Positions 1 to 50,436 of a DNA stretch of 50,436 nucleotides are shown piece by piece (positions within the stretch are counted from its first letter, which is position 1; every line of letters begins with the position of its first letter). The notes below the pieces were generated by a model that did not search any database, was not told the origin of the DNA, and was given only the letters and a program-made list of their open reading frames with translations. The position numbers and the translations under genes are program-made. Source of the DNA: an uncultured Clostridia bacterium (lineage in GTDB: Bacteria; Bacillota; Clostridia; Oscillospirales; Ruminococcaceae); the NCBI GenBank assembly GCA_944386445.1, contig CALXBD010000078.1, positions 1-50,436 of the forward strand, read 5' to 3'.

Positions 1-548
1 AGCAAATCGTCTGGCGATGCATCAACCGGCTGGAATGCGGGCCAAAGGTTTGCAAGGACTCCCCCAGCCTCAAGGAAGATGAACTCTATTCCGCTATTCT
101 GAAAGCCATTCGTTCCCTGGTTCAAGGCCACCAGGAAGAAATGGCTGCCACCCTGCAGGAAGCACTTGCACACTGTATTGGTGGAGAAAACGCCGCAATC
201 AATCCCCTTGTGATAGAAAACAGGCTCCATGACCTGGACAAGGACTTGGACCGGCTGCTAACGATGGATGGGAGTGAAATCGTGGATCTGCGGATCAAGC
301 AAATCAGCGACGAAATGCTCCAGCTGAGGCAAATGAAAAAACGTGTGGAACTGGACGCCCAGCAGGATATGGGCCGAGAAAATAAAGTCAAGGAGATCAT
401 GGAACTCATCTCCACAGAAGATCTCGACCTTACGGAGTATTCCGACACCCTGGTGTACCGGGTGATTGAACGAGTAACCGTACTCTCCAAAGAAGAAATC
501 CGCATCCGCTTCGTCGGTGGGTTTGAACTCACCCAGCCCCTTCACTAA
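1..548 (+). CDS. Large serine site-specific recombinase, C-terminal part (5' truncated by window edge)
   Basis: Open from the window edge in frame 3, stop TAA at 546-548. The visible ~180 residues begin with QIVWRCINRLECG, followed by KVCKDSPSLKEDELYSAI. This is the typical zinc-ribbon end (Cys pairs) and the 'SPxxKEDEL' stretch of large serine recombinases found on Clostridial conjugative and Tn4451-type elements. A long helical, probably coiled-coil segment follows (LVIENRLHDLDKDLDRLL onward), as in that family, and then a short beta-rich tail ending in GGFELTQPLH. The catalytic serine domain lies outside the window, so activity cannot be judged. The gene marks the left side of the window as the end of an integrated element. 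A strong terminator follows directly. Confidence 0.85.
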   Translation, partial: QIVWRCINRLECGPKVCKDSPSLKEDELYSAILKAIRSLVQGHQEEMAATLQEALAHCIGGENAAINPLVIENRLHDLDKDLDRLLTMDGSEIVDLRIKQISDEMLQLRQMKKRVELDAQQDMGRENKVKEIMELISTEDLDLTEYSDTLVYRVIERVTVLSKEEIRIRFVGGFELTQPLH

Positions 549-551
549 GAA

Positions 552-613
552 GCAGGCACAGAGAAATGCTGGCAGCTTGAGGGCTGCCGGTGTCTCTCTG
601 TGCCTGCTTTTCT
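552..613 (+). terminator. Intrinsic terminator after the recombinase
   Basis: A perfect 13-bp outer stem (gcaggcacagaga at 552-564 with tctctgtgcctgc at 595-607) encloses a second small stem (ggcagc/gctgcc), followed by ttttctcg. It starts 4 nt after the recombinase stop codon. Confidence 0.85.
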
Positions 614-615
614 CG

Positions 616-644
616 TTGAGAAATAGGGAAATTTGTGGTATAAT
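616..644 (+). promoter_or_regulatory. Sigma-A type promoter for the reverse transcriptase
   Basis: TTGAGA at 616-621 and TATAAT at 639-644 are separated by 17 bp. Transcription would begin near 651, giving a leader of about 140 nt before the reverse transcriptase ATG. The promoter lies just after the terminator, so the reverse transcriptase is an independent unit. Confidence 0.8.
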
Positions 645-650
645 AACTTT

Positions 651-790
651 GCCAGATAAATAATTTAGGCACTTGCTAAAACTTGCATTCTATTTCGAAT
701 GATTTATCCAACATGAAAGATAACAGTAGATGTCTTGAGATTTATAGGGTAGGAAAGTCATATTCATGCTGTTAAGAGGGGTGGATCAGC
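651..790 (+). ncRNA. Structured leader / candidate non-coding RNA upstream of the reverse transcriptase
   Basis: Seen in sequence: gataaat (655-661) pairs with atttatc (702-708), directly adjoining an inner hairpin cattc/gaatg (686-690/697-701). Further down, catgaa (712-717) can pair with ttcatg (763-768), and taacag (721-726) with ctgtta (769-774). These last two helices cross and so could form an H-type pseudoknot or alternate with each other. A direct repeat acttgc lies at 671-676 and 681-686. The ribosome site agaggggtgg (about 774-783) follows immediately. That this RNA serves the reverse transcriptase (as template or partner) is inference; it could also control translation only. Confidence 0.45.
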
Positions 791-2863
791 ATGTTTTCAA
801 TAAAAGACGTTGCTAAGCAGAGCAACCTGATCCTTGCATATAATCGTTTGTTAACTAATCCAGAAAGTACTTATAAAAATTTTTTTAGAGACTCTTATTC
901 AGCATATGGAATAGCAATTGAAAAAAATATTACGTTGCTACGTTCCAAAATGAAATCAGGCTATCTACCAACTAATACAATCCGTGTATTTATGCCTAAG
1001 GCGAATGGCTTAAGCCGAATGTATACCCTGATGTCAATTGAGGATCAAATTGTATACCAAGCATATGCTAATGTTTTGGCAGAAGGGTTAGTAGCAATTC
1101 CTCAAGTGAGAAAACGGTATAAGAAAAGCGTTTTCGGAAATCTATATTCCAATTCGGTTAGTCAATTCTTTTATCAAAAATGGCAAGATTCCTATAAAGC
1201 CTATACCAAAGCTATTATCAAAGCCTATGAAAGCGGAAAGAAATATATTGCCTCATTTGACCTTACTGCCTGCTATGACAGCATAAATCATCACTTGTTA
1301 CGGACTGTACTGACGGATAAGTGCCGTTTTAGTGACAATTGCGCTAATATGTTTATTCAATTATTGGCACAATGGGAGTCATCATGCAGTCTGGAACTTG
1401 CTACAGGAATACCTCAAGGGCCACAAGCATCTGGAATAGTTGCAGAAGCCATTTTAGCAGAATATGATTCATATATTGAAAAAATACAAAAAGAAACATC
1501 TTTTTTATATTTTAGATATGTAGACGATATCCGAATTTTGGCTGACAATGAGGAAACTGTTCGTTGGGTATTGTTTCTTTTGGATAAAAGAAGTAAAGAA
1601 CTTGGTCTATTTCCACAATCGTCTAAAATTGCAATTCATAAGATTTCAAATATCAATGATGAGATTAAACGGATTAGTAAGCCTTTGTTTGAAGATGAGT
1701 TTGATAAGGAGAAAAAGTCAATAGTAGCGATAAATTCTATAAAAACGCTAATGAAAGAAGAACCCGCCGATCTCACGACAATTAAACGCTATTTCCAGTA
1801 TGTTGAACAAAGTGCAAAGTCAAATAAACTGGCTATTGAAGCAGTTCGAAAATTTCCAAATATGATTCATTCATTTGCGTTTTATGTGCAAAGATATCCC
1901 AGGAAAATACCTCCAACAATTAGTGACTACATTTATGAATGTTGCCAAGATAAAACTCAGCAGTTTTCTTCAGGAATCTTATTAGAAGCGATAATCGGCA
2001 ATTTAAATAGCAAGGATATAAGTAGGTTTACTGAATTAGCAAAACAAATGCTAAACTCGGATAAAAAGAGAGCCTTTATTGTAGATAGCAGGTACCGTTC
2101 ACAGTTAATAGCATTAGTTCTTTTATACGATTCTAAATTTGGTGTAAGACAGAAAAATTATCTTAAAAAGAGTGATTGGTGGGTCAGAAGCAAGTTGATT
2201 TATCAGGCACAGAAAAATGGGTCTATAAATAAACTTGGTGCGCCTTTCCTCGAAGAATACATTAAATCTCCAGAGTGTGAGTTATCTATAGCTGGTGCGA
2301 ACTGCTACCTTTTAGCACCGCTTCCTAATGAATTACCTCCAGTCAATACAGTTGCTCCATATGCGCAGAACATATTCAAACAGGCTGGAGTGATACAACG
2401 CAGCAGATATTCAAATAGTCAAATCGCACGGTACCTAAAGGAATTGGTTGGTATCCAGCAAACTTTTTCATGGAAAAAGAAGTTGGGTAAAGAGCATGAC
2501 CAAATTGAACGAACTCTATTTATTGCTATGGGATATTGGAAAACAGATCTTACGGCATTTGTGAATCTTTGGGATACAATGGACGATAGAATTTGTAGTC
2601 TGATTACCAAGGATCATATAGAGCTTGGTGGCTATACGCTTGGTAAGATAGGAGCGATAAATAGAAGTAAGGGCTTCATCGGCAATATTCCAAAATTCCA
2701 CAAGATGTGCATGGAATTGCATCGCCTAAGACTCCATTCACATTTATCACACTCTGAAATTAGGGATACTCATCAGTATACTGGCCCAATCCCGCAAAGC
2801 AAGAGAAAAGCAATTCTGAAACTCATAGATGAAGGAATTAGAGAACTAATTCAGTTTTGGTGA
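791..2863 (+). CDS. Reverse transcriptase of non-intron type (Abi/UG-like, putative phage-defence RT)
   Basis: A 690-aa RNA-directed DNA polymerase. Fingers/palm features are in order: a PKANGLSRMYTLMSIEDQIV stretch (about 69-88), motif A FDLTACYDS (156-164), motif B GIPQGPQAS (206-214) and catalytic motif C RYVDD (242-246, YVDD box). About 380 residues with no recognisable maturase, endonuclease or integrase domain follow, and look mainly helical. Group II intron RTs carry maturase X/En domains and retron RTs are about 300-400 aa, so length and layout fit the AbiA/AbiK/'unknown group' (DRT) class better. The subtype cannot be assigned by eye. ATG at 791 is chosen for its site agaggggtgg. The gene is clearly more AT-rich than the chromosome around it, which suggests transfer. 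It stands alone behind its own promoter and structured leader. Confidence 0.85.
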   Translation: MFSIKDVAKQSNLILAYNRLLTNPESTYKNFFRDSYSAYGIAIEKNITLLRSKMKSGYLPTNTIRVFMPKANGLSRMYTLMSIEDQIVYQAYANVLAEGLVAIPQVRKRYKKSVFGNLYSNSVSQFFYQKWQDSYKAYTKAIIKAYESGKKYIASFDLTACYDSINHHLLRTVLTDKCRFSDNCANMFIQLLAQWESSCSLELATGIPQGPQASGIVAEAILAEYDSYIEKIQKETSFLYFRYVDDIRILADNEETVRWVLFLLDKRSKELGLFPQSSKIAIHKISNINDEIKRISKPLFEDEFDKEKKSIVAINSIKTLMKEEPADLTTIKRYFQYVEQSAKSNKLAIEAVRKFPNMIHSFAFYVQRYPRKIPPTISDYIYECCQDKTQQFSSGILLEAIIGNLNSKDISRFTELAKQMLNSDKKRAFIVDSRYRSQLIALVLLYDSKFGVRQKNYLKKSDWWVRSKLIYQAQKNGSINKLGAPFLEEYIKSPECELSIAGANCYLLAPLPNELPPVNTVAPYAQNIFKQAGVIQRSRYSNSQIARYLKELVGIQQTFSWKKKLGKEHDQIERTLFIAMGYWKTDLTAFVNLWDTMDDRICSLITKDHIELGGYTLGKIGAINRSKGFIGNIPKFHKMCMELHRLRLHSHLSHSEIRDTHQYTGPIPQSKRKAILKLIDEGIRELIQFW

Positions 2864-2910
2864 TAATTAAAAATAGACTCGATCAGAACTCAATGTTTTT
2901 ATTTTTAGCT

Positions 2911-3096
2911 GGGTATCTTTTTTGTCAACATAGCCCACGTCGGAGCAAAGTCCGCTTTGCTCCGACGTCTTTTTATGCCTACGGCAAAAAAGGCGTCATA
3001 CGCCCGCTCCCTTGCTCCTCCTTGCCAAACCGCAACCGCTGGCGCTGGGTTGCGGTTTGGGTTCCTAAATGCGCACGGGTATCTTTTTTGTCAACA
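2911..3096 (+). repeat. 20-bp direct repeats bracketing a block of perfect hairpins
   Basis: The 20-mer gggtatcttttttgtcaaca occurs at 2911-2930 and again exactly at 3077-3096. In both copies the ends can form a short stem (gggt with gccc or accc). Between them are a 14-bp stem at 2937-2968 followed by a T-run, and a 13-bp stem at 3025-3060 (ccaaaccgcaacc/ggttgcggtttgg). No convincing gene lies here: an ORF at 2857-3138 is composed of this repeat DNA and has no ribosome site. The first stem can serve as the terminator of the reverse transcriptase gene. Confidence 0.7.
2937..2975 (+). terminator. Intrinsic terminator downstream of the reverse transcriptase
   Basis: acgtcggagcaaag (2937-2950), a 4-nt loop and cttt...gacgt (2955-2968) form a perfect 14-bp stem followed by ctttttat. 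Confidence 0.75.
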
Positions 3097-3108
3097 CAAC
3101 CCAAAAAG

Positions 3109-3160
3109 CACTATTGGGGGATGAACGCTTTAGTTTAGATACCAATAGTGTTTTTTTATT
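3109..3160. terminator. Second terminator-like stem-loop
   Basis: cactattgg and ccaatagtg form a 9-bp stem around a 23-nt loop, with an A-run before and a T-run after, so it could work in both directions. It separates the reverse transcriptase block from the GNAT gene. Confidence 0.6.
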
Positions 3161-3170
3161 TAAAAACGCT

Positions 3171-3213
3171 ACATGACTGTTGAAAGGGTGGTACATGACT
3201 GTTGAAAGGGTGG
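3171..3213 (+). repeat. 22-bp tandem duplication carrying the GNAT ribosome site
   Basis: The unit acatgactgttgaaagggtgg occurs at 3171-3191 and again at 3193-3213, spaced as an exact 22-bp tandem. The second copy supplies the gaaagggtgg that sits 8-10 nt before the GTG start at 3221; the first is a spare copy. Confidence 0.85.
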
Positions 3214-3220
3214 GAGTTTT

Positions 3221-3661
3221 GTGAGTGAAGATATAAAAATTGAACAAGAGAATGTTTCTGCAGAGAAATATATCGATTTCTTAAAGCGGACGAATTTAGG
3301 ATCACAATATCCAAAAGAACGATTCAAAGAAAGAATATCTAAACTCGTAAAAAATGTCTCAATAAGTCTTGTTGCAAGAAATGAACGCGGTTTAATAGTT
3401 GGCGTTTTATTTGGATTAACAGATTATGCTTATTGGCTCTATGTAACGGACTTAGGTGTTGACCGAAATTATGAGAGACAGGGTATCGGGAAACGGCTTA
3501 TGAAAGAAGCGCATAATAGAGCGGGTGGTGAAAAAGACATCGCCGTATATCTGATAGCCAATGAAAATGCGATTCCTTTTTATGAGAAACTTGGCATGAA
3601 AAAAGCAGATGACGTCATGCAATATAACCATATTGAATGGACGGAGTTTACGGTAGAATAA
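3221..3661 (+). CDS. GNAT-family N-acetyltransferase
   Basis: 146 aa. Motif A of GNAT proteins is clear: LGVDRNYERQGIGKRLM (about residues 80-96, with the acetyl-CoA pyrophosphate loop RQGIGK). It is followed by the ANENAIPFYEKLGMKK segment (motif B, residues about 111-126), usual in this fold. The substrate cannot be told. The start is GTG at 3221, downstream of gaaagggtgg in a tandemly duplicated 22-bp unit. It is more AT-rich than the hyd genes that follow and belongs with the accessory segment at the left of the window. A bidirectional terminator lies 60 bp downstream, between this gene and the convergent hydrogenase-maturation operon. Confidence 0.85.
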   Translation: MSEDIKIEQENVSAEKYIDFLKRTNLGSQYPKERFKERISKLVKNVSISLVARNERGLIVGVLFGLTDYAYWLYVTDLGVDRNYERQGIGKRLMKEAHNRAGGEKDIAVYLIANENAIPFYEKLGMKKADDVMQYNHIEWTEFTVE

Positions 3662-3722
3662 AGTAGATGATTCAAGTTTGGCAGCAAAAGGAGCATGGCA
3701 TCTATATTGCAGCGCACATAAT

Positions 3723-3776
3723 AAAAACGCCATTGAGGTCTAACCTGTTAGGAAGCAGATCTCAATGGCGTTTCGT
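3723..3776. terminator. Bidirectional terminator between GNAT and the hyd operon
   Basis: aacgccattgag / ctcaatggcgtt form a perfect 12-bp stem with A/T runs on both sides, placed between two convergent genes. Confidence 0.85.
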
Positions 3777-3816
3777 TTTTGAGCAGGCAAGCACAAGATC
3801 TTACCTATAAAAGATT

Positions 3817-4062
3817 CTAAAAGCTGGAATAGGCGGCTTTTACGGTTACCCCTTTCAGGCGGCCGATTTTTCCGGTCAGGGCGCTGATAACATCATTAGG
3901 CGCATCCATGGCGATGCTGATGACCGCGATGTTTTTTTCCTTATAGGGGATTCCCATGCGCCCGATAATGTAAGCGCTGTACTGATGCAGCAGGTCATTC
4001 AAAGACGCTACCGACGCCGGCTCTTCCACGATAATAGCGGCAACAGCCACCCGAGTTTCCAT
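3817..4062 (-). CDS. TM1266-family [FeFe]-hydrogenase system regulator (ACT-like)
   Basis: 81 aa. METRVAVAAIIVEEP at the N-terminus and GRLKGVTVKAAYSSF at the C-terminus match the small ferredoxin-fold (ACT/NikR-like) proteins known as the TM1266 family. In anaerobes these are usually encoded next to hydEFG and are described as putative iron-only hydrogenase regulators. The ATG has a purine-rich site (ggagaggagc) upstream. It is the last gene of the hydE-hydG operon, 43 bp after hydG. No DNA-binding helix is visible, so a direct regulatory mechanism is not shown by the sequence. Confidence 0.85.
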   Translation of the reverse strand: METRVAVAAIIVEEPASVASLNDLLHQYSAYIIGRMGIPYKEKNIAVISIAMDAPNDVISALTGKIGRLKGVTVKAAYSSF

Positions 4063-4105
4063 AGCAGTTTGCTCCTCTCCGTTGGGTATCTACATTTACG
4101 CTGCC

Positions 4106-5560
4106 TTAAAAGCGGAAATCGCGGATTCCCTGTTCGATCTTTTCCAGGTGATCCTTACAGATTTCCCGTACCTTTTCTTTAGGAATATTCTGCAGCTCTG
4201 CCTGAATGAGTGCTTCGCCGACGGCTTTGGTTTCTTCGCTGGCGTAATCCATCAGGTATTCCTTAAGGGTCATCAAGGCGTTGGGGTGGCAGCAGTTTTG
4301 AATCTGTCCGGACTTGCACAGGGACATAAACCGATCCCCAGTACGGCCTTCCCGGTAACAGGCAGTGCAGAAAGACGGAATATATCCCATTTCCATCAGC
4401 CAGCGCACGACCTCGTCCAGGGAGCGCTGGTCCGAGACATCGAATTGTTCCGTATCGGTGGGGCGTTCCTCGTCTGCATAGCCGCCTACCGAAGTGCGGG
4501 AACCACCACTGACCTGGGAAACACCTAGGCGGAGCACCTTTTCACGGACCGCCTGGCTTTCCCGGGTGGAGATAATCATACCTGTGTACGGTACTGCAAT
4601 CCGGATCAGAGCGCAAATTTTGGCAAAGGTATCGTCGGTAATGCCATTGTCAAAGGCGTTGGGGTCGATGTCATCGGCGTGTTTCACGCGAGGAACACTG
4701 ATTGTGTGCGGCCCAACACCGTGGACCGCCTCCAGGTGTTCGGCGTGCATCAGCAGCCCTGCAAATTCATACCGGTACAGCTCAAGGCCAAACAGTACCC
4801 CCAGTCCGACATCGTCGATCCCGCCCTCCATGGCGCGGTCCATGGCCTCGGTGTGATAGTTATAATCGTGCTTCGGTCCAGTTGGGTGAAGCTTTAAGTA
4901 ACTCTCCTTATGATAAGTCTCCTGGAACAGGATGTAGGTACCGATCCCGGCTTCTTTGAGCTTGCGGTAGTTTTCCACTGTGGTGGCAGCAATATTAACG
5001 TTGACACGGCGGATTGCGCCATTTTTATGCTTGATGGAATAGATGGTGTGGATACAATCCAAGATGTACTCGATGGGGTTCATCACCGGATCCTCGCCGG
5101 ATTCGATAGCCAGCCGTTTGTGGCCCATATCCTGGAGTGCGATTACTTCCCGGGCAACCTCCTCCTGAGCCAGTTTTTTCCGGGGGATGTGCTTGTTTTT
5201 CTGGTGATAGGGACAGTAGACGCAGCCGTTGACGCAGTAGTTTGAGAGGTACAGCGGCGCAAAAATCACGATACGGTTGCCGTAAAAGGCCTTTTTGATC
5301 TCCTCGGCAAGAGCGTACATCTTCTCGATTTTTTCCGGAATATCGCAGGCCAGCAGCACAGAAGCCTCCCGGTGAGTCAATCCGGAGCAAAAGGTGCCCT
5401 GATCGGTGACGCGGGGGCGTGCTTTTTCCAGAATCTCGTCGATCAGCGCCACGTTATTTTTGTTTTCGTCGGCATAGCGCAGAGTTTCCAAAATCTCTTC
5501 ATGATTGATAAATTCATCGGCGCACAGAGATTTCGGGTCATACGAATAGTTGGTTGACAT
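4106..5560 (-). CDS. hydG: [FeFe]-hydrogenase H-cluster maturase HydG (radical SAM tyrosine lyase)
   Basis: 484 aa, full length. HydG cleaves tyrosine by radical SAM chemistry to p-cresol, CO and cyanide for the diiron subcluster of the hydrogenase H-cluster. Two cluster motifs are visible: the radical-SAM CxxxCxxC (C109, C113, C116 in YCVNGCVYCPY) and the C-terminal CxxCx22C (in FCTACYREG... ending NCC) that holds HydG's auxiliary cluster. ATG at 5560 follows agagaggac. It lies 66 bp downstream of hydE and 43 bp upstream of the TM1266-family gene, so the three form one unit. hydF and the hydrogenase itself are not in the window. Confidence 0.95.
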   Translation of the reverse strand: MSTNYSYDPKSLCADEFINHEEILETLRYADENKNNVALIDEILEKARPRVTDQGTFCSGLTHREASVLLACDIPEKIEKMYALAEEIKKAFYGNRIVIFAPLYLSNYCVNGCVYCPYHQKNKHIPRKKLAQEEVAREVIALQDMGHKRLAIESGEDPVMNPIEYILDCIHTIYSIKHKNGAIRRVNVNIAATTVENYRKLKEAGIGTYILFQETYHKESYLKLHPTGPKHDYNYHTEAMDRAMEGGIDDVGLGVLFGLELYRYEFAGLLMHAEHLEAVHGVGPHTISVPRVKHADDIDPNAFDNGITDDTFAKICALIRIAVPYTGMIISTRESQAVREKVLRLGVSQVSGGSRTSVGGYADEERPTDTEQFDVSDQRSLDEVVRWLMEMGYIPSFCTACYREGRTGDRFMSLCKSGQIQNCCHPNALMTLKEYLMDYASEETKAVGEALIQAELQNIPKEKVREICKDHLEKIEQGIRDFRF

Positions 5561-5626
5561 GGCAAAAGTCCTCTCTTTCGTCTTTCGGGTAAGGGCGGCA
5601 GTGATCTGCCATCTTCCCCGTTAGGT

Positions 5627-6754
5627 TTATCGATAATCGCCGCGATCTATCACGACGGTATATCCAATTCGATGAATGCGCTCTTTGAGAGCTGACAGGC
5701 TTTCTGCCGCCTCTTCGCCGGTACAGAGCTTGTTGTCGTACAGGCTGTATTTTTTTCTCACCGCGACGGGAGACAGATTGGGCATAACCACGTTGGCGCC
5801 GGCCAGAATCCCTTTCTCCCTCCCCTGAGGGTCCAGAGTTCCCAGAGCCGTGGTAGCCGGTAACAGAACATGGGGCAGCATCAGTCGGATCAGCCCCAGC
5901 AGATAAACGGTCAGCTCCACGCTTCCGGCGGGACAGGTGCCGAAAGGAGTGTCGTGGTGTGGAATAAAGGGGCCGATTCCCACCATTTGGGGATTCAGCT
6001 CCTTCAAAAAAAGCAGATCCTCCGCCAAATTTTCGGTTGTCTGGCCTGGGGAACCCACCATAAAGCCGCTTCCCACCTGGTAGCCGATCCGCTTCAGGGC
6101 AAATAAGCATTCCTTCCGAGTTTCCAGCCGCTGTTCAGGGGGATGCAGCATAGCGTAATGATTCGAATCAGCGGTTTCATGCCGCAGCAGATAGCGATCC
6201 GCTCCTGCCTCAAAGAGGCGCCGGAAGCTTTTTTCTCCCCTCTCCCCCAGGGACAAGGTAACCGCGCAGCCGGGATGCCGGCTCTTTATCTTCTCCAACA
6301 GATCACATAGGAGATCGTCGGTATAATATCCGTCCTCCCCGCCCTGCAGCACAAAGGTGCGAAAGCCCAGCCGCCAGCCCTCATCGGTGCAGCGGAGAAT
6401 GTCCTCCGGGGTCAGACGGTAGCGTTCCGCCTTCCTGTTATCCCGCCGGATGCCGCAGTAATAGCAGTTGTTTTTGCAGTAGCTGGAAATCTCGATAAGT
6501 CCGCGGATATAGACATCCTTACCGTAAACTGCTTCCCGAATTCTCCGGGCTTTTTCAAACAGGTAATCGGCAGACGCGGCGTTCCGGTTTTCCAATACCT
6601 GAATCCATTCCTCTTTTGACAGCTCACGCGTTTCCAGCAGCTTGTCAATCAGCTCATACTGTTCCTGCATAATCATCCTGTCCGGAACCGGCACAACAAA
6701 ACCTGTAGAGTCCCGGCACTCCTTTCGCAGATAGTCAAGCATCGGAGCGGTCAA
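5627..6754 (-). CDS. hydE: [FeFe]-hydrogenase H-cluster maturase HydE (radical SAM)
   Basis: Up to 375 aa. HydE acts in building the diiron subcluster with HydF and HydG. The radical-SAM motif SSYCKNNCYYCGIRR has C93, C97 and C100. GGEDGYYTDD, HETADSNHYAMLHP and VGSGFMVGSPGQT are typical of HydE/BioB/MqnE-like barrels. Two starts are possible: TTG at 6754, whose agga abuts it too closely, or ATG at 6742 (371 aa), 13 nt after agga. The ATG lies within a nine-codon upstream ORF (see findings). First gene of the hydE-hydG-TM1266 operon, preceded by a promoter at 6912-6940 and an attenuator-like leader. Confidence 0.93.
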   Translation of the reverse strand: MTAPMLDYLRKECRDSTGFVVPVPDRMIMQEQYELIDKLLETRELSKEEWIQVLENRNAASADYLFEKARRIREAVYGKDVYIRGLIEISSYCKNNCYYCGIRRDNRKAERYRLTPEDILRCTDEGWRLGFRTFVLQGGEDGYYTDDLLCDLLEKIKSRHPGCAVTLSLGERGEKSFRRLFEAGADRYLLRHETADSNHYAMLHPPEQRLETRKECLFALKRIGYQVGSGFMVGSPGQTTENLAEDLLFLKELNPQMVGIGPFIPHHDTPFGTCPAGSVELTVYLLGLIRLMLPHVLLPATTALGTLDPQGREKGILAGANVVMPNLSPVAVRKKYSLYDNKLCTGEEAAESLSALKERIHRIGYTVVIDRGDYR

Positions 6755-6764
6755 ATCCTGACAT

Positions 6765-6905
6765 AAGTTTCCCCAAAAAAAGCTCTATGCCTCAAAAGCA
6801 TAGAGCAAGACATAGTTTCGCTTTAACATCTTACGGCTCAGACAATCTTTTAGCCGTCAGAAAACGGGAACCAGTTTACAGTTGGAAAAAACTCCGTCTG
6901 CTCAC
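6765..6905 (-). promoter_or_regulatory. Two-state (terminator/antiterminator) leader of the hydE operon; candidate riboswitch
   Basis: On the minus strand the leader ends in an intrinsic terminator: gctctatgc/gcataga gc stem (6798-6806 with 6782-6790), 7-nt loop, then seven T's (6775-6781). It is just upstream of hydE, where a plain terminator would block the operon. Upstream, cagacgg (6894-6900) pairs with ccgttttctg (6858-6867) around an internal bulge, and acggct (6852-6857) pairs with agccgt (6833-6838). Alternatively gagcagac (6896-6903) pairs with gtcttgctc (6803-6811, one bulge), which removes the 5' arm of the terminator. The two folds exclude each other, as in riboswitches and attenuators. 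No known class was recognised; the signal is unknown. Confidence 0.6.
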
Positions 6906-6911
6906 ACTATC

Positions 6912-6940
6912 AGTATACAACCGCGATCCGCCGGTGTCAA
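6912..6940 (-). promoter_or_regulatory. Promoter of the hydE-hydG operon
   Basis: Read on the minus strand: TTGACA (6935-6940), 17-bp spacer, TATACT (6912-6917). Transcription should start near 6905, giving a ~150-nt leader. Confidence 0.85.
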
Positions 6941-7220
6941 TCCCACAGTTTTGATCTGCAGCAGCAAAAGCTTGTCAAAAATGTGTCGGTTATCTTCTAA
7001 TATTCTTATATTAGCAGTTGAATGCAGCAGTGTTTTAGACTAGAATAAAAGAAAACATGTGAACGCCTCAATAAAAATCCCTATATTCTGAAAAAACAAC
7101 TTGAAAGGAAGTGTGGCGGTAGAAAATCCCTGCCGGGTAATCCGGACGATTTCCCAGGAATAATCAGAGAGGGGCTTTGCGAAGTGCAGAGTCCCTCCGT
7201 TTGTCTAACGGTATAAGTGA
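6941..7220. other. Intergenic region without a supported gene
   Basis: No gene of convincing length is present. On the plus strand, ttgaat (7017 region) and tagaat 17 bp later resemble a promoter, and a 16-codon GTG ORF preceded by gaaaggaa lies near 7115. A weak hairpin (gaggg...ccctc) near 7165-7195 has no T-run. None of these is strong enough to call. The 3' end of the minus-strand XRE gene has no clear terminator here. Confidence 0.4.
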
Positions 7221-7748
7221 TTATCGGATTCCATATCTGGAGCAGTAGTCCAAAACAATATTCCGAAAATGCTCGTGTTTAAAGTTGATGTTCACATCCG
7301 TAGGGTCGATGTAGGCGCCGGCCTTAAGATTTTGGATAATAGCTTCTGCTACAAAGCACTCAAAAATAAAGTCATTGACAAAGGCCTCTTCGATATCTGT
7401 GTTCATTCCTTCATCTATCCCCCGGATCGCGTGGCGATAAATAATATTTTCTTTTCCCAGAAGTTTCCCCATATTTTCCAGGGAACGAATCCCGTCCGCC
7501 ATGTTGGAAACAGTGATTTTTCCCCGATAATTCATAGCCTTTTCCCCGCCTTTCAAGATAAAGTCGATGGTAGTTTCCAGCACCTCGGCCAAATCGGCCA
7601 GGATGGCGATATCCGGCAGAGTTTCTCCCCTTTCCCATTTGCTGACGGCCTGAAAGGTGACACCCAGCCGTTGACCGAGGTCAGCCTGGGTTAACCCCTT
7701 GTCCTTTCGTAGCAGAGCAATCTGTGTTCCGATTTTTTGCATATCCAT
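7221..7748 (-). CDS. XRE-family transcriptional regulator with C-terminal conserved domain
   Basis: 175 aa. Residues about 5-60 form a Cro/cI helix-turn-helix (IALLRKDKGLTQADLGQRLG, then VTFQAVSKWERGETLPD). The remaining ~105 residues (from YRGKITVSNMADGI onward) look alpha-helical and carry no motif I recognise. They may be a ligand or dimer domain, as in Clostridial stand-alone XRE proteins. ATG at 7748 is chosen for gggagga 7 nt upstream. The gene stands alone, with promoter TTGCTT-17-TATAAT at 7794-7822. Target unknown. Confidence 0.8.
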   Translation of the reverse strand: MDMQKIGTQIALLRKDKGLTQADLGQRLGVTFQAVSKWERGETLPDIAILADLAEVLETTIDFILKGGEKAMNYRGKITVSNMADGIRSLENMGKLLGKENIIYRHAIRGIDEGMNTDIEEAFVNDFIFECFVAEAIIQNLKAGAYIDPTDVNINFKHEHFRNIVLDYCSRYGIR

Positions 7749-7793
7749 TTCGCGTTCCTCCCGTTCCGCAGATAGTGTTCTTACTTCATCTCC

Positions 7794-7822
7794 ATTATAG
7801 GGCCGGAACTGTTTTGAAGCAA
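7794..7822 (-). promoter_or_regulatory. Promoter of the XRE regulator gene
   Basis: Minus strand: TTGCTT (7817-7822), 17-bp spacer, TATAAT (7794-7799). Confidence 0.7.
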
Positions 7823-7886
7823 TAACCCGGTATTTGAATCCGCCGGCGGAATTTTCAACCGAACAATTCGGCGTTATGCCGTTTCC

Positions 7887-7918
7887 ACAAAAGAAAACTC
7901 CCGTACCGTGTACGGGAG
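7887..7918 (-). terminator. Terminator of the sugar isomerase-like gene
   Basis: Read on the minus strand: ctcccgtac / gtacgggag 9-bp stem with a 3-nt loop (7898-7918), followed by ttttctttt. Confidence 0.85.
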
Positions 7919-7954
7919 AAAGGAATTCTGCTAAATATGTAAACAGCCCGGTTA

Positions 7955-8776
7955 TTATAGAGAGGCAATTATTTGATTTAGGATATCCCGTGCGAGGATA
8001 ATATCCTTTTCCTGCTGTTCGCCGCTGATTTCCCGCTCGATGGTAATGGGGCCGTCATATCCGACAGCCTTGAGAGCGGGCAGGAAAACTTGGAAGTTGA
8101 CTCTTCCCTGGCCGATTGGTTTTTCTTCGCCCAGGGAGAAAGGCGTGGTGGGATATTCCCCGTCTTTGCCGTGGACGCCGCGGATATATTTTCCGATGAT
8201 TCCCAAGGCGTCCGTGGGATTTGCCTTTCCGTACATCAGCAGATTTGCCGGGTCAAAATTAACGCCGATATTAGAAGCTTGGGAATCCAAAATCAGTCTG
8301 AGCATGGTAACAGGCGTTTCCTGTCCGGTTTCCAGGCAGAAAAAGATATTTTTGCTGGCGGCATATTCGCAGATATACCGGACAGCGGCAACGACTTCCC
8401 GATAGACATTGCTGTTGGGGTCCTCCGGGATAAACCCGATATGGGTATTTACGTCGGCAACTCCCAGCATCTCGGCATAATCAATGGCTTTTTTGATGTC
8501 CTGTATACGCTGGAATCTGTATGCCTCCGGAACCAGTCCCAAGGTGATCGGGCCATCATAGAAATTCCAGGTTTGGGGGCCGCTCCAACCGGCGATAACC
8601 GCTGAAATCTGAAAATCAAATTGCCGGCATAGTTCCAAGAGATGGTCCGCATGCTCCTTGGTATGCAGACTTTGATTGCCGCCGGACAGCTGGCAGCTGC
8701 GGAACCCAAGAGATGCGGCGTGTTGGATACTATCTTTCATATCCGGGATATCCCTTACAATAACACCAGTGTGCAT
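7955..8776 (-). CDS. Sugar phosphate isomerase/epimerase-like TIM-barrel protein
   Basis: 273 aa from the ATG at 8776, chosen over a GTG at 8794 because aaggtaggg lies 6 nt before it. It belongs to the xylose isomerase-like TIM-barrel (AP endonuclease 2) superfamily. Visible landmarks are GVADVNTHIGFIPED, FFCLETGQETP (metal-ligand Glu), IGVNFDPANLLMYG (Asp), RGVHGKDGEYP (His/Asp) and PITIEREISGEQQ (last metal-ligand Glu). Members isomerise or epimerise sugars, inositols or hydroxypyruvate; the substrate is not evident. Monocistronic, with its own promoter (8824-8852) and terminator; divergent from the SGNH hydrolase gene. Confidence 0.85.
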   Translation of the reverse strand: MHTGVIVRDIPDMKDSIQHAASLGFRSCQLSGGNQSLHTKEHADHLLELCRQFDFQISAVIAGWSGPQTWNFYDGPITLGLVPEAYRFQRIQDIKKAIDYAEMLGVADVNTHIGFIPEDPNSNVYREVVAAVRYICEYAASKNIFFCLETGQETPVTMLRLILDSQASNIGVNFDPANLLMYGKANPTDALGIIGKYIRGVHGKDGEYPTTPFSLGEEKPIGQGRVNFQVFLPALKAVGYDGPITIEREISGEQQEKDIILARDILNQIIASL

Positions 8777-8823
8777 AATTTCCCTACCTTTCACAGAAAC
8801 AAAAAATGTGATCTTATGGGGTT

Positions 8824-8852
8824 ATTATAACATTGCTTGCCGATATTTTCAA
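8824..8852 (-). promoter_or_regulatory. Promoter of the sugar isomerase-like gene
   Basis: Minus strand: TTGAAA (8847-8852), 17-bp spacer, TATAAT (8824-8829). Confidence 0.8.
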
Positions 8853-8907
8853 CAGTTTTGAGGAAAGAGGGTTGGCAATGGAATTGTATTATTTTTTAAG
8901 GTGTGGT

Positions 8908-8936
8908 TTGACTTTATCGTCTGATTTTGATATAAT
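8908..8936 (+). promoter_or_regulatory. Promoter of the SGNH hydrolase gene
   Basis: TTGACT (8908-8913), 17-bp spacer, TATAAT (8931-8936); divergent to the isomerase promoter with about 55 bp between the two -35 boxes. Confidence 0.8.
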
Positions 8937-8974
8937 TTAGGTACTTTTAAGGCTAAAAAATGGAGGGATTGGAC

Positions 8975-9775
8975 ATGAAACTGGAAACGCTGCTGACGGA
9001 GCCACAAGGTAATCCGCTGGAGGAGATCGTGCCGGATGGGGGATACTGCGGGATCTTCCGGACCATCGGCTGTATAGGGGACAGCTTGTCGTCCGGGGAG
9101 TTTGAATCTCTGGACGAAGCTGGTAATAAGGGATACCACGACTATTTTGACTATTCCTGGGGACAGTATCTTGCCAGGATGGCGGGATGTAAGGTGTATA
9201 ATTTTTCCCGTGGCGGTATGACGGCAAGAGAATATTGGGAGAGCTTTGCGGAATCCCAAGACTTCTGGAATCCGGACAAAGTATGTCAGGCTTATATTTT
9301 GGCCTTAGGCGTCAATGATCTGCTCTGGAAATGCGACCCCACAGGCAGCTTGGAGGATATCGATTGGGAAAATTGTGAAAACAACGCGCCGACCTTTGTG
9401 GGATATTATGCTCGGATTATCCAGCGGCTGAAAAAAATGCAGCCGAAGGCGAAATTTTTCCTGATGACAATGCCGCGGGAAAAGGAAGAACCCGATAAAA
9501 AGGCGCTGAAGGACCGTCACGCGGAGCTATTGTATCAGTTGGCGGATAAATTTCAGTATACGTATGTGCTGGATTTCCGGCGGTACGCACCGGAGTATGA
9601 CGAGGAATTCAAGCGGCGTTTTTATTTGGGCGGGCATATGAACCCGGCCGGCTACCTGCTGACGGCGAAGATGGTGGCCAGTTATATAGATTATATCATC
9701 CGCCGGAACCCGGAGGATTTCTCTCAGACGGGCTTTATCGGGACACCGTTTCATAATGTGTCCGCTCCATGGTAA
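8975..9775 (+). CDS. SGNH/GDSL-family hydrolase (esterase/deacetylase-like)
   Basis: 266 aa from ATG 8975, 7 nt after ggaggg; an in-frame ATG at 8960 lies before this site. The four SGNH blocks are visible: block I CIGDSLSSGEF (nucleophile Ser), block II NFSRGGMTARE (Gly), block III ILALGVNDLLW (Asn), block V LGGHMNPAGY (Asp/His region; here the usual DxxH reads as GGHMNP). Members deacylate lipids or O-acetylated carbohydrates. No signal peptide, so it is probably cytoplasmic. The divergent partner is a sugar isomerase-like gene, which hints at carbohydrate ester substrates (inference). Confidence 0.85.
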   Translation: MKLETLLTEPQGNPLEEIVPDGGYCGIFRTIGCIGDSLSSGEFESLDEAGNKGYHDYFDYSWGQYLARMAGCKVYNFSRGGMTAREYWESFAESQDFWNPDKVCQAYILALGVNDLLWKCDPTGSLEDIDWENCENNAPTFVGYYARIIQRLKKMQPKAKFFLMTMPREKEEPDKKALKDRHAELLYQLADKFQYTYVLDFRRYAPEYDEEFKRRFYLGGHMNPAGYLLTAKMVASYIDYIIRRNPEDFSQTGFIGTPFHNVSAPW

Positions 9776-9802
9776 AATGTTTGCGGAATTGTGAAATTTC
9801 CC

Positions 9803-9831
9803 TTGACAAGAGCGGCAAAATCCCCTATCAT
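9803..9831 (+). promoter_or_regulatory. Promoter of the Na+-decarboxylase beta/gamma genes
   Basis: TTGACA (9803-9808), 17-bp spacer, TATCAT (9826-9831), followed by the riboswitch-like leader. Confidence 0.8.
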
Positions 9832-9842
9832 AAAATAGTACA

Positions 9843-9985
9843 AACAAAAGGGAGTAGCTGGCGGCGAGAGTGCCGCTGCCGAATGCGCCATACCGATGGT
9901 TTGCCATCCGCATCGGCCTAAGGATTCATGATCCGACAGCGAGACTTTTATTGTGGCCATTGCCATGATAAAAGTCTTTTTTTGT
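9843..9985 (+). promoter_or_regulatory. Riboswitch (yybP-ykoY/Mn2+-like; alternative Na+-type) with expression-platform terminator
   Basis: The leader begins aaaagggagtagc (9846-9858) and closes with gacagcgagactttt (9934-9948). These match the two conserved docking segments of yybP-ykoY RNAs (GGGGAGUAGC and AGCAAGACCUUU-type), and aaaag/ctttt form the basal helix. Between them are three hairpins: gcggc/gccgc, a long stem gccgaatgcg/cgcatcggc capped by gatgg-tttg-ccatc, and ggat/atcc. That makes a four-way junction. The 3' basal strand is shared with a terminator (gacttttat/ataaaagtc then seven T's, to 9984), so folding would decide termination. Because the gene is a Na+ pump, a Na+-sensing class is a real alternative; I cannot separate them by eye. 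Confidence 0.65.
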
Positions 9986-10038
9986 GGGAACATAAGGACA
10001 AGCTGCTGCCTGACTTTGGAAAGGAATGGTCGAAAATT

Positions 10039-11190
10039 ATGAGTCAGTTACTGAGTCTTTTCGGAAACGTCACCGAACTGACCTGGCAGATGCCCGTTAT
10101 GTGGGTCATCGGCGCCATCCTGATTTATCTGGGGATCGTAAAGAAAATGGAGCCGACATTGCTCGTTCCTATGGGGTTCGGCGCGATCCTGGTCAACCTC
10201 CCTCTTTCGGGAGCAGTTACCCAGATCGATAAGATCACCGGGGAGACAGAGGTAGGCGCTATTGACGTCCTGTTTAACGCGGGTATCGCCAATGAACTTT
10301 TCCCGCTGCTGCTGTTCATCGGCATCGGAGCAATGATCGATTTTACTCCCCTGCTGTCCAACCCGAAAATGATGCTGTTCGGCGCAGCCGCTCAGTTTGG
10401 TATTTTCTTTACCCTGGGTATGGCCTGCCTGTTCGGATTCGATCTTAAAAATGCGGCGTCTATCGCGATCATCGGTGCAGCGGACGGCCCCACCTCGATT
10501 TTCGTGGCGAACTATTTCGATTCGGACTATATCGGCGCTATCATTGTGGCGGCCTATTCCTACATGGCACTGGTTCCCATTGTCCAGCCGCCGGTGATTA
10601 AGTTGATCACCACCCGGAAGGAACGTCAGATCCGGATGGCTTATGCACAGCGGCCGGTTTCCAAGACGACCCGTATCCTGTTCCCGATTATTATCACCAT
10701 GATTGCCGGAATCGTGGCGCCGAAGTCTGTTGCGTTGGTAGGATTTTTGATGTTCGGCAACCTGATTCGGGAATGCGGCGTTTTGGGTTCGCTGTCTGAG
10801 ACAGCGCAGAATGCGTTGGCTAACTTGATTACCTTGTTGCTGGGGCTTACAGTTGCCACCAAGATGCAGGCGGAACAGTTCCTGGATTGGCGAACCCTGC
10901 TGATTATGGGCCTGGGCCTGGTAGCCTTTATATTCGATACGGCGGGCGGCGTTCTTTTCGCCAAAGTTCTTAACCTCTTCCTGCCGAAAGGCAAAAAGAT
11001 CAATCCGATGGTGGGCGCGGCCGGTATTTCGGCGTTCCCAATGTCTGCCCGAGTCATTAACCGGATGGGTCTGGCGGAAGACCCGGAAAACTTCCTGCTG
11101 ATGCATGCGGTAGGTGCAAACGTGTCCGGACAGATCGCGTCGGTTATTGCCGGCGGATTGATCCTGACTTTGGTTCCCATGTTTATGTGA
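10039..11190 (+). CDS. Na+-translocating decarboxylase beta subunit (OadB/GcdB/MmdB family)
   Basis: 383 aa from ATG 10039; the reading frame is open upstream to 9928 but that part is riboswitch leader. This integral membrane subunit couples decarboxylation of carboxybiotin to Na+ export. Multiple hydrophobic helices run throughout. The conserved Na+/catalytic loop is seen as IIGAADGPTSIFVANYF (Asp in ADGPT), and GNLIRECGVL and GAAGISAFPMSARV are also typical of the family. The length fits. A tiny gamma-like gene follows. The carboxyltransferase alpha subunit and biotin carrier are not in the window, so whether it serves oxaloacetate, methylmalonyl-CoA or glutaconyl-CoA is open. The ribosome site (aaagga) is rather far, about 13 nt. 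Confidence 0.92.
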   Translation: MSQLLSLFGNVTELTWQMPVMWVIGAILIYLGIVKKMEPTLLVPMGFGAILVNLPLSGAVTQIDKITGETEVGAIDVLFNAGIANELFPLLLFIGIGAMIDFTPLLSNPKMMLFGAAAQFGIFFTLGMACLFGFDLKNAASIAIIGAADGPTSIFVANYFDSDYIGAIIVAAYSYMALVPIVQPPVIKLITTRKERQIRMAYAQRPVSKTTRILFPIIITMIAGIVAPKSVALVGFLMFGNLIRECGVLGSLSETAQNALANLITLLLGLTVATKMQAEQFLDWRTLLIMGLGLVAFIFDTAGGVLFAKVLNLFLPKGKKINPMVGAAGISAFPMSARVINRMGLAEDPENFLLMHAVGANVSGQIASVIAGGLILTLVPMFM

Positions 11191-11226
11191 TTTTGACGCG
11201 GCGCATTGCCGGAAAGGCGGATGAAT

Positions 11227-11364
11227 ATGAATATCCCGTTGTTTTTGGATTCTTTAAAGATTATGGGCCTCGGAATGTTGGGGATCTTTTTGGTAACAGC
11301 AGTCATTATCGGCTGTATGGTACTGTTGACCCGGGTGTTTCGGGACAAATCTGAGGAAAAATAA
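11227..11364 (+). CDS. Small OadG-like gamma subunit of the Na+-pump (45 aa)
   Basis: A short gene directly after the beta subunit. ATG 11227 is preferred (aggcgg 6 nt upstream); ATG 11221 in the same frame abuts that site. The product, MNIPLFLDSLKIMGLG then LGIFLVTAVIIGCMVLLTRV, is one transmembrane helix with a short charged tail (FRDKSEEK), as in OadG/MmdE-type anchor subunits that hold the decarboxylase complex together. It is shorter than classical OadG and lacks its long periplasmic or Pro-rich tail. It shares the riboswitch-controlled transcript, which ends at the terminator 20 bp downstream. Confidence 0.7.
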   Translation: MNIPLFLDSLKIMGLGMLGIFLVTAVIIGCMVLLTRVFRDKSEEK

Positions 11365-11383
11365 TCCCGAAAGAGGATGAAGC

Positions 11384-11411
11384 AAGGGGCAGGATTTTCC
11401 TGCCCCTTGTT
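11384..11411 (+). terminator. Terminator after the Na+-pump genes
   Basis: aaggggcagga / tcctgcccctt perfect 11-bp stem, 3-nt loop, followed by gttatg. Confidence 0.8.
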
Positions 11412-11429
11412 ATGTTGAATCGAAAGGTA

Positions 11430-11468
11430 GAAATCCCCGCTCTGGTGTAAAACCGGAGCGGGGATTTC
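11430..11468. terminator. Terminator-like stem at the end of the GDPD/ABC gene set
   Basis: gaaatccccgctc / gagcggggatttc perfect 13-bp stem with inner gg/cc and a short loop. It lies 17 bp beyond the stop of the minus-strand glycerophosphodiesterase gene. The T-run is poor on both strands. Confidence 0.6.
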
Positions 11469-11484
11469 AGCAGAAAGGAAAGTT

Positions 11485-12399
11485 TTAAAACCGGCGGCCC
11501 AAGTAGTGGGCAAGAGGCATTGTCCAGTCGGTTTGAATGATATTAAAGCCCTGCCGGACCAACCAGCCCCAGCCATCTTCCGGGTGGCCCAGGATAGAAG
11601 TGTCATCATCGTGGCCGGCGGCAAGATAGATATTTCCGTTGACCAGGGCGTTGGCCATCCGGGAACCGGCTGCCGCCCATTTTGCCTTTAGCTTTTCCGG
11701 ATCCACAACGGGATTTCCCAGTGTCAGGGCACTGATCAGACAGGCGATCCCCTCTTTTCGAAGCCCGGTGATAAAATCTTTTTGCATGATAGCGGCATCG
11801 GCACTGTGACCGATAAATTCCACAGCGACCATGTTTGCGCCGGATGCCCTTACATAAGGAAGCTCCTCCGGGTACCAAATGATAGGCATGTAAAGGAAAG
11901 GCTCCGGCTGTGCGGCGATTTGATCCACATACTGCTTTTCGGGGGCGCTTTTAAAAAGGATCTGGTCGGCCATGTTATGACGGCGTACAGCCTCAAAGAC
12001 TTTATCCCAGCACCACCAGCAGCGGTCCAGATTGATGAGGCAGCGGCCTTTGAGATGCTCCAGGACCTGATCCAGGGTATGGATAGGATGATCGATCCGG
12101 ACATGGTTTTTGTTTAAGTATCGCAGCTGACGGATTTCAGCGGAAGACATTTCCACCACCTTCTGGTCTGTACCCAAAAAGATAGGCTCAGTGCCGTCGT
12201 GAAAGACAAACAGCTCCCCGTCAGTGGACATAAAGACATCTGCTTCTACCATGTCGGCGCCCTGAGCCAGTGCGGCGTCAAAACTCTCGACGGTGTTATC
12301 GACGATATTTGCGGCGGCGGCGCCTCTGTGGGCCAGGATCAAAACGTCGTTTTTTTGGAAGGCTGCATCCAGCCGGTTCCGAATTTGTTCTTTTGTCAT
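11485..12399 (-). CDS. Glycerophosphodiester phosphodiesterase (GDPD) family
   Basis: 304 aa. GDPDs hydrolyse glycerophosphodiesters to sn-glycerol 3-phosphate and an alcohol. The N-terminal active site is plain: VLILAHRGAAAANIVDNTVE (catalytic HRG with downstream Glu), MVEADVFMSTDGELFVFHD (metal-ligand Glu-x-Asp and the His-Asp pair). The end QGFNIIQTDWTMPL is the usual closing strand with NxIxTD. No signal peptide, so cytoplasmic. It is the last gene of the transporter set, 4 bp after the second permease, which implies that the transporter brings in its substrate, possibly a phosphodiester. Confidence 0.9.
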   Translation of the reverse strand: MTKEQIRNRLDAAFQKNDVLILAHRGAAAANIVDNTVESFDAALAQGADMVEADVFMSTDGELFVFHDGTEPIFLGTDQKVVEMSSAEIRQLRYLNKNHVRIDHPIHTLDQVLEHLKGRCLINLDRCWWCWDKVFEAVRRHNMADQILFKSAPEKQYVDQIAAQPEPFLYMPIIWYPEELPYVRASGANMVAVEFIGHSADAAIMQKDFITGLRKEGIACLISALTLGNPVVDPEKLKAKWAAAGSRMANALVNGNIYLAAGHDDDTSILGHPEDGWGWLVRQGFNIIQTDWTMPLAHYLGRRF

Positions 12400-12403
12400 A
12401 GGA

Positions 12404-13264
12404 TTACCCCTTGATGGCTCCGGCGGTCAGCCCGGAGAGAATGTATTTCTGTGCAATCAGGAAGAAAATTACCGTAGGCAGAAGGGAAATGACCAAAGCA
12501 GCCAGCGCCACATCCCACATGGCGTAGTATTCCAGGAAAAGGGAGCGCATGGAAAGCTGAATGGTGTAAATCTGTTTATCCCCGCCTAACATCAGCTGCG
12601 GCATCAAATAGTCGTTCCAAAACCAGAAGGTGTTCAGGATGGTGTAAGTGACTACCGTCGTGCGCAGCAGCGGGAAGATCACTCGCCAAAAGGTCTTAAA
12701 GGGGCCGCAGCCGTCAATGATAGCGGCTTCTTCCAAATCATAAGGGATACCTTTTACTGCGCCGTGGGTCAGAAAGATGCAGGTGGAAGCGCCCATTCCC
12801 CAGTAACAGATACCCAGGCCGCCCAGGCTTTTGGTCAGGCCCACCGCGGAAGAAACCTTCATCAGCGGGATCATGACCGCTTCGAAGGGGATGGCCATAG
12901 AAGCCAGCAGCAGCAAGTAAACGATTTTGTTGAAAACCGTGGGAGCCCGGTTCAACCGGTAGCCGGCCATGCTGCCGAAGATAATCAGCCCGGCATTACC
13001 TAAGAGCGTTACCAGCAGGGTGTTGAAAAAGGAACGGGGGTAGCTTAGCTTTTCAAAGGCCCGGGCGTAATTGGAAAGTTTGAAAGGATTCGGCCAGCCA
13101 AGGATATTTTTGGCGATACCCATCATGTCCTTAAAGGAATTGAGCAGCAGGATGAAAAAAGGAAGCAATCCGATCAGCAAAAGGACACAAAGGCCGATTT
13201 CCAGTAAAATTCGGCCATGGCGTTGGCCGCTGAGGGTCGCCGGATGACGGTGAACAGCAATCAC
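12404..13264 (-). CDS. Carbohydrate ABC transporter permease, MalG/UgpE type
   Basis: 286 aa with six hydrophobic helices; the cytoplasmic EAA loop reads EEAAIIDGCGPFKTFWRVIF (residues about 188-207), which docks the ATPase. The start is GTG at 13264, overlapping the preceding permease stop by 4 bp (GTGA), so translation is coupled. No ATPase gene is in this cluster. A shared MsmK/UgpC-type ATPase encoded elsewhere is usual for this transporter family in Firmicutes. Confidence 0.9.
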   Translation of the reverse strand: MIAVHRHPATLSGQRHGRILLEIGLCVLLLIGLLPFFILLLNSFKDMMGIAKNILGWPNPFKLSNYARAFEKLSYPRSFFNTLLVTLLGNAGLIIFGSMAGYRLNRAPTVFNKIVYLLLLASMAIPFEAVMIPLMKVSSAVGLTKSLGGLGICYWGMGASTCIFLTHGAVKGIPYDLEEAAIIDGCGPFKTFWRVIFPLLRTTVVTYTILNTFWFWNDYLMPQLMLGGDKQIYTIQLSMRSLFLEYYAMWDVALAALVISLLPTVIFFLIAQKYILSGLTAGAIKG

Positions 13265-14211
13265 ATGCTCACCTCCTTGCGGGAGGTCAAGGCGACCTGG
13301 ATTCCGGTAATGGCGACAACGATAAGCATAAATACCAGGGATTTTGCGGACCCGTAGCCCATCTGATTTTCAGTGAAAGCGGTGCGGTAGATATTCATGG
13401 TGATAGCCTCGGAAGACAGGTAAGGGCCGCCGTTTGTCAGCGACATATTGAGGGTGTATACCCGGAAGCTGCTGGTAATGCTCAAAAAGAGGCAGCGGGT
13501 AATGGTTGGCATCAGCAGGGGCAGCGTCACCTTTGTCAGGGTCTGCCAACCGCCGGCGCCATCGATGTGGGCTGCTTCCAGACAGTCGGAAGGGATGGCG
13601 GAAAGTCCGGCCAGATACAGCAGCATGTAGTATCCCAGGGAACACCAGACATCTACCATGACCAGTCCCCAGAAGGAGGTGGCCGGTGTCCCCAGCCACA
13701 TAAGGTTGAAGAATCCGATTCCGGTAGCCTTTCCGATAGCCGGAAAAACCTTGGTAAAGATGAACTGCCAGATGAATCCGAGAACCAGACCGCCTAAGAC
13801 ATTGGGGATGTAAAAGCCCGCCCGGAGGATTCCCCGCATCCGCAGGGGCTTATTCAGGCAGAACGCCAGGAAAAATCCCAACACATTGGTCAGCAGGATA
13901 CTGCATCCGCAAAACCGCAGCGTAAACCATAAGGAATTCCAAAAATCCTTGTCAGCCAGCATCTGGACGTAGTTATCCACACCGGTAAAAGAAATTTGTG
14001 AGCTGATGCCATTCCAATCGGTAAAGGCATAGCCAAAGCTGAGGAGAAACGGGAGGATTTTGACCGTCAGGAAACAGAGGAGGATGATTCCCAGAAAGCC
14101 CAACTCGACAAGGAGGTTTTTCCCCCAATGTTTTTTGGGGGAAAAGCTTTCCCTGGGACGTTCCGCCCTGCCCGAGGAGATGACCGCCCGCTTTTTAGCG
14201 GCCGCCGTCAT
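13261..14211 (-). CDS. Carbohydrate ABC transporter permease, MalF/UgpA type
   Basis: 316 aa. A basic cytoplasmic N-terminus, then six transmembrane segments; the EAA loop is CLEAAHIDGAGGWQTLTKVT. It pairs with the MalG/UgpE-type permease just downstream and overlaps both neighbours by 4 bp (ATGA-type junction with the binding-protein gene at 14208-14211). Together with the lipoprotein upstream it forms a CUT1-class importer. Confidence 0.9.
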   Translation of the reverse strand: MTAAAKKRAVISSGRAERPRESFSPKKHWGKNLLVELGFLGIILLCFLTVKILPFLLSFGYAFTDWNGISSQISFTGVDNYVQMLADKDFWNSLWFTLRFCGCSILLTNVLGFFLAFCLNKPLRMRGILRAGFYIPNVLGGLVLGFIWQFIFTKVFPAIGKATGIGFFNLMWLGTPATSFWGLVMVDVWCSLGYYMLLYLAGLSAIPSDCLEAAHIDGAGGWQTLTKVTLPLLMPTITRCLFLSITSSFRVYTLNMSLTNGGPYLSSEAITMNIYRTAFTENQMGYGSAKSLVFMLIVVAITGIQVALTSRKEVSM

Positions 14212-15533
14212 TTGGAAGCCTCAAAGAGGGATTGGATTTCTTCGAAGAGGGAGGCTCTGTCGGAGACGCCGCCCAGGAACTTTTCAAACGCGCTGGACAT
14301 GCCGGTGGAGACTTCGTCCGGCAGGTTCCGGAAGTTGCCGTAAGATTGGCCGTTGTTTACGTATTCGGTTCCCTGTACGGAAAGGGTGCCGATATCTTCC
14401 GCGTCCATCTCGTAGTCGGAGCGGAGGATGACGGCGTTGCAGGTGCCCACCAGGATTTCACAGCCCTCGTCGCTGCCCAGCATCCAGTCTAAGAAGGCCT
14501 TTGCGTCCTCGGGATCGTTGTTGGTGGACATGACGCTCAAGGATTGGGTGCTGCGGCCGATTTTATTTTTGGAAGCGTCATTTGTAAAGGGATAGACCCC
14601 TAACTGAATATGATCTTCCAGATCGGGGTTTGTGGACTTGATCGCGGGGGTGAGCCAGGAGCCGTCATGGGCATACCATGCGTACTCTTCCGCATAGAGC
14701 GCGTTGCGTTCGGTGGTGCTGTCGGTGTTGATGGCGTCGGCATTGCCGTATTTGAGAGTTGCTTCCAGGTAATCGACCAGGCCGTTCCACTGTTCGTCGT
14801 CGGCAATGGAAACAGTCCCGTCAATGATTTCGTTCATATAGCCGACCGGATCATCATGGGAGCTGAAGATCGGAGCAGTCATGTGGCCCACGATGGATCC
14901 GCCGGATTTCCATGGGGAGATGCCTGTGGGGAGGCCGGCTTCGATGAGCTTTTCATTCATTTCAATAAACTCATCCAGTGTAGTGGGGGTCGTATCCATA
15001 CCGATCTGATTCAGGTAATCCATGTTATAAACCACACCGTGCAGTTCCATAAACAGGGGCACGCCCAGGTAGTTGCCGTCTACCAGATATTCATCCACGA
15101 TATCCTGTTGCATTTGATCTAAGACTTCCAGATCGTTCAGGGGGACCAGATGTTCCTGCCACAGAGAAAGGGTGGTTCCAGGAACAGTCTGGATGATATC
15201 CGGAAGGTCTCCTGCTGCCTGGTAGCCCTTCAGCACATCATAGTAGGTAGAAGCATCCGTCAGATTCACCACGATTTCGGTATCGGGATGAAGTTCCATA
15301 TACCGATCCCGAAGTTGGTTCCAGCCTTCTTCCCATTCCCGCTTTTTGGAGAAAATCACGACACGGGCTTTTTCGCCGTCGGAAGAATCCGTGGAAGTTG
15401 TTTGGGAACCGTTCATGGAGACGGTGGTATTGGAGCCGTCTTCGCCGGCGGAAACGCCGGAGCAGGCGGCCAGTGAAAGAACAGTTGCCGCGGTCAGCAT
15501 GGATGCGAGGATCTGTTTTGCAATCGTTTTCAT
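14208..15533 (-). CDS. ABC transporter substrate-binding lipoprotein (CUT1, family 1)
   Basis: 441 aa. The signal sequence has a lipobox: TVLSLAACSG (Cys about residue 24). A Ser/Thr/Gly-rich linker follows (to about 55), then a periplasmic-binding-protein fold of the MalE/UgpB type. YDVLKGYQAAGDLPDIIQ and YLGVPLFMELHGVVYNMDYL are typical of sugar and glycerol-phosphate binders. It is the first gene of the importer set (binding protein, two permeases, GDPD). The upstream gap of 192 bp contains a LacI-type palindrome at 15666-15679 and a TATAAT at about 15598-15603. The ligand is unknown; the GDPD neighbour suggests a glycerophosphodiester or related phosphate ester. Confidence 0.9.
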   Translation of the reverse strand: MKTIAKQILASMLTAATVLSLAACSGVSAGEDGSNTTVSMNGSQTTSTDSSDGEKARVVIFSKKREWEEGWNQLRDRYMELHPDTEIVVNLTDASTYYDVLKGYQAAGDLPDIIQTVPGTTLSLWQEHLVPLNDLEVLDQMQQDIVDEYLVDGNYLGVPLFMELHGVVYNMDYLNQIGMDTTPTTLDEFIEMNEKLIEAGLPTGISPWKSGGSIVGHMTAPIFSSHDDPVGYMNEIIDGTVSIADDEQWNGLVDYLEATLKYGNADAINTDSTTERNALYAEEYAWYAHDGSWLTPAIKSTNPDLEDHIQLGVYPFTNDASKNKIGRSTQSLSVMSTNNDPEDAKAFLDWMLGSDEGCEILVGTCNAVILRSDYEMDAEDIGTLSVQGTEYVNNGQSYGNFRNLPDEVSTGMSSAFEKFLGGVSDRASLFEEIQSLFEASK

Positions 15534-15665
15534 AAATTACAGCCTTTCCCGGGGACCCTTTTCCCCGTTTCACATAATATCTCTTCACTTACAATTTCAT
15601 TATAAGGGCCGTAAGGAGAATGTACTATCAAAAAGCTGTAAAGCTTAAGTAATGCACAATGAATT

Positions 15666-15679
15666 TACAAACGTTTGCA
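15666..15679. promoter_or_regulatory. LacI-type operator upstream of the importer genes
   Basis: tacaaacgtttgca contains the perfect palindrome caaacgtttg (15668-15677) with the central CG typical of LacI-family operators. It lies about 65 bp upstream of the TATAAT (15598-15603 on the minus strand) that probably serves the binding-protein gene, and just after the 3' end of the LacI gene itself. Autologous control is inference. Confidence 0.6.
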
Positions 15680-15725
15680 TTTTTCTGAACATGGAGTTTT
15701 CACAATAAAAAATACAGCAGAAAAT

Positions 15726-16733
15726 TCATTCCGCTGTAAACGAGATATTGCCGCAGCTTTCGCGGAGAAGAAGTCCGGGCGGCAAAATCAGTTCCCTGTC
15801 AAGACAGGATTTTCCCAAAGCCAGATCCACCGCCCGATAAGCCAGGTCCTGTTTGGAAGGCGTAATCGTGGTGAGACGAATTTGAGGCAGGGCCGAAAAA
15901 AGGATATTATCAAAGCCGACAATGGAGATATCCCGACCTACGGACAGGCCTTTTTCCTCAGCGGCTTCCATGACGCCCAGTGCCAGAAAATCGTTAAAGG
16001 CAACAATTCCGGTAGGCGGTTCGGCGGCATTCAGCAGTTCCCTGGCAGCACGGCATCCCCCTTCCACGGTGTTGGCGTCGCTGACCCGTACAGTCACATA
16101 GTCTGGTTCCATATGATTTCGGGCAGCCGCATGAAGGAATCCCTTGCAACGGTCGTCGGCGGTATAGTTGACAACATTTCGGTTAATGTAAGCAAGCCTT
16201 TTATGCCCCCGTGAGATCAAAGTTTCCGCAGCCAGTGCGCCTGCCGCGAAGTTATCCATATGAACCGAACGGATCCAGGGATCATCCATTTGGGTGCGGC
16301 TGCCCAAAAAGACCACAGGGATCCCCAGGTTCTGAAACAGGCGATGGCTTTCGTCACAGACCGGCATAATAATCAGCCCCGAAACCCGGCGTTCCAAAAG
16401 GAGGTCTCGGTACGCTGCCTCCTGACGGGTATCCCAGCAGCTGTTGCACAAAAGCACGGGATATCCGGCCTGATGGGCTCGTTCCTCCACATATTTGGTG
16501 ATCTCGGGGTAATGGGGGTTGGCGATGTCTGGGATAATCAACCCCAAAAGCCGGCTTTCCTGTTTCACCAGCTGGACGGCGGCCTGATTGGGCAGATATC
16601 CTAAGGTACGGGCGGCTTCGCGGATACGGACAATGGTGTCGGATTCCCGGATAAACTTTCCGTTCAGGACTCTGGAAACGGTGGAATAAGAAACCTTGCA
16701 GGCGTTGGCGATATCTTTAATTGTTGCAGACAG
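15726..16733 (-). CDS. LacI-family transcriptional regulator (probable CTG start)
   Basis: 335 aa if started at CTG 16733. In this frame the protein begins SATIKDIANACKVSYSTVSR, a textbook LacI helix-turn-helix with hinge (TLGYLPNQAAVQ), then a sugar-binding domain (LLGLIIPDIANPHYPEI ... ISIVGFDN ... PQIRLTTITPSKQDLAY). The only ATG/GTG/TTG start (GTG 16568) would delete the whole DNA-binding domain. The CTG is placed 7 nt after ggggagga and gives the standard (M)SATIKDIA N-terminus. The start overlaps the end of the PHP gene by 17 bp, implying coupled translation. Probable operator: caaacgtttg at 15668-15677. Confidence 0.88.
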   Translation of the reverse strand: MSATIKDIANACKVSYSTVSRVLNGKFIRESDTIVRIREAARTLGYLPNQAAVQLVKQESRLLGLIIPDIANPHYPEITKYVEERAHQAGYPVLLCNSCWDTRQEAAYRDLLLERRVSGLIIMPVCDESHRLFQNLGIPVVFLGSRTQMDDPWIRSVHMDNFAAGALAAETLISRGHKRLAYINRNVVNYTADDRCKGFLHAAARNHMEPDYVTVRVSDANTVEGGCRAARELLNAAEPPTGIVAFNDFLALGVMEAAEEKGLSVGRDISIVGFDNILFSALPQIRLTTITPSKQDLAYRAVDLALGKSCLDRELILPPGLLLRESCGNISFTAE

Positions 16734-17691
16734 GATGATTTCCTCCCCTCGTGCAGTCCGGGAAAAACGGGTTGGAGATAGCTTCCAAATTTAAGACATC
16801 CGGAACCCCCCGATAAAGGGCAACCACCAAAAACTGTTCTATCCTGGGCAGAGGCATTGAAGGTTTGGCGGTCCCCAGGATTTGGCTTCCGTTCTGATCC
16901 CACAGAACAACGGTTAAATTTTCTTTACCAGCAGTATCCAGCAGCAGTTCTTGGGCAGTTCCCGAAAACCGGCTCCCGGGAAGTTGCCGATTTCTGTAAG
17001 AATCCCTCACTTCTATCCGGATCAGGCTATCTTTGCAGACAATAGCCCGTTGACTGCGGATGGCATCCAAAGCGGCACTTTCTGGATCGGCAATGCCGGA
17101 ATCCATCCCCAGCCAGGTAACGGTTTCTTTTCCGTGCCATGGCCGGGCATGATAATCTAAGCCGCTGACTGCGGCCAAATGGGTATTTCCCGCTCTGAGC
17201 CTGTTAATCCAAAGCTCGATGGCCAGATCGTTGCGGCAAAATTGAAAATCACTGGTATTCAAAATTTCGATATAATCGAAGGCATCGTAATCTGAAATAT
17301 GGTAAAGCCAGGCACATCCTGTAACAGCGGGATAGCCGATCCGTATAGGGTGCGCCAATCCGGCCAGTCCTCCCAATTTTCGGATATCCCTACAGATTTT
17401 TTCAGGACATTCCGGGGAATAGCCCCTCCAATCGATATACTCCTTGACCCCCAGCCCCAGGACATGCCCGTAAAAGGTCGTGACCTCAATCCCTCGGAGC
17501 CCGTGTACGCCTTTTTCCCTGCAGGCCGGCAGAAGCTGCGGATGTCCGGATACAGAATTGTGATCTGTCAGGGCGATGAGTTCCGCACCCCGGTTTGCCA
17601 GGGCCTCCACCATTTCCGGGACGGTGGCTTTTCCATCGCTGTGAACGGTGTGGTTGTGAAGCTGCGCGTTGACCCAGCGAATCTGCTTCAT
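16717..17691 (-). CDS. PHP-domain metallophosphoesterase, CehA/McbA-like catalytic half
   Basis: 324 aa. The polymerase-and-histidinol-phosphatase metal site is complete at the start: QLHNHTVHSDG (HxH...HxD), then LIALTDHNSVSGH (TDHN), GIEVTTFYGH (E, H) and GLAHPIRIG (H), with SGLDYHARPW (D, H) near residue 195. These ligands bind the two or three metals that hydrolyse phosphoesters. It overlaps the preceding 155-aa gene by 4 bp (ATGA) and the LacI gene by 17 bp. Fused CehA/McbA-family proteins carry an N-terminal beta-sandwich followed by this domain; here the two parts are separate genes. The substrate is unknown; carbaryl hydrolysis by the namesake should not be assumed. Confidence 0.85.
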   Translation of the reverse strand: MKQIRWVNAQLHNHTVHSDGKATVPEMVEALANRGAELIALTDHNSVSGHPQLLPACREKGVHGLRGIEVTTFYGHVLGLGVKEYIDWRGYSPECPEKICRDIRKLGGLAGLAHPIRIGYPAVTGCAWLYHISDYDAFDYIEILNTSDFQFCRNDLAIELWINRLRAGNTHLAAVSGLDYHARPWHGKETVTWLGMDSGIADPESAALDAIRSQRAIVCKDSLIRIEVRDSYRNRQLPGSRFSGTAQELLLDTAGKENLTVVLWDQNGSQILGTAKPSMPLPRIEQFLVVALYRGVPDVLNLEAISNPFFPDCTRGGNHPVCNN

Positions 17692-18155
17692 AATCCTCTC
17701 ACCTCCACCCGGTATCGCAGGGAATCGGTAAATACGGCGTATACATGCAGCACCAGCTCGTATTGTCCCGGCAAATTTTTCCCATTGCTAAAGCAGGGTG
17801 TGGACCCCTCTTCTGCCAGACAAATCTCCCGACGGCAGAGAAATTTATGGTCTTCTCCCCGCCACCCATCGGGGCCTTTGATTGCCAGATTGATTAGATT
17901 TTTCAAAGGGCATAGGTTTATTAAATCGGAAATCGTCTGGGGATCCTCCCGAAAAATTTCGGTACGGGCGGCCTCCCGCACCTCCTTCTCCAAATCTTTC
18001 GGAGGCTTTGTCCGCTTTTCAGGTTCGTATTCCAAAAGGACCTCCAAAACCTTATATTCTTTAGAAATTTCAAAGGTATAGCTGATGTGGTAATATTTCT
18101 GCCCGTATGGCAGCTCTCCGGCTGCCGAAAACAGGCATTGGGATAACGGTTTCAT
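17688..18155 (-). CDS. Small protein resembling the N-terminal beta-sandwich of CehA/McbA proteins
   Basis: 155 aa, no signal peptide. The segment NLINLAIKGPDGWRGEDH, the later GSTPCFSNGKNLPGQYELVL and the end SLRYRVEV follow the layout of the N-terminal accessory domain of fused CehA/McbA metallohydrolases (DLGLFDP-GFRGWSG..., ATPGYLPGPLPAGTW..., Y-V-V). This is recognised by pattern only. ATG at 18155 follows aaaggagc. It is the first gene of the set and overlaps the PHP gene by 4 bp, so the products are probably made in equal amounts and act as a complex. The residue 60-100 region (KDLEKEVREAARTEI) looks helical and inserted. Confidence 0.6.
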   Translation of the reverse strand: MKPLSQCLFSAAGELPYGQKYYHISYTFEISKEYKVLEVLLEYEPEKRTKPPKDLEKEVREAARTEIFREDPQTISDLINLCPLKNLINLAIKGPDGWRGEDHKFLCRREICLAEEGSTPCFSNGKNLPGQYELVLHVYAVFTDSLRYRVEVRGL

Positions 18156-18379
18156 GATAACGCTCCTTTCGCAGCTTTATCATAAGGCCCGGCACCAAGT
18201 TCCCGCAATCTTTCTCCGGTCTGGATCGGGTATGTTTTTTGTAAACTCCAAAAATTTCCCTTTGCAAAATGAAATCAAAAAAGCAGCGCCCATTCGCTCA
18301 GGGTAAATGCAGGATGAATAGGCGTTAATTTCTTGAAAAAGGGAAATACTATATAAAACGGCAGGAAGGCTGGATTTTT
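18156..18379. other. Divergent intergenic region between the CehA-like set and the PBP gene
   Basis: On the minus strand aaaggagc precedes the 155-aa gene, and TTGCGG-18-TATGAT (near 18181-18210) is a weak promoter candidate. On the plus strand gttaat-17-tactat (near 18324-18352) is a weak candidate for the PBP gene, whose ribosome site caggaagg follows at about 18361-18368. No other gene is visible. Confidence 0.4.
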
Positions 18380-20035
18380 ATGAAAAAACATTCACGCAAG
18401 GGCACCTTTGCGGAGGAGCGCCCTTATAGTTTTGCGATTCACCGGCGGGCAGCTATATTTTTCGCGTTTTGCGCAGCTGCCTTTACCCTTTTATACCTGC
18501 GGGTGGGAGCGCTTTCCCAGTGGCAGGGTTTGGCCCAGGCAGCCCAGCAGCAAGGCAAATACACCCTTACGATCTCAGAAACCCGGGGCGGCATCTATGA
18601 TTGCAACATGGAGCCTCTGGTCAACAATGTTTCTGAAACGGTCAGTGCGGTGCTGCCGTCCGCTGAAAACCTGGTTCCCGTATTGGAGGCGGTGCCGGTA
18701 GGCCGTCGGACAGAGGTGTCAAAGCAGCTTCAAAACGGAAAACCTTTCCTATTGAAGGGCCTATCCCCTATCGAAGCGCCGGGGGTGGAAAACTTCACGG
18801 TTTTGGAGAGGTCAGCGGACCGGCAGCTGGCCGCCCATATAGTCGGTTATACCGGAGATGGCGGCAGCGGTGTCACCGGTATTGAGAAAAGCTGGGACTC
18901 GTATTTGTCTTCGGAGACGGCCAAGCAGCAGATCGTGTATACGTTAGACGGGTTAGGTCACAGCATCGCAGGCATTGAGCCGGAGATTCGCGAAGAGCAT
19001 GTAAGCGGCGCAGGCGTGGTGCTGACCATAGACGAAACCATCCAGAAGATTGTGGAAAACGCCGGGTCAGCGGGCCTTGACAAGGGCGCCATCGTGGTCA
19101 TGGACCCGGATACAGGGGAAATCAAAGCCTCTGCCAGCCTCCCTTCTTATACTCAGTCGACTTTGGCAGAGTGCATCCAGGATGAAGAGAATACCCCTAT
19201 GATCAACCGGGCATTTTTAAGCTACAGTGTAGGCTCCACATTCAAAGTAGTGACGGCGGCTGCAGCGCTGGAAGCAGGATTGTCCATAACCGAGACCTAT
19301 GACTGTCAGGGCTATATTAATGTGGGCGGCCAAATTTTCCGATGTCACAATCTGGCGGGACATGGGGAAGTGGATATGGTAGACGCCATGATGAAATCCT
19401 GCAATCCGTATTTCATTCAGCTGGGGCTGAAGGTAGGCGGAGAAAAGCTATTGGAAATGACAGAGCGGTTCGGTTTTGGAGATCGGATCACGCTGTCGGA
19501 CGGGATGACGGTATCCGGTGGCAGCCTGCCCAGCAGAGAGGAGCTTCAAAATCCCGCGGCTGTAGGGAACTTGAGCTTTGGACAGGGAAAGCTGATGGCC
19601 TCGCCGGTACAAATCTGTCGGATGATGGCGGTGGCGGCCAACGGCGGAATGCTGGTAACGCCGCGGTTGGTATTAGGCACCACTCCTGACGGGGAAACTT
19701 TGGACTTAACGGCAGATACCCCGCCGGTGCGGATCCTTTCGGAGGACATTGCCGCCCAGCTCCAAAGCTTTCTCATCCACTGTGTCATGGTTGAAGAGGG
19801 GCAGAATGCCCTGCCCTCCAACAATACCGCCGGCGGCAAGACAGCCACCGCCCAGACAGGCCGCTATGACGAGGAAGGCGAGGAGTATGAGCACGGATGG
19901 TTTTCGGGCTTTTTCCCGGCGGTAAATCCCCGGTATGTCATCACGGTCCTGGCAGAAGACAGCGGCTTCGGCAATGGGACAGCCGCTCCGGTGTTTGCCG
20001 AAATCGTAGAAGAGATGACAAAGCTCGGTTATTAG
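18380..20035 (+). CDS. Class B penicillin-binding protein (PBP2/SpoVD/FtsI-like transpeptidase)
   Basis: 551 aa. A short cytoplasmic N-terminus and one membrane anchor (about 22-45) are followed by a class B dimerisation domain (RGGIYDCNMEPLVNN) and the transpeptidase domain. The active-site motifs are SxxK as S286-T-F-K289 (SVGSTFK), SxN as SCN (near residue 341) and the third box as K487-T-A in GGKTATAQTG instead of the usual KTG. It crosslinks peptidoglycan outside the membrane. ATG 18380 is preceded by caggaagg. Stands alone; it ends 4 bp inside the convergent XRE-membrane gene. Whether it acts in division, elongation or sporulation cannot be told; there are no PASTA domains. Confidence 0.88.
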   Translation: MKKHSRKGTFAEERPYSFAIHRRAAIFFAFCAAAFTLLYLRVGALSQWQGLAQAAQQQGKYTLTISETRGGIYDCNMEPLVNNVSETVSAVLPSAENLVPVLEAVPVGRRTEVSKQLQNGKPFLLKGLSPIEAPGVENFTVLERSADRQLAAHIVGYTGDGGSGVTGIEKSWDSYLSSETAKQQIVYTLDGLGHSIAGIEPEIREEHVSGAGVVLTIDETIQKIVENAGSAGLDKGAIVVMDPDTGEIKASASLPSYTQSTLAECIQDEENTPMINRAFLSYSVGSTFKVVTAAAALEAGLSITETYDCQGYINVGGQIFRCHNLAGHGEVDMVDAMMKSCNPYFIQLGLKVGGEKLLEMTERFGFGDRITLSDGMTVSGGSLPSREELQNPAAVGNLSFGQGKLMASPVQICRMMAVAANGGMLVTPRLVLGTTPDGETLDLTADTPPVRILSEDIAAQLQSFLIHCVMVEEGQNALPSNNTAGGKTATAQTGRYDEEGEEYEHGWFSGFFPAVNPRYVITVLAEDSGFGNGTAAPVFAEIVEEMTKLGY

Positions 20036-21021
20036 CGGGATGTTTTCTTTATAAGGCCCACAATTCCAACAAATGCTGCAAAAAGCACTGCGGCACAGGG
20101 CCAGATGATCCATGTCCGGTCCCAGCGCCCAGTGATAAAGCTGGCAGCCAGAAAACCGGCTGTTACGATGCACCAGTAAATACCGGCTAACGGCTCGATC
20201 TTACGTTCAGCAGACTTTTTTTCCGGGGTGTAGTCTCCCTGCTGCAGCAGCTTGTCGCAGCTTCCCCAGACGACACCTGCCCAAACCAACAGCGTAACGC
20301 CTGCCGCTACCAGCAGAAAAAGGGTGTCAACCATCAGCGCATAAATGAAGTTCCCGGCCTGAAAAGCCGCAGCTGTCAGCAGAGGGATTACACTTGCAAT
20401 GCATAAGCTGATACCGGTGACAATGCAGCGGCGATGGGCGGTTTCAAATTCCTGACGGCGGGTTTCAGCCAGACCTTCCACGCCGTATTGGGGAGAAAAC
20501 TCTTCCTTTTCCAGGAAATCGAAGGGAGCAAGCTTCATCGCTGTCAGGATAAACACGGCAACGGCTGCCATGATAATCAGCAGAAGGATCACCGTCCCGA
20601 TTCCTCCGGCCAGATCCTCTGAAATCAGGCCAGGCCGATATTCTGACAACGCCCCTAAAAAAATCAAAACAGTGGGTGAAAGGATGCAGGCTGCCACAGC
20701 CCCGGCGTAGCGTCCGGCCGCCCAGCCCGAAAGCTCCAAAAACCGGTTGGCATCCTCCATGGTAACGGTTGGCAGCGCTCCCTCCGGAGGAATTTCTTCC
20801 GGCGCAGGGGTCTCTTCCAGCACAGAATCCTTCAGCAGATAGTCGGTGCTGACATCAAAGATTTGGCTTAAAAGTAGGATCTTATCCAGATCCGGCACCG
20901 AAGCCGCGCTCTCCCACTTGGAGACCGACTGCCTGGAAACGTTGAGCCGATGAGCCAGTTCCTCCTGGGACCAGCCGTTTTTTCTGCGAAGCATGGCAAT
21001 TTTTTCTGCAAGGATCATCAT
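20032..21021 (-). CDS. XRE helix-turn-helix protein fused to a multi-span membrane domain
   Basis: 329 aa from ATG 21021, 5 nt after aggagg (ATG 21018 also possible). Residues about 4-60 form the helix-turn-helix (KIAMLRRKNGWSQEELAHRL, VSRQSVSKWES). A Pro/Glu-rich linker (EETPAPEEIPPEG) follows, then about six hydrophobic segments in two groups, separated by an acidic/charged loop (EFSPQYGVEGLAETRRQEFE). Proteins of this layout are common in Clostridia and are thought to sense membrane or envelope state; no ligand is known. The stop codons of this gene and the PBP gene overlap (20032-20035), with no separate terminator. Confidence 0.85.
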   Translation of the reverse strand: MMILAEKIAMLRRKNGWSQEELAHRLNVSRQSVSKWESAASVPDLDKILLLSQIFDVSTDYLLKDSVLEETPAPEEIPPEGALPTVTMEDANRFLELSGWAAGRYAGAVAACILSPTVLIFLGALSEYRPGLISEDLAGGIGTVILLLIIMAAVAVFILTAMKLAPFDFLEKEEFSPQYGVEGLAETRRQEFETAHRRCIVTGISLCIASVIPLLTAAAFQAGNFIYALMVDTLFLLVAAGVTLLVWAGVVWGSCDKLLQQGDYTPEKKSAERKIEPLAGIYWCIVTAGFLAASFITGRWDRTWIIWPCAAVLFAAFVGIVGLIKKTSR

Positions 21022-21137
21022 CAATTCCTCCTGAAGGGTTTCCCCTGTTGTCTAAGAAAATGATAGCAGAAAAGCCGGTTGACGGCAACCAAGTTTTCTT
21101 GGAAATCTGTCAACCGGCAGTTGCATTTGTAAAAATC

Positions 21138-21692
21138 TCAGAGAGTAACGGTTTCATCGGCCAGAAAAGCGGCTTCGGCCGGGTCATGGGTGATGAGAAG
21201 GATGGCCTTTTTCGCTTTCAGTTCCCGGAAGATCTCCATGACCTCCTGTTTTCGCGCCTCGTCCAGCCCCTGGAAGGGTTCGTCCATGAGAAAGACCTCT
21301 CCATCAGCGCATAAAGCTCGTGCCAATGCCACCCGGCGGCGCATGCCGCCGCTGAGGCTGTCCGGCCGGGAAGAAAGTTCCGCTTCCAGCCCCATTTTCT
21401 GAAGCCAGCACGCGCCGCCGGAGCCGGCCACTTCGGCATTTTGCAGGACTGTCAGCTGCGGAAACAGCCTGTCTTCCTGAAACACTACCGAAATCCGCTT
21501 GCCTTCTAACCCCGAGACAGAGCCGGCATCTGCCTTTTCCAGCCCCAAAAGGATCCGGAACAGGGTCGTCTTCCCCACGCCGGACGGCCCCATCAGGGCG
21601 GTCAGTCCCCGGTCCGGGAAGGTATGGGAGAAATTTTCCAGCACCATCTTATCTCCAAAGGATTTGGTCAGTTTTGTGACGACGATTGGCAT
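21138..21692 (-). CDS. ABC transporter ATP-binding protein (SsuB/TauB/ThiZ-like), compact
   Basis: 184 aa, noticeably shorter than the usual ~240-260 of the family, but all motifs are present: Walker A GPSGVGKTTLF, Q-loop VVFQEDRLFP, signature LSGGMRRRVALARAL, Walker B VFLMDEPF and H-loop LLITHDPAEAAFLADE. The protein ends right after the H-loop, so only the C-terminal tail is missing. It overlaps the permease gene by 25 bp and is last in the crp-binding protein-permease-ATPase order. Confidence 0.9.
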   Translation of the reverse strand: MPIVVTKLTKSFGDKMVLENFSHTFPDRGLTALMGPSGVGKTTLFRILLGLEKADAGSVSGLEGKRISVVFQEDRLFPQLTVLQNAEVAGSGGACWLQKMGLEAELSSRPDSLSGGMRRRVALARALCADGEVFLMDEPFQGLDEARKQEVMEIFRELKAKKAILLITHDPAEAAFLADETVTL

Positions 21693-22474
21693 TTTGCCGC
21701 CTCCCCTCTCCCTTTAGCCAGCCGTAGGACCAGTTTTTCCACCAGTACGCTTAGAAAGATGGTAACAGCTGTCCAGCAGAAGACATCTAAGGTTTCCAGA
21801 TAGACTTTCGCATCCCGGAGCATGGTGCCGATACCGGTTCGCGGCAAGGCCAGAACCTCTCCGGCAATGCCGGCCTTCCAGGCAAAGCCCACTGCGGTGG
21901 ATACGGCTGTCCGAAACAGCGGCAAAATTGCCGGCAAATAGCAAAGCCGGAAGGTTTTCCGCTTGGAGAACCTGTATACCTGAGCCACTTCCAGCAAATT
22001 CCGATCCACCCCTTTTATCCCGTTGTAAACGCTCATGTAAACCGGCGGGAATACCACCAGAAACGCCACAAATATGGACAGATTGTAGGATTTGATCCAG
22101 ACCAGGGCCAGGATGACGAAGGAGGTGACGGGAGCCGCTTTGACCACAGCCAGCAGCGGGGACAAAAGGGTGTGTACGGCGCCGGAAAAACCGCCGGCTG
22201 TACCCAAAACAACTCCGGCTAAGGTTCCCAGCAGATATCCTAAGAAAACCCTTCCGAAGGAGACACCGATGGCGGTCCAGAAGTCCGCTGTTCCCGAAAG
22301 CTCTATCAGACGTTTCACCACCGCCAGCGGGGAAACCATCAGCAGGGCGTTATCCAGCCACATGCAGATTCCCTGCCAGAGCGCAAGCCAAAAAACGGCG
22401 ACGAGGAGTACTCGCGCCGTTTTCAGAACAGTTTTGGAGGGAGAATGCTTACCGGATGTAGTAGAAGTCCTCAC
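21668..22474 (-). CDS. ABC transporter permease (SsuC/TauC/ThiX-like)
   Basis: 268 aa if begun at GTG 22474 (a TTG at 22507 is also in frame). Six membrane segments; the coupling loop is LLEVAQVYRFSKRKTFRLCY. Fits the NitT/TauT permease class, which imports taurine, sulfonates, nitrate, or pyrimidine thiamin precursors. It overlaps the binding-protein gene by 26 bp and the ATPase gene by 25 bp, so translation is tightly coupled. Confidence 0.88.
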   Translation of the reverse strand: MRTSTTSGKHSPSKTVLKTARVLLVAVFWLALWQGICMWLDNALLMVSPLAVVKRLIELSGTADFWTAIGVSFGRVFLGYLLGTLAGVVLGTAGGFSGAVHTLLSPLLAVVKAAPVTSFVILALVWIKSYNLSIFVAFLVVFPPVYMSVYNGIKGVDRNLLEVAQVYRFSKRKTFRLCYLPAILPLFRTAVSTAVGFAWKAGIAGEVLALPRTGIGTMLRDAKVYLETLDVFCWTAVTIFLSVLVEKLVLRLAKGRGEAAKCQSSSQN

Positions 22475-23531
22475 TTGGGATCGTGCCTCCGATGGTCTGA
22501 GGGTCAAATTCGTACATGACCTGCAAAAAGTCGCCCAAAGCGGACTGCATCTCTTCCCCTTCCAGGCAGACGATGTTGCAGTAAGGGATGGCCTTTTCGG
22601 CTACAGCAGCCTTAATGAGGTCAAATTTTTCGGAGAGTTGTGCGGCTTCAGCGGGATTGGCGTTGACGTATTCAGCGGAGGCGGCGTACTGGTCTAAGAA
22701 GGCGTTTACCGCGTCGGGATGCTCCTCAACATATTCGGTACGCCCGATAATGACACCCATAGGCAGCTTTTTGGAGGTGAGCTTCTCCCACTCTGTAGAA
22801 AGATCCATGGCGATGGTGACGTTGGGATCCTGCATGGTCACAGTGGTCACGAAGGGCTGAGGCAAGACAGCCACAGCGGTATCCGCGGAAGCAACAGCAG
22901 TTGCTGCATCGGCGTGTTCGGTCTTATAGTCGATGGTCACATCGGTTTCGGGATCGATGCCGTTTTCCCGGAGCAGGTATTCAAAGGTGTACTGAGCGGT
23001 TGTTCCCTTTCCGCTGGAGATAATGGTCATACCCTTCAGGTCGGCCAGGGAGTTGATCTCCACGCCCTTGGTGACTAGGAACAAAACCCCCAGCGCGTTG
23101 ACGCCCAAAACTTTGACGCCGCCGTTTGTTTTATTCCAGAGGGTAGCGGCTACGTTGGAGGGAACAGACGCGATATCCAGCTCGCCGGTAGAAATCTTGC
23201 TGACCACTTCGTCGGCAGCGCCGGCCAGGGTAAAGGTGTAAGGCGTATTTTCGTCGTTGGCGCTGTCCTCCATCATTTTCAGCATGCCAAGGCCGGTAGG
23301 TCCTTTCAGGCCGGCCACGTTCATGGCGACATCGGGAATAACATCGCTTTCCTCGCTGCTTTCGGGGGTAGAAGACGGCTCGGAAGCAACCTCTGTTTCA
23401 GAAGAGATTGCAGAGCTTTCAGATGCGGAGGATTCCGGGGCAGAAGAGCCAGCATTGCTGCCGCATCCTGTCAAAACGGCGGCCAGCATAATTGCCGCGG
23501 TAAAGAGAGCTGCTAATTTGTTGCGTTTCAT
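22449..23531 (-). CDS. ABC substrate-binding lipoprotein (NitT/TauT/SsuA type)
   Basis: 360 aa from ATG 23531, chosen because aagagga precedes it and a lipoprotein signal follows: LAAVLTGCGSNAG (lipobox Cys at about 23). The frame is open further upstream but that part overlaps the Crp gene. An acidic Ser/Glu-rich linker (to about 65) precedes the binding domain: AGLKGPTGLGMLKMMED, TGELDIASVPSNVAA, DLKGMTIISSGKGTTAQ. The glycine-rich and SxNVAA-type loops are common to SsuA/TauA/ThiY-like binders. The ligand is unknown. One base separates it from the Crp-family gene (taa c atg). Confidence 0.88.
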   Translation of the reverse strand: MKRNKLAALFTAAIMLAAVLTGCGSNAGSSAPESSASESSAISSETEVASEPSSTPESSEESDVIPDVAMNVAGLKGPTGLGMLKMMEDSANDENTPYTFTLAGAADEVVSKISTGELDIASVPSNVAATLWNKTNGGVKVLGVNALGVLFLVTKGVEINSLADLKGMTIISSGKGTTAQYTFEYLLRENGIDPETDVTIDYKTEHADAATAVASADTAVAVLPQPFVTTVTMQDPNVTIAMDLSTEWEKLTSKKLPMGVIIGRTEYVEEHPDAVNAFLDQYAASAEYVNANPAEAAQLSEKFDLIKAAVAEKAIPYCNIVCLEGEEMQSALGDFLQVMYEFDPQTIGGTIPSEDFYYIR

Positions 23532-23532
23532 G

Positions 23533-24225
23533 TTAAAATTCCTCTTTTCCAGGTTGCAAAGATTTGCGCGAATTTTGAGGGGGTTTCTCCAACCGCTCCC
23601 AGTCCACCTGCCAGCAGCATCGGGATTCCCGGCGGATGACGCCGTCAACTTCCAGTTTTTCGATAACCCTGTAGAGGGACGCTCTTCCCATGCCCAAAAT
23701 TTTTCCCAGTCGGGCCAGAGGTTCTACTCTGACAGTTCCGTCTTCCCTTCTCTGATGCAGAAGGTAAAGGCGCAGCTTTTGTTCCGCGCTGGAAGCGGAA
23801 AACAGGTCGATTTTCCAATTCAGGAATCGGATGCGGTCGGTCAAGAAGGCCAGATAGTTGCGGTTGACGGAGAAATCCTCAGCAAAAATCTGTGTTAGTT
23901 CCTCCTGCCCGATAAGGATGACGCTGGAAGCCACCGCGGCGGAGATTTCAGTGATATGACCACTGTAATCGGTAAAGACCGTAGAAACGCCGAACATATC
24001 TCCGGGGCAGAGCTGATTCAGCAGTGTTCCACCGGTGCTGCGGACTGCCAGGCGGCCTTTAGTGACAATTCCCAGGCTGCGCAGATATCCATGGAGGACT
24101 TCCCCGCGGGAAAGGGATTGCTCCCGGACCCGTCCGTTAGCCAAAGCCAGTACCTGTTCTGCCGGGATCCCGCAAAACAGCGGCGAAGCAGCGCAAGGCT
24201 CCAGCCAGGAAGGCATCTCAGCCAT
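23533..24225 (-). CDS. Crp/Fnr-family transcriptional regulator
   Basis: 230 aa. An N-terminal cyclic-nucleotide-binding-like beta-barrel (GEVLHGYLRSLGIVTKGRLA ... LCPGDMFGVSTVF) is followed by a dimer helix and a C-terminal winged helix (LARLGKILGMGRASLYRVIE, then KLEVDGVI). No four-Cys Fe-S signature of FNR is present at the N-terminus (Cys at about 9 and 18 only), and the residues that bind cAMP are not conserved, so the effector is unknown. It is first in the operon with the transporter. A palindrome overlapping its own -10 box (24295-24325) suggests autoregulation. Confidence 0.85.
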   Translation of the reverse strand: MAEMPSWLEPCAASPLFCGIPAEQVLALANGRVREQSLSRGEVLHGYLRSLGIVTKGRLAVRSTGGTLLNQLCPGDMFGVSTVFTDYSGHITEISAAVASSVILIGQEELTQIFAEDFSVNRNYLAFLTDRIRFLNWKIDLFSASSAEQKLRLYLLHQRREDGTVRVEPLARLGKILGMGRASLYRVIEKLEVDGVIRRESRCCWQVDWERLEKPPQNSRKSLQPGKEEF

Positions 24226-24294
24226 GGAATCATCCTTTCGGAAGTATTAGGGCGGACACGCCTGTCCACGCATCCGCCGTCACAAGGAGGAAAA

Positions 24295-24345
24295 GTGTAT
24301 CATTTGGTACATTTATATGATACACCTTTTTACTTTTTTTGTCAA
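24295..24345 (-). promoter_or_regulatory. Promoter of the crp-ABC operon with overlapping palindromic operator
   Basis: Minus strand: TTGACA (24340-24345), 17-bp spacer, TATCAT (24317-24322). A perfect inverted repeat gtgtatcat (24295-24303) / atgatacac (24317-24325), with 13 bp between, covers the -10 box and the transcription start. This is a placement that would repress when bound. The likely binder is the Crp-like protein itself (inference). Confidence 0.7.
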
Positions 24346-24582
24346 GGGATTATGGATAAATTTTGTACATTTTAAAATACCAATTCAGAAAGTTTTTCTT
24401 ATAAAGAAGTGGTGTAATTTCGGCAAAAATATGGTATAATAACCTGAGAAGGCATTTGAATCAGCCTTCTCTTGAAGTTGAAAGATTTTGGAAATATTCA
24501 TAATTGATTTACAAAACCGCTAGGAATCAACAAAGGTTCTGTGACACAATAGGAATAGCACCACGGAAAGGAAGGAACTGTA
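24346..24582 (+). promoter_or_regulatory. rsmE upstream region with extended -10 promoter and hairpin leader
   Basis: TGG-TATAAT at 24432-24440 is an extended -10 promoter with a poor -35 region. The transcript would carry a leader of ~135 nt with a hairpin gagaaggc/gccttctc at about 24446-24471 and no T-run. No gene is seen. Confidence 0.5.
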
Positions 24583-25296
24583 TTGCCCCGCTTTTTTACA
24601 AGCCCTGTAGAAGGAAACCGGGCAGTTCTCTCCGGTGAGGATGCCGCCCATATCACACGGTCACTGCGGCTGCGCGGAGGCGATAAAATTACTCTCTGCG
24701 ACGGCAGCGGTTTTGATTATGAAGGCGTCATCATATCTGTCGGAGAGGAAGTGCAGGTGGAAATTCAGGAAAAGCACCCCTCAGATACAGAGCCTTCCGC
24801 CCGGATCGCCCTTTATCAGGCGCTCCCTAAGGGAGATAAAATGGAATGGATCATCCAAAAAGCTGTGGAACTGGGTGTGTATCGGGTTGTCCCTGTGCTG
24901 ACCAGCCGATGCGTGTCCCGCCCCGATGGGAAAAGTATGTCCCGGAAGGTAGAACGGTATAACAAGATCGCGGCGGAAGCCGCCAAACAGTCAGGCCGCG
25001 GAATCCTGCCGGAAGTTGCAGGACTCATGAGCTTGGAAGCAGCAGCCAAAGAGGTGTGCGGCAAAGGGATCGTGTTTTACGAAAAAGGCGGAGCGCGACT
25101 CACGGAACTGGTGAATGCCGGAGATAAAGAGTGGAGCATTTTTGTGGGCAGCGAAGGAGGTTTTTCGGAAGAGGAAATCGAGCTTCTGGAAGGGTACGGA
25201 GTTCGGCCGGCTACCTTGGGGAAGCGAATCCTTCGATGTGAAACGGCGCCAATCTGCGGGCTTTCTGTAATGTTGAGCCTGCTGGGAGATATTTAA
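24583..25296 (+). CDS. rsmE: 16S rRNA (uracil-1498-N3)-methyltransferase RsmE
   Basis: 237 aa. Methylates N3 of U1498 in 16S rRNA of the 30S subunit. The N-terminal PUA-like part (MPRFFTSPVEGNRAVLSGED, HITRSLRLRGGD) is followed by a knotted SPOUT domain with RCVSRPDGKS and KQSGRGILPEV, and the SAM-binding knot IFVGSEGGFSEEEIELLEG, LGKRILRCETAPI. The start is TTG at 24583, 8 nt after ggaagg, and gives the usual MPRFF beginning. Followed 40 bp later by a Cys-rich membrane protein gene on the same transcript. Confidence 0.93.
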   Translation: MPRFFTSPVEGNRAVLSGEDAAHITRSLRLRGGDKITLCDGSGFDYEGVIISVGEEVQVEIQEKHPSDTEPSARIALYQALPKGDKMEWIIQKAVELGVYRVVPVLTSRCVSRPDGKSMSRKVERYNKIAAEAAKQSGRGILPEVAGLMSLEAAAKEVCGKGIVFYEKGGARLTELVNAGDKEWSIFVGSEGGFSEEEIELLEGYGVRPATLGKRILRCETAPICGLSVMLSLLGDI

Positions 25297-25336
25297 AACC
25301 ATCTCGTCAGAGACGGAAAGAAAGGACTGAAACAGT

Positions 25337-25657
25337 ATGAAGAAAAGTGTATGGGTATCCATTCTGGCGGGAGTAGCCGCCATTGCCGCAGCCGCAGTTG
25401 CGGTAACAGTGTTCATCCGGAAGAAGAGCAAAGCTCTTTCGGAGCATCTGGATTACGATCCCGATGAATATTTTGAAGACGAAGAGGATGACGAGGAAAG
25501 CTGTCAGTGCGATGAAAAAGAGGGCTGCTGCTGTGGCTGCCAGGAGGAAGATGAGGAAGAGGAAGAAACCATTCCTCTGTATCCTGATGAGACCGCTTCA
25601 GAAGAGTCCGAAGCGATTCCCGAAGAGGAAGATTCCGAAAAGGAAGAGAAAGAATAA
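25337..25657 (+). CDS. Single-span membrane protein with acidic, Cys-rich tail
   Basis: 106 aa of unknown function. One N-terminal membrane helix (about residues 8-26, Ala/Val-rich) ending in RKKSK is followed by a tail that is almost half Asp/Glu. In the tail sits a tight cysteine cluster, CQCDEKEGCCCGC (about 55-67), flanked by acidic runs. The helix and following positive charges predict a cytoplasmic tail. The cluster could bind metal, or be low-complexity; no family is recognised. ATG 25337 follows gaaaggac. Co-transcribed with rsmE and followed directly by a strong terminator. Confidence 0.75.
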   Translation: MKKSVWVSILAGVAAIAAAAVAVTVFIRKKSKALSEHLDYDPDEYFEDEEDDEESCQCDEKEGCCCGCQEEDEEEEETIPLYPDETASEESEAIPEEEDSEKEEKE

Positions 25658-25663
25658 AAAATG

Positions 25664-25707
25664 AAACCCCGGGGCGGAAATGGATTCCATTTCCGCCCCG
25701 GGGTTTT
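25664..25707. terminator. Bidirectional terminator between the rsmE and alaS operons
   Basis: aaaccccggggcggaaatgg / ccatttccgccccggggttt form a perfect 20-bp stem with a 3-4-nt loop and A/T runs outside, between convergent genes. Confidence 0.95.
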
Positions 25708-25717
25708 GTGTAGTCAC

Positions 25718-26260
25718 TTAGTCATGGAAAAACAGAGGCAGCTTTTCCAAATAGAAGATATCCTTGCGGTCAGCGGCATCCCCTTCTGCTAGGACAGCAG
25801 CCTGGCCTACAATGGAACCGCCGGCTTTTTCCACCAGTGTTTCCAGAGCCTTCAGGGACTCGCCGGTACTGATGACGTCATCGATGATCAGAACCCGTTT
25901 GCCATGGAGCATTTCGACCTCGTCCCGGCCTAAATAAAGCTTTTGGGGGTTTTGGGTCGTAATGGAGTTTACGGTGACTTCAATGGGATCAATGGTATAA
26001 ACCTTGACGCTCTTGCGGGCGACCACATAAGGGATTCCCATTTGACGCGCCATTTCATAGGCCAGGGGAATTCCTTTGGACTCAGCCGTAATCAAGACGT
26101 CGCAGAGAGGGGCAATTTTTGTCAGTTCCTTAGCGCAAGCCACAGTCAGTTCCACATCGGAAAACATGATGAATGCGGCAATGTCCATTTTGTCGCTGAC
26201 AGCACAAAGGGGGAGCTGGCGGGTAAGGCCGGCTACCTTCAGTGTGTAATACTGCTGCAT
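25718..26260 (-). CDS. Adenine phosphoribosyltransferase-like PRTase
   Basis: 180 aa from ATG 26260 (gaggtg 5-6 nt upstream; an in-frame start at 26278 precedes this site). Type I PRTase fold with the PRPP loop VLIIDDVISTGESLKAL (about 126-142), and an apt-like SKGIPLAYEMARQMGIPYVVARK segment. Such proteins make nucleotides from base and PRPP in the cytoplasm, or bind PRPP as regulators. Base specificity is not visible. It is the last gene of the alaS-HIT-PRTase set. Confidence 0.85.
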   Translation of the reverse strand: MQQYYTLKVAGLTRQLPLCAVSDKMDIAAFIMFSDVELTVACAKELTKIAPLCDVLITAESKGIPLAYEMARQMGIPYVVARKSVKVYTIDPIEVTVNSITTQNPQKLYLGRDEVEMLHGKRVLIIDDVISTGESLKALETLVEKAGGSIVGQAAVLAEGDAADRKDIFYLEKLPLFFHD

Positions 26261-26307
26261 AAAAACACCTCGTTGCATAGGGGGATTTTTGAATTTACAG
26301 GGACTAA

Positions 26308-26646
26308 TCAGCCTGGAGGCCAGGACAGGAGACGTCCGGCCAGGACATGGAAGTGGAGGTGGCCGACGGTCTGTCCGCCGTCCTCTCCGCAGTTGGAGAC
26401 GACGCGATAGCCGTGGTCCAGATTCAGTTCCCGCGCAAGCTTTGCGATGACGGCGTAAATTTTTCCTACAACAGCACAGTTTTCCTCGTTAATGGCATCG
26501 GGACCGGAGATATGGGCCTTAGGAATGACCAGGAAATGAGTGGGAGCTTTGGGCTCGATGTCGTAGAAAGCGAGGACGTCATCATCCTCATAGAGCTTTT
26601 TGCTGGGGATTTCCCCGGCAATGATACGACAGAACAAGCAGTCCAT
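26308..26646 (-). CDS. HIT-family (HinT-like) nucleotide hydrolase
   Basis: 112 aa. MDCLFCRIIAGEIPSKK is the HinT N-terminus with CxxC, and GQTVGHLHFHVLAGR carries the histidine triad HxHxH (nucleophile is the middle His). Purine phosphoramidases of this family hydrolyse AMP-lysine and aminoacyl-AMP adducts. This fits its place directly after alaS, since aminoacyl-tRNA synthetases produce aminoacyl-AMP (inference). ATG 26646 follows aaaggagg. Confidence 0.92.
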   Translation of the reverse strand: MDCLFCRIIAGEIPSKKLYEDDDVLAFYDIEPKAPTHFLVIPKAHISGPDAINEENCAVVGKIYAVIAKLARELNLDHGYRVVSNCGEDGGQTVGHLHFHVLAGRLLSWPPG

Positions 26647-26687
26647 AAACGAACCTCCTTTCAGCAGAGTTCTATAGAAAAGAACAC

Positions 26688-29348
26688 CTATTTACAATGG
26701 AAACCGGCCTTAGCGGTAGTCATACCTTTGACCAGATCATCGAGCATAGCAAGAGCTTCATCGACCTTAAAGGTATCGCCGACGCCGCCCATAGCGGAGT
26801 CGGGACGTCCGCCGCCCTTACCGCCTGTAATGGCGCAGACTTCCTTAATAATTTTACCTGCATGGACGCCGGCCTTCACGGCCTCAGGTCCCGCAACACA
26901 GTAGAAAGTCTGTTTATCCTCGGTGCCGCCGCAGAGGAGGGCACAGATAGTCGGCTCCTTATCCCGGAGCTTATCGCCCATAGTGCGGAGCATTTCGGGG
27001 GTCATGCCGCTGAGCATAGCGGTCAGCAGCACCACGCCGTTGATCCGCTGGGCGTTCTGCAGCAGCTCGCCGGTGCGGTTGGCAGCCAGCTTGCTGTTGA
27101 GGGCGGCAATTTCCTTTTCTTTCTCCTTCAACTCTGCCACCAACGTTTCACAGCGATGGACCAGTTCGATGGGGCTTTGAAGCTTCAGGATCGCGGAAGC
27201 TTCCAGCAGAGCGCCTTCCAGGCGGTGGGTAGCGTTCAGATAGCCGATACCGGTAACCGCCTCGATCCGGCGGACGCCTGCCGCCACGGAGTTTTCGGAG
27301 AGGATCTTAAAAAGTCCCAACTCGCCGGTATTTTTCACGTGGGTACCGCCGCACAGCTCCATGGAGAAGTCATCGACTTCCACGACCCGGACTCTGTCAC
27401 CGTATTTTTCGGAGAACAGTGCCATAGCGCCTTTTGCCTTAGCTTCTTCGATGCCGGTCTCATAGTTGAGCACCGGAATACAGGACATGATCTTCTGATT
27501 GATAATATCCTCGATTTCTGCCAGCTGTGCCGGAGTAACCGGCTCAAAATGGGTAAAGTCAAACCGAACCATCTGCTTATCGACCAGCTGACCGGCCTGA
27601 TGGACATGGTTTCCCAGAACCTGCCGGAGGGCAGCCTGCAGCAGATGAGCCGCGGTGTGGTTGCGCATAATGGATAGACGGCGGTTGCGGTCAACGGAAG
27701 CTGTCACTTCGGCGCCGGCTTCGATAGTACCCTCTTTCACATAACCGATGTGGAGGATCTGGCCGCCGGCAGCCTTTTTCATTCTCTTGACCCGCATGAC
27801 ACCGGTAGGAGTTGTCAAAACGCCTTTATCGGAAACCTGTCCGCCGCTTTCGGTGTAGAAGGGAGTCTGATCCAGGATAACGACGATATCCTCATCCTCG
27901 GTTGCGATCTCAGCAGCTTTTCCATCCTGCAGCAGGGCCAGGATCTTTGCCTTACACTCCATGGTTTCGTAACCCACGAACTCCGTCTTGCCGTCAGGAA
28001 GTTCCAGATCCTCTTCCACCCAGGAGGAGCCGCCCTTATTCAGATGGTCATCTCTTCCCCGCTGTTTCTGTTCCCGCATCCGTTCCTCGAACTCCTCGAT
28101 ATCCACATGGATACCGCGTTCCTCGACGATTTCCTTTGTCAGGTCGATGGGGAACCCATACGTATCATAAAGGGTAAATGCTTCCGTTCCGGAAAGGGTT
28201 TTGATCTCATTGGTAGAAGCCTTGTCAATGAGGTCCATCAGCAGATCCATGCCCTTGCCGATGGTGCGATGGAAAGCCTCCTCCTCATTTTTAACGACCT
28301 TTTTAATGTAGTCGGCCTTTTCGGTCAGTTCCGGATAAGCAGACAGGTTTTCATGGGCCACCGTATCCACGACTTGATAAAGGAAGGGCTCATTGATGCC
28401 CAGCAGACGCCCGTGGCGGGCAGCCCGTCTGAGCAGGCGGCGCAGGACATAGCCACGACCGGAGTTGGAGGGAGAAACGCCGTCGCCGATCATGAAGGTA
28501 GTAGAACGGATGTGGTCGGTGATGACCCGCAGGGAAATATCGCTGCGTTCATTCTGACCATAGGTGACATGGGCAATTTCGGAAATCTTTTTCATAATAT
28601 TCTGGACGGTATCCACCTCAAAGAGGTTTTCCACGCCCTGCATGATGCAGGCCAGACGTTCCAGGCCCATACCGGTATCGATATTGGGCTTTGGCATCCG
28701 CGCATAGTGCCCGTTTCCGTCAGAATCAAACTGGGAGAAAACCAGGTTCCAAAATTCCACATAGCGGTCGCAGTCGCAGCCAGGCCCGCAGGTAGGGCTG
28801 CCGCAGCCGTGTTCGGGACCCCGGTCGAAGTAAATCTCGGAGCAGGGGCCGCAGGGTCCGGAACCATGTTCCCAGAAGTTATCCTCTTTGCCCAGCCGGA
28901 CGATGCGGTTGGGGTCCACCCCGACCTCTTTGGTCCAGATGTCGAAAGCCTCGTCATCATCCTGATAAATGGTGACCCACAGCTTGTCGATGGGCATTTC
29001 CAGGACTTTGGTAATAAACTCCCAAGCCCAGGCAGTGGCTTCATGTTTAAAGTAATCCCCAAAGGAGAAGTTGCCCAGCATTTCAAAGTAGGTACCATGC
29101 CGGGAGGTCTTCCCTACCCGTTCGATGTCGGGAGTACGGATACACTTCTGACAGGTTGTAACCCGGGTATTGGGAGGGGTTGCCTGTCCGAGGAAGTATT
29201 TTTTAAGGGGGGCCATGCCGGAGTTGATCAGCAGCAGGCTATTATCTCCCTGAGGGATCAGGTTCGCGCTTGGAAGACGGGTATGGCCTTTTCCTTCGAA
29301 GAAGGAGAGAAAGGCTTCCCGAAGGTCGTTCAGACCGGTCCATTTCAT
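26688..29348 (-). CDS. alaS: Alanyl-tRNA synthetase
   Basis: 886 aa from ATG 29348, 7 nt after aaagga (an in-frame ATG at 29357 overlaps the ribosome site). Charges tRNA-Ala and edits mischarged Ser/Gly. Class II core (LRLPSANLIPQGDNSLLLI-type motif region at residues ~20-40, RHGTYFEMLGNFSFGDYFK), with an unusual Cys-rich insertion HGCGSPTCGPGCDCDRY (about 180-196), which is common in Clostridial AlaRS. The editing domain has the zinc ligands HTAAHLL and CGGTHV. The C-terminal DHHA1 domain (GGKGGGRPDSAMGG) completes it. Controlled by a T-box leader. Confidence 0.97.
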   Translation of the reverse strand: MKWTGLNDLREAFLSFFEGKGHTRLPSANLIPQGDNSLLLINSGMAPLKKYFLGQATPPNTRVTTCQKCIRTPDIERVGKTSRHGTYFEMLGNFSFGDYFKHEATAWAWEFITKVLEMPIDKLWVTIYQDDDEAFDIWTKEVGVDPNRIVRLGKEDNFWEHGSGPCGPCSEIYFDRGPEHGCGSPTCGPGCDCDRYVEFWNLVFSQFDSDGNGHYARMPKPNIDTGMGLERLACIMQGVENLFEVDTVQNIMKKISEIAHVTYGQNERSDISLRVITDHIRSTTFMIGDGVSPSNSGRGYVLRRLLRRAARHGRLLGINEPFLYQVVDTVAHENLSAYPELTEKADYIKKVVKNEEEAFHRTIGKGMDLLMDLIDKASTNEIKTLSGTEAFTLYDTYGFPIDLTKEIVEERGIHVDIEEFEERMREQKQRGRDDHLNKGGSSWVEEDLELPDGKTEFVGYETMECKAKILALLQDGKAAEIATEDEDIVVILDQTPFYTESGGQVSDKGVLTTPTGVMRVKRMKKAAGGQILHIGYVKEGTIEAGAEVTASVDRNRRLSIMRNHTAAHLLQAALRQVLGNHVHQAGQLVDKQMVRFDFTHFEPVTPAQLAEIEDIINQKIMSCIPVLNYETGIEEAKAKGAMALFSEKYGDRVRVVEVDDFSMELCGGTHVKNTGELGLFKILSENSVAAGVRRIEAVTGIGYLNATHRLEGALLEASAILKLQSPIELVHRCETLVAELKEKEKEIAALNSKLAANRTGELLQNAQRINGVVLLTAMLSGMTPEMLRTMGDKLRDKEPTICALLCGGTEDKQTFYCVAGPEAVKAGVHAGKIIKEVCAITGGKGGGRPDSAMGGVGDTFKVDEALAMLDDLVKGMTTAKAGFHCK

Positions 29349-29388
29349 TGGAATCATTCCTTTCGATTGTTTCAGACAAAATAAAAAA

Positions 29389-29606
29389 CTTCGCCCCGCG
29401 CATGGGACGAAGAATTCTCCGTGGTACCACCCAAATTGCAGACCGACGGTCTGCCCCTTGAATCCTGTAACGCAGGATATACGCCGCGGTTTACGCGGAG
29501 CTCCCAGCCGGCATCCGAAAGCGCATTTCCCGGAAACCTTGCAGCAGATAGTTTCCTCTCTGAAGGGAGCGTGCCCGCGGTAAAGCTGTTCTCAGCCACT
29601 ACATAT
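29389..29606 (-). promoter_or_regulatory. T-box leader (alanine) of the alaS operon
   Basis: On the minus strand, the T-box sequence ttgggtggtaccacgg (29419-29434) pairs with uncharged tRNA acceptor ends. It is followed by a terminator stem cttcgtccc/ggggcgaag (29389-29412) and a T-run. Upstream lies a long structured Stem I region. The specifier codon was not pinned with certainty; alanine specificity is deduced from the gene. Confidence 0.88.
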
Positions 29607-29612
29607 ATAACA

Positions 29613-29641
29613 AGTATAACATTGAAAATTATACTTGTCAA
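29613..29641 (-). promoter_or_regulatory. Promoter of the alaS operon
   Basis: Minus strand: TTGACA (29636-29641), 17-bp spacer, TATACT (29613-29618), with the T-box leader immediately downstream. Confidence 0.88.
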
Positions 29642-29791
29642 CGGATTTGATATGATTTATTCCGTATTTTTTGAGGAAAACATAAGAATTTGTTAATTTT
29701 AAGGAAGCGGTGTTTGAAATGGGGAGGAATCGTGCTATAATCTGGATAGAAAAAGGAATGATGTTCGGATACCGGTAAAGTGATGTTTCGG

Positions 29792-30112
29792 TCAGGATGT
29801 GTAATCTTCCAGCAGCCTGGACAGTTCAGCGTCATTCGCCGCCGGTACACCTGAACGGAGCTCTGCCTGATCATAGGGCGGAAGAAGAGAAATGGGAACA
29901 TCAATGACCTCCTGGGGCGTGTCGGAGTCAGCAGGAAAAATACCCAACTTCCCGTCGTATTCCCGGAGAATGTATGCCGGCTGAGAAGGAGCTGGCGTTT
30001 CGGAAGAACTTGCCGCACCTGTCCCGAAAAAGAAGAGAAAAACTGCAAATAACGCGATCATAAGCAGGGAAGCAGTAACGGCTAATAACGGAATCATGAT
30101 ACGTTTTTGCAA
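29792..30112 (-). CDS. Small membrane-anchored protein with BofC-like C-terminal domain
   Basis: 106 aa from TTG 30112, 8 nt after aaaggag. One N-terminal membrane helix (about 8-30) and a Ser/Pro-rich linker (SSSETPAPSQPA) are followed by an extracytoplasmic domain: YILREYDGKLGIFPADSD, EVIDVPISLLPPYDQAEL and a closing LSRLLEDYTS. This pattern (REYxGxIaVF..., ...LPxYDxxxLxxGI..., ...LLEDYxS) recurs in small Clostridial proteins annotated with a BofC C-terminal-like domain. Function unknown; a role in the envelope or spores is only by association. Monocistronic, between alaS and the class A PBP. Confidence 0.7.
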   Translation of the reverse strand: MQKRIMIPLLAVTASLLMIALFAVFLFFFGTGAASSSETPAPSQPAYILREYDGKLGIFPADSDTPQEVIDVPISLLPPYDQAELRSGVPAANDAELSRLLEDYTS

Positions 30113-30200
30113 AGAAATTGCTCCTTTCAAATGATAATTAAGGGCTTTGCTGTTATTTTGTACAGTTTTGGGAAAAATATACAGGAGCGGTTTTGGGGGC

Positions 30201-30229
30201 TTAACAAGAAGTGCTTTGTGTGGTATAAT
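30201..30229 (+). promoter_or_regulatory. Promoter of the class A PBP gene
   Basis: TTAACA (30201-30206), 17-bp spacer, TATAAT (30224-30229). The coding start is at 30524, so the transcript has a ~290-nt leader. Confidence 0.78.
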
Positions 30230-30235
30230 AGTCTT

Positions 30236-30523
30236 TATGAATTGTGGATTTCACAGGAACGCAGACTGTGAAAGGAATCAAGTAAATAATGTATCATCCT
30301 TTGAGATGGATGCATTTCTTTATAGATGAAGCAGTAAACAGAAAACGTGTTTAATCGGTTGGGGGAAGCCTGCCACAGCCGGAAAACGCGAAAAGCCGTT
30401 CGGACCCTTTGCTCTGCTGGGCGAGTATGGGACCGCAAAAGAGAAAGCGATCTTTGAAAGGAAGTGCCGAAGGGCGTTGACCGATTTGGCCGGACAATAC
30501 CGGCAAAAAAGGAGGCTAACCAA
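30236..30523 (+). promoter_or_regulatory. Long structured 5' leader of the class A PBP gene
   Basis: Seen helices: tttcacag/ctgtgaaa (30249-30256/30266-30273); catcc/ggatg near 30297-30311; a closing helix aatcggt (30353-30359) with accgatt (30480-30486) that encloses about 120 nt of GC-rich sequence; and gccgg/ccggc (30489-30493/30500-30504) right before the ribosome site ggagg. The last hairpin could control access to the ribosome site. A short stretch gaaaggaagtgccgaag (30456-30472) resembles one conserved segment of lysine riboswitches, but the rest of that fold is missing. No known class is assigned. Confidence 0.4.
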
Positions 30524-32731
30524 TTGGCTGTAAAAAAACGCACCAAAAGGAAACACGCCGGTTCGAAAGCGTGGGTAATTACCCGACAGATTTTCAGCCA
30601 TATTGTGCGGATTTTTGTCACTTTGTTTCTGGTAGGGGTTATTACGGGATGTGTGGTCGTTACGGCGATTACCATTTATGTAATGAACTTTATGGAAACG
30701 GATAATCCGATCAATCTGGATAATGTTTCGCTGGCACAGACTACGATATTCTATGCAAATGACGAAAACGGGGTGCAGACAGAGGTTTATCGGATGGCAG
30801 CGGATGAAAATCACATCGAGGTGACCATCGATCAGATACCCCAGTATGTAATCGATGCTTTTGTATGCACAGAGGACAAGCGCTTTTATGAGCATGACGG
30901 CGTTGACTGGATTCGGACCATCCGTGTGACCATCAGCGCATTGCTGGAAGGCGGTTCTCAGGGCGGCTCGACTATCACCCAACAGCTGATTAAAAACGTG
31001 ACAAAGGACGACGATGTGACGCCTGTCCGAAAAATCCGGGAAATTTTCCGAGCGATCCAGTTGGAACGGGAATATACCAAGGACGAGATCCTGGAAAAAT
31101 ATCTGAATATCATCTTCCTGGGCGGCCGGAACAGAGGCGTTGAAGCAGCGGCGCAGGATTATTTCGGGTGCCATGTTTGGGAGCTGACCGTTCCGCAGGC
31201 AGCATCGTTGGCGGGAATGACACGTTCCCCCAATAGCTGGCGTCCGGATCTTTATCCGGAAGAGAATATGGAACGCCGGAATTATTCTTTGAAGTGCATG
31301 TATGAGCAGGGCAAGCTGACGGAAGAAGAATATGAAAAATATTGCGCGGAACCGGTGGTAACAGTGGATGATTCCGACCAGGAGGATACCAATGATACAA
31401 CGGTGCAGACCGCAGAAGGAATCACCTCGTACTATACGGACGCGGTTATTGAGGAAGTAATCGCTGACTTGATGGAGGAGAATGACTGGTCTAGGGATTA
31501 TGCGACCAGCCGGCTGCAGCAGGGCGGATACCGGATTTATATGAATGTGGATACCAAGCTGCAGAAGATCGTGGAAGAAAAATTCTTGGATTGGCAGACA
31601 TTTTCACCAAATCAGCTGTCTCCAAATGAAAATGATGAAATTCCGCAGGCGGCATTTGTAATAATGGATTATGAAGGCCGGGTGCTTGCACTGGTGGGCG
31701 GTAAGGACGAAAAGACCCAGAGCCGATGCTTTAACCGTGCAACGCAGGCAAAACGGTCACCGGGTTCTGCAATTAAACCGCTGGCAGTCTATGCGCCGGC
31801 ATTGGAGTATAACTATATTGACTGGTCGACGGTACTGCTGGATGAGCCGGTAATGGAGGTCAACGGAAAGGATTGGCCAAAGAACTTCAGCGGAAAATAC
31901 GAAGGAGATGTCACAGTGGTTTATGCCCTGCGGAAGTCTCTGAATACTATACCGGTACTTTTGATCAATCAGATCACGCCGCAAAAGTCAGTGGAGTTTA
32001 TGGAAAAGAAGTTTGGGATTACGACACTGGTAAAAAGCGGAAGCGTCAATGACTACGGGCCATCACTGGCGTTAGGTTCCATGAGTGAGGGAATCTATTT
32101 GGAGGAATTGACAGCGGCGTATGCGCCATTCGGAAACGGAGGGCTTTACTATAAGCCGGCGACATATTCCCGGATCGAGGACGCCAATGGCAACTTAGTT
32201 TATGATAACACTTCTACCAAAAACCGTGCGATCTCCGAGGATACCGCTTCGGTCATGAACCGGCTGCTGCGGCAGGTCATCATTGGTGCCTCCGGAACCG
32301 GTTACCGCGCTAACATGGGAGATATGGAGGTAATTGGAAAAACAGGTACGTCTCAGGATTACTACGACCGGACCTTTGTGGGCTTGACCCCTTATTATAT
32401 CGGCGGCTTCTGGACGGGCTATGATACTCCGGCAGTACTGCCGGAAAGCCAGCTGAATGCTCCGGACGCAGTTTGGAAAACAATTATGTCGGAGGTTCAC
32501 GAAGGGCTGGAGCCGAAACAATTTGAACTGAGCGATGAAATTGTGGCCATGGAGTTCTGTGTGGAATCTGGCTTGGCCGTAACATCCCGGTGTACGGAGA
32601 CGGAAACAGGCTATTATAAGAAGAGTGCTCTTCCCGGACCTTGCGATATGCCGCATGGAGGGGATGAAGAGAGCAGCAGCTCAACAACAGAAGGCGGATC
32701 AAGTCCGCTGGATGCTCCGGTTGTGAACTAA
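30524..32731 (+). CDS. Class A penicillin-binding protein (PBP1A-like, glycosyltransferase + transpeptidase)
   Basis: 735 aa from TTG 30524, 8 nt after ggagg. Basic cytoplasmic N-terminus, one membrane helix (about 20-48), GT51 glycosyltransferase with CTEDKRFYEHDGVD (catalytic Glu), GGSTITQQLIKN and KYLNIIFLGGRNRGVEAAA. The transpeptidase domain has SPGSAIK (SxxK), a SLN-type second motif (KSLNT) and KTGTSQ (KTG). A Ser/Glu-rich tail ends the protein. It polymerises and crosslinks peptidoglycan outside the membrane. Own promoter, long leader and terminator. Confidence 0.95.
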   Translation: MAVKKRTKRKHAGSKAWVITRQIFSHIVRIFVTLFLVGVITGCVVVTAITIYVMNFMETDNPINLDNVSLAQTTIFYANDENGVQTEVYRMAADENHIEVTIDQIPQYVIDAFVCTEDKRFYEHDGVDWIRTIRVTISALLEGGSQGGSTITQQLIKNVTKDDDVTPVRKIREIFRAIQLEREYTKDEILEKYLNIIFLGGRNRGVEAAAQDYFGCHVWELTVPQAASLAGMTRSPNSWRPDLYPEENMERRNYSLKCMYEQGKLTEEEYEKYCAEPVVTVDDSDQEDTNDTTVQTAEGITSYYTDAVIEEVIADLMEENDWSRDYATSRLQQGGYRIYMNVDTKLQKIVEEKFLDWQTFSPNQLSPNENDEIPQAAFVIMDYEGRVLALVGGKDEKTQSRCFNRATQAKRSPGSAIKPLAVYAPALEYNYIDWSTVLLDEPVMEVNGKDWPKNFSGKYEGDVTVVYALRKSLNTIPVLLINQITPQKSVEFMEKKFGITTLVKSGSVNDYGPSLALGSMSEGIYLEELTAAYAPFGNGGLYYKPATYSRIEDANGNLVYDNTSTKNRAISEDTASVMNRLLRQVIIGASGTGYRANMGDMEVIGKTGTSQDYYDRTFVGLTPYYIGGFWTGYDTPAVLPESQLNAPDAVWKTIMSEVHEGLEPKQFELSDEIVAMEFCVESGLAVTSRCTETETGYYKKSALPGPCDMPHGGDEESSSSTTEGGSSPLDAPVVN

Positions 32732-32735
32732 ACTG

Positions 32736-32776
32736 AAATTGCCGCGGCTGGCTGAAACCTGTCCGCGGCAATTTTT
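32736..32776 (+). terminator. Terminator of the class A PBP gene
   Basis: aaattgccgcgg (32736-32747) / ccgcggcaattt (32763-32774) perfect 12-bp stem followed by tt. Confidence 0.85.
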
Positions 32777-32796
32777 ATAAGGGAAGGTAAAGCGGA

Positions 32797-34437
32797 ATGG
32801 TAATCAAGAATCAGAGTTATACAGCTCGCGTAGAGGATATAACCCTTGATGGAAGCGGAGTTTGCCGTGTAGAAGGCTTTGCGGTGTTTGTGCCGCTGAC
32901 GGCGCCGGGTGATGTGATCCGGTTTAAGGTTGTAAAGGTTCTGAAAAGCTACGGATACGGTATTTTGGAAGAGTTGCTGGAGCCATCGCCTGACCGGATG
33001 CAGGATCCCTGCGGCGGGTGCCGTGTTTTCCGGAAATGCGGAGGCTGCGCCTTCCGGCATATTACCTATGAGTCGGAGCTGCGGCTGAAGGACAAGGCTG
33101 TGAGAGACGCCTTTACGCGGTTGGGAGGATTTTCACAGGCTCCGTTGCCGATATTGGGAAGCGAAAAAACGGATCGATATCGGAACAAAGCCCAGTATCC
33201 GTTGGCAGTCATGCCGGATGGGATAATTGAGGCGGGGTTTTATGCACGAAACAGTCATCGGGTCGTTCCGGCAGAAGATTGCCCGCTGCAGCCGGCTGTT
33301 TTCAGCCGAATTTTGAAAGAAGTTCTGGCGTTTCTGCGTGAATATCGTCTGCCAGTTTATAGAGAGGAAACGGGTCAGGGAATTTATCGGCATGTGTACT
33401 TGCGGGAGGCTCCATCTAATGGGAAGGTGCTGGTTTGCCTGGTAGCAGTGAAGCGGCGGCCTCCGCGGATTGAGGAATTGGCTCGCCGGCTGGAGGAAAA
33501 ATTTCCTGAGATTGCAGGCGTTTGTGTCAATGTCAACCCGGATCGGACCAACGTGATTTTGGGGAAACGCTATGAGCGGATTTCAGGGAATATGGAACTG
33601 GAAGACACCTTTTTAGGGGTGCGGCTGGGGATTTCTCCGGCGGCATTTTATCAGGTAAATACGGCTCAGGCCCAGAGGCTGTATCAGTTGGCCTTCGATT
33701 TTGCGGAATTTCAGGGGAGCGAGCATCTTCTGGATCTTTACTGCGGCATTGGGTCTATTGGGTTGTCGGCCTACGGCCGGATCGGGCGGCTGACCGGAGT
33801 GGAGATCGTTCCGGAAGCAGTGGAGAATGCCAGGGCCAACGCCCGCAGAAACGGTATGGAAAACGCGGAATTTTTCTGCGCAGATGCTTCCGGTGCGGCA
33901 AAACGTCTGGCAGCTGAGGGAATGCGGCCGGATGTGATTATTGTTGATCCCCCAAGAAAAGGTTGTGGAGCGGAAGTGCTGGATGCAATTATAGAAATGG
34001 CTCCGGAAAAGGTCGTCATGATTTCCTGTAACCCCTCCACCGCCGCCAGAGACTGTAATGTTCTCTGCCAAAAAGGATACACGCTCCAAAAGTATCAGGG
34101 TGTCGATCTGTTTCCCAGAACCGGACACGTCGAAACGGTATGTTTATTGTCCAAACTTAATACAAAGCAACATATCGAGATTGATCTGGATATGGATGAG
34201 CTGGATTTGACCGATGCGGAGAAGAAAGCCACCTATCAGGAAATCAAAGATTATGTGCTGAAAGAATTTGGCTTAAAGGTTTCAACTTTATATATTTCTC
34301 AGGTCAAACGGAAGTACGGCATCGAAGTCGGGGAGCATTACAATATCTCTCAAAAAGAAAACCAGAAAGTGCCGCAATGTCCGAAAGAAAAGGAAGATGC
34401 TATCCGTGCTGCTCTTGAACATTTTGCAATGATCTGA
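32797..34437 (+). CDS. rlmD: 23S rRNA (uracil-5-)-methyltransferase RlmD/RumA, with ~95-aa foreign-looking C-terminal tail
   Basis: 546 aa. TRAM domain at the start (ARVEDITLDGSGVCRVEGFA); Fe-S ligands in DPCGGCRVFRKCGGCAF; SAM site LLDLYCGIGSIGL; DPPRKGC; and the catalytic Cys in ISCNPSTAARD. The family normally ends a few residues after GHVETVCLLSKL (residue about 453). Here about 93 further residues follow (NTKQHIEIDLDMDELDLTDA ... ALEHFAMI), rich in Lys/Glu. The tail begins exactly where a 14-bp repeat (34148-34161) lies, and the decayed tnpV gene follows it. The tail is probably sequence brought in by an element that integrated into the rlmD 3' end (inference). The enzyme should remain active. 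Confidence 0.92.
   Translation: MVIKNQSYTARVEDITLDGSGVCRVEGFAVFVPLTAPGDVIRFKVVKVLKSYGYGILEELLEPSPDRMQDPCGGCRVFRKCGGCAFRHITYESELRLKDKAVRDAFTRLGGFSQAPLPILGSEKTDRYRNKAQYPLAVMPDGIIEAGFYARNSHRVVPAEDCPLQPAVFSRILKEVLAFLREYRLPVYREETGQGIYRHVYLREAPSNGKVLVCLVAVKRRPPRIEELARRLEEKFPEIAGVCVNVNPDRTNVILGKRYERISGNMELEDTFLGVRLGISPAAFYQVNTAQAQRLYQLAFDFAEFQGSEHLLDLYCGIGSIGLSAYGRIGRLTGVEIVPEAVENARANARRNGMENAEFFCADASGAAKRLAAEGMRPDVIIVDPPRKGCGAEVLDAIIEMAPEKVVMISCNPSTAARDCNVLCQKGYTLQKYQGVDLFPRTGHVETVCLLSKLNTKQHIEIDLDMDELDLTDAEKKATYQEIKDYVLKEFGLKVSTLYISQVKRKYGIEVGEHYNISQKENQKVPQCPKEKEDAIRAALEHFAMI
34148..34161. repeat. Left 14-bp repeat (candidate att core) in the rlmD 3' end
   Basis: tgtccaaacttaat, identical to 48607-48620. 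In rlmD it encodes the end of the family-conserved part (LLSKLN). Confidence 0.6.
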
Positions 34438-34463
34438 AGGTCATTGCTGATTTCAAGGAGGAA

Positions 34464-34735
34464 TAGCATATAAAGTCAATCTATGAAGAAATGGGCGGTA
34501 CATATACGCTCGGAGCAGATGGAATGCATTATCCGGATTTGGAACTTTCGGAGGAAGAACCATGCTATGGTAAATACAGCAGAATGCGTCTGCGCCATTT
34601 GAAAGAACACCGCAAGGTGCTGTATAACACACTTTTGCTGGATTGAGAACTGGTCAAACATTTGAATGAGGTAGATGATACCGCTAATCAGAGAATGGAA
34701 CTGCTGATCCTGCAAATGCAAGAGAGTCGCGGTAC
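34464..34735 (+). pseudogene. tnpV-like transposon gene, decayed
   Basis: Reading from 34470 gives IKSIYEEMGGTYTLGADGMH, then YPDLELSEEEPCYGKYSRMR and LRHLKEHRKVLYNTLLLD, a stop (TGA at 34645), then ELVKHLNEVDDTANQRMELL. This is TnpV of Tn4451-like mobilizable elements. Three lesions are visible: the start codon after aaggagga is ATA instead of ATG, there is an in-frame TGA, and the 3' third is replaced at about 34735 by transposase sequence. It is a relic of the element that joined the rlmD tail. Confidence 0.8.
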
Positions 34736-34736
34736 G

Positions 34737-36038
34737 CCGCTCTGTTTACCAACCGCAAAGGCAATGTGGCCAAGCCACTGCGGCTGGCTTTGGGTGCCTG
34801 TATCATTTAGGCGGAGTATGGATATTCCGACGAGGAAACCGCGCTTCAAATCCAGGAGAACCCATACCTGCAGTACTTCTGCGGGTATCCCCGGCTATGA
34901 CAATGAAAAGCCGCCCTTCGACTCCTCCTTGATGGTGTACTTCCATAAGCGGTTGACGCCGGAGGTGCTGGGTGAGATCAACGAGATGATCGTGCGTGAC
35001 GCCAAGGAGCGTCAGGCAAAAGAGGCCGAAGGCAGGGACGATGATGATTCTGACGATGCTCCCGGTTCGAGCGGCAACAGCGGCACCATGATCATGGACG
35101 CCACCTGCGCACCGTCCAACATCCGGTATCCCCAAGGCGTTTCTCTGCTCAGTGAGGCAAGATAAAACGCCGAGAAGCTTCTGGACGTGCTCCATGACCC
35201 TGCGCAGACGGAAAGAAGCCTCGCAACTACCGCAAGCGCGCCCGGAAGGATTATCTGAAATACACCAGATGCCGCAAGCATACTGCAAAAATGACCCACA
35301 AATCTATTGGAAAACAGCTGGGTTACCTCCGGCGTGACCTTGATGCTGTTGATGGAAAACTATCTCTTGGAAAATCTCTGACCACGCGACAGATGGAACG
35401 CCTGGATACGATCCGCACCATCTATGAGCAGCAGAAATACATGTACGATAACCAATACCCACAGCGTGCCTGACCGGATCGTCAGCGTGAGTCGGCCCTT
35501 TGTCCGACCCATTGTGCGTGGGAAAGTCGGAAAACCTGTGGAATTTGGCGCAAAATTGGACATCAGCGTTGTAGACGGGTGGACGCGGCTGGAGTTCTGC
35601 TCCTTTGACGCCTACAACGAGGCCGGGAATCTGCCGGAAATGATCGAACGGTTCCATGAGCGAGAAGGGCATTATCTAAGTCGTATTCTAGCGGACAAGA
35701 TCTACCGAAACCGGGAAAACCTCAGCTATTGCAAGGAGCACGGAATCCGCCTCTCCGGCCTGGCGCTGGGGCGTCCCACAAAGGGCGAAACCAGAGATAA
35801 GGCTCAGGATTACCGGGATGAATGCGAACGTGTGGAAGTAGAGCGCAGGTTCAGTCTGGCAAAGCGTAAATGCGGCATGTGGCTGGTCACCGCAAGGCTG
35901 TGGGAAACCGCTGCCCATGTGATTGCCATGTCCGTTCTGTTGCTGAAGCTCCGCAAGATTCAGTGCGCCATTTTGCAGATGCTTCCGTATCTGATGGCTC
36001 TTTTCTTACCGCAGAAAAATCGGGCATTTGTTCAGTAG
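34737..36038 (+). pseudogene. Degenerate IS5/IS1182-like DDE transposase
   Basis: Broken pieces in several frames follow the order of one transposase: FTNRKGNVAKPLRLALGACI, stop (TAG about 34808), SDEETALQIQENPYLQYFCG, a 1-base frameshift in a C-run at about 34890, PPFDSSLMVYFHKRLTPEVL, stop (TAA 35163). After another shift comes THKSIGKQLGYLRRDLDAVD, then IVRGKVGKPVEFGAKLDISV, VERRFSLAKRKCGMW and the end near 36038. The N-terminal DUF772-like block and the later DDE block are typical of the IS1182/IS5 superfamily. At least two stops and several frameshifts make it non-functional. No inverted repeats were identified with confidence. Confidence 0.8.
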
Positions 36039-36168
36039 ACATTACATTACTTTCCCGGAATTTAATTTTGCGAGACTTTTGTTAATCCGAAAGTTACTTT
36101 TGCCATCCACCCTTTCACAGCAATAAATCCCGATTTACGCAAATTTTTCTGCATTGTTTTTTGGAATG

Positions 36169-36197
36169 TTGACCTATAAAATCAATTTTGATAAAAT
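36169..36197 (+). promoter_or_regulatory. Promoter of the two-component system
   Basis: TTGACC (36169-36174), 17-bp spacer, TAAAAT (36192-36197). A TATAAT at about 36219-36224 has no good -35 partner. Confidence 0.6.
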
Positions 36198-36265
36198 AAT
36201 ATATAGATATCTTGATGCTATAATGGGAGTTTTCGGGCAAGAATACAATGACGGGAGTTTTGTAT

Positions 36266-37810
36266 ATGTACCAGATCCTTATCGCAGATGACGAAGCCAT
36301 TGAGCGTGAAGTCATCCGCTTCTTACTTAAAAAAGAACATTACCCTCTGATGATCCGAGAAGCGGCAAACGGAAAGGAAGCTCTGGAGCTACTCCAACAG
36401 GAAACCTTCCATATTCTGATTACGGATATCAAAATGCCCTATATCGACGGCCTGGAACTTGCCAATAGAGCCAGAGAACGATATCCGAATTTATATATTA
36501 TCTTTTTTTCCGGTTATAATGACTTTCCATATGTCAAGGAGGCGCTTTCTCTGCATGCCGTCAACTACATTTTAAAGCCGGTCAATCCAGATGAATTTCA
36601 AGCCACAATCTCTCGGATTTTTGCGGAGATCGAAACGCATGAAGAACTGGATTGTCAAAGTAAAGAACAGCTTGGGTTGATGAAAAACCACATTCTGCAG
36701 AAACTGCTCAGCGGAGTCGGTCCAGAGGAATTAAAGGGGCTTTACCCCCATTTCGACCTCTCCTTTTTGAATGATTATCATTGTCTCTTTCTGGTCAATA
36801 TCACGTTGGATTCCGAACATCAGACTTCCGACAGTCTCCCTTCTTTCAGACCATCCGATCTGCAGACTTTTTTGCCTGAAAACTGTGAATCGGTCGGTTT
36901 ATGCAGGGATCAATTTCTGCTGTTGTTTTCCGGAAAAAGGCATTATTTGCCATGGTATCAGGAACTGGCCAACCGGCTCATCCTGTGGCTATACAAGAAA
37001 TACCGTTTAAACTGCAGCATCGAGATCAGCAGTTTTTTTTCAAAACCAGAGGAAATTGTACAGGCATATGAAGAAGTTCAATCTCAGCTGATTCAAAGCA
37101 CTTTTTTTACCAACCGGGAACCAACTGATCGAAATTCTCTTATTACTTCTTCGGAAGAACCGACTTCCGAAACCCCCGATTCTCTACTGCTGCTTCTGAA
37201 AAATGACATTCAATGCAAAAATGCGTTCCATCTGAAGCAGCACATGAGCCTGCTCATAGACACCTGCCAAAATATACATTCCCATATCTACGTTCGCTTT
37301 TTGGCCACCAATGCAGCAAAGCTGTTGCTGGACAGTTTGCCGGAAAGATATGGGGATATATTCGATAAATATGTGCAGGCAATTTATAACTATAAACATT
37401 TCTCCGAAATCGAATGCCTGTTAAAACAGCTTGTCAATCAGGTTTCTGAAACCTTCTCCGAAGAGCCTCTGTACGGCAGACATGCTCTGCAGCTGGCAAA
37501 ACATTATATTCTGACTCACTATGGTGACGATTTAAGCCTGGATATTCTGGCAAAGGAAGTCTGTCTGTCCCCACGGTATCTTTCTTCTCTCTTTATTGAG
37601 GAAAATGGTTATGGGATCAATAAGTATATCAGAGAAGTACGAATGAAAAAGGCAAAAGAGTTACTGCTGGATACGAATCTGAAGATTGGAGAAATCGGCC
37701 GGAAAGTGGGCTATCCCAATCTTTCTTATTTCTGCAAAAGCTTTGCCAGAGAATACGGCGTGACGCCGGAGAAATTCCGTGACAGCCCGACTGCTGAAGA
37801 AAGGAACTGA
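36266..37810 (+). CDS. YesN-type response regulator (receiver + AraC DNA-binding)
   Basis: 514 aa from ATG 36266 (gggag 8-9 nt upstream; ATG 36248 lies before that site). N-terminal receiver: MYQILIADDEAIEREVIRFL with acidic pair DD, phospho-Asp in ILITDIKMPYIDGLELA, and the switch Lys in NYILKPVNPDEF. A ~270-residue middle domain of low conservation follows, then a C-terminal AraC/XylS double helix-turn-helix (LSLDILAKEVCLSPRYLSSL, IGEIGRKVGYPNLSYFCKSF, YGVTPEKFR). This form pairs with YesM kinases and controls glycan import and degradation genes; the target is most likely the adjacent GH28/ABC operon. Confidence 0.92.
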   Translation: MYQILIADDEAIEREVIRFLLKKEHYPLMIREAANGKEALELLQQETFHILITDIKMPYIDGLELANRARERYPNLYIIFFSGYNDFPYVKEALSLHAVNYILKPVNPDEFQATISRIFAEIETHEELDCQSKEQLGLMKNHILQKLLSGVGPEELKGLYPHFDLSFLNDYHCLFLVNITLDSEHQTSDSLPSFRPSDLQTFLPENCESVGLCRDQFLLLFSGKRHYLPWYQELANRLILWLYKKYRLNCSIEISSFFSKPEEIVQAYEEVQSQLIQSTFFTNREPTDRNSLITSSEEPTSETPDSLLLLLKNDIQCKNAFHLKQHMSLLIDTCQNIHSHIYVRFLATNAAKLLLDSLPERYGDIFDKYVQAIYNYKHFSEIECLLKQLVNQVSETFSEEPLYGRHALQLAKHYILTHYGDDLSLDILAKEVCLSPRYLSSLFIEENGYGINKYIREVRMKKAKELLLDTNLKIGEIGRKVGYPNLSYFCKSFAREYGVTPEKFRDSPTAEERN

Positions 37811-37817
37811 AGTAACT

Positions 37818-39524
37818 ATGCTGCGCTGCTTCAAAAATCTGGAATTTTCAAAAAAAATATTGATCATCTGCCTGCTGGTCAGCTTCGTGCCTGTCTTTCT
37901 TTTGGGAATTTTTTGTTACCATCAGGTAACGACCTTATTACTCAACCGGGAAAAGGATGCGCTGACGGAAACACTGCTTCAGGAAAGCAATAATCTGAAC
38001 GTAAAGATTACCGATTACGAAAATGCCATGCAGTATGTACTATGGAATAATAATATCATACAGGCATTGAGCAACGACTACAACAACAATGCCGATATGT
38101 TTCTTACATACCGGGATACCATTGATCCGCTGTTTACAAATATCAAATTGCTGTACACCGACATCATCAATATCACGCTGTATACTGACATCACCATCCA
38201 TCCCCACGGCAGTATTCTCCGGCCTCTGGTGGAAATTCAGGACTGCCTGTGGTATAAAGCAGTTTTCCAGAGCACAAGACCTATCTGGATCACTTCCATG
38301 ACTGACCAGACGCTTGCTCTTGTATGCCGCATGTTAGATGTGCCTGCACATACCGTTACAATCGTAAAAATAGACTTCGATTACAGGAAGGCTTTTTCTT
38401 CCATGGACACCCTTTATGAACAATCCTACGGTGTTCTGCTGACAGACGGCGCAAACATCCCGATCTACCAGTTTTACACCTTTCCGGAAGATCAGGATCA
38501 AAACCCTCTTGTCCCCGAACAACTGACAGAATCATCTTTATTTTCCAAATATCAGGATGATTATGTGATTGAATCCGTTGCCGGCATCTGCCATGACTGG
38601 AAGCTCTTTCTGTACCGTCCTATCCGGATCATATCAGAACCTGCCCAGATCTTTCTTCCTGTCATTCTGCTTATCATGTTGCTCTGTCTGGCCATCGTTA
38701 TACTGGCAAGTTCCTTTTTGTCGCACATGATTGTCCGTCCGCTGAAAAAGCTTGAGGAAAACATGCAGCTGGTGGAACAGGGAAATTACACGGTCTCCAT
38801 AACCGCCGATTCTTCCGACGAAATCGGCAATCTTAATAAGAGCTTTACACGCATGGTCGACCACATTAACCATCTGATCAATGAGGTTTTAAACGAAAAA
38901 GTCTTACAACAGAAATATGAGATGCAGGCGCTGCGGGCGCAGGTTAATCCGCATTTTCTGTATAACAGTCTTTCTCTGATCAACAGCAAGGCCATCCTGA
39001 ACGATCAGAAGGAAATCAGTGAAATAGCATTGTTTTTGTCCAGCTTTTACCGAACTGCGCTGAGCAAGGAAGAAACTCTGGTTCCCGTCAGAAAAGAACT
39101 GGAAAATATCCGCAGCTATATCAACATCCAGTCTATTATGCATTCTCACTCCTTCGATACGAATTATGATATTGAAGAAGAGATCCTCTCCTGCACTATG
39201 CCGAATCTGCTGCTTCAACCGCTGGTAGAAAACGCCATTCTGCACGGCATCGATTATGTGGCAAAACCTGAACGCGGACAGCTGACGATTACCGGCTGTC
39301 AGATGGAAAATACGCTGGTATTCCGTATTTCTGACAATGGTCCCGGCATACCGCTGGATAAGCTGTCAACCCTTCTGACTGCAGACTCCAAAGGATACGG
39401 CGTGCGGAGCGTCCATAAGCGGGTACAGCTTCTTTATGGAGAGCATTACGGCCTGCAATATAAAAGTGCAGAAGAAAAGGGCACGACTGTGACGCTGACC
39501 GTGCCCATAAAACCTATTCAATAG
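37818..39524 (+). CDS. YesM-type sensor histidine kinase
   Basis: 568 aa from ATG 37818, 7 bp after the response-regulator stop. Two membrane helices (about 13-33 and 283-305) enclose an extracytoplasmic sensor domain of ~250 residues. A HAMP segment (SHMIVRPLKKLEENMQLVEQ) follows, then a His-kinase dimer domain with QVNPHFLYNSLSLINSKAIL (phospho-acceptor His) and an HATPase domain (LLLQPLVENAILHGID, ISDNGPGI, KGYGVRSVHKRV). The HFLYN pattern is the signature of the LytS/YesM class. It should sense an extracellular sugar, alone or with the lipoprotein (inference). Confidence 0.92.
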   Translation: MLRCFKNLEFSKKILIICLLVSFVPVFLLGIFCYHQVTTLLLNREKDALTETLLQESNNLNVKITDYENAMQYVLWNNNIIQALSNDYNNNADMFLTYRDTIDPLFTNIKLLYTDIINITLYTDITIHPHGSILRPLVEIQDCLWYKAVFQSTRPIWITSMTDQTLALVCRMLDVPAHTVTIVKIDFDYRKAFSSMDTLYEQSYGVLLTDGANIPIYQFYTFPEDQDQNPLVPEQLTESSLFSKYQDDYVIESVAGICHDWKLFLYRPIRIISEPAQIFLPVILLIMLLCLAIVILASSFLSHMIVRPLKKLEENMQLVEQGNYTVSITADSSDEIGNLNKSFTRMVDHINHLINEVLNEKVLQQKYEMQALRAQVNPHFLYNSLSLINSKAILNDQKEISEIALFLSSFYRTALSKEETLVPVRKELENIRSYINIQSIMHSHSFDTNYDIEEEILSCTMPNLLLQPLVENAILHGIDYVAKPERGQLTITGCQMENTLVFRISDNGPGIPLDKLSTLLTADSKGYGVRSVHKRVQLLYGEHYGLQYKSAEEKGTTVTLTVPIKPIQ

Positions 39525-39558
39525 CATACTGCCCCGGAATCTTCCTCATTTCGGCTGT

Positions 39559-41178
39559 TCAGAGCACATTTGCTGTTACCGTTTTCATCCAGTCGTTATA
39601 GTTCAGAGGCTGACCACGGAATTTTTCGCCATTTCCGGTTACATCCAGCTGTTTTTCTTCCAACTCCTCGATCACATCGATATTTCCGTCATAAAGCTCC
39701 TGCAGCCGGTCTTTACAGCTTTTTATCCGGGTGATCAGACCACCGATCCGAATATCCTGCACATCGAAGCCATGCGGCTTATTCTCGATAAACCACTGTT
39801 TTTTATATGTTTTATAAAAACAATCCAGTTTCTGTTCCGCATTTTGGTAGTCTTCGATCAGCGCCTTTAAAGCTTCACGGTTCCTGCTGTGATAAACTGC
39901 ACGGGTTTTGGCTCCCAGCTGCGCTTTTACGGAAAGGGCTTCACAGAGTGTCTGCTGCGTGGCAAACAGGTATCCCCAGTTTTCATCTTTCTTCATTAGC
40001 TCCAGCTGCTTTGCGCATGCGGCATACTGTTCATTCTCCCCTCCTGCCAGAGTGGAATCCATCAGCCCGGTAAAGCAGTCATTATATAGCAGGTATTTCT
40101 CTGCATCACAGATTTTATCGGAAGAAACACCCGGCGTGTTCGGAAGATCAAGCAGCATAAAATGCTCGAAGGCAATCCCGTATTTCTCTTTAAATTTTGC
40201 CGCGATATCCGCCTTGTTCGTATTCCCCTTCGCAAGCTCAGACGCATAAAACAGAGACGGAAGCAGGGAAAATCTGGAGCATTCTCCGCCGTTATCTCCC
40301 CATGTGGTCAGAAATACGTCCTTGACCCCGTGCTCCCGGCAGCTCTGTAATGCCGCTTCGGTGGAGTTCATGCTGTAACCGTTATGGGGAGCAAATCCCG
40401 TCCAGTTCCATAAGCCGCCGGCAAACCATGTATCTTCCTTTATCTTCTCATGGGCGGTAAGCATTGTGTCATAATGATTTTTATCTGTGGAATAATAATC
40501 CCAGTAAATAAGCCGGACATTATTCGGGATTTCCTTTTTAACCTCTTCATTGATCTTGACGCTGTTGCTGTAATACTCTCCGCCGGTCGCTAACCGGAAG
40601 AACATGTCGGACCACATGATAAGAGTGAAACCGTACTTTTTTCCGATTTCGGAAACTCTCTTTATGTGATTGACCAAGATCTGAGAGCGGTTGGTATCGC
40701 CATGCAGATCATAGTATCGGCCTCTGCCGATCATGAGCGCTTCGTCCATTCCGATATTGATTGTACGGCTGGTAAAACATTGGGAAATTGTAGCAAACAT
40801 CTTATCGATGAGCTCATATACTGCCTCATCTCCCGCCAGCATGATATCATTACAGTCTACGTGCGTGCGGTATTCAGGCCATCTTACAATAGCGTTTAAA
40901 TGAGCCAGCGTCTGGATGCAGGGAATCAGCTCCACTCCTTTTAAGTTTGCATAGTCGTTTATTTCCTTTAATTCTTTCTTCCACTAACGGCCTCTCATAT
41001 ATCCGAAGTAGGGATTGTCGTCCACCTCATAAGTATCCTCCGTGTACAACAGAAGCGTATTGTAACCCATATCTGATGTGATATCAATCCACCTTTTGAC
41101 ACTTGTTATGTTCATGACCGCGTTTCTTGAGCAGTCCAGCATTGTTCCAAAATGCTGAAAACAAACAGTATTTTCCAT
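39559..41178 (-). pseudogene. GH20-like beta-N-acetylhexosaminidase gene interrupted by one in-frame amber codon
   Basis: The gene reads through from ATG 41178 (aaaaggagaa upstream) as MENTVCFQHFGTMLDCSRNA and LLLYTEDTYEVDDNPYFGYM-RGR, then TAG (40984-40986), then continues in the same frame: WKKELKEINDYANLKGVELI. No other lesion is seen to the stop at 39559; total 540 codons. The GH20 catalytic core is in the second part: TINIGMDEALMIGRGRY carries the Asp-Glu pair. Related proteins have a Tyr after RGR, so a single TAC/TAT to TAG change is likely. The downstream ORF has an internal start (40935) lacking the first ~80 residues of the barrel, so activity is doubtful. Last gene of the glycan operon. 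Confidence 0.8.
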
Positions 41179-41214
41179 CGCTTAATTCTCCTTTTTCAAC
41201 GGATAGTATATTTT

Positions 41215-42108
41215 TTACTCCTTCACAGCTCCCAACACGATTCCGGTTATCAGGTATTTCTGAAGGAATGGGTAGATGAGCAGCAACGGTACAACTGCCA
41301 CTACAATTTTAGCAGCATCCAGATTCTTGTTGGATACCTCTGCAAGATTGGTCAATGTTGCGGCATCTGTCCCTGCCTTTACTAGTTCCTCTAAATTGAT
41401 ACTCAGCGACTGAATATAAGTCAGCAGTGGATAATTTTTGATTTTTGTCATATAGATCAGGCCGCCGAAGAAATCATTCCAGTGCCCCACAATGCTGAAA
41501 AGCGCCACCGTAGCCATGGACGGTTTAGAGCACGGAAGGTAGACATAAAGCAGAATCTGCAGCGGCGTAGCTCCGTCAATTACCGATGCTTCCTCCAGTG
41601 ATTTTGGGATTCCGATAAAAAAATTCATGACCAGTATGATGTCGAAAATCGGGACCGCACCCGGCAGAACCAGAGCCCAAATTGTGTTCAGCAACCCCAG
41701 TTTCTTAATTACCAGATAGGTAGGAATCATGCCGCCGGAAAAAAGCATGGCAAAAATGAGAAACCCCATGTAGATGTTTCTTGCTCCAAATTCAGACTTT
41801 GTTTTGGACAACGGATAGGCCATCAGCGCGATCAGGATCATATTAATAGCAAGCCCTAATACCACTCTGATCACAGAGATTCCAAAGGAACGCCAGAACT
41901 GGCTGTCTTCCAAGATTTTTGCATATGCAGCAGTGGTAAACTGAACCGGTAATAATCCCACCTTTTTGGCAGCTACTGCCGCACTGCTGCTGAAAGAAAT
42001 ACAGACCACATTCCAGAGAGGGAGCAGGCATAGCAGTCCCAGTAAAATGATAATGGCGTAAATAATAACAACCCTGATACGGGATTTTATACTGGTGTTT
42101 TCTATCAT
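41215..42108 (-). CDS. Glycan ABC transporter permease, LplC/YtcP type
   Basis: 297 aa from ATG 42108 (gggaggaagg 8 nt upstream; the longer in-frame start at 42162 lies inside the LplB gene). Six membrane segments; the EAA loop reads LEEASVIDGATPLQILLYVY. The family is the LplC-like permease that pairs with LplB-like partners and large binding lipoproteins for oligosaccharides such as rhamnogalacturonan. It lies 36 bp before the GH20 gene. Confidence 0.9.
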   Translation of the reverse strand: MIENTSIKSRIRVVIIYAIIILLGLLCLLPLWNVVCISFSSSAAVAAKKVGLLPVQFTTAAYAKILEDSQFWRSFGISVIRVVLGLAINMILIALMAYPLSKTKSEFGARNIYMGFLIFAMLFSGGMIPTYLVIKKLGLLNTIWALVLPGAVPIFDIILVMNFFIGIPKSLEEASVIDGATPLQILLYVYLPCSKPSMATVALFSIVGHWNDFFGGLIYMTKIKNYPLLTYIQSLSINLEELVKAGTDAATLTNLAEVSNKNLDAAKIVVAVVPLLLIYPFLQKYLITGIVLGAVKE

Positions 42109-42127
42109 AGTAATACCTTCCTCCCGT

Positions 42128-43042
42128 TTAGAAAATCTTCCGATGGGCAAATTTTCCGGCAAGTTTGTTTGCGCTTACAAGCAATATAATTCCCACCACA
42201 GACTTCAAAAGTCCTACCGCTGTACCGAAGCTGTACCTGCGGCTGATAAGTCCTACCCTGTACACGTATGTATCCAGAATATCCCCTGTCTCATAAACGA
42301 GCGGCGAATATAGATTATAGACCTGATCAAAGCCTGCGCTCAGAATTCCACTGATGGCCATTGCAGAGTTCAGCAGAATGATCGGAACCATTCCCGGAAG
42401 AGTCACATGCCAGACCCGCTGCCACCATCCGGCGCCGTCCAGAGCCGCCGCTTCGTGTAACCCGGGATCTACCGCTGTAATCGCGGCCAGATAAATGATG
42501 GAACTGTATCCGAACTCCTTCCAGACATCCGTACCGATTAATAGCGGCTGAAATAGTTTGTTGCTGCCCAGAAAATTCATCTTCTCCAGCCCCAGGCTGC
42601 TGAATATTGCGTTGACTGTCCCATCCAGACTAAAAAAATTGACTACAATAAACGCCATGATTACCCAAGAGATAAAGTGCGGCAAATATACGACTGTCTG
42701 TACGCTTTTCTTTAAAAATTTATGCTTGATTTCATTCAGCAAAATAGCAAACATGACAGCGATAACAGTCCGCAGGATAATCTTCCCCAATGAGATCACC
42801 AGCGTATTCCGGGTAATCAGCCAGATATCCGGCAGAGAAAGCAGATATTTAAAATGTTTCAGACCAACCCATTCGGAACCCAGGATGCCCTTTGCAGGAA
42901 CATATTCCTGAAAGGACATAATGACGCCTACCATGGGAGCATAGGAAAAAATGAGAAGAAAAATCATCCCAGGCAGCATCATAACATGATAATATGCCTG
43001 GGAACGATGCCTTATTTTGCGTGTATTTCTGGTTTTATCCAT
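42128..43042 (-). CDS. Glycan ABC transporter permease, LplB/YtePt-type
   Basis: 304 aa. Starts MDKTRNTRKIRHRSQAYYHV, then an LplB-typical MLPGMIFLLIFSYAPMVGVI and SFQEYVPAKGI. The EAA loop is LHEAAALDGAGWWQRVWHVT. ATG 43042 follows gaaagggga. Forms the importer with the LplC-type permease and lipoprotein. The ATPase is not in the window and is probably a shared MsmX-type protein, as in other Firmicutes of this system. Confidence 0.9.
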   Translation of the reverse strand: MDKTRNTRKIRHRSQAYYHVMMLPGMIFLLIFSYAPMVGVIMSFQEYVPAKGILGSEWVGLKHFKYLLSLPDIWLITRNTLVISLGKIILRTVIAVMFAILLNEIKHKFLKKSVQTVVYLPHFISWVIMAFIVVNFFSLDGTVNAIFSSLGLEKMNFLGSNKLFQPLLIGTDVWKEFGYSSIIYLAAITAVDPGLHEAAALDGAGWWQRVWHVTLPGMVPIILLNSAMAISGILSAGFDQVYNLYSPLVYETGDILDTYVYRVGLISRRYSFGTAVGLLKSVVGIILLVSANKLAGKFAHRKIF

Positions 43043-43121
43043 ACCTATTCCCCTTTCTCTTGAAGGAAAAAAGGGCTAAAATATAGCCCTTTTTTCCTGA
43101 TAAAAGGTATATCATTCCCGG

Positions 43122-44864
43122 TTATTTAGACAGTTCTGCAGCAATCTGCGTGCCTCCGCGTTCATTCCAGTTCGTCACAAAGGAATCAAATTCATCCACC
43201 GGAAGCTCTCCTACAACGATTTTGATGAAAGTTTCATCACGCAGCTTCTCCATATCAGCCAGGTTACTGTTCATGGTTTCCGTATTGCTGGGGAAGAACG
43301 GAGATACTTCGTTGAAAGACCCCTGTTTTTGCAGCTTATCCATCAAAGCAATTCCCTTCATGCGGGAATGATAAAACGCCCAATCAGCCACCGTCGCGTT
43401 CTCCGGGTCATCCAGGTACCGGGTTACATTTTCTGCACATGTCCGGGAGGTACCAGAAAGTTCTTCAATGGAGACCTCTCCATTCAAACAGCTTACAACC
43501 GGAGCATACTGCTGATTAATAAAGTTGTTTGCATCCAGGATTTCCATATTCAAAGGACGAACGCCGCCATCTACCTGAAGCACATTGAGATACTCATTTA
43601 CAGCAGGAGCCGTTTCCGCTATATTGGTATTTCTTGTTTCATCATAAAACAGATTCATGATTTTAATAGCCGCTTCCGGATGCTCACAGGTTTTGCTTAC
43701 GACAATATAACGACCGACAACATTAGAATATGACCAGTTAGCCTTTCCCGTTCCGTTATCCAGTACAAACGCTGTAAATTCTGCATTGGGATCCATAGCC
43801 TTTACATTGTTCAGTCCCCAGTCAGGAAAAGCCCATGACGCAAAAGCAATGCCTGTCTGTCCATTCACCAATAGAGACAAAACATCATCCCAGGTTCTGG
43901 TTCCGAACTGCGGGTCCAAAATTCCTCTTTCAAACAGGTCCTTCATATATGCCAGCGCATCTTTCATTTCCGGGGCTGTGCAGCCATCGTAAACGGTACC
44001 GGAATCGTCCCGCAGCCATCTTCCCGTATAAGCGCCCAGGGCTTCACAGAGAACAGCCGGGCAGACATCTGTTCCCCAGCCAAATGACGGGGTCAATGCG
44101 AGTCCTACCGGACTATCTGCACCTGAAGGATTCTTCTCCATGAACTGAGCAGCGACCGTTTCCAGTTCTTCTTTTGTAATAACAGAATTTCCGTCTTCAT
44201 CGATCTTGAGCCCCAGCTGATCCAGCCAGTCCTGCCGGATCCAGATCATCCTGCTTGTATCCGGGGTAACCGAAGGCATTGCCATAATCTTACCGTCATA
44301 GGTACAGGAAACAAATGCACGGTCGCCATAAGAATCATACAATCCTTTTATATAATCGGTAGCGTAATCGTCATATACATCGGTCAGATCGGCAATCAGG
44401 TCATTTTCCACCAACTCATCCAATGTGGAAGTGTCATAGATACACATCACATCCGGCAGTTCCTCTGACGCAATAGCCAATGACACCTGTCTTGAATAAT
44501 CATCTCCGCTTGCCTCAAATGCATCCGTGCACTGTACATTCAGTCGCTCCAGCACCCAGTCAAAATAAGCATTATCCTCATAGCTGTCACCATCCGGTAA
44601 TTTGGGATTCGCAGTAGTAACCCGGGAAAGCGACAGTGTCACCGTATCCTCATACGCGCCAAAGGGATCTTTTTCCGTTGCTGTTTGCGCACTGTCCCCG
44701 GATGTTCCTTCAGCCGTGCTGGCACTGGTATTTCCCGTTTTTGATGTTTCACCAGAAGGTTTTACAGTTCCCTCTGAGTTGCCGCATGCAGTCAGTGAAA
44801 ACGCCATGACCAGAGCAAGCATCGCTGCCAAGCTTTTTACATGTTTTCTCGATGTCATTTTCAT
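43122..44864 (-). CDS. Large substrate-binding lipoprotein (LplA/YtcQ-type)
   Basis: 580 aa from ATG 44864 (ggaagaagg upstream; the open frame continues to 45059 through the promoter region, and ATG 44858 is also possible). Lipobox LVMAFSLTACGNSEG (Cys about 26), Ser/Thr-rich linker to about 65, then the extracellular binding domain. PKLPDGDSYEDNAYFDWVLE near the start and the long length are typical of family-1 binders of the LplA class, which capture large oligosaccharides. First gene of the transporter part; GH28 lies upstream with about 160 bp between. Confidence 0.9.
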   Translation of the reverse strand: MKMTSRKHVKSLAAMLALVMAFSLTACGNSEGTVKPSGETSKTGNTSASTAEGTSGDSAQTATEKDPFGAYEDTVTLSLSRVTTANPKLPDGDSYEDNAYFDWVLERLNVQCTDAFEASGDDYSRQVSLAIASEELPDVMCIYDTSTLDELVENDLIADLTDVYDDYATDYIKGLYDSYGDRAFVSCTYDGKIMAMPSVTPDTSRMIWIRQDWLDQLGLKIDEDGNSVITKEELETVAAQFMEKNPSGADSPVGLALTPSFGWGTDVCPAVLCEALGAYTGRWLRDDSGTVYDGCTAPEMKDALAYMKDLFERGILDPQFGTRTWDDVLSLLVNGQTGIAFASWAFPDWGLNNVKAMDPNAEFTAFVLDNGTGKANWSYSNVVGRYIVVSKTCEHPEAAIKIMNLFYDETRNTNIAETAPAVNEYLNVLQVDGGVRPLNMEILDANNFINQQYAPVVSCLNGEVSIEELSGTSRTCAENVTRYLDDPENATVADWAFYHSRMKGIALMDKLQKQGSFNEVSPFFPSNTETMNSNLADMEKLRDETFIKIVVGELPVDEFDSFVTNWNERGGTQIAAELSK

Positions 44865-45022
44865 TTCCTTCTTCCTTTTGTTTTTTATTGACGGTGTTAT
44901 TACCGACAATTTTATTATAGTTAAAGGCATCAAAAAAGCAAACGAAAAGTTTTCTGTTTTTATAGAACTTTTTCTCGATTGACGGGGCGGAACCGGGAAA
45001 TTATGGTAAATTTGTTGCCGGT

Positions 45023-46348
45023 TTATTCCATTTCTTTTATTCCCTTTAAGAAAGTGCACCTGTCGAAAGTAACCTTTTCCGTCTGTTCCAGGGTCATATC
45101 ATAATGCCATCCGGCTGCATCTCCTTCCCAGGAAATCCTGACATCTTTGAATGTAATTTCTTTTGCCTTGCGAATCTCAAATGCCATATCTTTGGAATCG
45201 TAGCCATAAAATCCTCTTTCATCGATAGCACACGGTCTGGCCCCACATCCGCTGTAAATGATATCCATATTGCTAAAGACAATATCGGAAAGATCCCCAT
45301 TCTCATAGCCCAGAATGCAGCTGCTCAAATCGCCTTTCATCAGACTGTTGGAAAAATGTACTCCCCGGATATGCGTGGAGGCAGGGACAGGCGGCATACC
45401 ATCCGCTGCCGACAGCCGCAGCTCCAATGGCCTGTGCGCAAAAATCTGCAGGGAGTTCAGAATAATATTTTCTATATTTGTGCCTCCTGAAATAAACCGG
45501 GCTGTCATCCCTATCCCGGCGTGGGAATTATGGATGATCAGATTGGAAAGCGTGCAATTTCGGATAGCTCCGTATCCAACGCCAATGCGTACGCCATAGT
45601 CCATATATGCCGTCAAAACACAATTGGTAATGGTTACATGCTCACAGACTGCCTCTTTCTTTTTCAATGCTTTTCCGTTGGCACGCAGTGTAATCGCATC
45701 GTCTCCCACCTCAATCAAACAGTCGCTTACCGTAACCCGGCTGCAGCAGTCAATATCGATGCCATCATTCGTCCAGCGTGTTTTATCGCCCCGGATTGTC
45801 ACTCCTTTTACAATTACATCTTCACAGCCGTGCAAAAACAGATGCCAGTAGGGGCCATTGACAATATGTACGCCGCTGACCATCACGTTTTTACACTCAC
45901 ATAAAAATATCATCTGTCCCGGCCGTTCGGGATTAGCGGCATATTCCGGAGACTCAATCCAGCTATTCTCATTCAATTGATACTTGATACGATTGCTCTC
46001 ATTCATCCAGAATCTGCCTTCGCCGTCAATGGTCCCCTCCCCTTTAATGAAAATATTTTCCTGCTCCACTGCTACAATCAGGTGCGCACCTGTAACCAGT
46101 TCCGCAGAAAACACCTCATTTTGTTCGCAGAAATCATCCGCGTTGTAGTCCTCCCGGTTATGGCTTGCCCGTAAAGTTGCTCCTGCCTCCAGATATAGAC
46201 CGCCATTGCTTTTCAGATACAATGTTCCCGTAAGATAAGTTCCTTTCGGAATATATACCATGCCCCCTGCATTGATAGCATTTTGTATTGCTGCTGTATC
46301 CAGCGTCGACCCATCACCTTTTGCTCCGAAATCCAGTACATTCTGCAT
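45023..46348 (-). CDS. Glycoside hydrolase family 28 (polygalacturonase-like)
   Basis: 441 aa without signal peptide, so probably intracellular, acting on imported pectin oligosaccharides. Begins MQNVLDFGAKGDGSTLDTAA, the usual GH28/pectate-lyase-superfamily start of a right-handed beta-helix. The catalytic region is WTNDGIDIDCCSRVTVSD (NDGID) and IEVGDDAITLRAN (GDD), followed by YGVRIGVGYGAIRN in place of the GHG/RIK motifs. The three catalytic Asp are present. ATG 46348 has gcctcc-complement (ggaggc) upstream. First gene of the pectin-like operon. Confidence 0.88.
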   Translation of the reverse strand: MQNVLDFGAKGDGSTLDTAAIQNAINAGGMVYIPKGTYLTGTLYLKSNGGLYLEAGATLRASHNREDYNADDFCEQNEVFSAELVTGAHLIVAVEQENIFIKGEGTIDGEGRFWMNESNRIKYQLNENSWIESPEYAANPERPGQMIFLCECKNVMVSGVHIVNGPYWHLFLHGCEDVIVKGVTIRGDKTRWTNDGIDIDCCSRVTVSDCLIEVGDDAITLRANGKALKKKEAVCEHVTITNCVLTAYMDYGVRIGVGYGAIRNCTLSNLIIHNSHAGIGMTARFISGGTNIENIILNSLQIFAHRPLELRLSAADGMPPVPASTHIRGVHFSNSLMKGDLSSCILGYENGDLSDIVFSNMDIIYSGCGARPCAIDERGFYGYDSKDMAFEIRKAKEITFKDVRISWEGDAAGWHYDMTLEQTEKVTFDRCTFLKGIKEME

Positions 46349-46569
46349 ATTTATTTGCCTCCTAAGCTAAATTTCTAAACATCTGTTCCGAAACGGATTC
46401 CGATTGTCTTACTTGCACTTTCAGTTTCTCTTCCCCCTTTCACTGCATTGGAATCCAGCAAATGTTGCAAACCATTGTTTGCTCGCCAACAATCCGGATG
46501 CTGATATCTCCACCTTTTATCCCAACAGCATCCCACCTCCCCTGATACATGAAATGGAAACTTCTTCAG
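46349..46569. other. Region between the GH28 and EamA genes
   Basis: Contains a possible operator gcaaac-catt-gtttgc (about 46463-46478). No clear sigma-A promoter or gene is seen. The EamA gene ends at 46570 on the same strand, so readthrough is possible. Confidence 0.35.
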
Positions 46570-47454
46570 TTATAAGCCCTTTATTATGACGAGCGACAGA
46601 ACCCCAAGCATAATTCCTGCAATGCTTCGCAAGGTCAGCTTTTCTTGAAAGAATACAGCTGCAACAACCGCTCCTATAATCGTACTTCCGCCATTGACAA
46701 ATGTAAACAGTATTACAGGTGAGACCACTTCCGCAGCGATGGTTACAAGCTGATTGATCACGAATACTGCTACGGAAAGAACCGTACCCAGTCCCAGGAG
46801 CTCCGGAGTAAGGCGGGAATTGCTGCTGTTTTCCTGCTTTTTCGGAATGAAAAACGAAATCAGGAGCATGAGGATGCCTACCGTACCGAAAGACAAAAAC
46901 GAAAATACAGATACATCACCCTCCGACACATAAAAGGCAAACATCTGTTGTGCGAGCATGGTAAAGCCTTCTGAAAGCATCACGCCAAGAAGCAGTAAAA
47001 GTGTTTTAAACGAAAAGCCGCTATATATTTTCGACGAACTTGTTATTAAGAAATAAGCCGCTACGAATAAAAGAATCACACCGAACCACTGTCCAGCGGA
47101 CATCGGTTTATCAAACAACACAATTCCGGCGATACAGGGGATCAGAAGACCTGCCGTACCAAACATGGATGATAATGCAACCGTCCCGCTTTTTAAAACA
47201 GCAAGTCCAAGCCCCGTCGAAGCGGCAATCATTATACCGGAAAATAATGAGATTGCAAATGTCAACAGATCACACCGAAATCCATTACCTGTAATCAAAA
47301 TCAACAGCAGTCCCAATATCCCGCTTAAAATGTGACGAAAAGCTCCATATTTAAAAAAACAGGAAAGATTATCTACCCGATTACTGGAGCGTTTTGCACA
47401 TAAATGCTGTGCCACCCGGCAAAGTAAAATAATTGATATATAAGCAGTTCCCAT
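46570..47454 (-). CDS. EamA/DMT-family transporter
   Basis: 294 aa from ATG 47454 (ggaggg 6 nt upstream; 47475 lies before it). Ten hydrophobic segments in two EamA halves; VALSSMFGTAGLLIPCIAGI and TIIGAVVAAVFFQEKLTLRS match the repeated EamA ends (glycine-rich helix plus F-x-E-x-L). Drug/metabolite transporters of this group move small solutes out of or into the cell; the substrate is unknown. The second half (residues ~150-290) repeats the first. It is separate from the glycan operon but in the same island and orientation. Confidence 0.85.
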   Translation of the reverse strand: MGTAYISIILLCRVAQHLCAKRSSNRVDNLSCFFKYGAFRHILSGILGLLLILITGNGFRCDLLTFAISLFSGIMIAASTGLGLAVLKSGTVALSSMFGTAGLLIPCIAGIVLFDKPMSAGQWFGVILLFVAAYFLITSSSKIYSGFSFKTLLLLLGVMLSEGFTMLAQQMFAFYVSEGDVSVFSFLSFGTVGILMLLISFFIPKKQENSSNSRLTPELLGLGTVLSVAVFVINQLVTIAAEVVSPVILFTFVNGGSTIIGAVVAAVFFQEKLTLRSIAGIMLGVLSLVIIKGL

Positions 47455-47475
47455 TCTCAACCCTCCTGCTTTCAT

Positions 47476-47862
47476 TATAGAGAACGGAAAGTGAATTGTA
47501 AACGAAAGTCCTTCCCTATTTGCAATACTTTTTCACGCTATACAGGACAGCTCAGGAGAGTTTGGGTAAAGATCTCATCGGTTGTTTCCGGGAAAATTTC
47601 CTGTACAAAAATTGAAAATCAAGACGATATTAAAGTCGGGACAAATAATCAAAACTCGAAGCCACCAAATAAGGAATTGGCGGAACGGGGCCGTGAAGCT
47701 TCTCCCGGACTGCCGCCGGCGTTTGCTCTGAACAGAGGCCGCAGCTTTTTATTTTTACAGTTGTTTTGAGAACTCCTCTGTATGGCGATTTGACGGTTGA
47801 GATCATATATTTCTCGATGTTTACACGCATCGTTGAAGATATCGTCATATTTTTCTTTTGCA
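47476..47862. other. Region without a supported gene
   Basis: Short ORFs on both strands have no ribosome site. A minus-strand frame (to 47882) reads SRTAKEKYDDIFNDACKHRE, which could be another element remnant. No promoter, operator or terminator was recognised. Confidence 0.35.
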
Positions 47863-48144
47863 GTCCGTGAAGCCAACAACATTGTGGACTTCCTTGCTTC
47901 TGAAGGCTATGTGGCGTTCAAGGCAGATTACGAAGCCAGCACCAAAAATCTGCACGCTGCCTACAAGCGGTAGTGTGAGGACAATGCAGAGAACGCACTG
48001 TCCTCGAAAAGCTTTGCCAACTATATCAGCCAGAACGCAGAAGACTACGGTTTGGAGCCGGTCAGCAATCTGCACATTGGCGGCGGGAAACGGTGCCGGG
48101 ACTATATGGGCATCTACGTTTTGCTGCCACCTATGGAATTGTAA
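47863..48144 (+). pseudogene. Fragment of a mobile-element primase/helicase C-terminus
   Basis: Reads VREANNIVDFLASEGYVAFK, ADYEASTKNLHAAYKR, stop (TAG 47971-47973), CEDNAENALSSKSFANYISQ, NAEDYGLEPVSNLHIGGGKR to the TAA at 48144, all in one frame. This resembles the DNA-binding tail of phage/plasmid (P4/D5-type) primases on Clostridial elements. There is no start codon or N-terminal part, so it is a relic near the right edge of the island. Confidence 0.65.
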
Positions 48145-48563
48145 TGAAGTGAAAGCAATCTGTTGGAGCGTTCATGCGTTCCAACGGAGTAAAGTTCACG
48201 GAACGAAGGAACGCACGAACGAACAAGAGTGCGTCGTTCGCGGTTGCGGCGATAGCAATCCCGCAGGATTTGCTATGGACAAGTAGCGAAAGGTTCGTCT
48301 TTCACTGCCGCCGTCTGTAAGAGGACGTTCCGCAGAACAGCGTCATGCAGACAGGCTGACCATGGGAAAAGTTGCAGACATTTTTGCTTTGGTCAGCAGA
48401 GGTCGCCACAGCGACCGCATTCCCCCTCGGAAGAACCCTCGGAGAGCCCACAGCACTTTGCAGCCAGTATGGATGAAAGTGTTATAATGAGTTATTACAC
48501 TTTGAAAAAGTGCCTCTCCGCTGTCTGCAAATGTAAACAATTCCAAACATTCTTCGGACGCTA
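48145..48563. other. Hairpin-rich non-coding stretch left of RhuM
   Basis: Inverted repeats include gttgga/tccaac (about 48161-48185) and acgcac/gtgcgt (about 48211-48236). No ORF with ribosome site or similarity is seen. It probably is element-end debris. Confidence 0.35.
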
Positions 48564-48592
48564 TTGAAAATACCGAAACGGCATGATATAAT
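48564..48592 (+). promoter_or_regulatory. Promoter of the RhuM gene
   Basis: TTGAAA (48564-48569), 17-bp spacer, TATAAT (48587-48592). The transcript would start next to the right 14-bp repeat. Confidence 0.8.
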
Positions 48593-48606
48593 TAACGTGT
48601 AATTAA

Positions 48607-48620
48607 TGTCCAAACTTAAT
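48607..48620. repeat. Right 14-bp repeat (candidate att core)
   Basis: tgtccaaacttaat, identical to 34148-34161 in rlmD. Read in the rlmD frame it gives LMSKLNAGRKVNFPH then stop, which resembles a native rlmD end. Confidence 0.6.
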
Positions 48621-48678
48621 GCAGGAAGGAAAGTAAACTTCCCGCATTGAGGGACATAAGGTCTATGAGGTGAACGAT

Positions 48679-49683
48679 ATGAGTGAGAATCATACACCAA
48701 ACCCAAAATCAGATATGATTATCTACACAACAGAAGATGGATTGGCAAAAATTGAAACCACTTTTGACGGTGATACTGTTTGGCTGTCCATCGATCAGAT
48801 GGCGGAGCTGTTTCAAAGAGATAAATCGACGATTTCAAGGCATATCAAAAATATCTTTACAGAAGGCGAGCTGAATCGGGATTCAGTTGTTGCAAATTTT
48901 GCAACAACTGCGGCAGATGGAAAGATGTATCAAGTTGAATATTATAACCTGGATGTCATTATCTCGGTTGGCTACCGTGTGAAATCTAAGCGTGGCACCC
49001 AATTCCGCATTTGGGCAACCGGAATTTTGAAAGAGTATATGCGGAAGGGCTTTGCCCTTGATGACGAACGTTTGAAAAATCTGGGCGGGGGCGGATACTT
49101 CAAAGAACTGCTGGAACGGATCAGAGACATCCGTGCCTCTGAGAAGGTGTTTTACAGACAGGTTCTGGAGATTTACGCAACCAGCATTGACTATGACCCG
49201 TACGCAGAAATCTCCATTCAGTTTTTCAAAAAAGTCCAGAACAAGATCCATTATGCAATTCACGGCCAGACAGCGGCGGAGGTCATTTACACAAGAGCCG
49301 ATGCAGAGAAAGAGTTCATGGGGCTGACCACCTTTGCGGGAAGCCAACCGACGTTGCGAGAGGCTGTAGTAGCCAAGAATTATCTGGAGGAAAAGGAACT
49401 TCGAGCCATGGGACAGCTCGTATCCGGCTATCTGGATTTTGCGGAGCGTCAGGCGGAGCGTGAGCAGGCGATGACCATGCAGGATTGGGCAGAGCATTTG
49501 GATCGAATTCTTACCATGAGCGGTGAGCAGCTTTTGCAGGGAAACGGCAGTATTTCCCACAAGCAGGCGGTTGATAAGGCGACATCAGAATATCGTAAAT
49601 ATAAGGCAAGAACGCTCAGTGAAGTGGAACAGGACTATCTGGATTCGATTAAGCAGTTGGAGCAAAAGACGGATCGAAAATAG
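48679..49683 (+). CDS. RhuM-family protein
   Basis: 334 aa from ATG 48679 (gaggtg 6 nt upstream; GTG 48670 is in frame). N-terminal helix-turn-helix-like segment WLSIDQMAELFQRDKSTISR, HIKNIFTEGEL, then YYNLDVIISVGYRVKSKRGT and QFRIWATGILKEYMRKGFAL, the conserved core of the RhuM family, which is common on pathogenicity islands and mobile elements. The rest is helical (FYRQVLEIYATSIDYDP ... SYLD-type segments). A role as virulence factor is by name only; a regulator or toxin-antitoxin/defence function is equally possible. Its promoter and leader overlap the right 14-bp repeat and a hairpin aatgc-ggaag/cttcc-gcatt. Confidence 0.88.
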   Translation: MSENHTPNPKSDMIIYTTEDGLAKIETTFDGDTVWLSIDQMAELFQRDKSTISRHIKNIFTEGELNRDSVVANFATTAADGKMYQVEYYNLDVIISVGYRVKSKRGTQFRIWATGILKEYMRKGFALDDERLKNLGGGGYFKELLERIRDIRASEKVFYRQVLEIYATSIDYDPYAEISIQFFKKVQNKIHYAIHGQTAAEVIYTRADAEKEFMGLTTFAGSQPTLREAVVAKNYLEEKELRAMGQLVSGYLDFAERQAEREQAMTMQDWAEHLDRILTMSGEQLLQGNGSISHKQAVDKATSEYRKYKARTLSEVEQDYLDSIKQLEQKTDRK

Positions 49684-49755
49684 TTGTGATACAGACTGCG
49701 GCACGAGTGAGGAGCGTGAGATGAAAAAAGAAAAGACAAATGTCGCTCGTCTGCA

Positions 49756-49806
49756 AAAACCGCTGCAATTTTCATCCCCGCAAGGATGGAGATTGCAGCG
49801 GTTTTG
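49756..49806 (+). terminator. Terminator after RhuM
   Basis: aaaaccgctgcaat / attgcagcggtttt perfect 14-bp stem with an inner catcc/ggatg stem, followed by gtatttt. Confidence 0.88.
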
Positions 49807-50211
49807 TATTTTCTGAGGAACGGTGTCAAACTGCATTTTTACAGTTTGGGTACCATTTTCGAGGAAAATATGAGGGTGTCCAGAGGGGCGCAGCCCCTTG
49901 GCTCTGGGTTTCCAATAGGGGCGGGAAGCATCCCTGTTGGCACACGATTTTGCTTGCAAAGTCTAGTGTGTTATACCTTTTGCGACCGCTGACGCTGGAA
50001 AGGGGCTGTCCCACGCCAGACAGACCGTTTTCAGTGGCAGCAGAACAGGCGGATTTTGTGGGCTGTAAGTTACAAAAGACAAGGAATTTGCCATGAGCAA
50101 AATCCGGCTGTTCGGGTGTAGTTGGCGCAGGATATCTTGTAGCTGTGCGAAAAGATTTTCTGTGCCAACGGGGGCGCAAGAGGTATATAAAAACCCGCCG
50201 CAGCGACACGC
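49807..50211. other. Intergenic stretch without a supported gene
   Basis: Short overlapping ORFs on both strands, none with a ribosome site or a recognisable product. The base composition is GC-rich and repeat-like (ggggcgcagccccttgg). No promoter for the downstream minus-strand gene is expected here, since that gene reads the other way. Confidence 0.35.
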
Positions 50212-50436
50212 TTAATTTTCCCCATCCAAGGGGAGCTCAAGAACTTGCTTGGCAAGCTGCTGGAACAGTTCTGAAGTATTCTCGTCCATTGTGATCATCG
50301 TTCCTATGTAGGCAGTAATGGCTGTTGACACATCATCGGCTGTCAATTCGGATTGTGGCTTGTCCGGTAATGCGGCACGAATCCCCTTTACTGCTTCTGC
50401 TGTAGCAACCGCTCCACTGGGTTGCTCCTCTGCCAT
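50212..50436 (-). CDS. Unidentified small protein or 3' end of a larger gene (cut by window edge)
   Basis: 74 codons visible, with an ATG exactly at the window edge (50434-50436), so it may be complete or a fragment. MAEEQPSGAVATAEAVKGIR opens, and QQLAKQVLELPLDGEN closes. It is acidic, helical-looking, and carries no motif I recognise. It lies near RhuM and the element debris, so it is probably an accessory gene. Confidence 0.55.
   Translation of the reverse strand: MAEEQPSGAVATAEAVKGIRAALPDKPQSELTADDVSTAITAYIGTMITMDENTSELFQQLAKQVLELPLDGEN

What the first reader, a model, noticed from the sequence alone, without database searches (positions are those of the whole stretch)
616..2863. Stand-alone reverse transcriptase with a structured, pseudoknot-capable leader RNA
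An AT-rich 690-aa YVDD reverse transcriptase without maturase or retron features sits behind its own promoter, next to a recombinase end. The ~140-nt leader holds a coaxial hairpin (655-661/702-708 with 686-690/697-701), two crossing 6-bp helices (712-717/763-768 and 721-726/769-774) and a repeated acttgc (671-676, 681-686). Known defence RTs (DRT2-like) use an adjacent structured ncRNA as template, so this pair could be an uncharacterised DRT-type system. The ncRNA role is inference.
Basis: partly seen in the sequence, partly recalled or inferred. Interest (0 to 1): 0.78.

Follow-up and report, generated by a model that had tools for sequence, protein, structure and literature searches.

The report
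Stand-alone defence-type reverse transcriptase (UG19)

Summary
The ORF 791-2863 (690 aa, YVDD) is real and matches the UG19 profile of UG/Abi (DRT) reverse transcriptases end to end (PADLOC E 6e-146). It falls below the group II and retron cut-offs. A positive control works: three Drt2 pairs keep 84-95% identity over the same 140 nt. In two relatives the RT ORF starts 3-4 nt after hsdS. No Pfam HEPN model matches it and fold scores are weak. Best reading: a protein-only, AbiA/AbiK-like defence RT making protein-primed DNA without an RNA template, with HEPN as dimeriser or RNase. New member of a known kind; the mechanism is inferred.

The parts
3..548 (+). C-terminal 181 aa of a recombinase (cut by the contig end; probably the large serine type, inferred); neighbour, may mark a mobile element
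   Evidence: tblastn to 192 plasmid records, 7 of 8 listed rows named recombinase family protein, 31-32% identity; Pfam Zn_ribbon_recom E 0.0063, below cut-off
550..609 (.). 27-nt-arm palindrome (-49.8 kcal/mol), probably the recombinase's terminator, before the RT promoter
   Evidence: function inferred
616..644 (+). promoter-like site TTGAGA-17-TATAAT with TG before the second hexamer
   Evidence: 11 of 12 consensus (5 sites in the region against 8.6 in shuffles)
651..790 (+). leader claimed as ncRNA: no excess folding, no conservation beyond the last ~45 nt; includes Shine-Dalgarno-like AAGAGGGG at 774-781
791..2863 (+). UG19 reverse transcriptase, 690 aa
   Evidence: PADLOC RT_UG19 E 5.9e-146 over residues 4-690; dN/dS 0.062 against L011
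791..1675 (+). RT fingers/palm domain, residues 1-295
   Evidence: Pfam RVT_1 E 2e-14; AlphaFold model
1517..1528 (+). catalytic YVDD, residues 243-246
   Evidence: Y243 and D246 18 of 18, V244 and D245 17 of 18
1706..2386 (+). alpha-helical repeat region, residues 306-532
   Evidence: AlphaFold pLDDT 85.3, pTM 0.84; Foldseek rows include UG15/DRT4, AbiK, Abi-P2, AbiA, DRT6
2423..2860 (+). C-terminal helical HEPN-like domain, residues 545-690
   Evidence: modelled from residue 541 on its own: pLDDT 93.4, pTM 0.87; weak Foldseek hits, 7 of 27 rows are HEPN proteins, including ranks 1 and 2
2720..2752 (+). H644..R647-x6-H654 motif (HEPN R-x(4-6)-H)
   Evidence: H644, R647 and H654 invariant in 18 of 18

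Best explanation
The gene encodes a self-sufficient UG19 reverse transcriptase of the UG/Abi defence kind with three parts: RT domain, helical repeats, C-terminal HEPN-like domain. It lies beside a recombinase gene, probably on a mobile element. By analogy with AbiA and AbiK it most likely makes protein-primed DNA without an RNA template, and this activity interferes with phage growth. The HEPN-like domain dimerises the protein or, if its R-x6-H is catalytic, cleaves RNA once triggered. The leader is an ordinary promoter-plus-ribosome-site region. Shown here: family membership, predicted three-part fold, invariant motif, purifying selection, lack of leader conservation, defence or mobile-element neighbours in several relatives. 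Inferred: untemplated synthesis, phage defence, the role of HEPN.
For: UG19 HMM end to end; 18 of 18 aligned members match UG19, best E 5.5e-184. Full model pLDDT 85.3 with helical repeats after the palm; Foldseek rows led by UG15/DRT4 and including AbiK, DRT6, Abi-P2 and AbiA. D595, H644, R647, H654 invariant; R-x6-H at the end of the third long helix and the invariant Asp in the second, as PMC3710099 describes for HEPN (passages). AbiA from a Lactococcus plasmid aligns HKIRNSNPVSHS opposite HRLRLHSHLSHS. dN/dS 0.057-0.073 overall and 0.055-0.095 in the HEPN part over four close pairs. No leader signal, with a positive control: -140 leaders at shuffle level (window-L011 65.6 vs 62.5; window-L014 57.9 vs 62.7; L013-L017 64.2 vs 63.2; L016-L019 61.7 vs 61.8), Drt2 83.8-94.6 vs about 61-62. 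RT ORF 3 and 4 nt after hsdS in L022 and L021. Type I R-M genes beside 4 relatives (L013, L020, L021, L022), Abi_C gene beside L026, peptidase and integrase beside L028, relaxase after L011.
Against: No activity was measured. The HEPN assignment has no significant sequence or fold score: no Pfam HEPN hit in 18 members, Foldseek E 1.2 or worse, hhalign to one AbiA HEPN sequence 0.3% probability though it lands on the motif. The residue after R is L, Y or F in 17 of 18, where HEPNs with the motif typically carry N, D or H. AbiA's own HEPN showed no RNase activity in vitro (PMC11077055 section 19). Whole-chain Foldseek TM-scores are low (0.27-0.45 by query length) and its list also holds group II, retron, DGR and DRT9 enzymes; the RT half scores UG17, Drt3a and group II models as well as or better than AbiK or Abi-P2, so placement in Class 1 rests on the helical repeats. 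The last 45 nt of the leader are 70.7% identical to L011 against a shuffle mean of 59.2 (maximum 77.4), and in L011/L012 a strong hairpin ends just before the Shine-Dalgarno, roughly where the window has a weaker stem; I did not show that this is chance.
Confidence: 0.62

Rival explanations
1. DRT2/DRT9/DRT10-like system: the leader (651-790) is a structured RNA that the RT copies.
For: The named helices exist; the RT domain scores UG17 (DRT10 by PMC12632851, passages) and Drt3a models at 3e-18 and 1e-17; PMC12489045 states that DRT2 has a 280-nt upstream ncRNA (passages).
Against: Fold z 0.17; leader at shuffle-level identity while Drt2 controls are conserved; no room in L021/L022; Class 2 RTs are described as single-domain, this one is modelled with more.
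Confidence: 0.05
2. Untemplated RT activity is a regulator and the C-terminal HEPN domain is the killer: phage infection releases an RNase that stops the infected cell.
For: H..R-x(4-6)-H invariant in 18 of 18, domain under purifying selection; HEPN RNases recur in defence and abortive infection (PMC3710099, passages).
Against: Non-polar or aromatic residue after R in 17 of 18; the AbiA HEPN was inactive on tested RNAs and judged structural (PMC11077055 section 19).
Confidence: 0.2
3. A conserved RNA partner exists but not in the leader (inside the ORF, far away, or in trans).
For: Not excluded: only 600 nt on each side were compared.
Against: No downstream conservation in 27 of 29 pairs; relatives sit in varied contexts in six phyla.
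Confidence: 0.08
4. Group II intron or retron remnant.
For: group_II_RT_mat model hit at 75 bits; conversely the UG19 profile also hits RTs that look like group II enzymes at E 1e-42 to 1e-44.
Against: Its cut-off is 300 bits; retron models score 27-42 bits against cut-offs of 235 to 600; no intron or retron RNA among Rfam matches of 1-4200 at E 5; UG19 scores 485.8 bits.
Confidence: 0.02

Closest known systems
UG19 group of UG/Abi reverse transcriptases (PADLOC PDLC03756)
   Same: Full-length HMM match; 17 relatives align end to end and match the same profile
   Different: Nothing important; the HEPN-like domain carries no annotation in the libraries searched (Pfam, PADLOC, NCBIfam)
AbiA (Lactococcus, PDB 8oz7)
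   Same: RT, helical domain, C-terminal HEPN with R-x6-H followed by a serine; restriction-modification neighbourhood
   Different: RT domain very distant (hhalign probability 8%; AbiA profiles not among the best 25 of 81 listed for the window); no HEPN_AbiA_CTD match; 690 aa against 628 for L044
AbiK, Abi-P2, DRT4 (UG15), DRT6
   Same: RT fused to helical repeats; among the leading Foldseek rows
   Different: PMC11077055 section 19 calls a C-terminal HEPN distinctive of AbiA among Abi polymerases; none is mentioned for these in what I read
DRT2 (UG2) with upstream ncRNA
   Same: UG/Abi defence RT, single protein gene
   Different: The three Drt2 control pairs keep a 319-335-nt upstream block at 85-89% identity, UG19 pairs keep none
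UG21 (one member seen, L005)
   Same: Next best HMM for the window (E 2.3e-41)
   Different: L005 is 626 aa and shows no H..R..H motif in the alignment

Membership tests
UG19 (UG/Abi RT) | full-length match to the UG19 profile, better than every other RT profile | tested here: met
   485.8 bits against 140.1 for the next. 18 of 18 aligned members match UG19, but that call shows the ranking for the window only
UG19 (UG/Abi RT) | anti-phage activity | not testable with these tools
   only neighbours: type I R-M, peptidase/integrase, Abi_C, relaxase
Class 1 UG/Abi RT | RT fused to HEAT-like helical repeats | tested here: met
   by prediction only: AlphaFold and Foldseek; class definition from PMC12489045 (passages); UG19's own class in the original classification not seen (paper not held)
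Class 1 UG/Abi RT | template-independent, protein-primed synthesis | not testable with these tools
   inference only
DRT2-like, ncRNA-templated | conserved cis-encoded RNA next to the RT | tested here: not met
   26 of 29 pairs without any upstream match, three explained otherwise; Drt2 control 3 of 3 positive
AbiA | RT + helical + HEPN architecture | tested here: met
   by prediction and motif; see HEPN rows for its limits
AbiA | sequence match to HEPN_AbiA_CTD (PF18732) | tested here: not met
   not among the 5 families matched by 18 members at E 10; no match in G000 at E 1e-5
HEPN superfamily | R-x(4-6)-H at end of helix 3, acidic residue in helix 2 | tested here: met
   R107 in helix 94-108 and H114 in the loop after it, D55 in helix 47-68 of the domain model
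HEPN superfamily | polar residue (mostly N, D or H) right after the R | tested here: not met
   L 10, Y 6, F 1, and one gap (L027, which has R-x4-H with N) of 18; 'typically' in PMC3710099, so not absolute
HEPN superfamily | significant fold match | tested here: inconclusive
   best rows LsoA and Csx1-Crn2 but E 1.2 and 2.2
HEPN superfamily | RNase activity | not testable with these tools
   none
Group II intron RT | maturase model above cut-off and intron RNA | tested here: not met
   75 of 300 bits; no Rfam intron in 1-4200 at E 5
Retron | retron RT model above cut-off, msr/msd | tested here: not met
   best 42.2 of 235 bits; none among Rfam matches of 1-4200

The most novel reading that the evidence does not exclude
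UG19 is a second RT lineage, only distantly related to AbiA in its RT domain, that fuses a DNA-making reverse transcriptase to a HEPN RNase in one chain, so that the DNA it attaches to itself holds or releases the RNase: a one-protein toxin with a built-in nucleic-acid latch.
Probability: 0.15. Interest if true: 0.72.

Novelty: new member of a known kind. Interest (0 to 1): 0.4.

Why it matters
UG19 stands in profile libraries as a candidate defence RT, but the open-access text I could search names it in one RT paper, once, in a table. An invariant HEPN-type motif behind helical repeats, and no conserved leader RNA, make a concrete prediction (protein-only, AbiA-like) that can be tested in laboratory E. 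coli. The leader comparison with a Drt2 positive control is also a cheap way to separate RNA-templated from RNA-free defence RTs.

Tried and rejected
Leader as ncRNA: tested by folding, shuffles, pairwise leader comparison, a Drt2 control and operon spacing, and rejected. Covariation with RNA models was not attempted because the leaders do not align beyond chance. Downstream RNA: no match in 27 of 29 pairs.

First control attempts failed: two single-protein Drt2 scans of viral contigs found nothing; the alignment scan gave 18 loci. Nine of these 18 were used with three of the earlier Drt2 loci (12 in all); L052 (match begins at its first base), L055-L062 (short matches), L032 and L033 were left out. 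Only three pairs, all among L047-L049, had at least 400 aligned coding bases. Limits of the control: one of the three pairs (L048-L049) is closer (82% coding) than the UG19 pairs; all three also match downstream, so they may share some context; the upstream block was not matched to an ncRNA model, only to the place and rough length (280 nt) given in PMC12489045; L049 has a 104-codon stop-free run in its 340 nt, L047 and L048 only 66 and 67.

Tree of RT domains: the 19 UG19 rows lie on one side of a branch with weak support (68/57). AbiA falls next to them (fork 88/80), which would favour a single origin of the HEPN fusion and so speaks against 'second lineage'; but its branch is 5.45 long, UG25, UG21 and one Drt2 row are long too, and few outgroups were used, so nothing is built on it.

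A leader-like match in an unnamed relative (L064) lies in front of a guaA-like gene and is taken as chance (gene name recalled from the sequence). PDB profile search of the C-terminal domain found nothing meaningful. Flanking DNA in relatives was not taken further, so the mobile-element boundary is unproven. VIA-align was unavailable.
Full report
Observation. The ORF 791-2863 encodes 690 aa with YVDD. They are not more than chance: 651-790 folds at -25.0 kcal/mol against a shuffle mean of -25.55 (z 0.17), and crossing 6-bp helices occur in 36% of 1000 shuffles, a 7-bp helix in 46% of 500 and a repeated 6-mer in 92% of 500. The recombinase end upstream is real.

Family. PADLOC's RT_UG19 profile covers residues 4-690 at E 5.9e-146; the next family, UG21, covers residues 9-295 in its best stretch at 2.3e-41. 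Group II maturase (75 of 300 bits) and retron models (42.2 of 235 at best) fall below their cut-offs, and Rfam shows no intron or retron RNA in 1-4200 at E 5.

Relatives. A search of 394 genomes of the order at E 1e-20 found only the window's own. A search of 398 of the phylum with the UG19 profile gave 7 genomes at E 1e-40 including the own. Judged by E-value, matched length and ORF size, two of the other six are UG19 (L002, L003); L005 is UG21 and L008 UG25 by PADLOC, and the last two genomes hold RTs of about 420 aa that look like group II enzymes (L006 scanned, G508 not). A scan of 84,980 species genomes with two short peptide patterns gave 17 loci, and viral contigs gave two. Patterns of this kind miss members, so the number is a floor. 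Named hosts, most of them metagenome assemblies, span Bacillota, Bacteroidota, Pseudomonadota, Verrucomicrobiota, Actinomycetota and Campylobacterota. Closest are L011 and L012 (82% aa identity), L013 and L017 (64%) and L014 (60%).

Leader test. In 29 homologue pairs with at least 600 aligned coding bases, 26 show no blastn match at E 1e-3 in 600 nt upstream (596 for L016, 258 for L012) and 27 none downstream. The three upstream matches are L011/L012 (99% identical elements), L021/L022 (the match lies inside hsdS, by the coordinates) and L028/L029 (syntenic prophages). In L028/L029 the 90-nt gap before the RT is 68% identical while the RT is 82%. Synonymous sites are saturated (dS about 1.7 for window-L011, L013-L017 and L016-L019), so an unconstrained leader should be lost and a functional one kept. 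As a positive control, Drt2 loci from viral contigs with 71.6, 72.2 and 82.1% coding identity keep a 319-335-nt block, ending 0-16 nt before the RT ORF start, at 85-89% (3 of 3 pairs), and 84-95% over the last 140 nt. Drt2 dS was too high to compute for two of these pairs and 1.44 for the third. In the same 140 nt four UG19 pairs give 58-66%, against shuffle means of 62-63%. The last 45 nt of the window's leader are 70.7% identical to L011 (shuffle mean 59.2, maximum 77.4), which I read as the ribosome site; 651-745 are 60.9% (shuffle mean 62.8). In L021 and L022 the RT ORF starts 4 and 3 nt after hsdS. One loose end: in L011/L012 a strong hairpin ends just before the Shine-Dalgarno, roughly where the window has a weaker one. 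Of 18 leaders folded only L023 has z below -2, and its hairpin looks like the terminator of the gene upstream (L018 was too short to test). Limits of the control are given under Tried and rejected.

Protein. AlphaFold2 with 18 rows gives pLDDT 85.3 and pTM 0.84: RT 1-295, helices 306-532, C-terminal domain 545-690. Foldseek's leading rows are UG15/DRT4, G2L4, a group II RT, AbiK, DRT6, retron Eco2, Abi-P2, AbiA and DRT9, with TM-scores by query length of 0.27-0.45 among the 50 listed. The C-terminal domain, folded from residue 541 on, gave pLDDT 93.4. D595, H644, R647 and H654 are invariant in 18 of 18. R647 ends the third long helix and H654 lies in the loop after it, with the invariant Asp in the second long helix. 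This is the layout PMC3710099 describes for HEPN domains (passages). Foldseek's two best rows, and 7 of 27 in all, are HEPN proteins (LsoA, Csx1-Crn2 three times, AF0298, an archaeal HEPN homologue, MntA-HepT), but no E-value is below 1, I did not see which part of each is aligned, and no Pfam HEPN family matches. Placing LsoA (RNase LS family) and Csx1 in HEPN follows PMC3710099; HepT as HEPN is recalled. AbiA from a Lactococcus plasmid, which matches PADLOC AbiA at 8.5e-189, aligns motif to motif, and its motif RNSNPVSH is the one printed in PMC11077055 (section 19). That paper reports the AbiA HEPN as dimerising and without detectable RNase activity on the RNAs tried. In UG19 the residue after R is L, Y or F in 17 of 18, which is unusual for HEPNs with this motif. 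dN/dS is 0.055-0.095 in this domain over four pairs, so it is under selection; a fifth pair, window-L014, is 0.115 overall and not computable for the domain. L013 carries YVND, so one member may be inactive.

Context. From the ORFs of 17 relatives I picked 20 neighbouring proteins of 11 loci by eye and scanned them. Type I R-M genes adjoin L013, L020, L021 and L022. L026 adjoins an Abi_C gene and L022 a Schlafen AlbA_2 gene; a RhuM/Fic gene lies one gene before L027. L028 has the RT between a peptidase gene and an integrase, and L029 has the same ORFs around it. L011 is followed by a relaxase gene, and L012 by an ORF beginning with the same residues. L017 precedes an actin-like gene and follows an AAA gene. 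L023 follows a ribonucleotide reductase gene, an ordinary chromosomal neighbour, and L014's scanned neighbours (two weak matches) do not look like defence. Several of these fit a mobile defence gene; no enrichment test was run.

Mechanism. PMC12489045 (passages) says that most UG/Abi systems lack ncRNA and that Class 1 members carry HEAT-like repeats. PMC13174585 (abstract and passages) says that Class 1 enzymes studied so far synthesise DNA without a nucleic-acid template. UG19 has predicted repeats and no conserved leader, so the RNA-free mode is the better bet. The HEPN role is open between dimeriser and RNase.

Literature limits. 'UG19' as a whole word since 2014 is in 11 held papers, one about RTs, where it appears once, in a table. 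The original UG/Abi classification is not held, so whether it already notes the HEPN domain is unknown to me. Six papers were seen as passages only or passages with abstract (PMC8934634, PMC12632851, PMC13174585, PMC3710099, PMC12489045) or as abstract, section 19 and part 1 of section 21 (PMC11077055); the rest only in search listings.

Noticed in passing
window 2911-2937 and 3077-3103: Two 27-nt direct repeats (93% identical; the 20-nt core GGGTATCTTTTTTGTCAACA is exact in both, none expected by chance) flank a stretch that begins with the hairpin 2937-2968; window 2935-3031 is 81% identical to a Pusillibacter faecalis plasmid.
   Followed up: partly
window 3170-3213: Perfect 22-nt tandem duplication TACATGACTGTTGAAAGGGTGG just before the GNAT acetyltransferase ORF at 3221-3661, doubling its likely ribosome site.
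   Followed up: no
L047, L048, L049 (viral contigs), upstream of Drt2: A 319-335-nt block before Drt2 is better conserved (85-89%) than the gene (72-82%), and further matching stretches at 75-76% lie downstream; good material for a Drt2 ncRNA model.
   Followed up: partly
L013 RT, residue aligned to window D245: YVND instead of YVDD: first catalytic Asp lost in an otherwise intact 701-aa member.
   Followed up: no
L011/L012, last 65 nt or so before the RT: Strong hairpin CAGCTTGGACAA...TTGTTCAAGCTG ending just before the Shine-Dalgarno; the window has a weaker stem in a similar place.
   Followed up: partly
L026 8091-8930: Abi_C (PF14355) protein directly downstream of a UG19 RT in a Fermentimonas MAG.
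   Followed up: no
L005 15-1493 and 1486-3366: A UG21 RT overlaps the end of a 492-aa upstream ORF, suggesting a translationally coupled partner.
   Followed up: no
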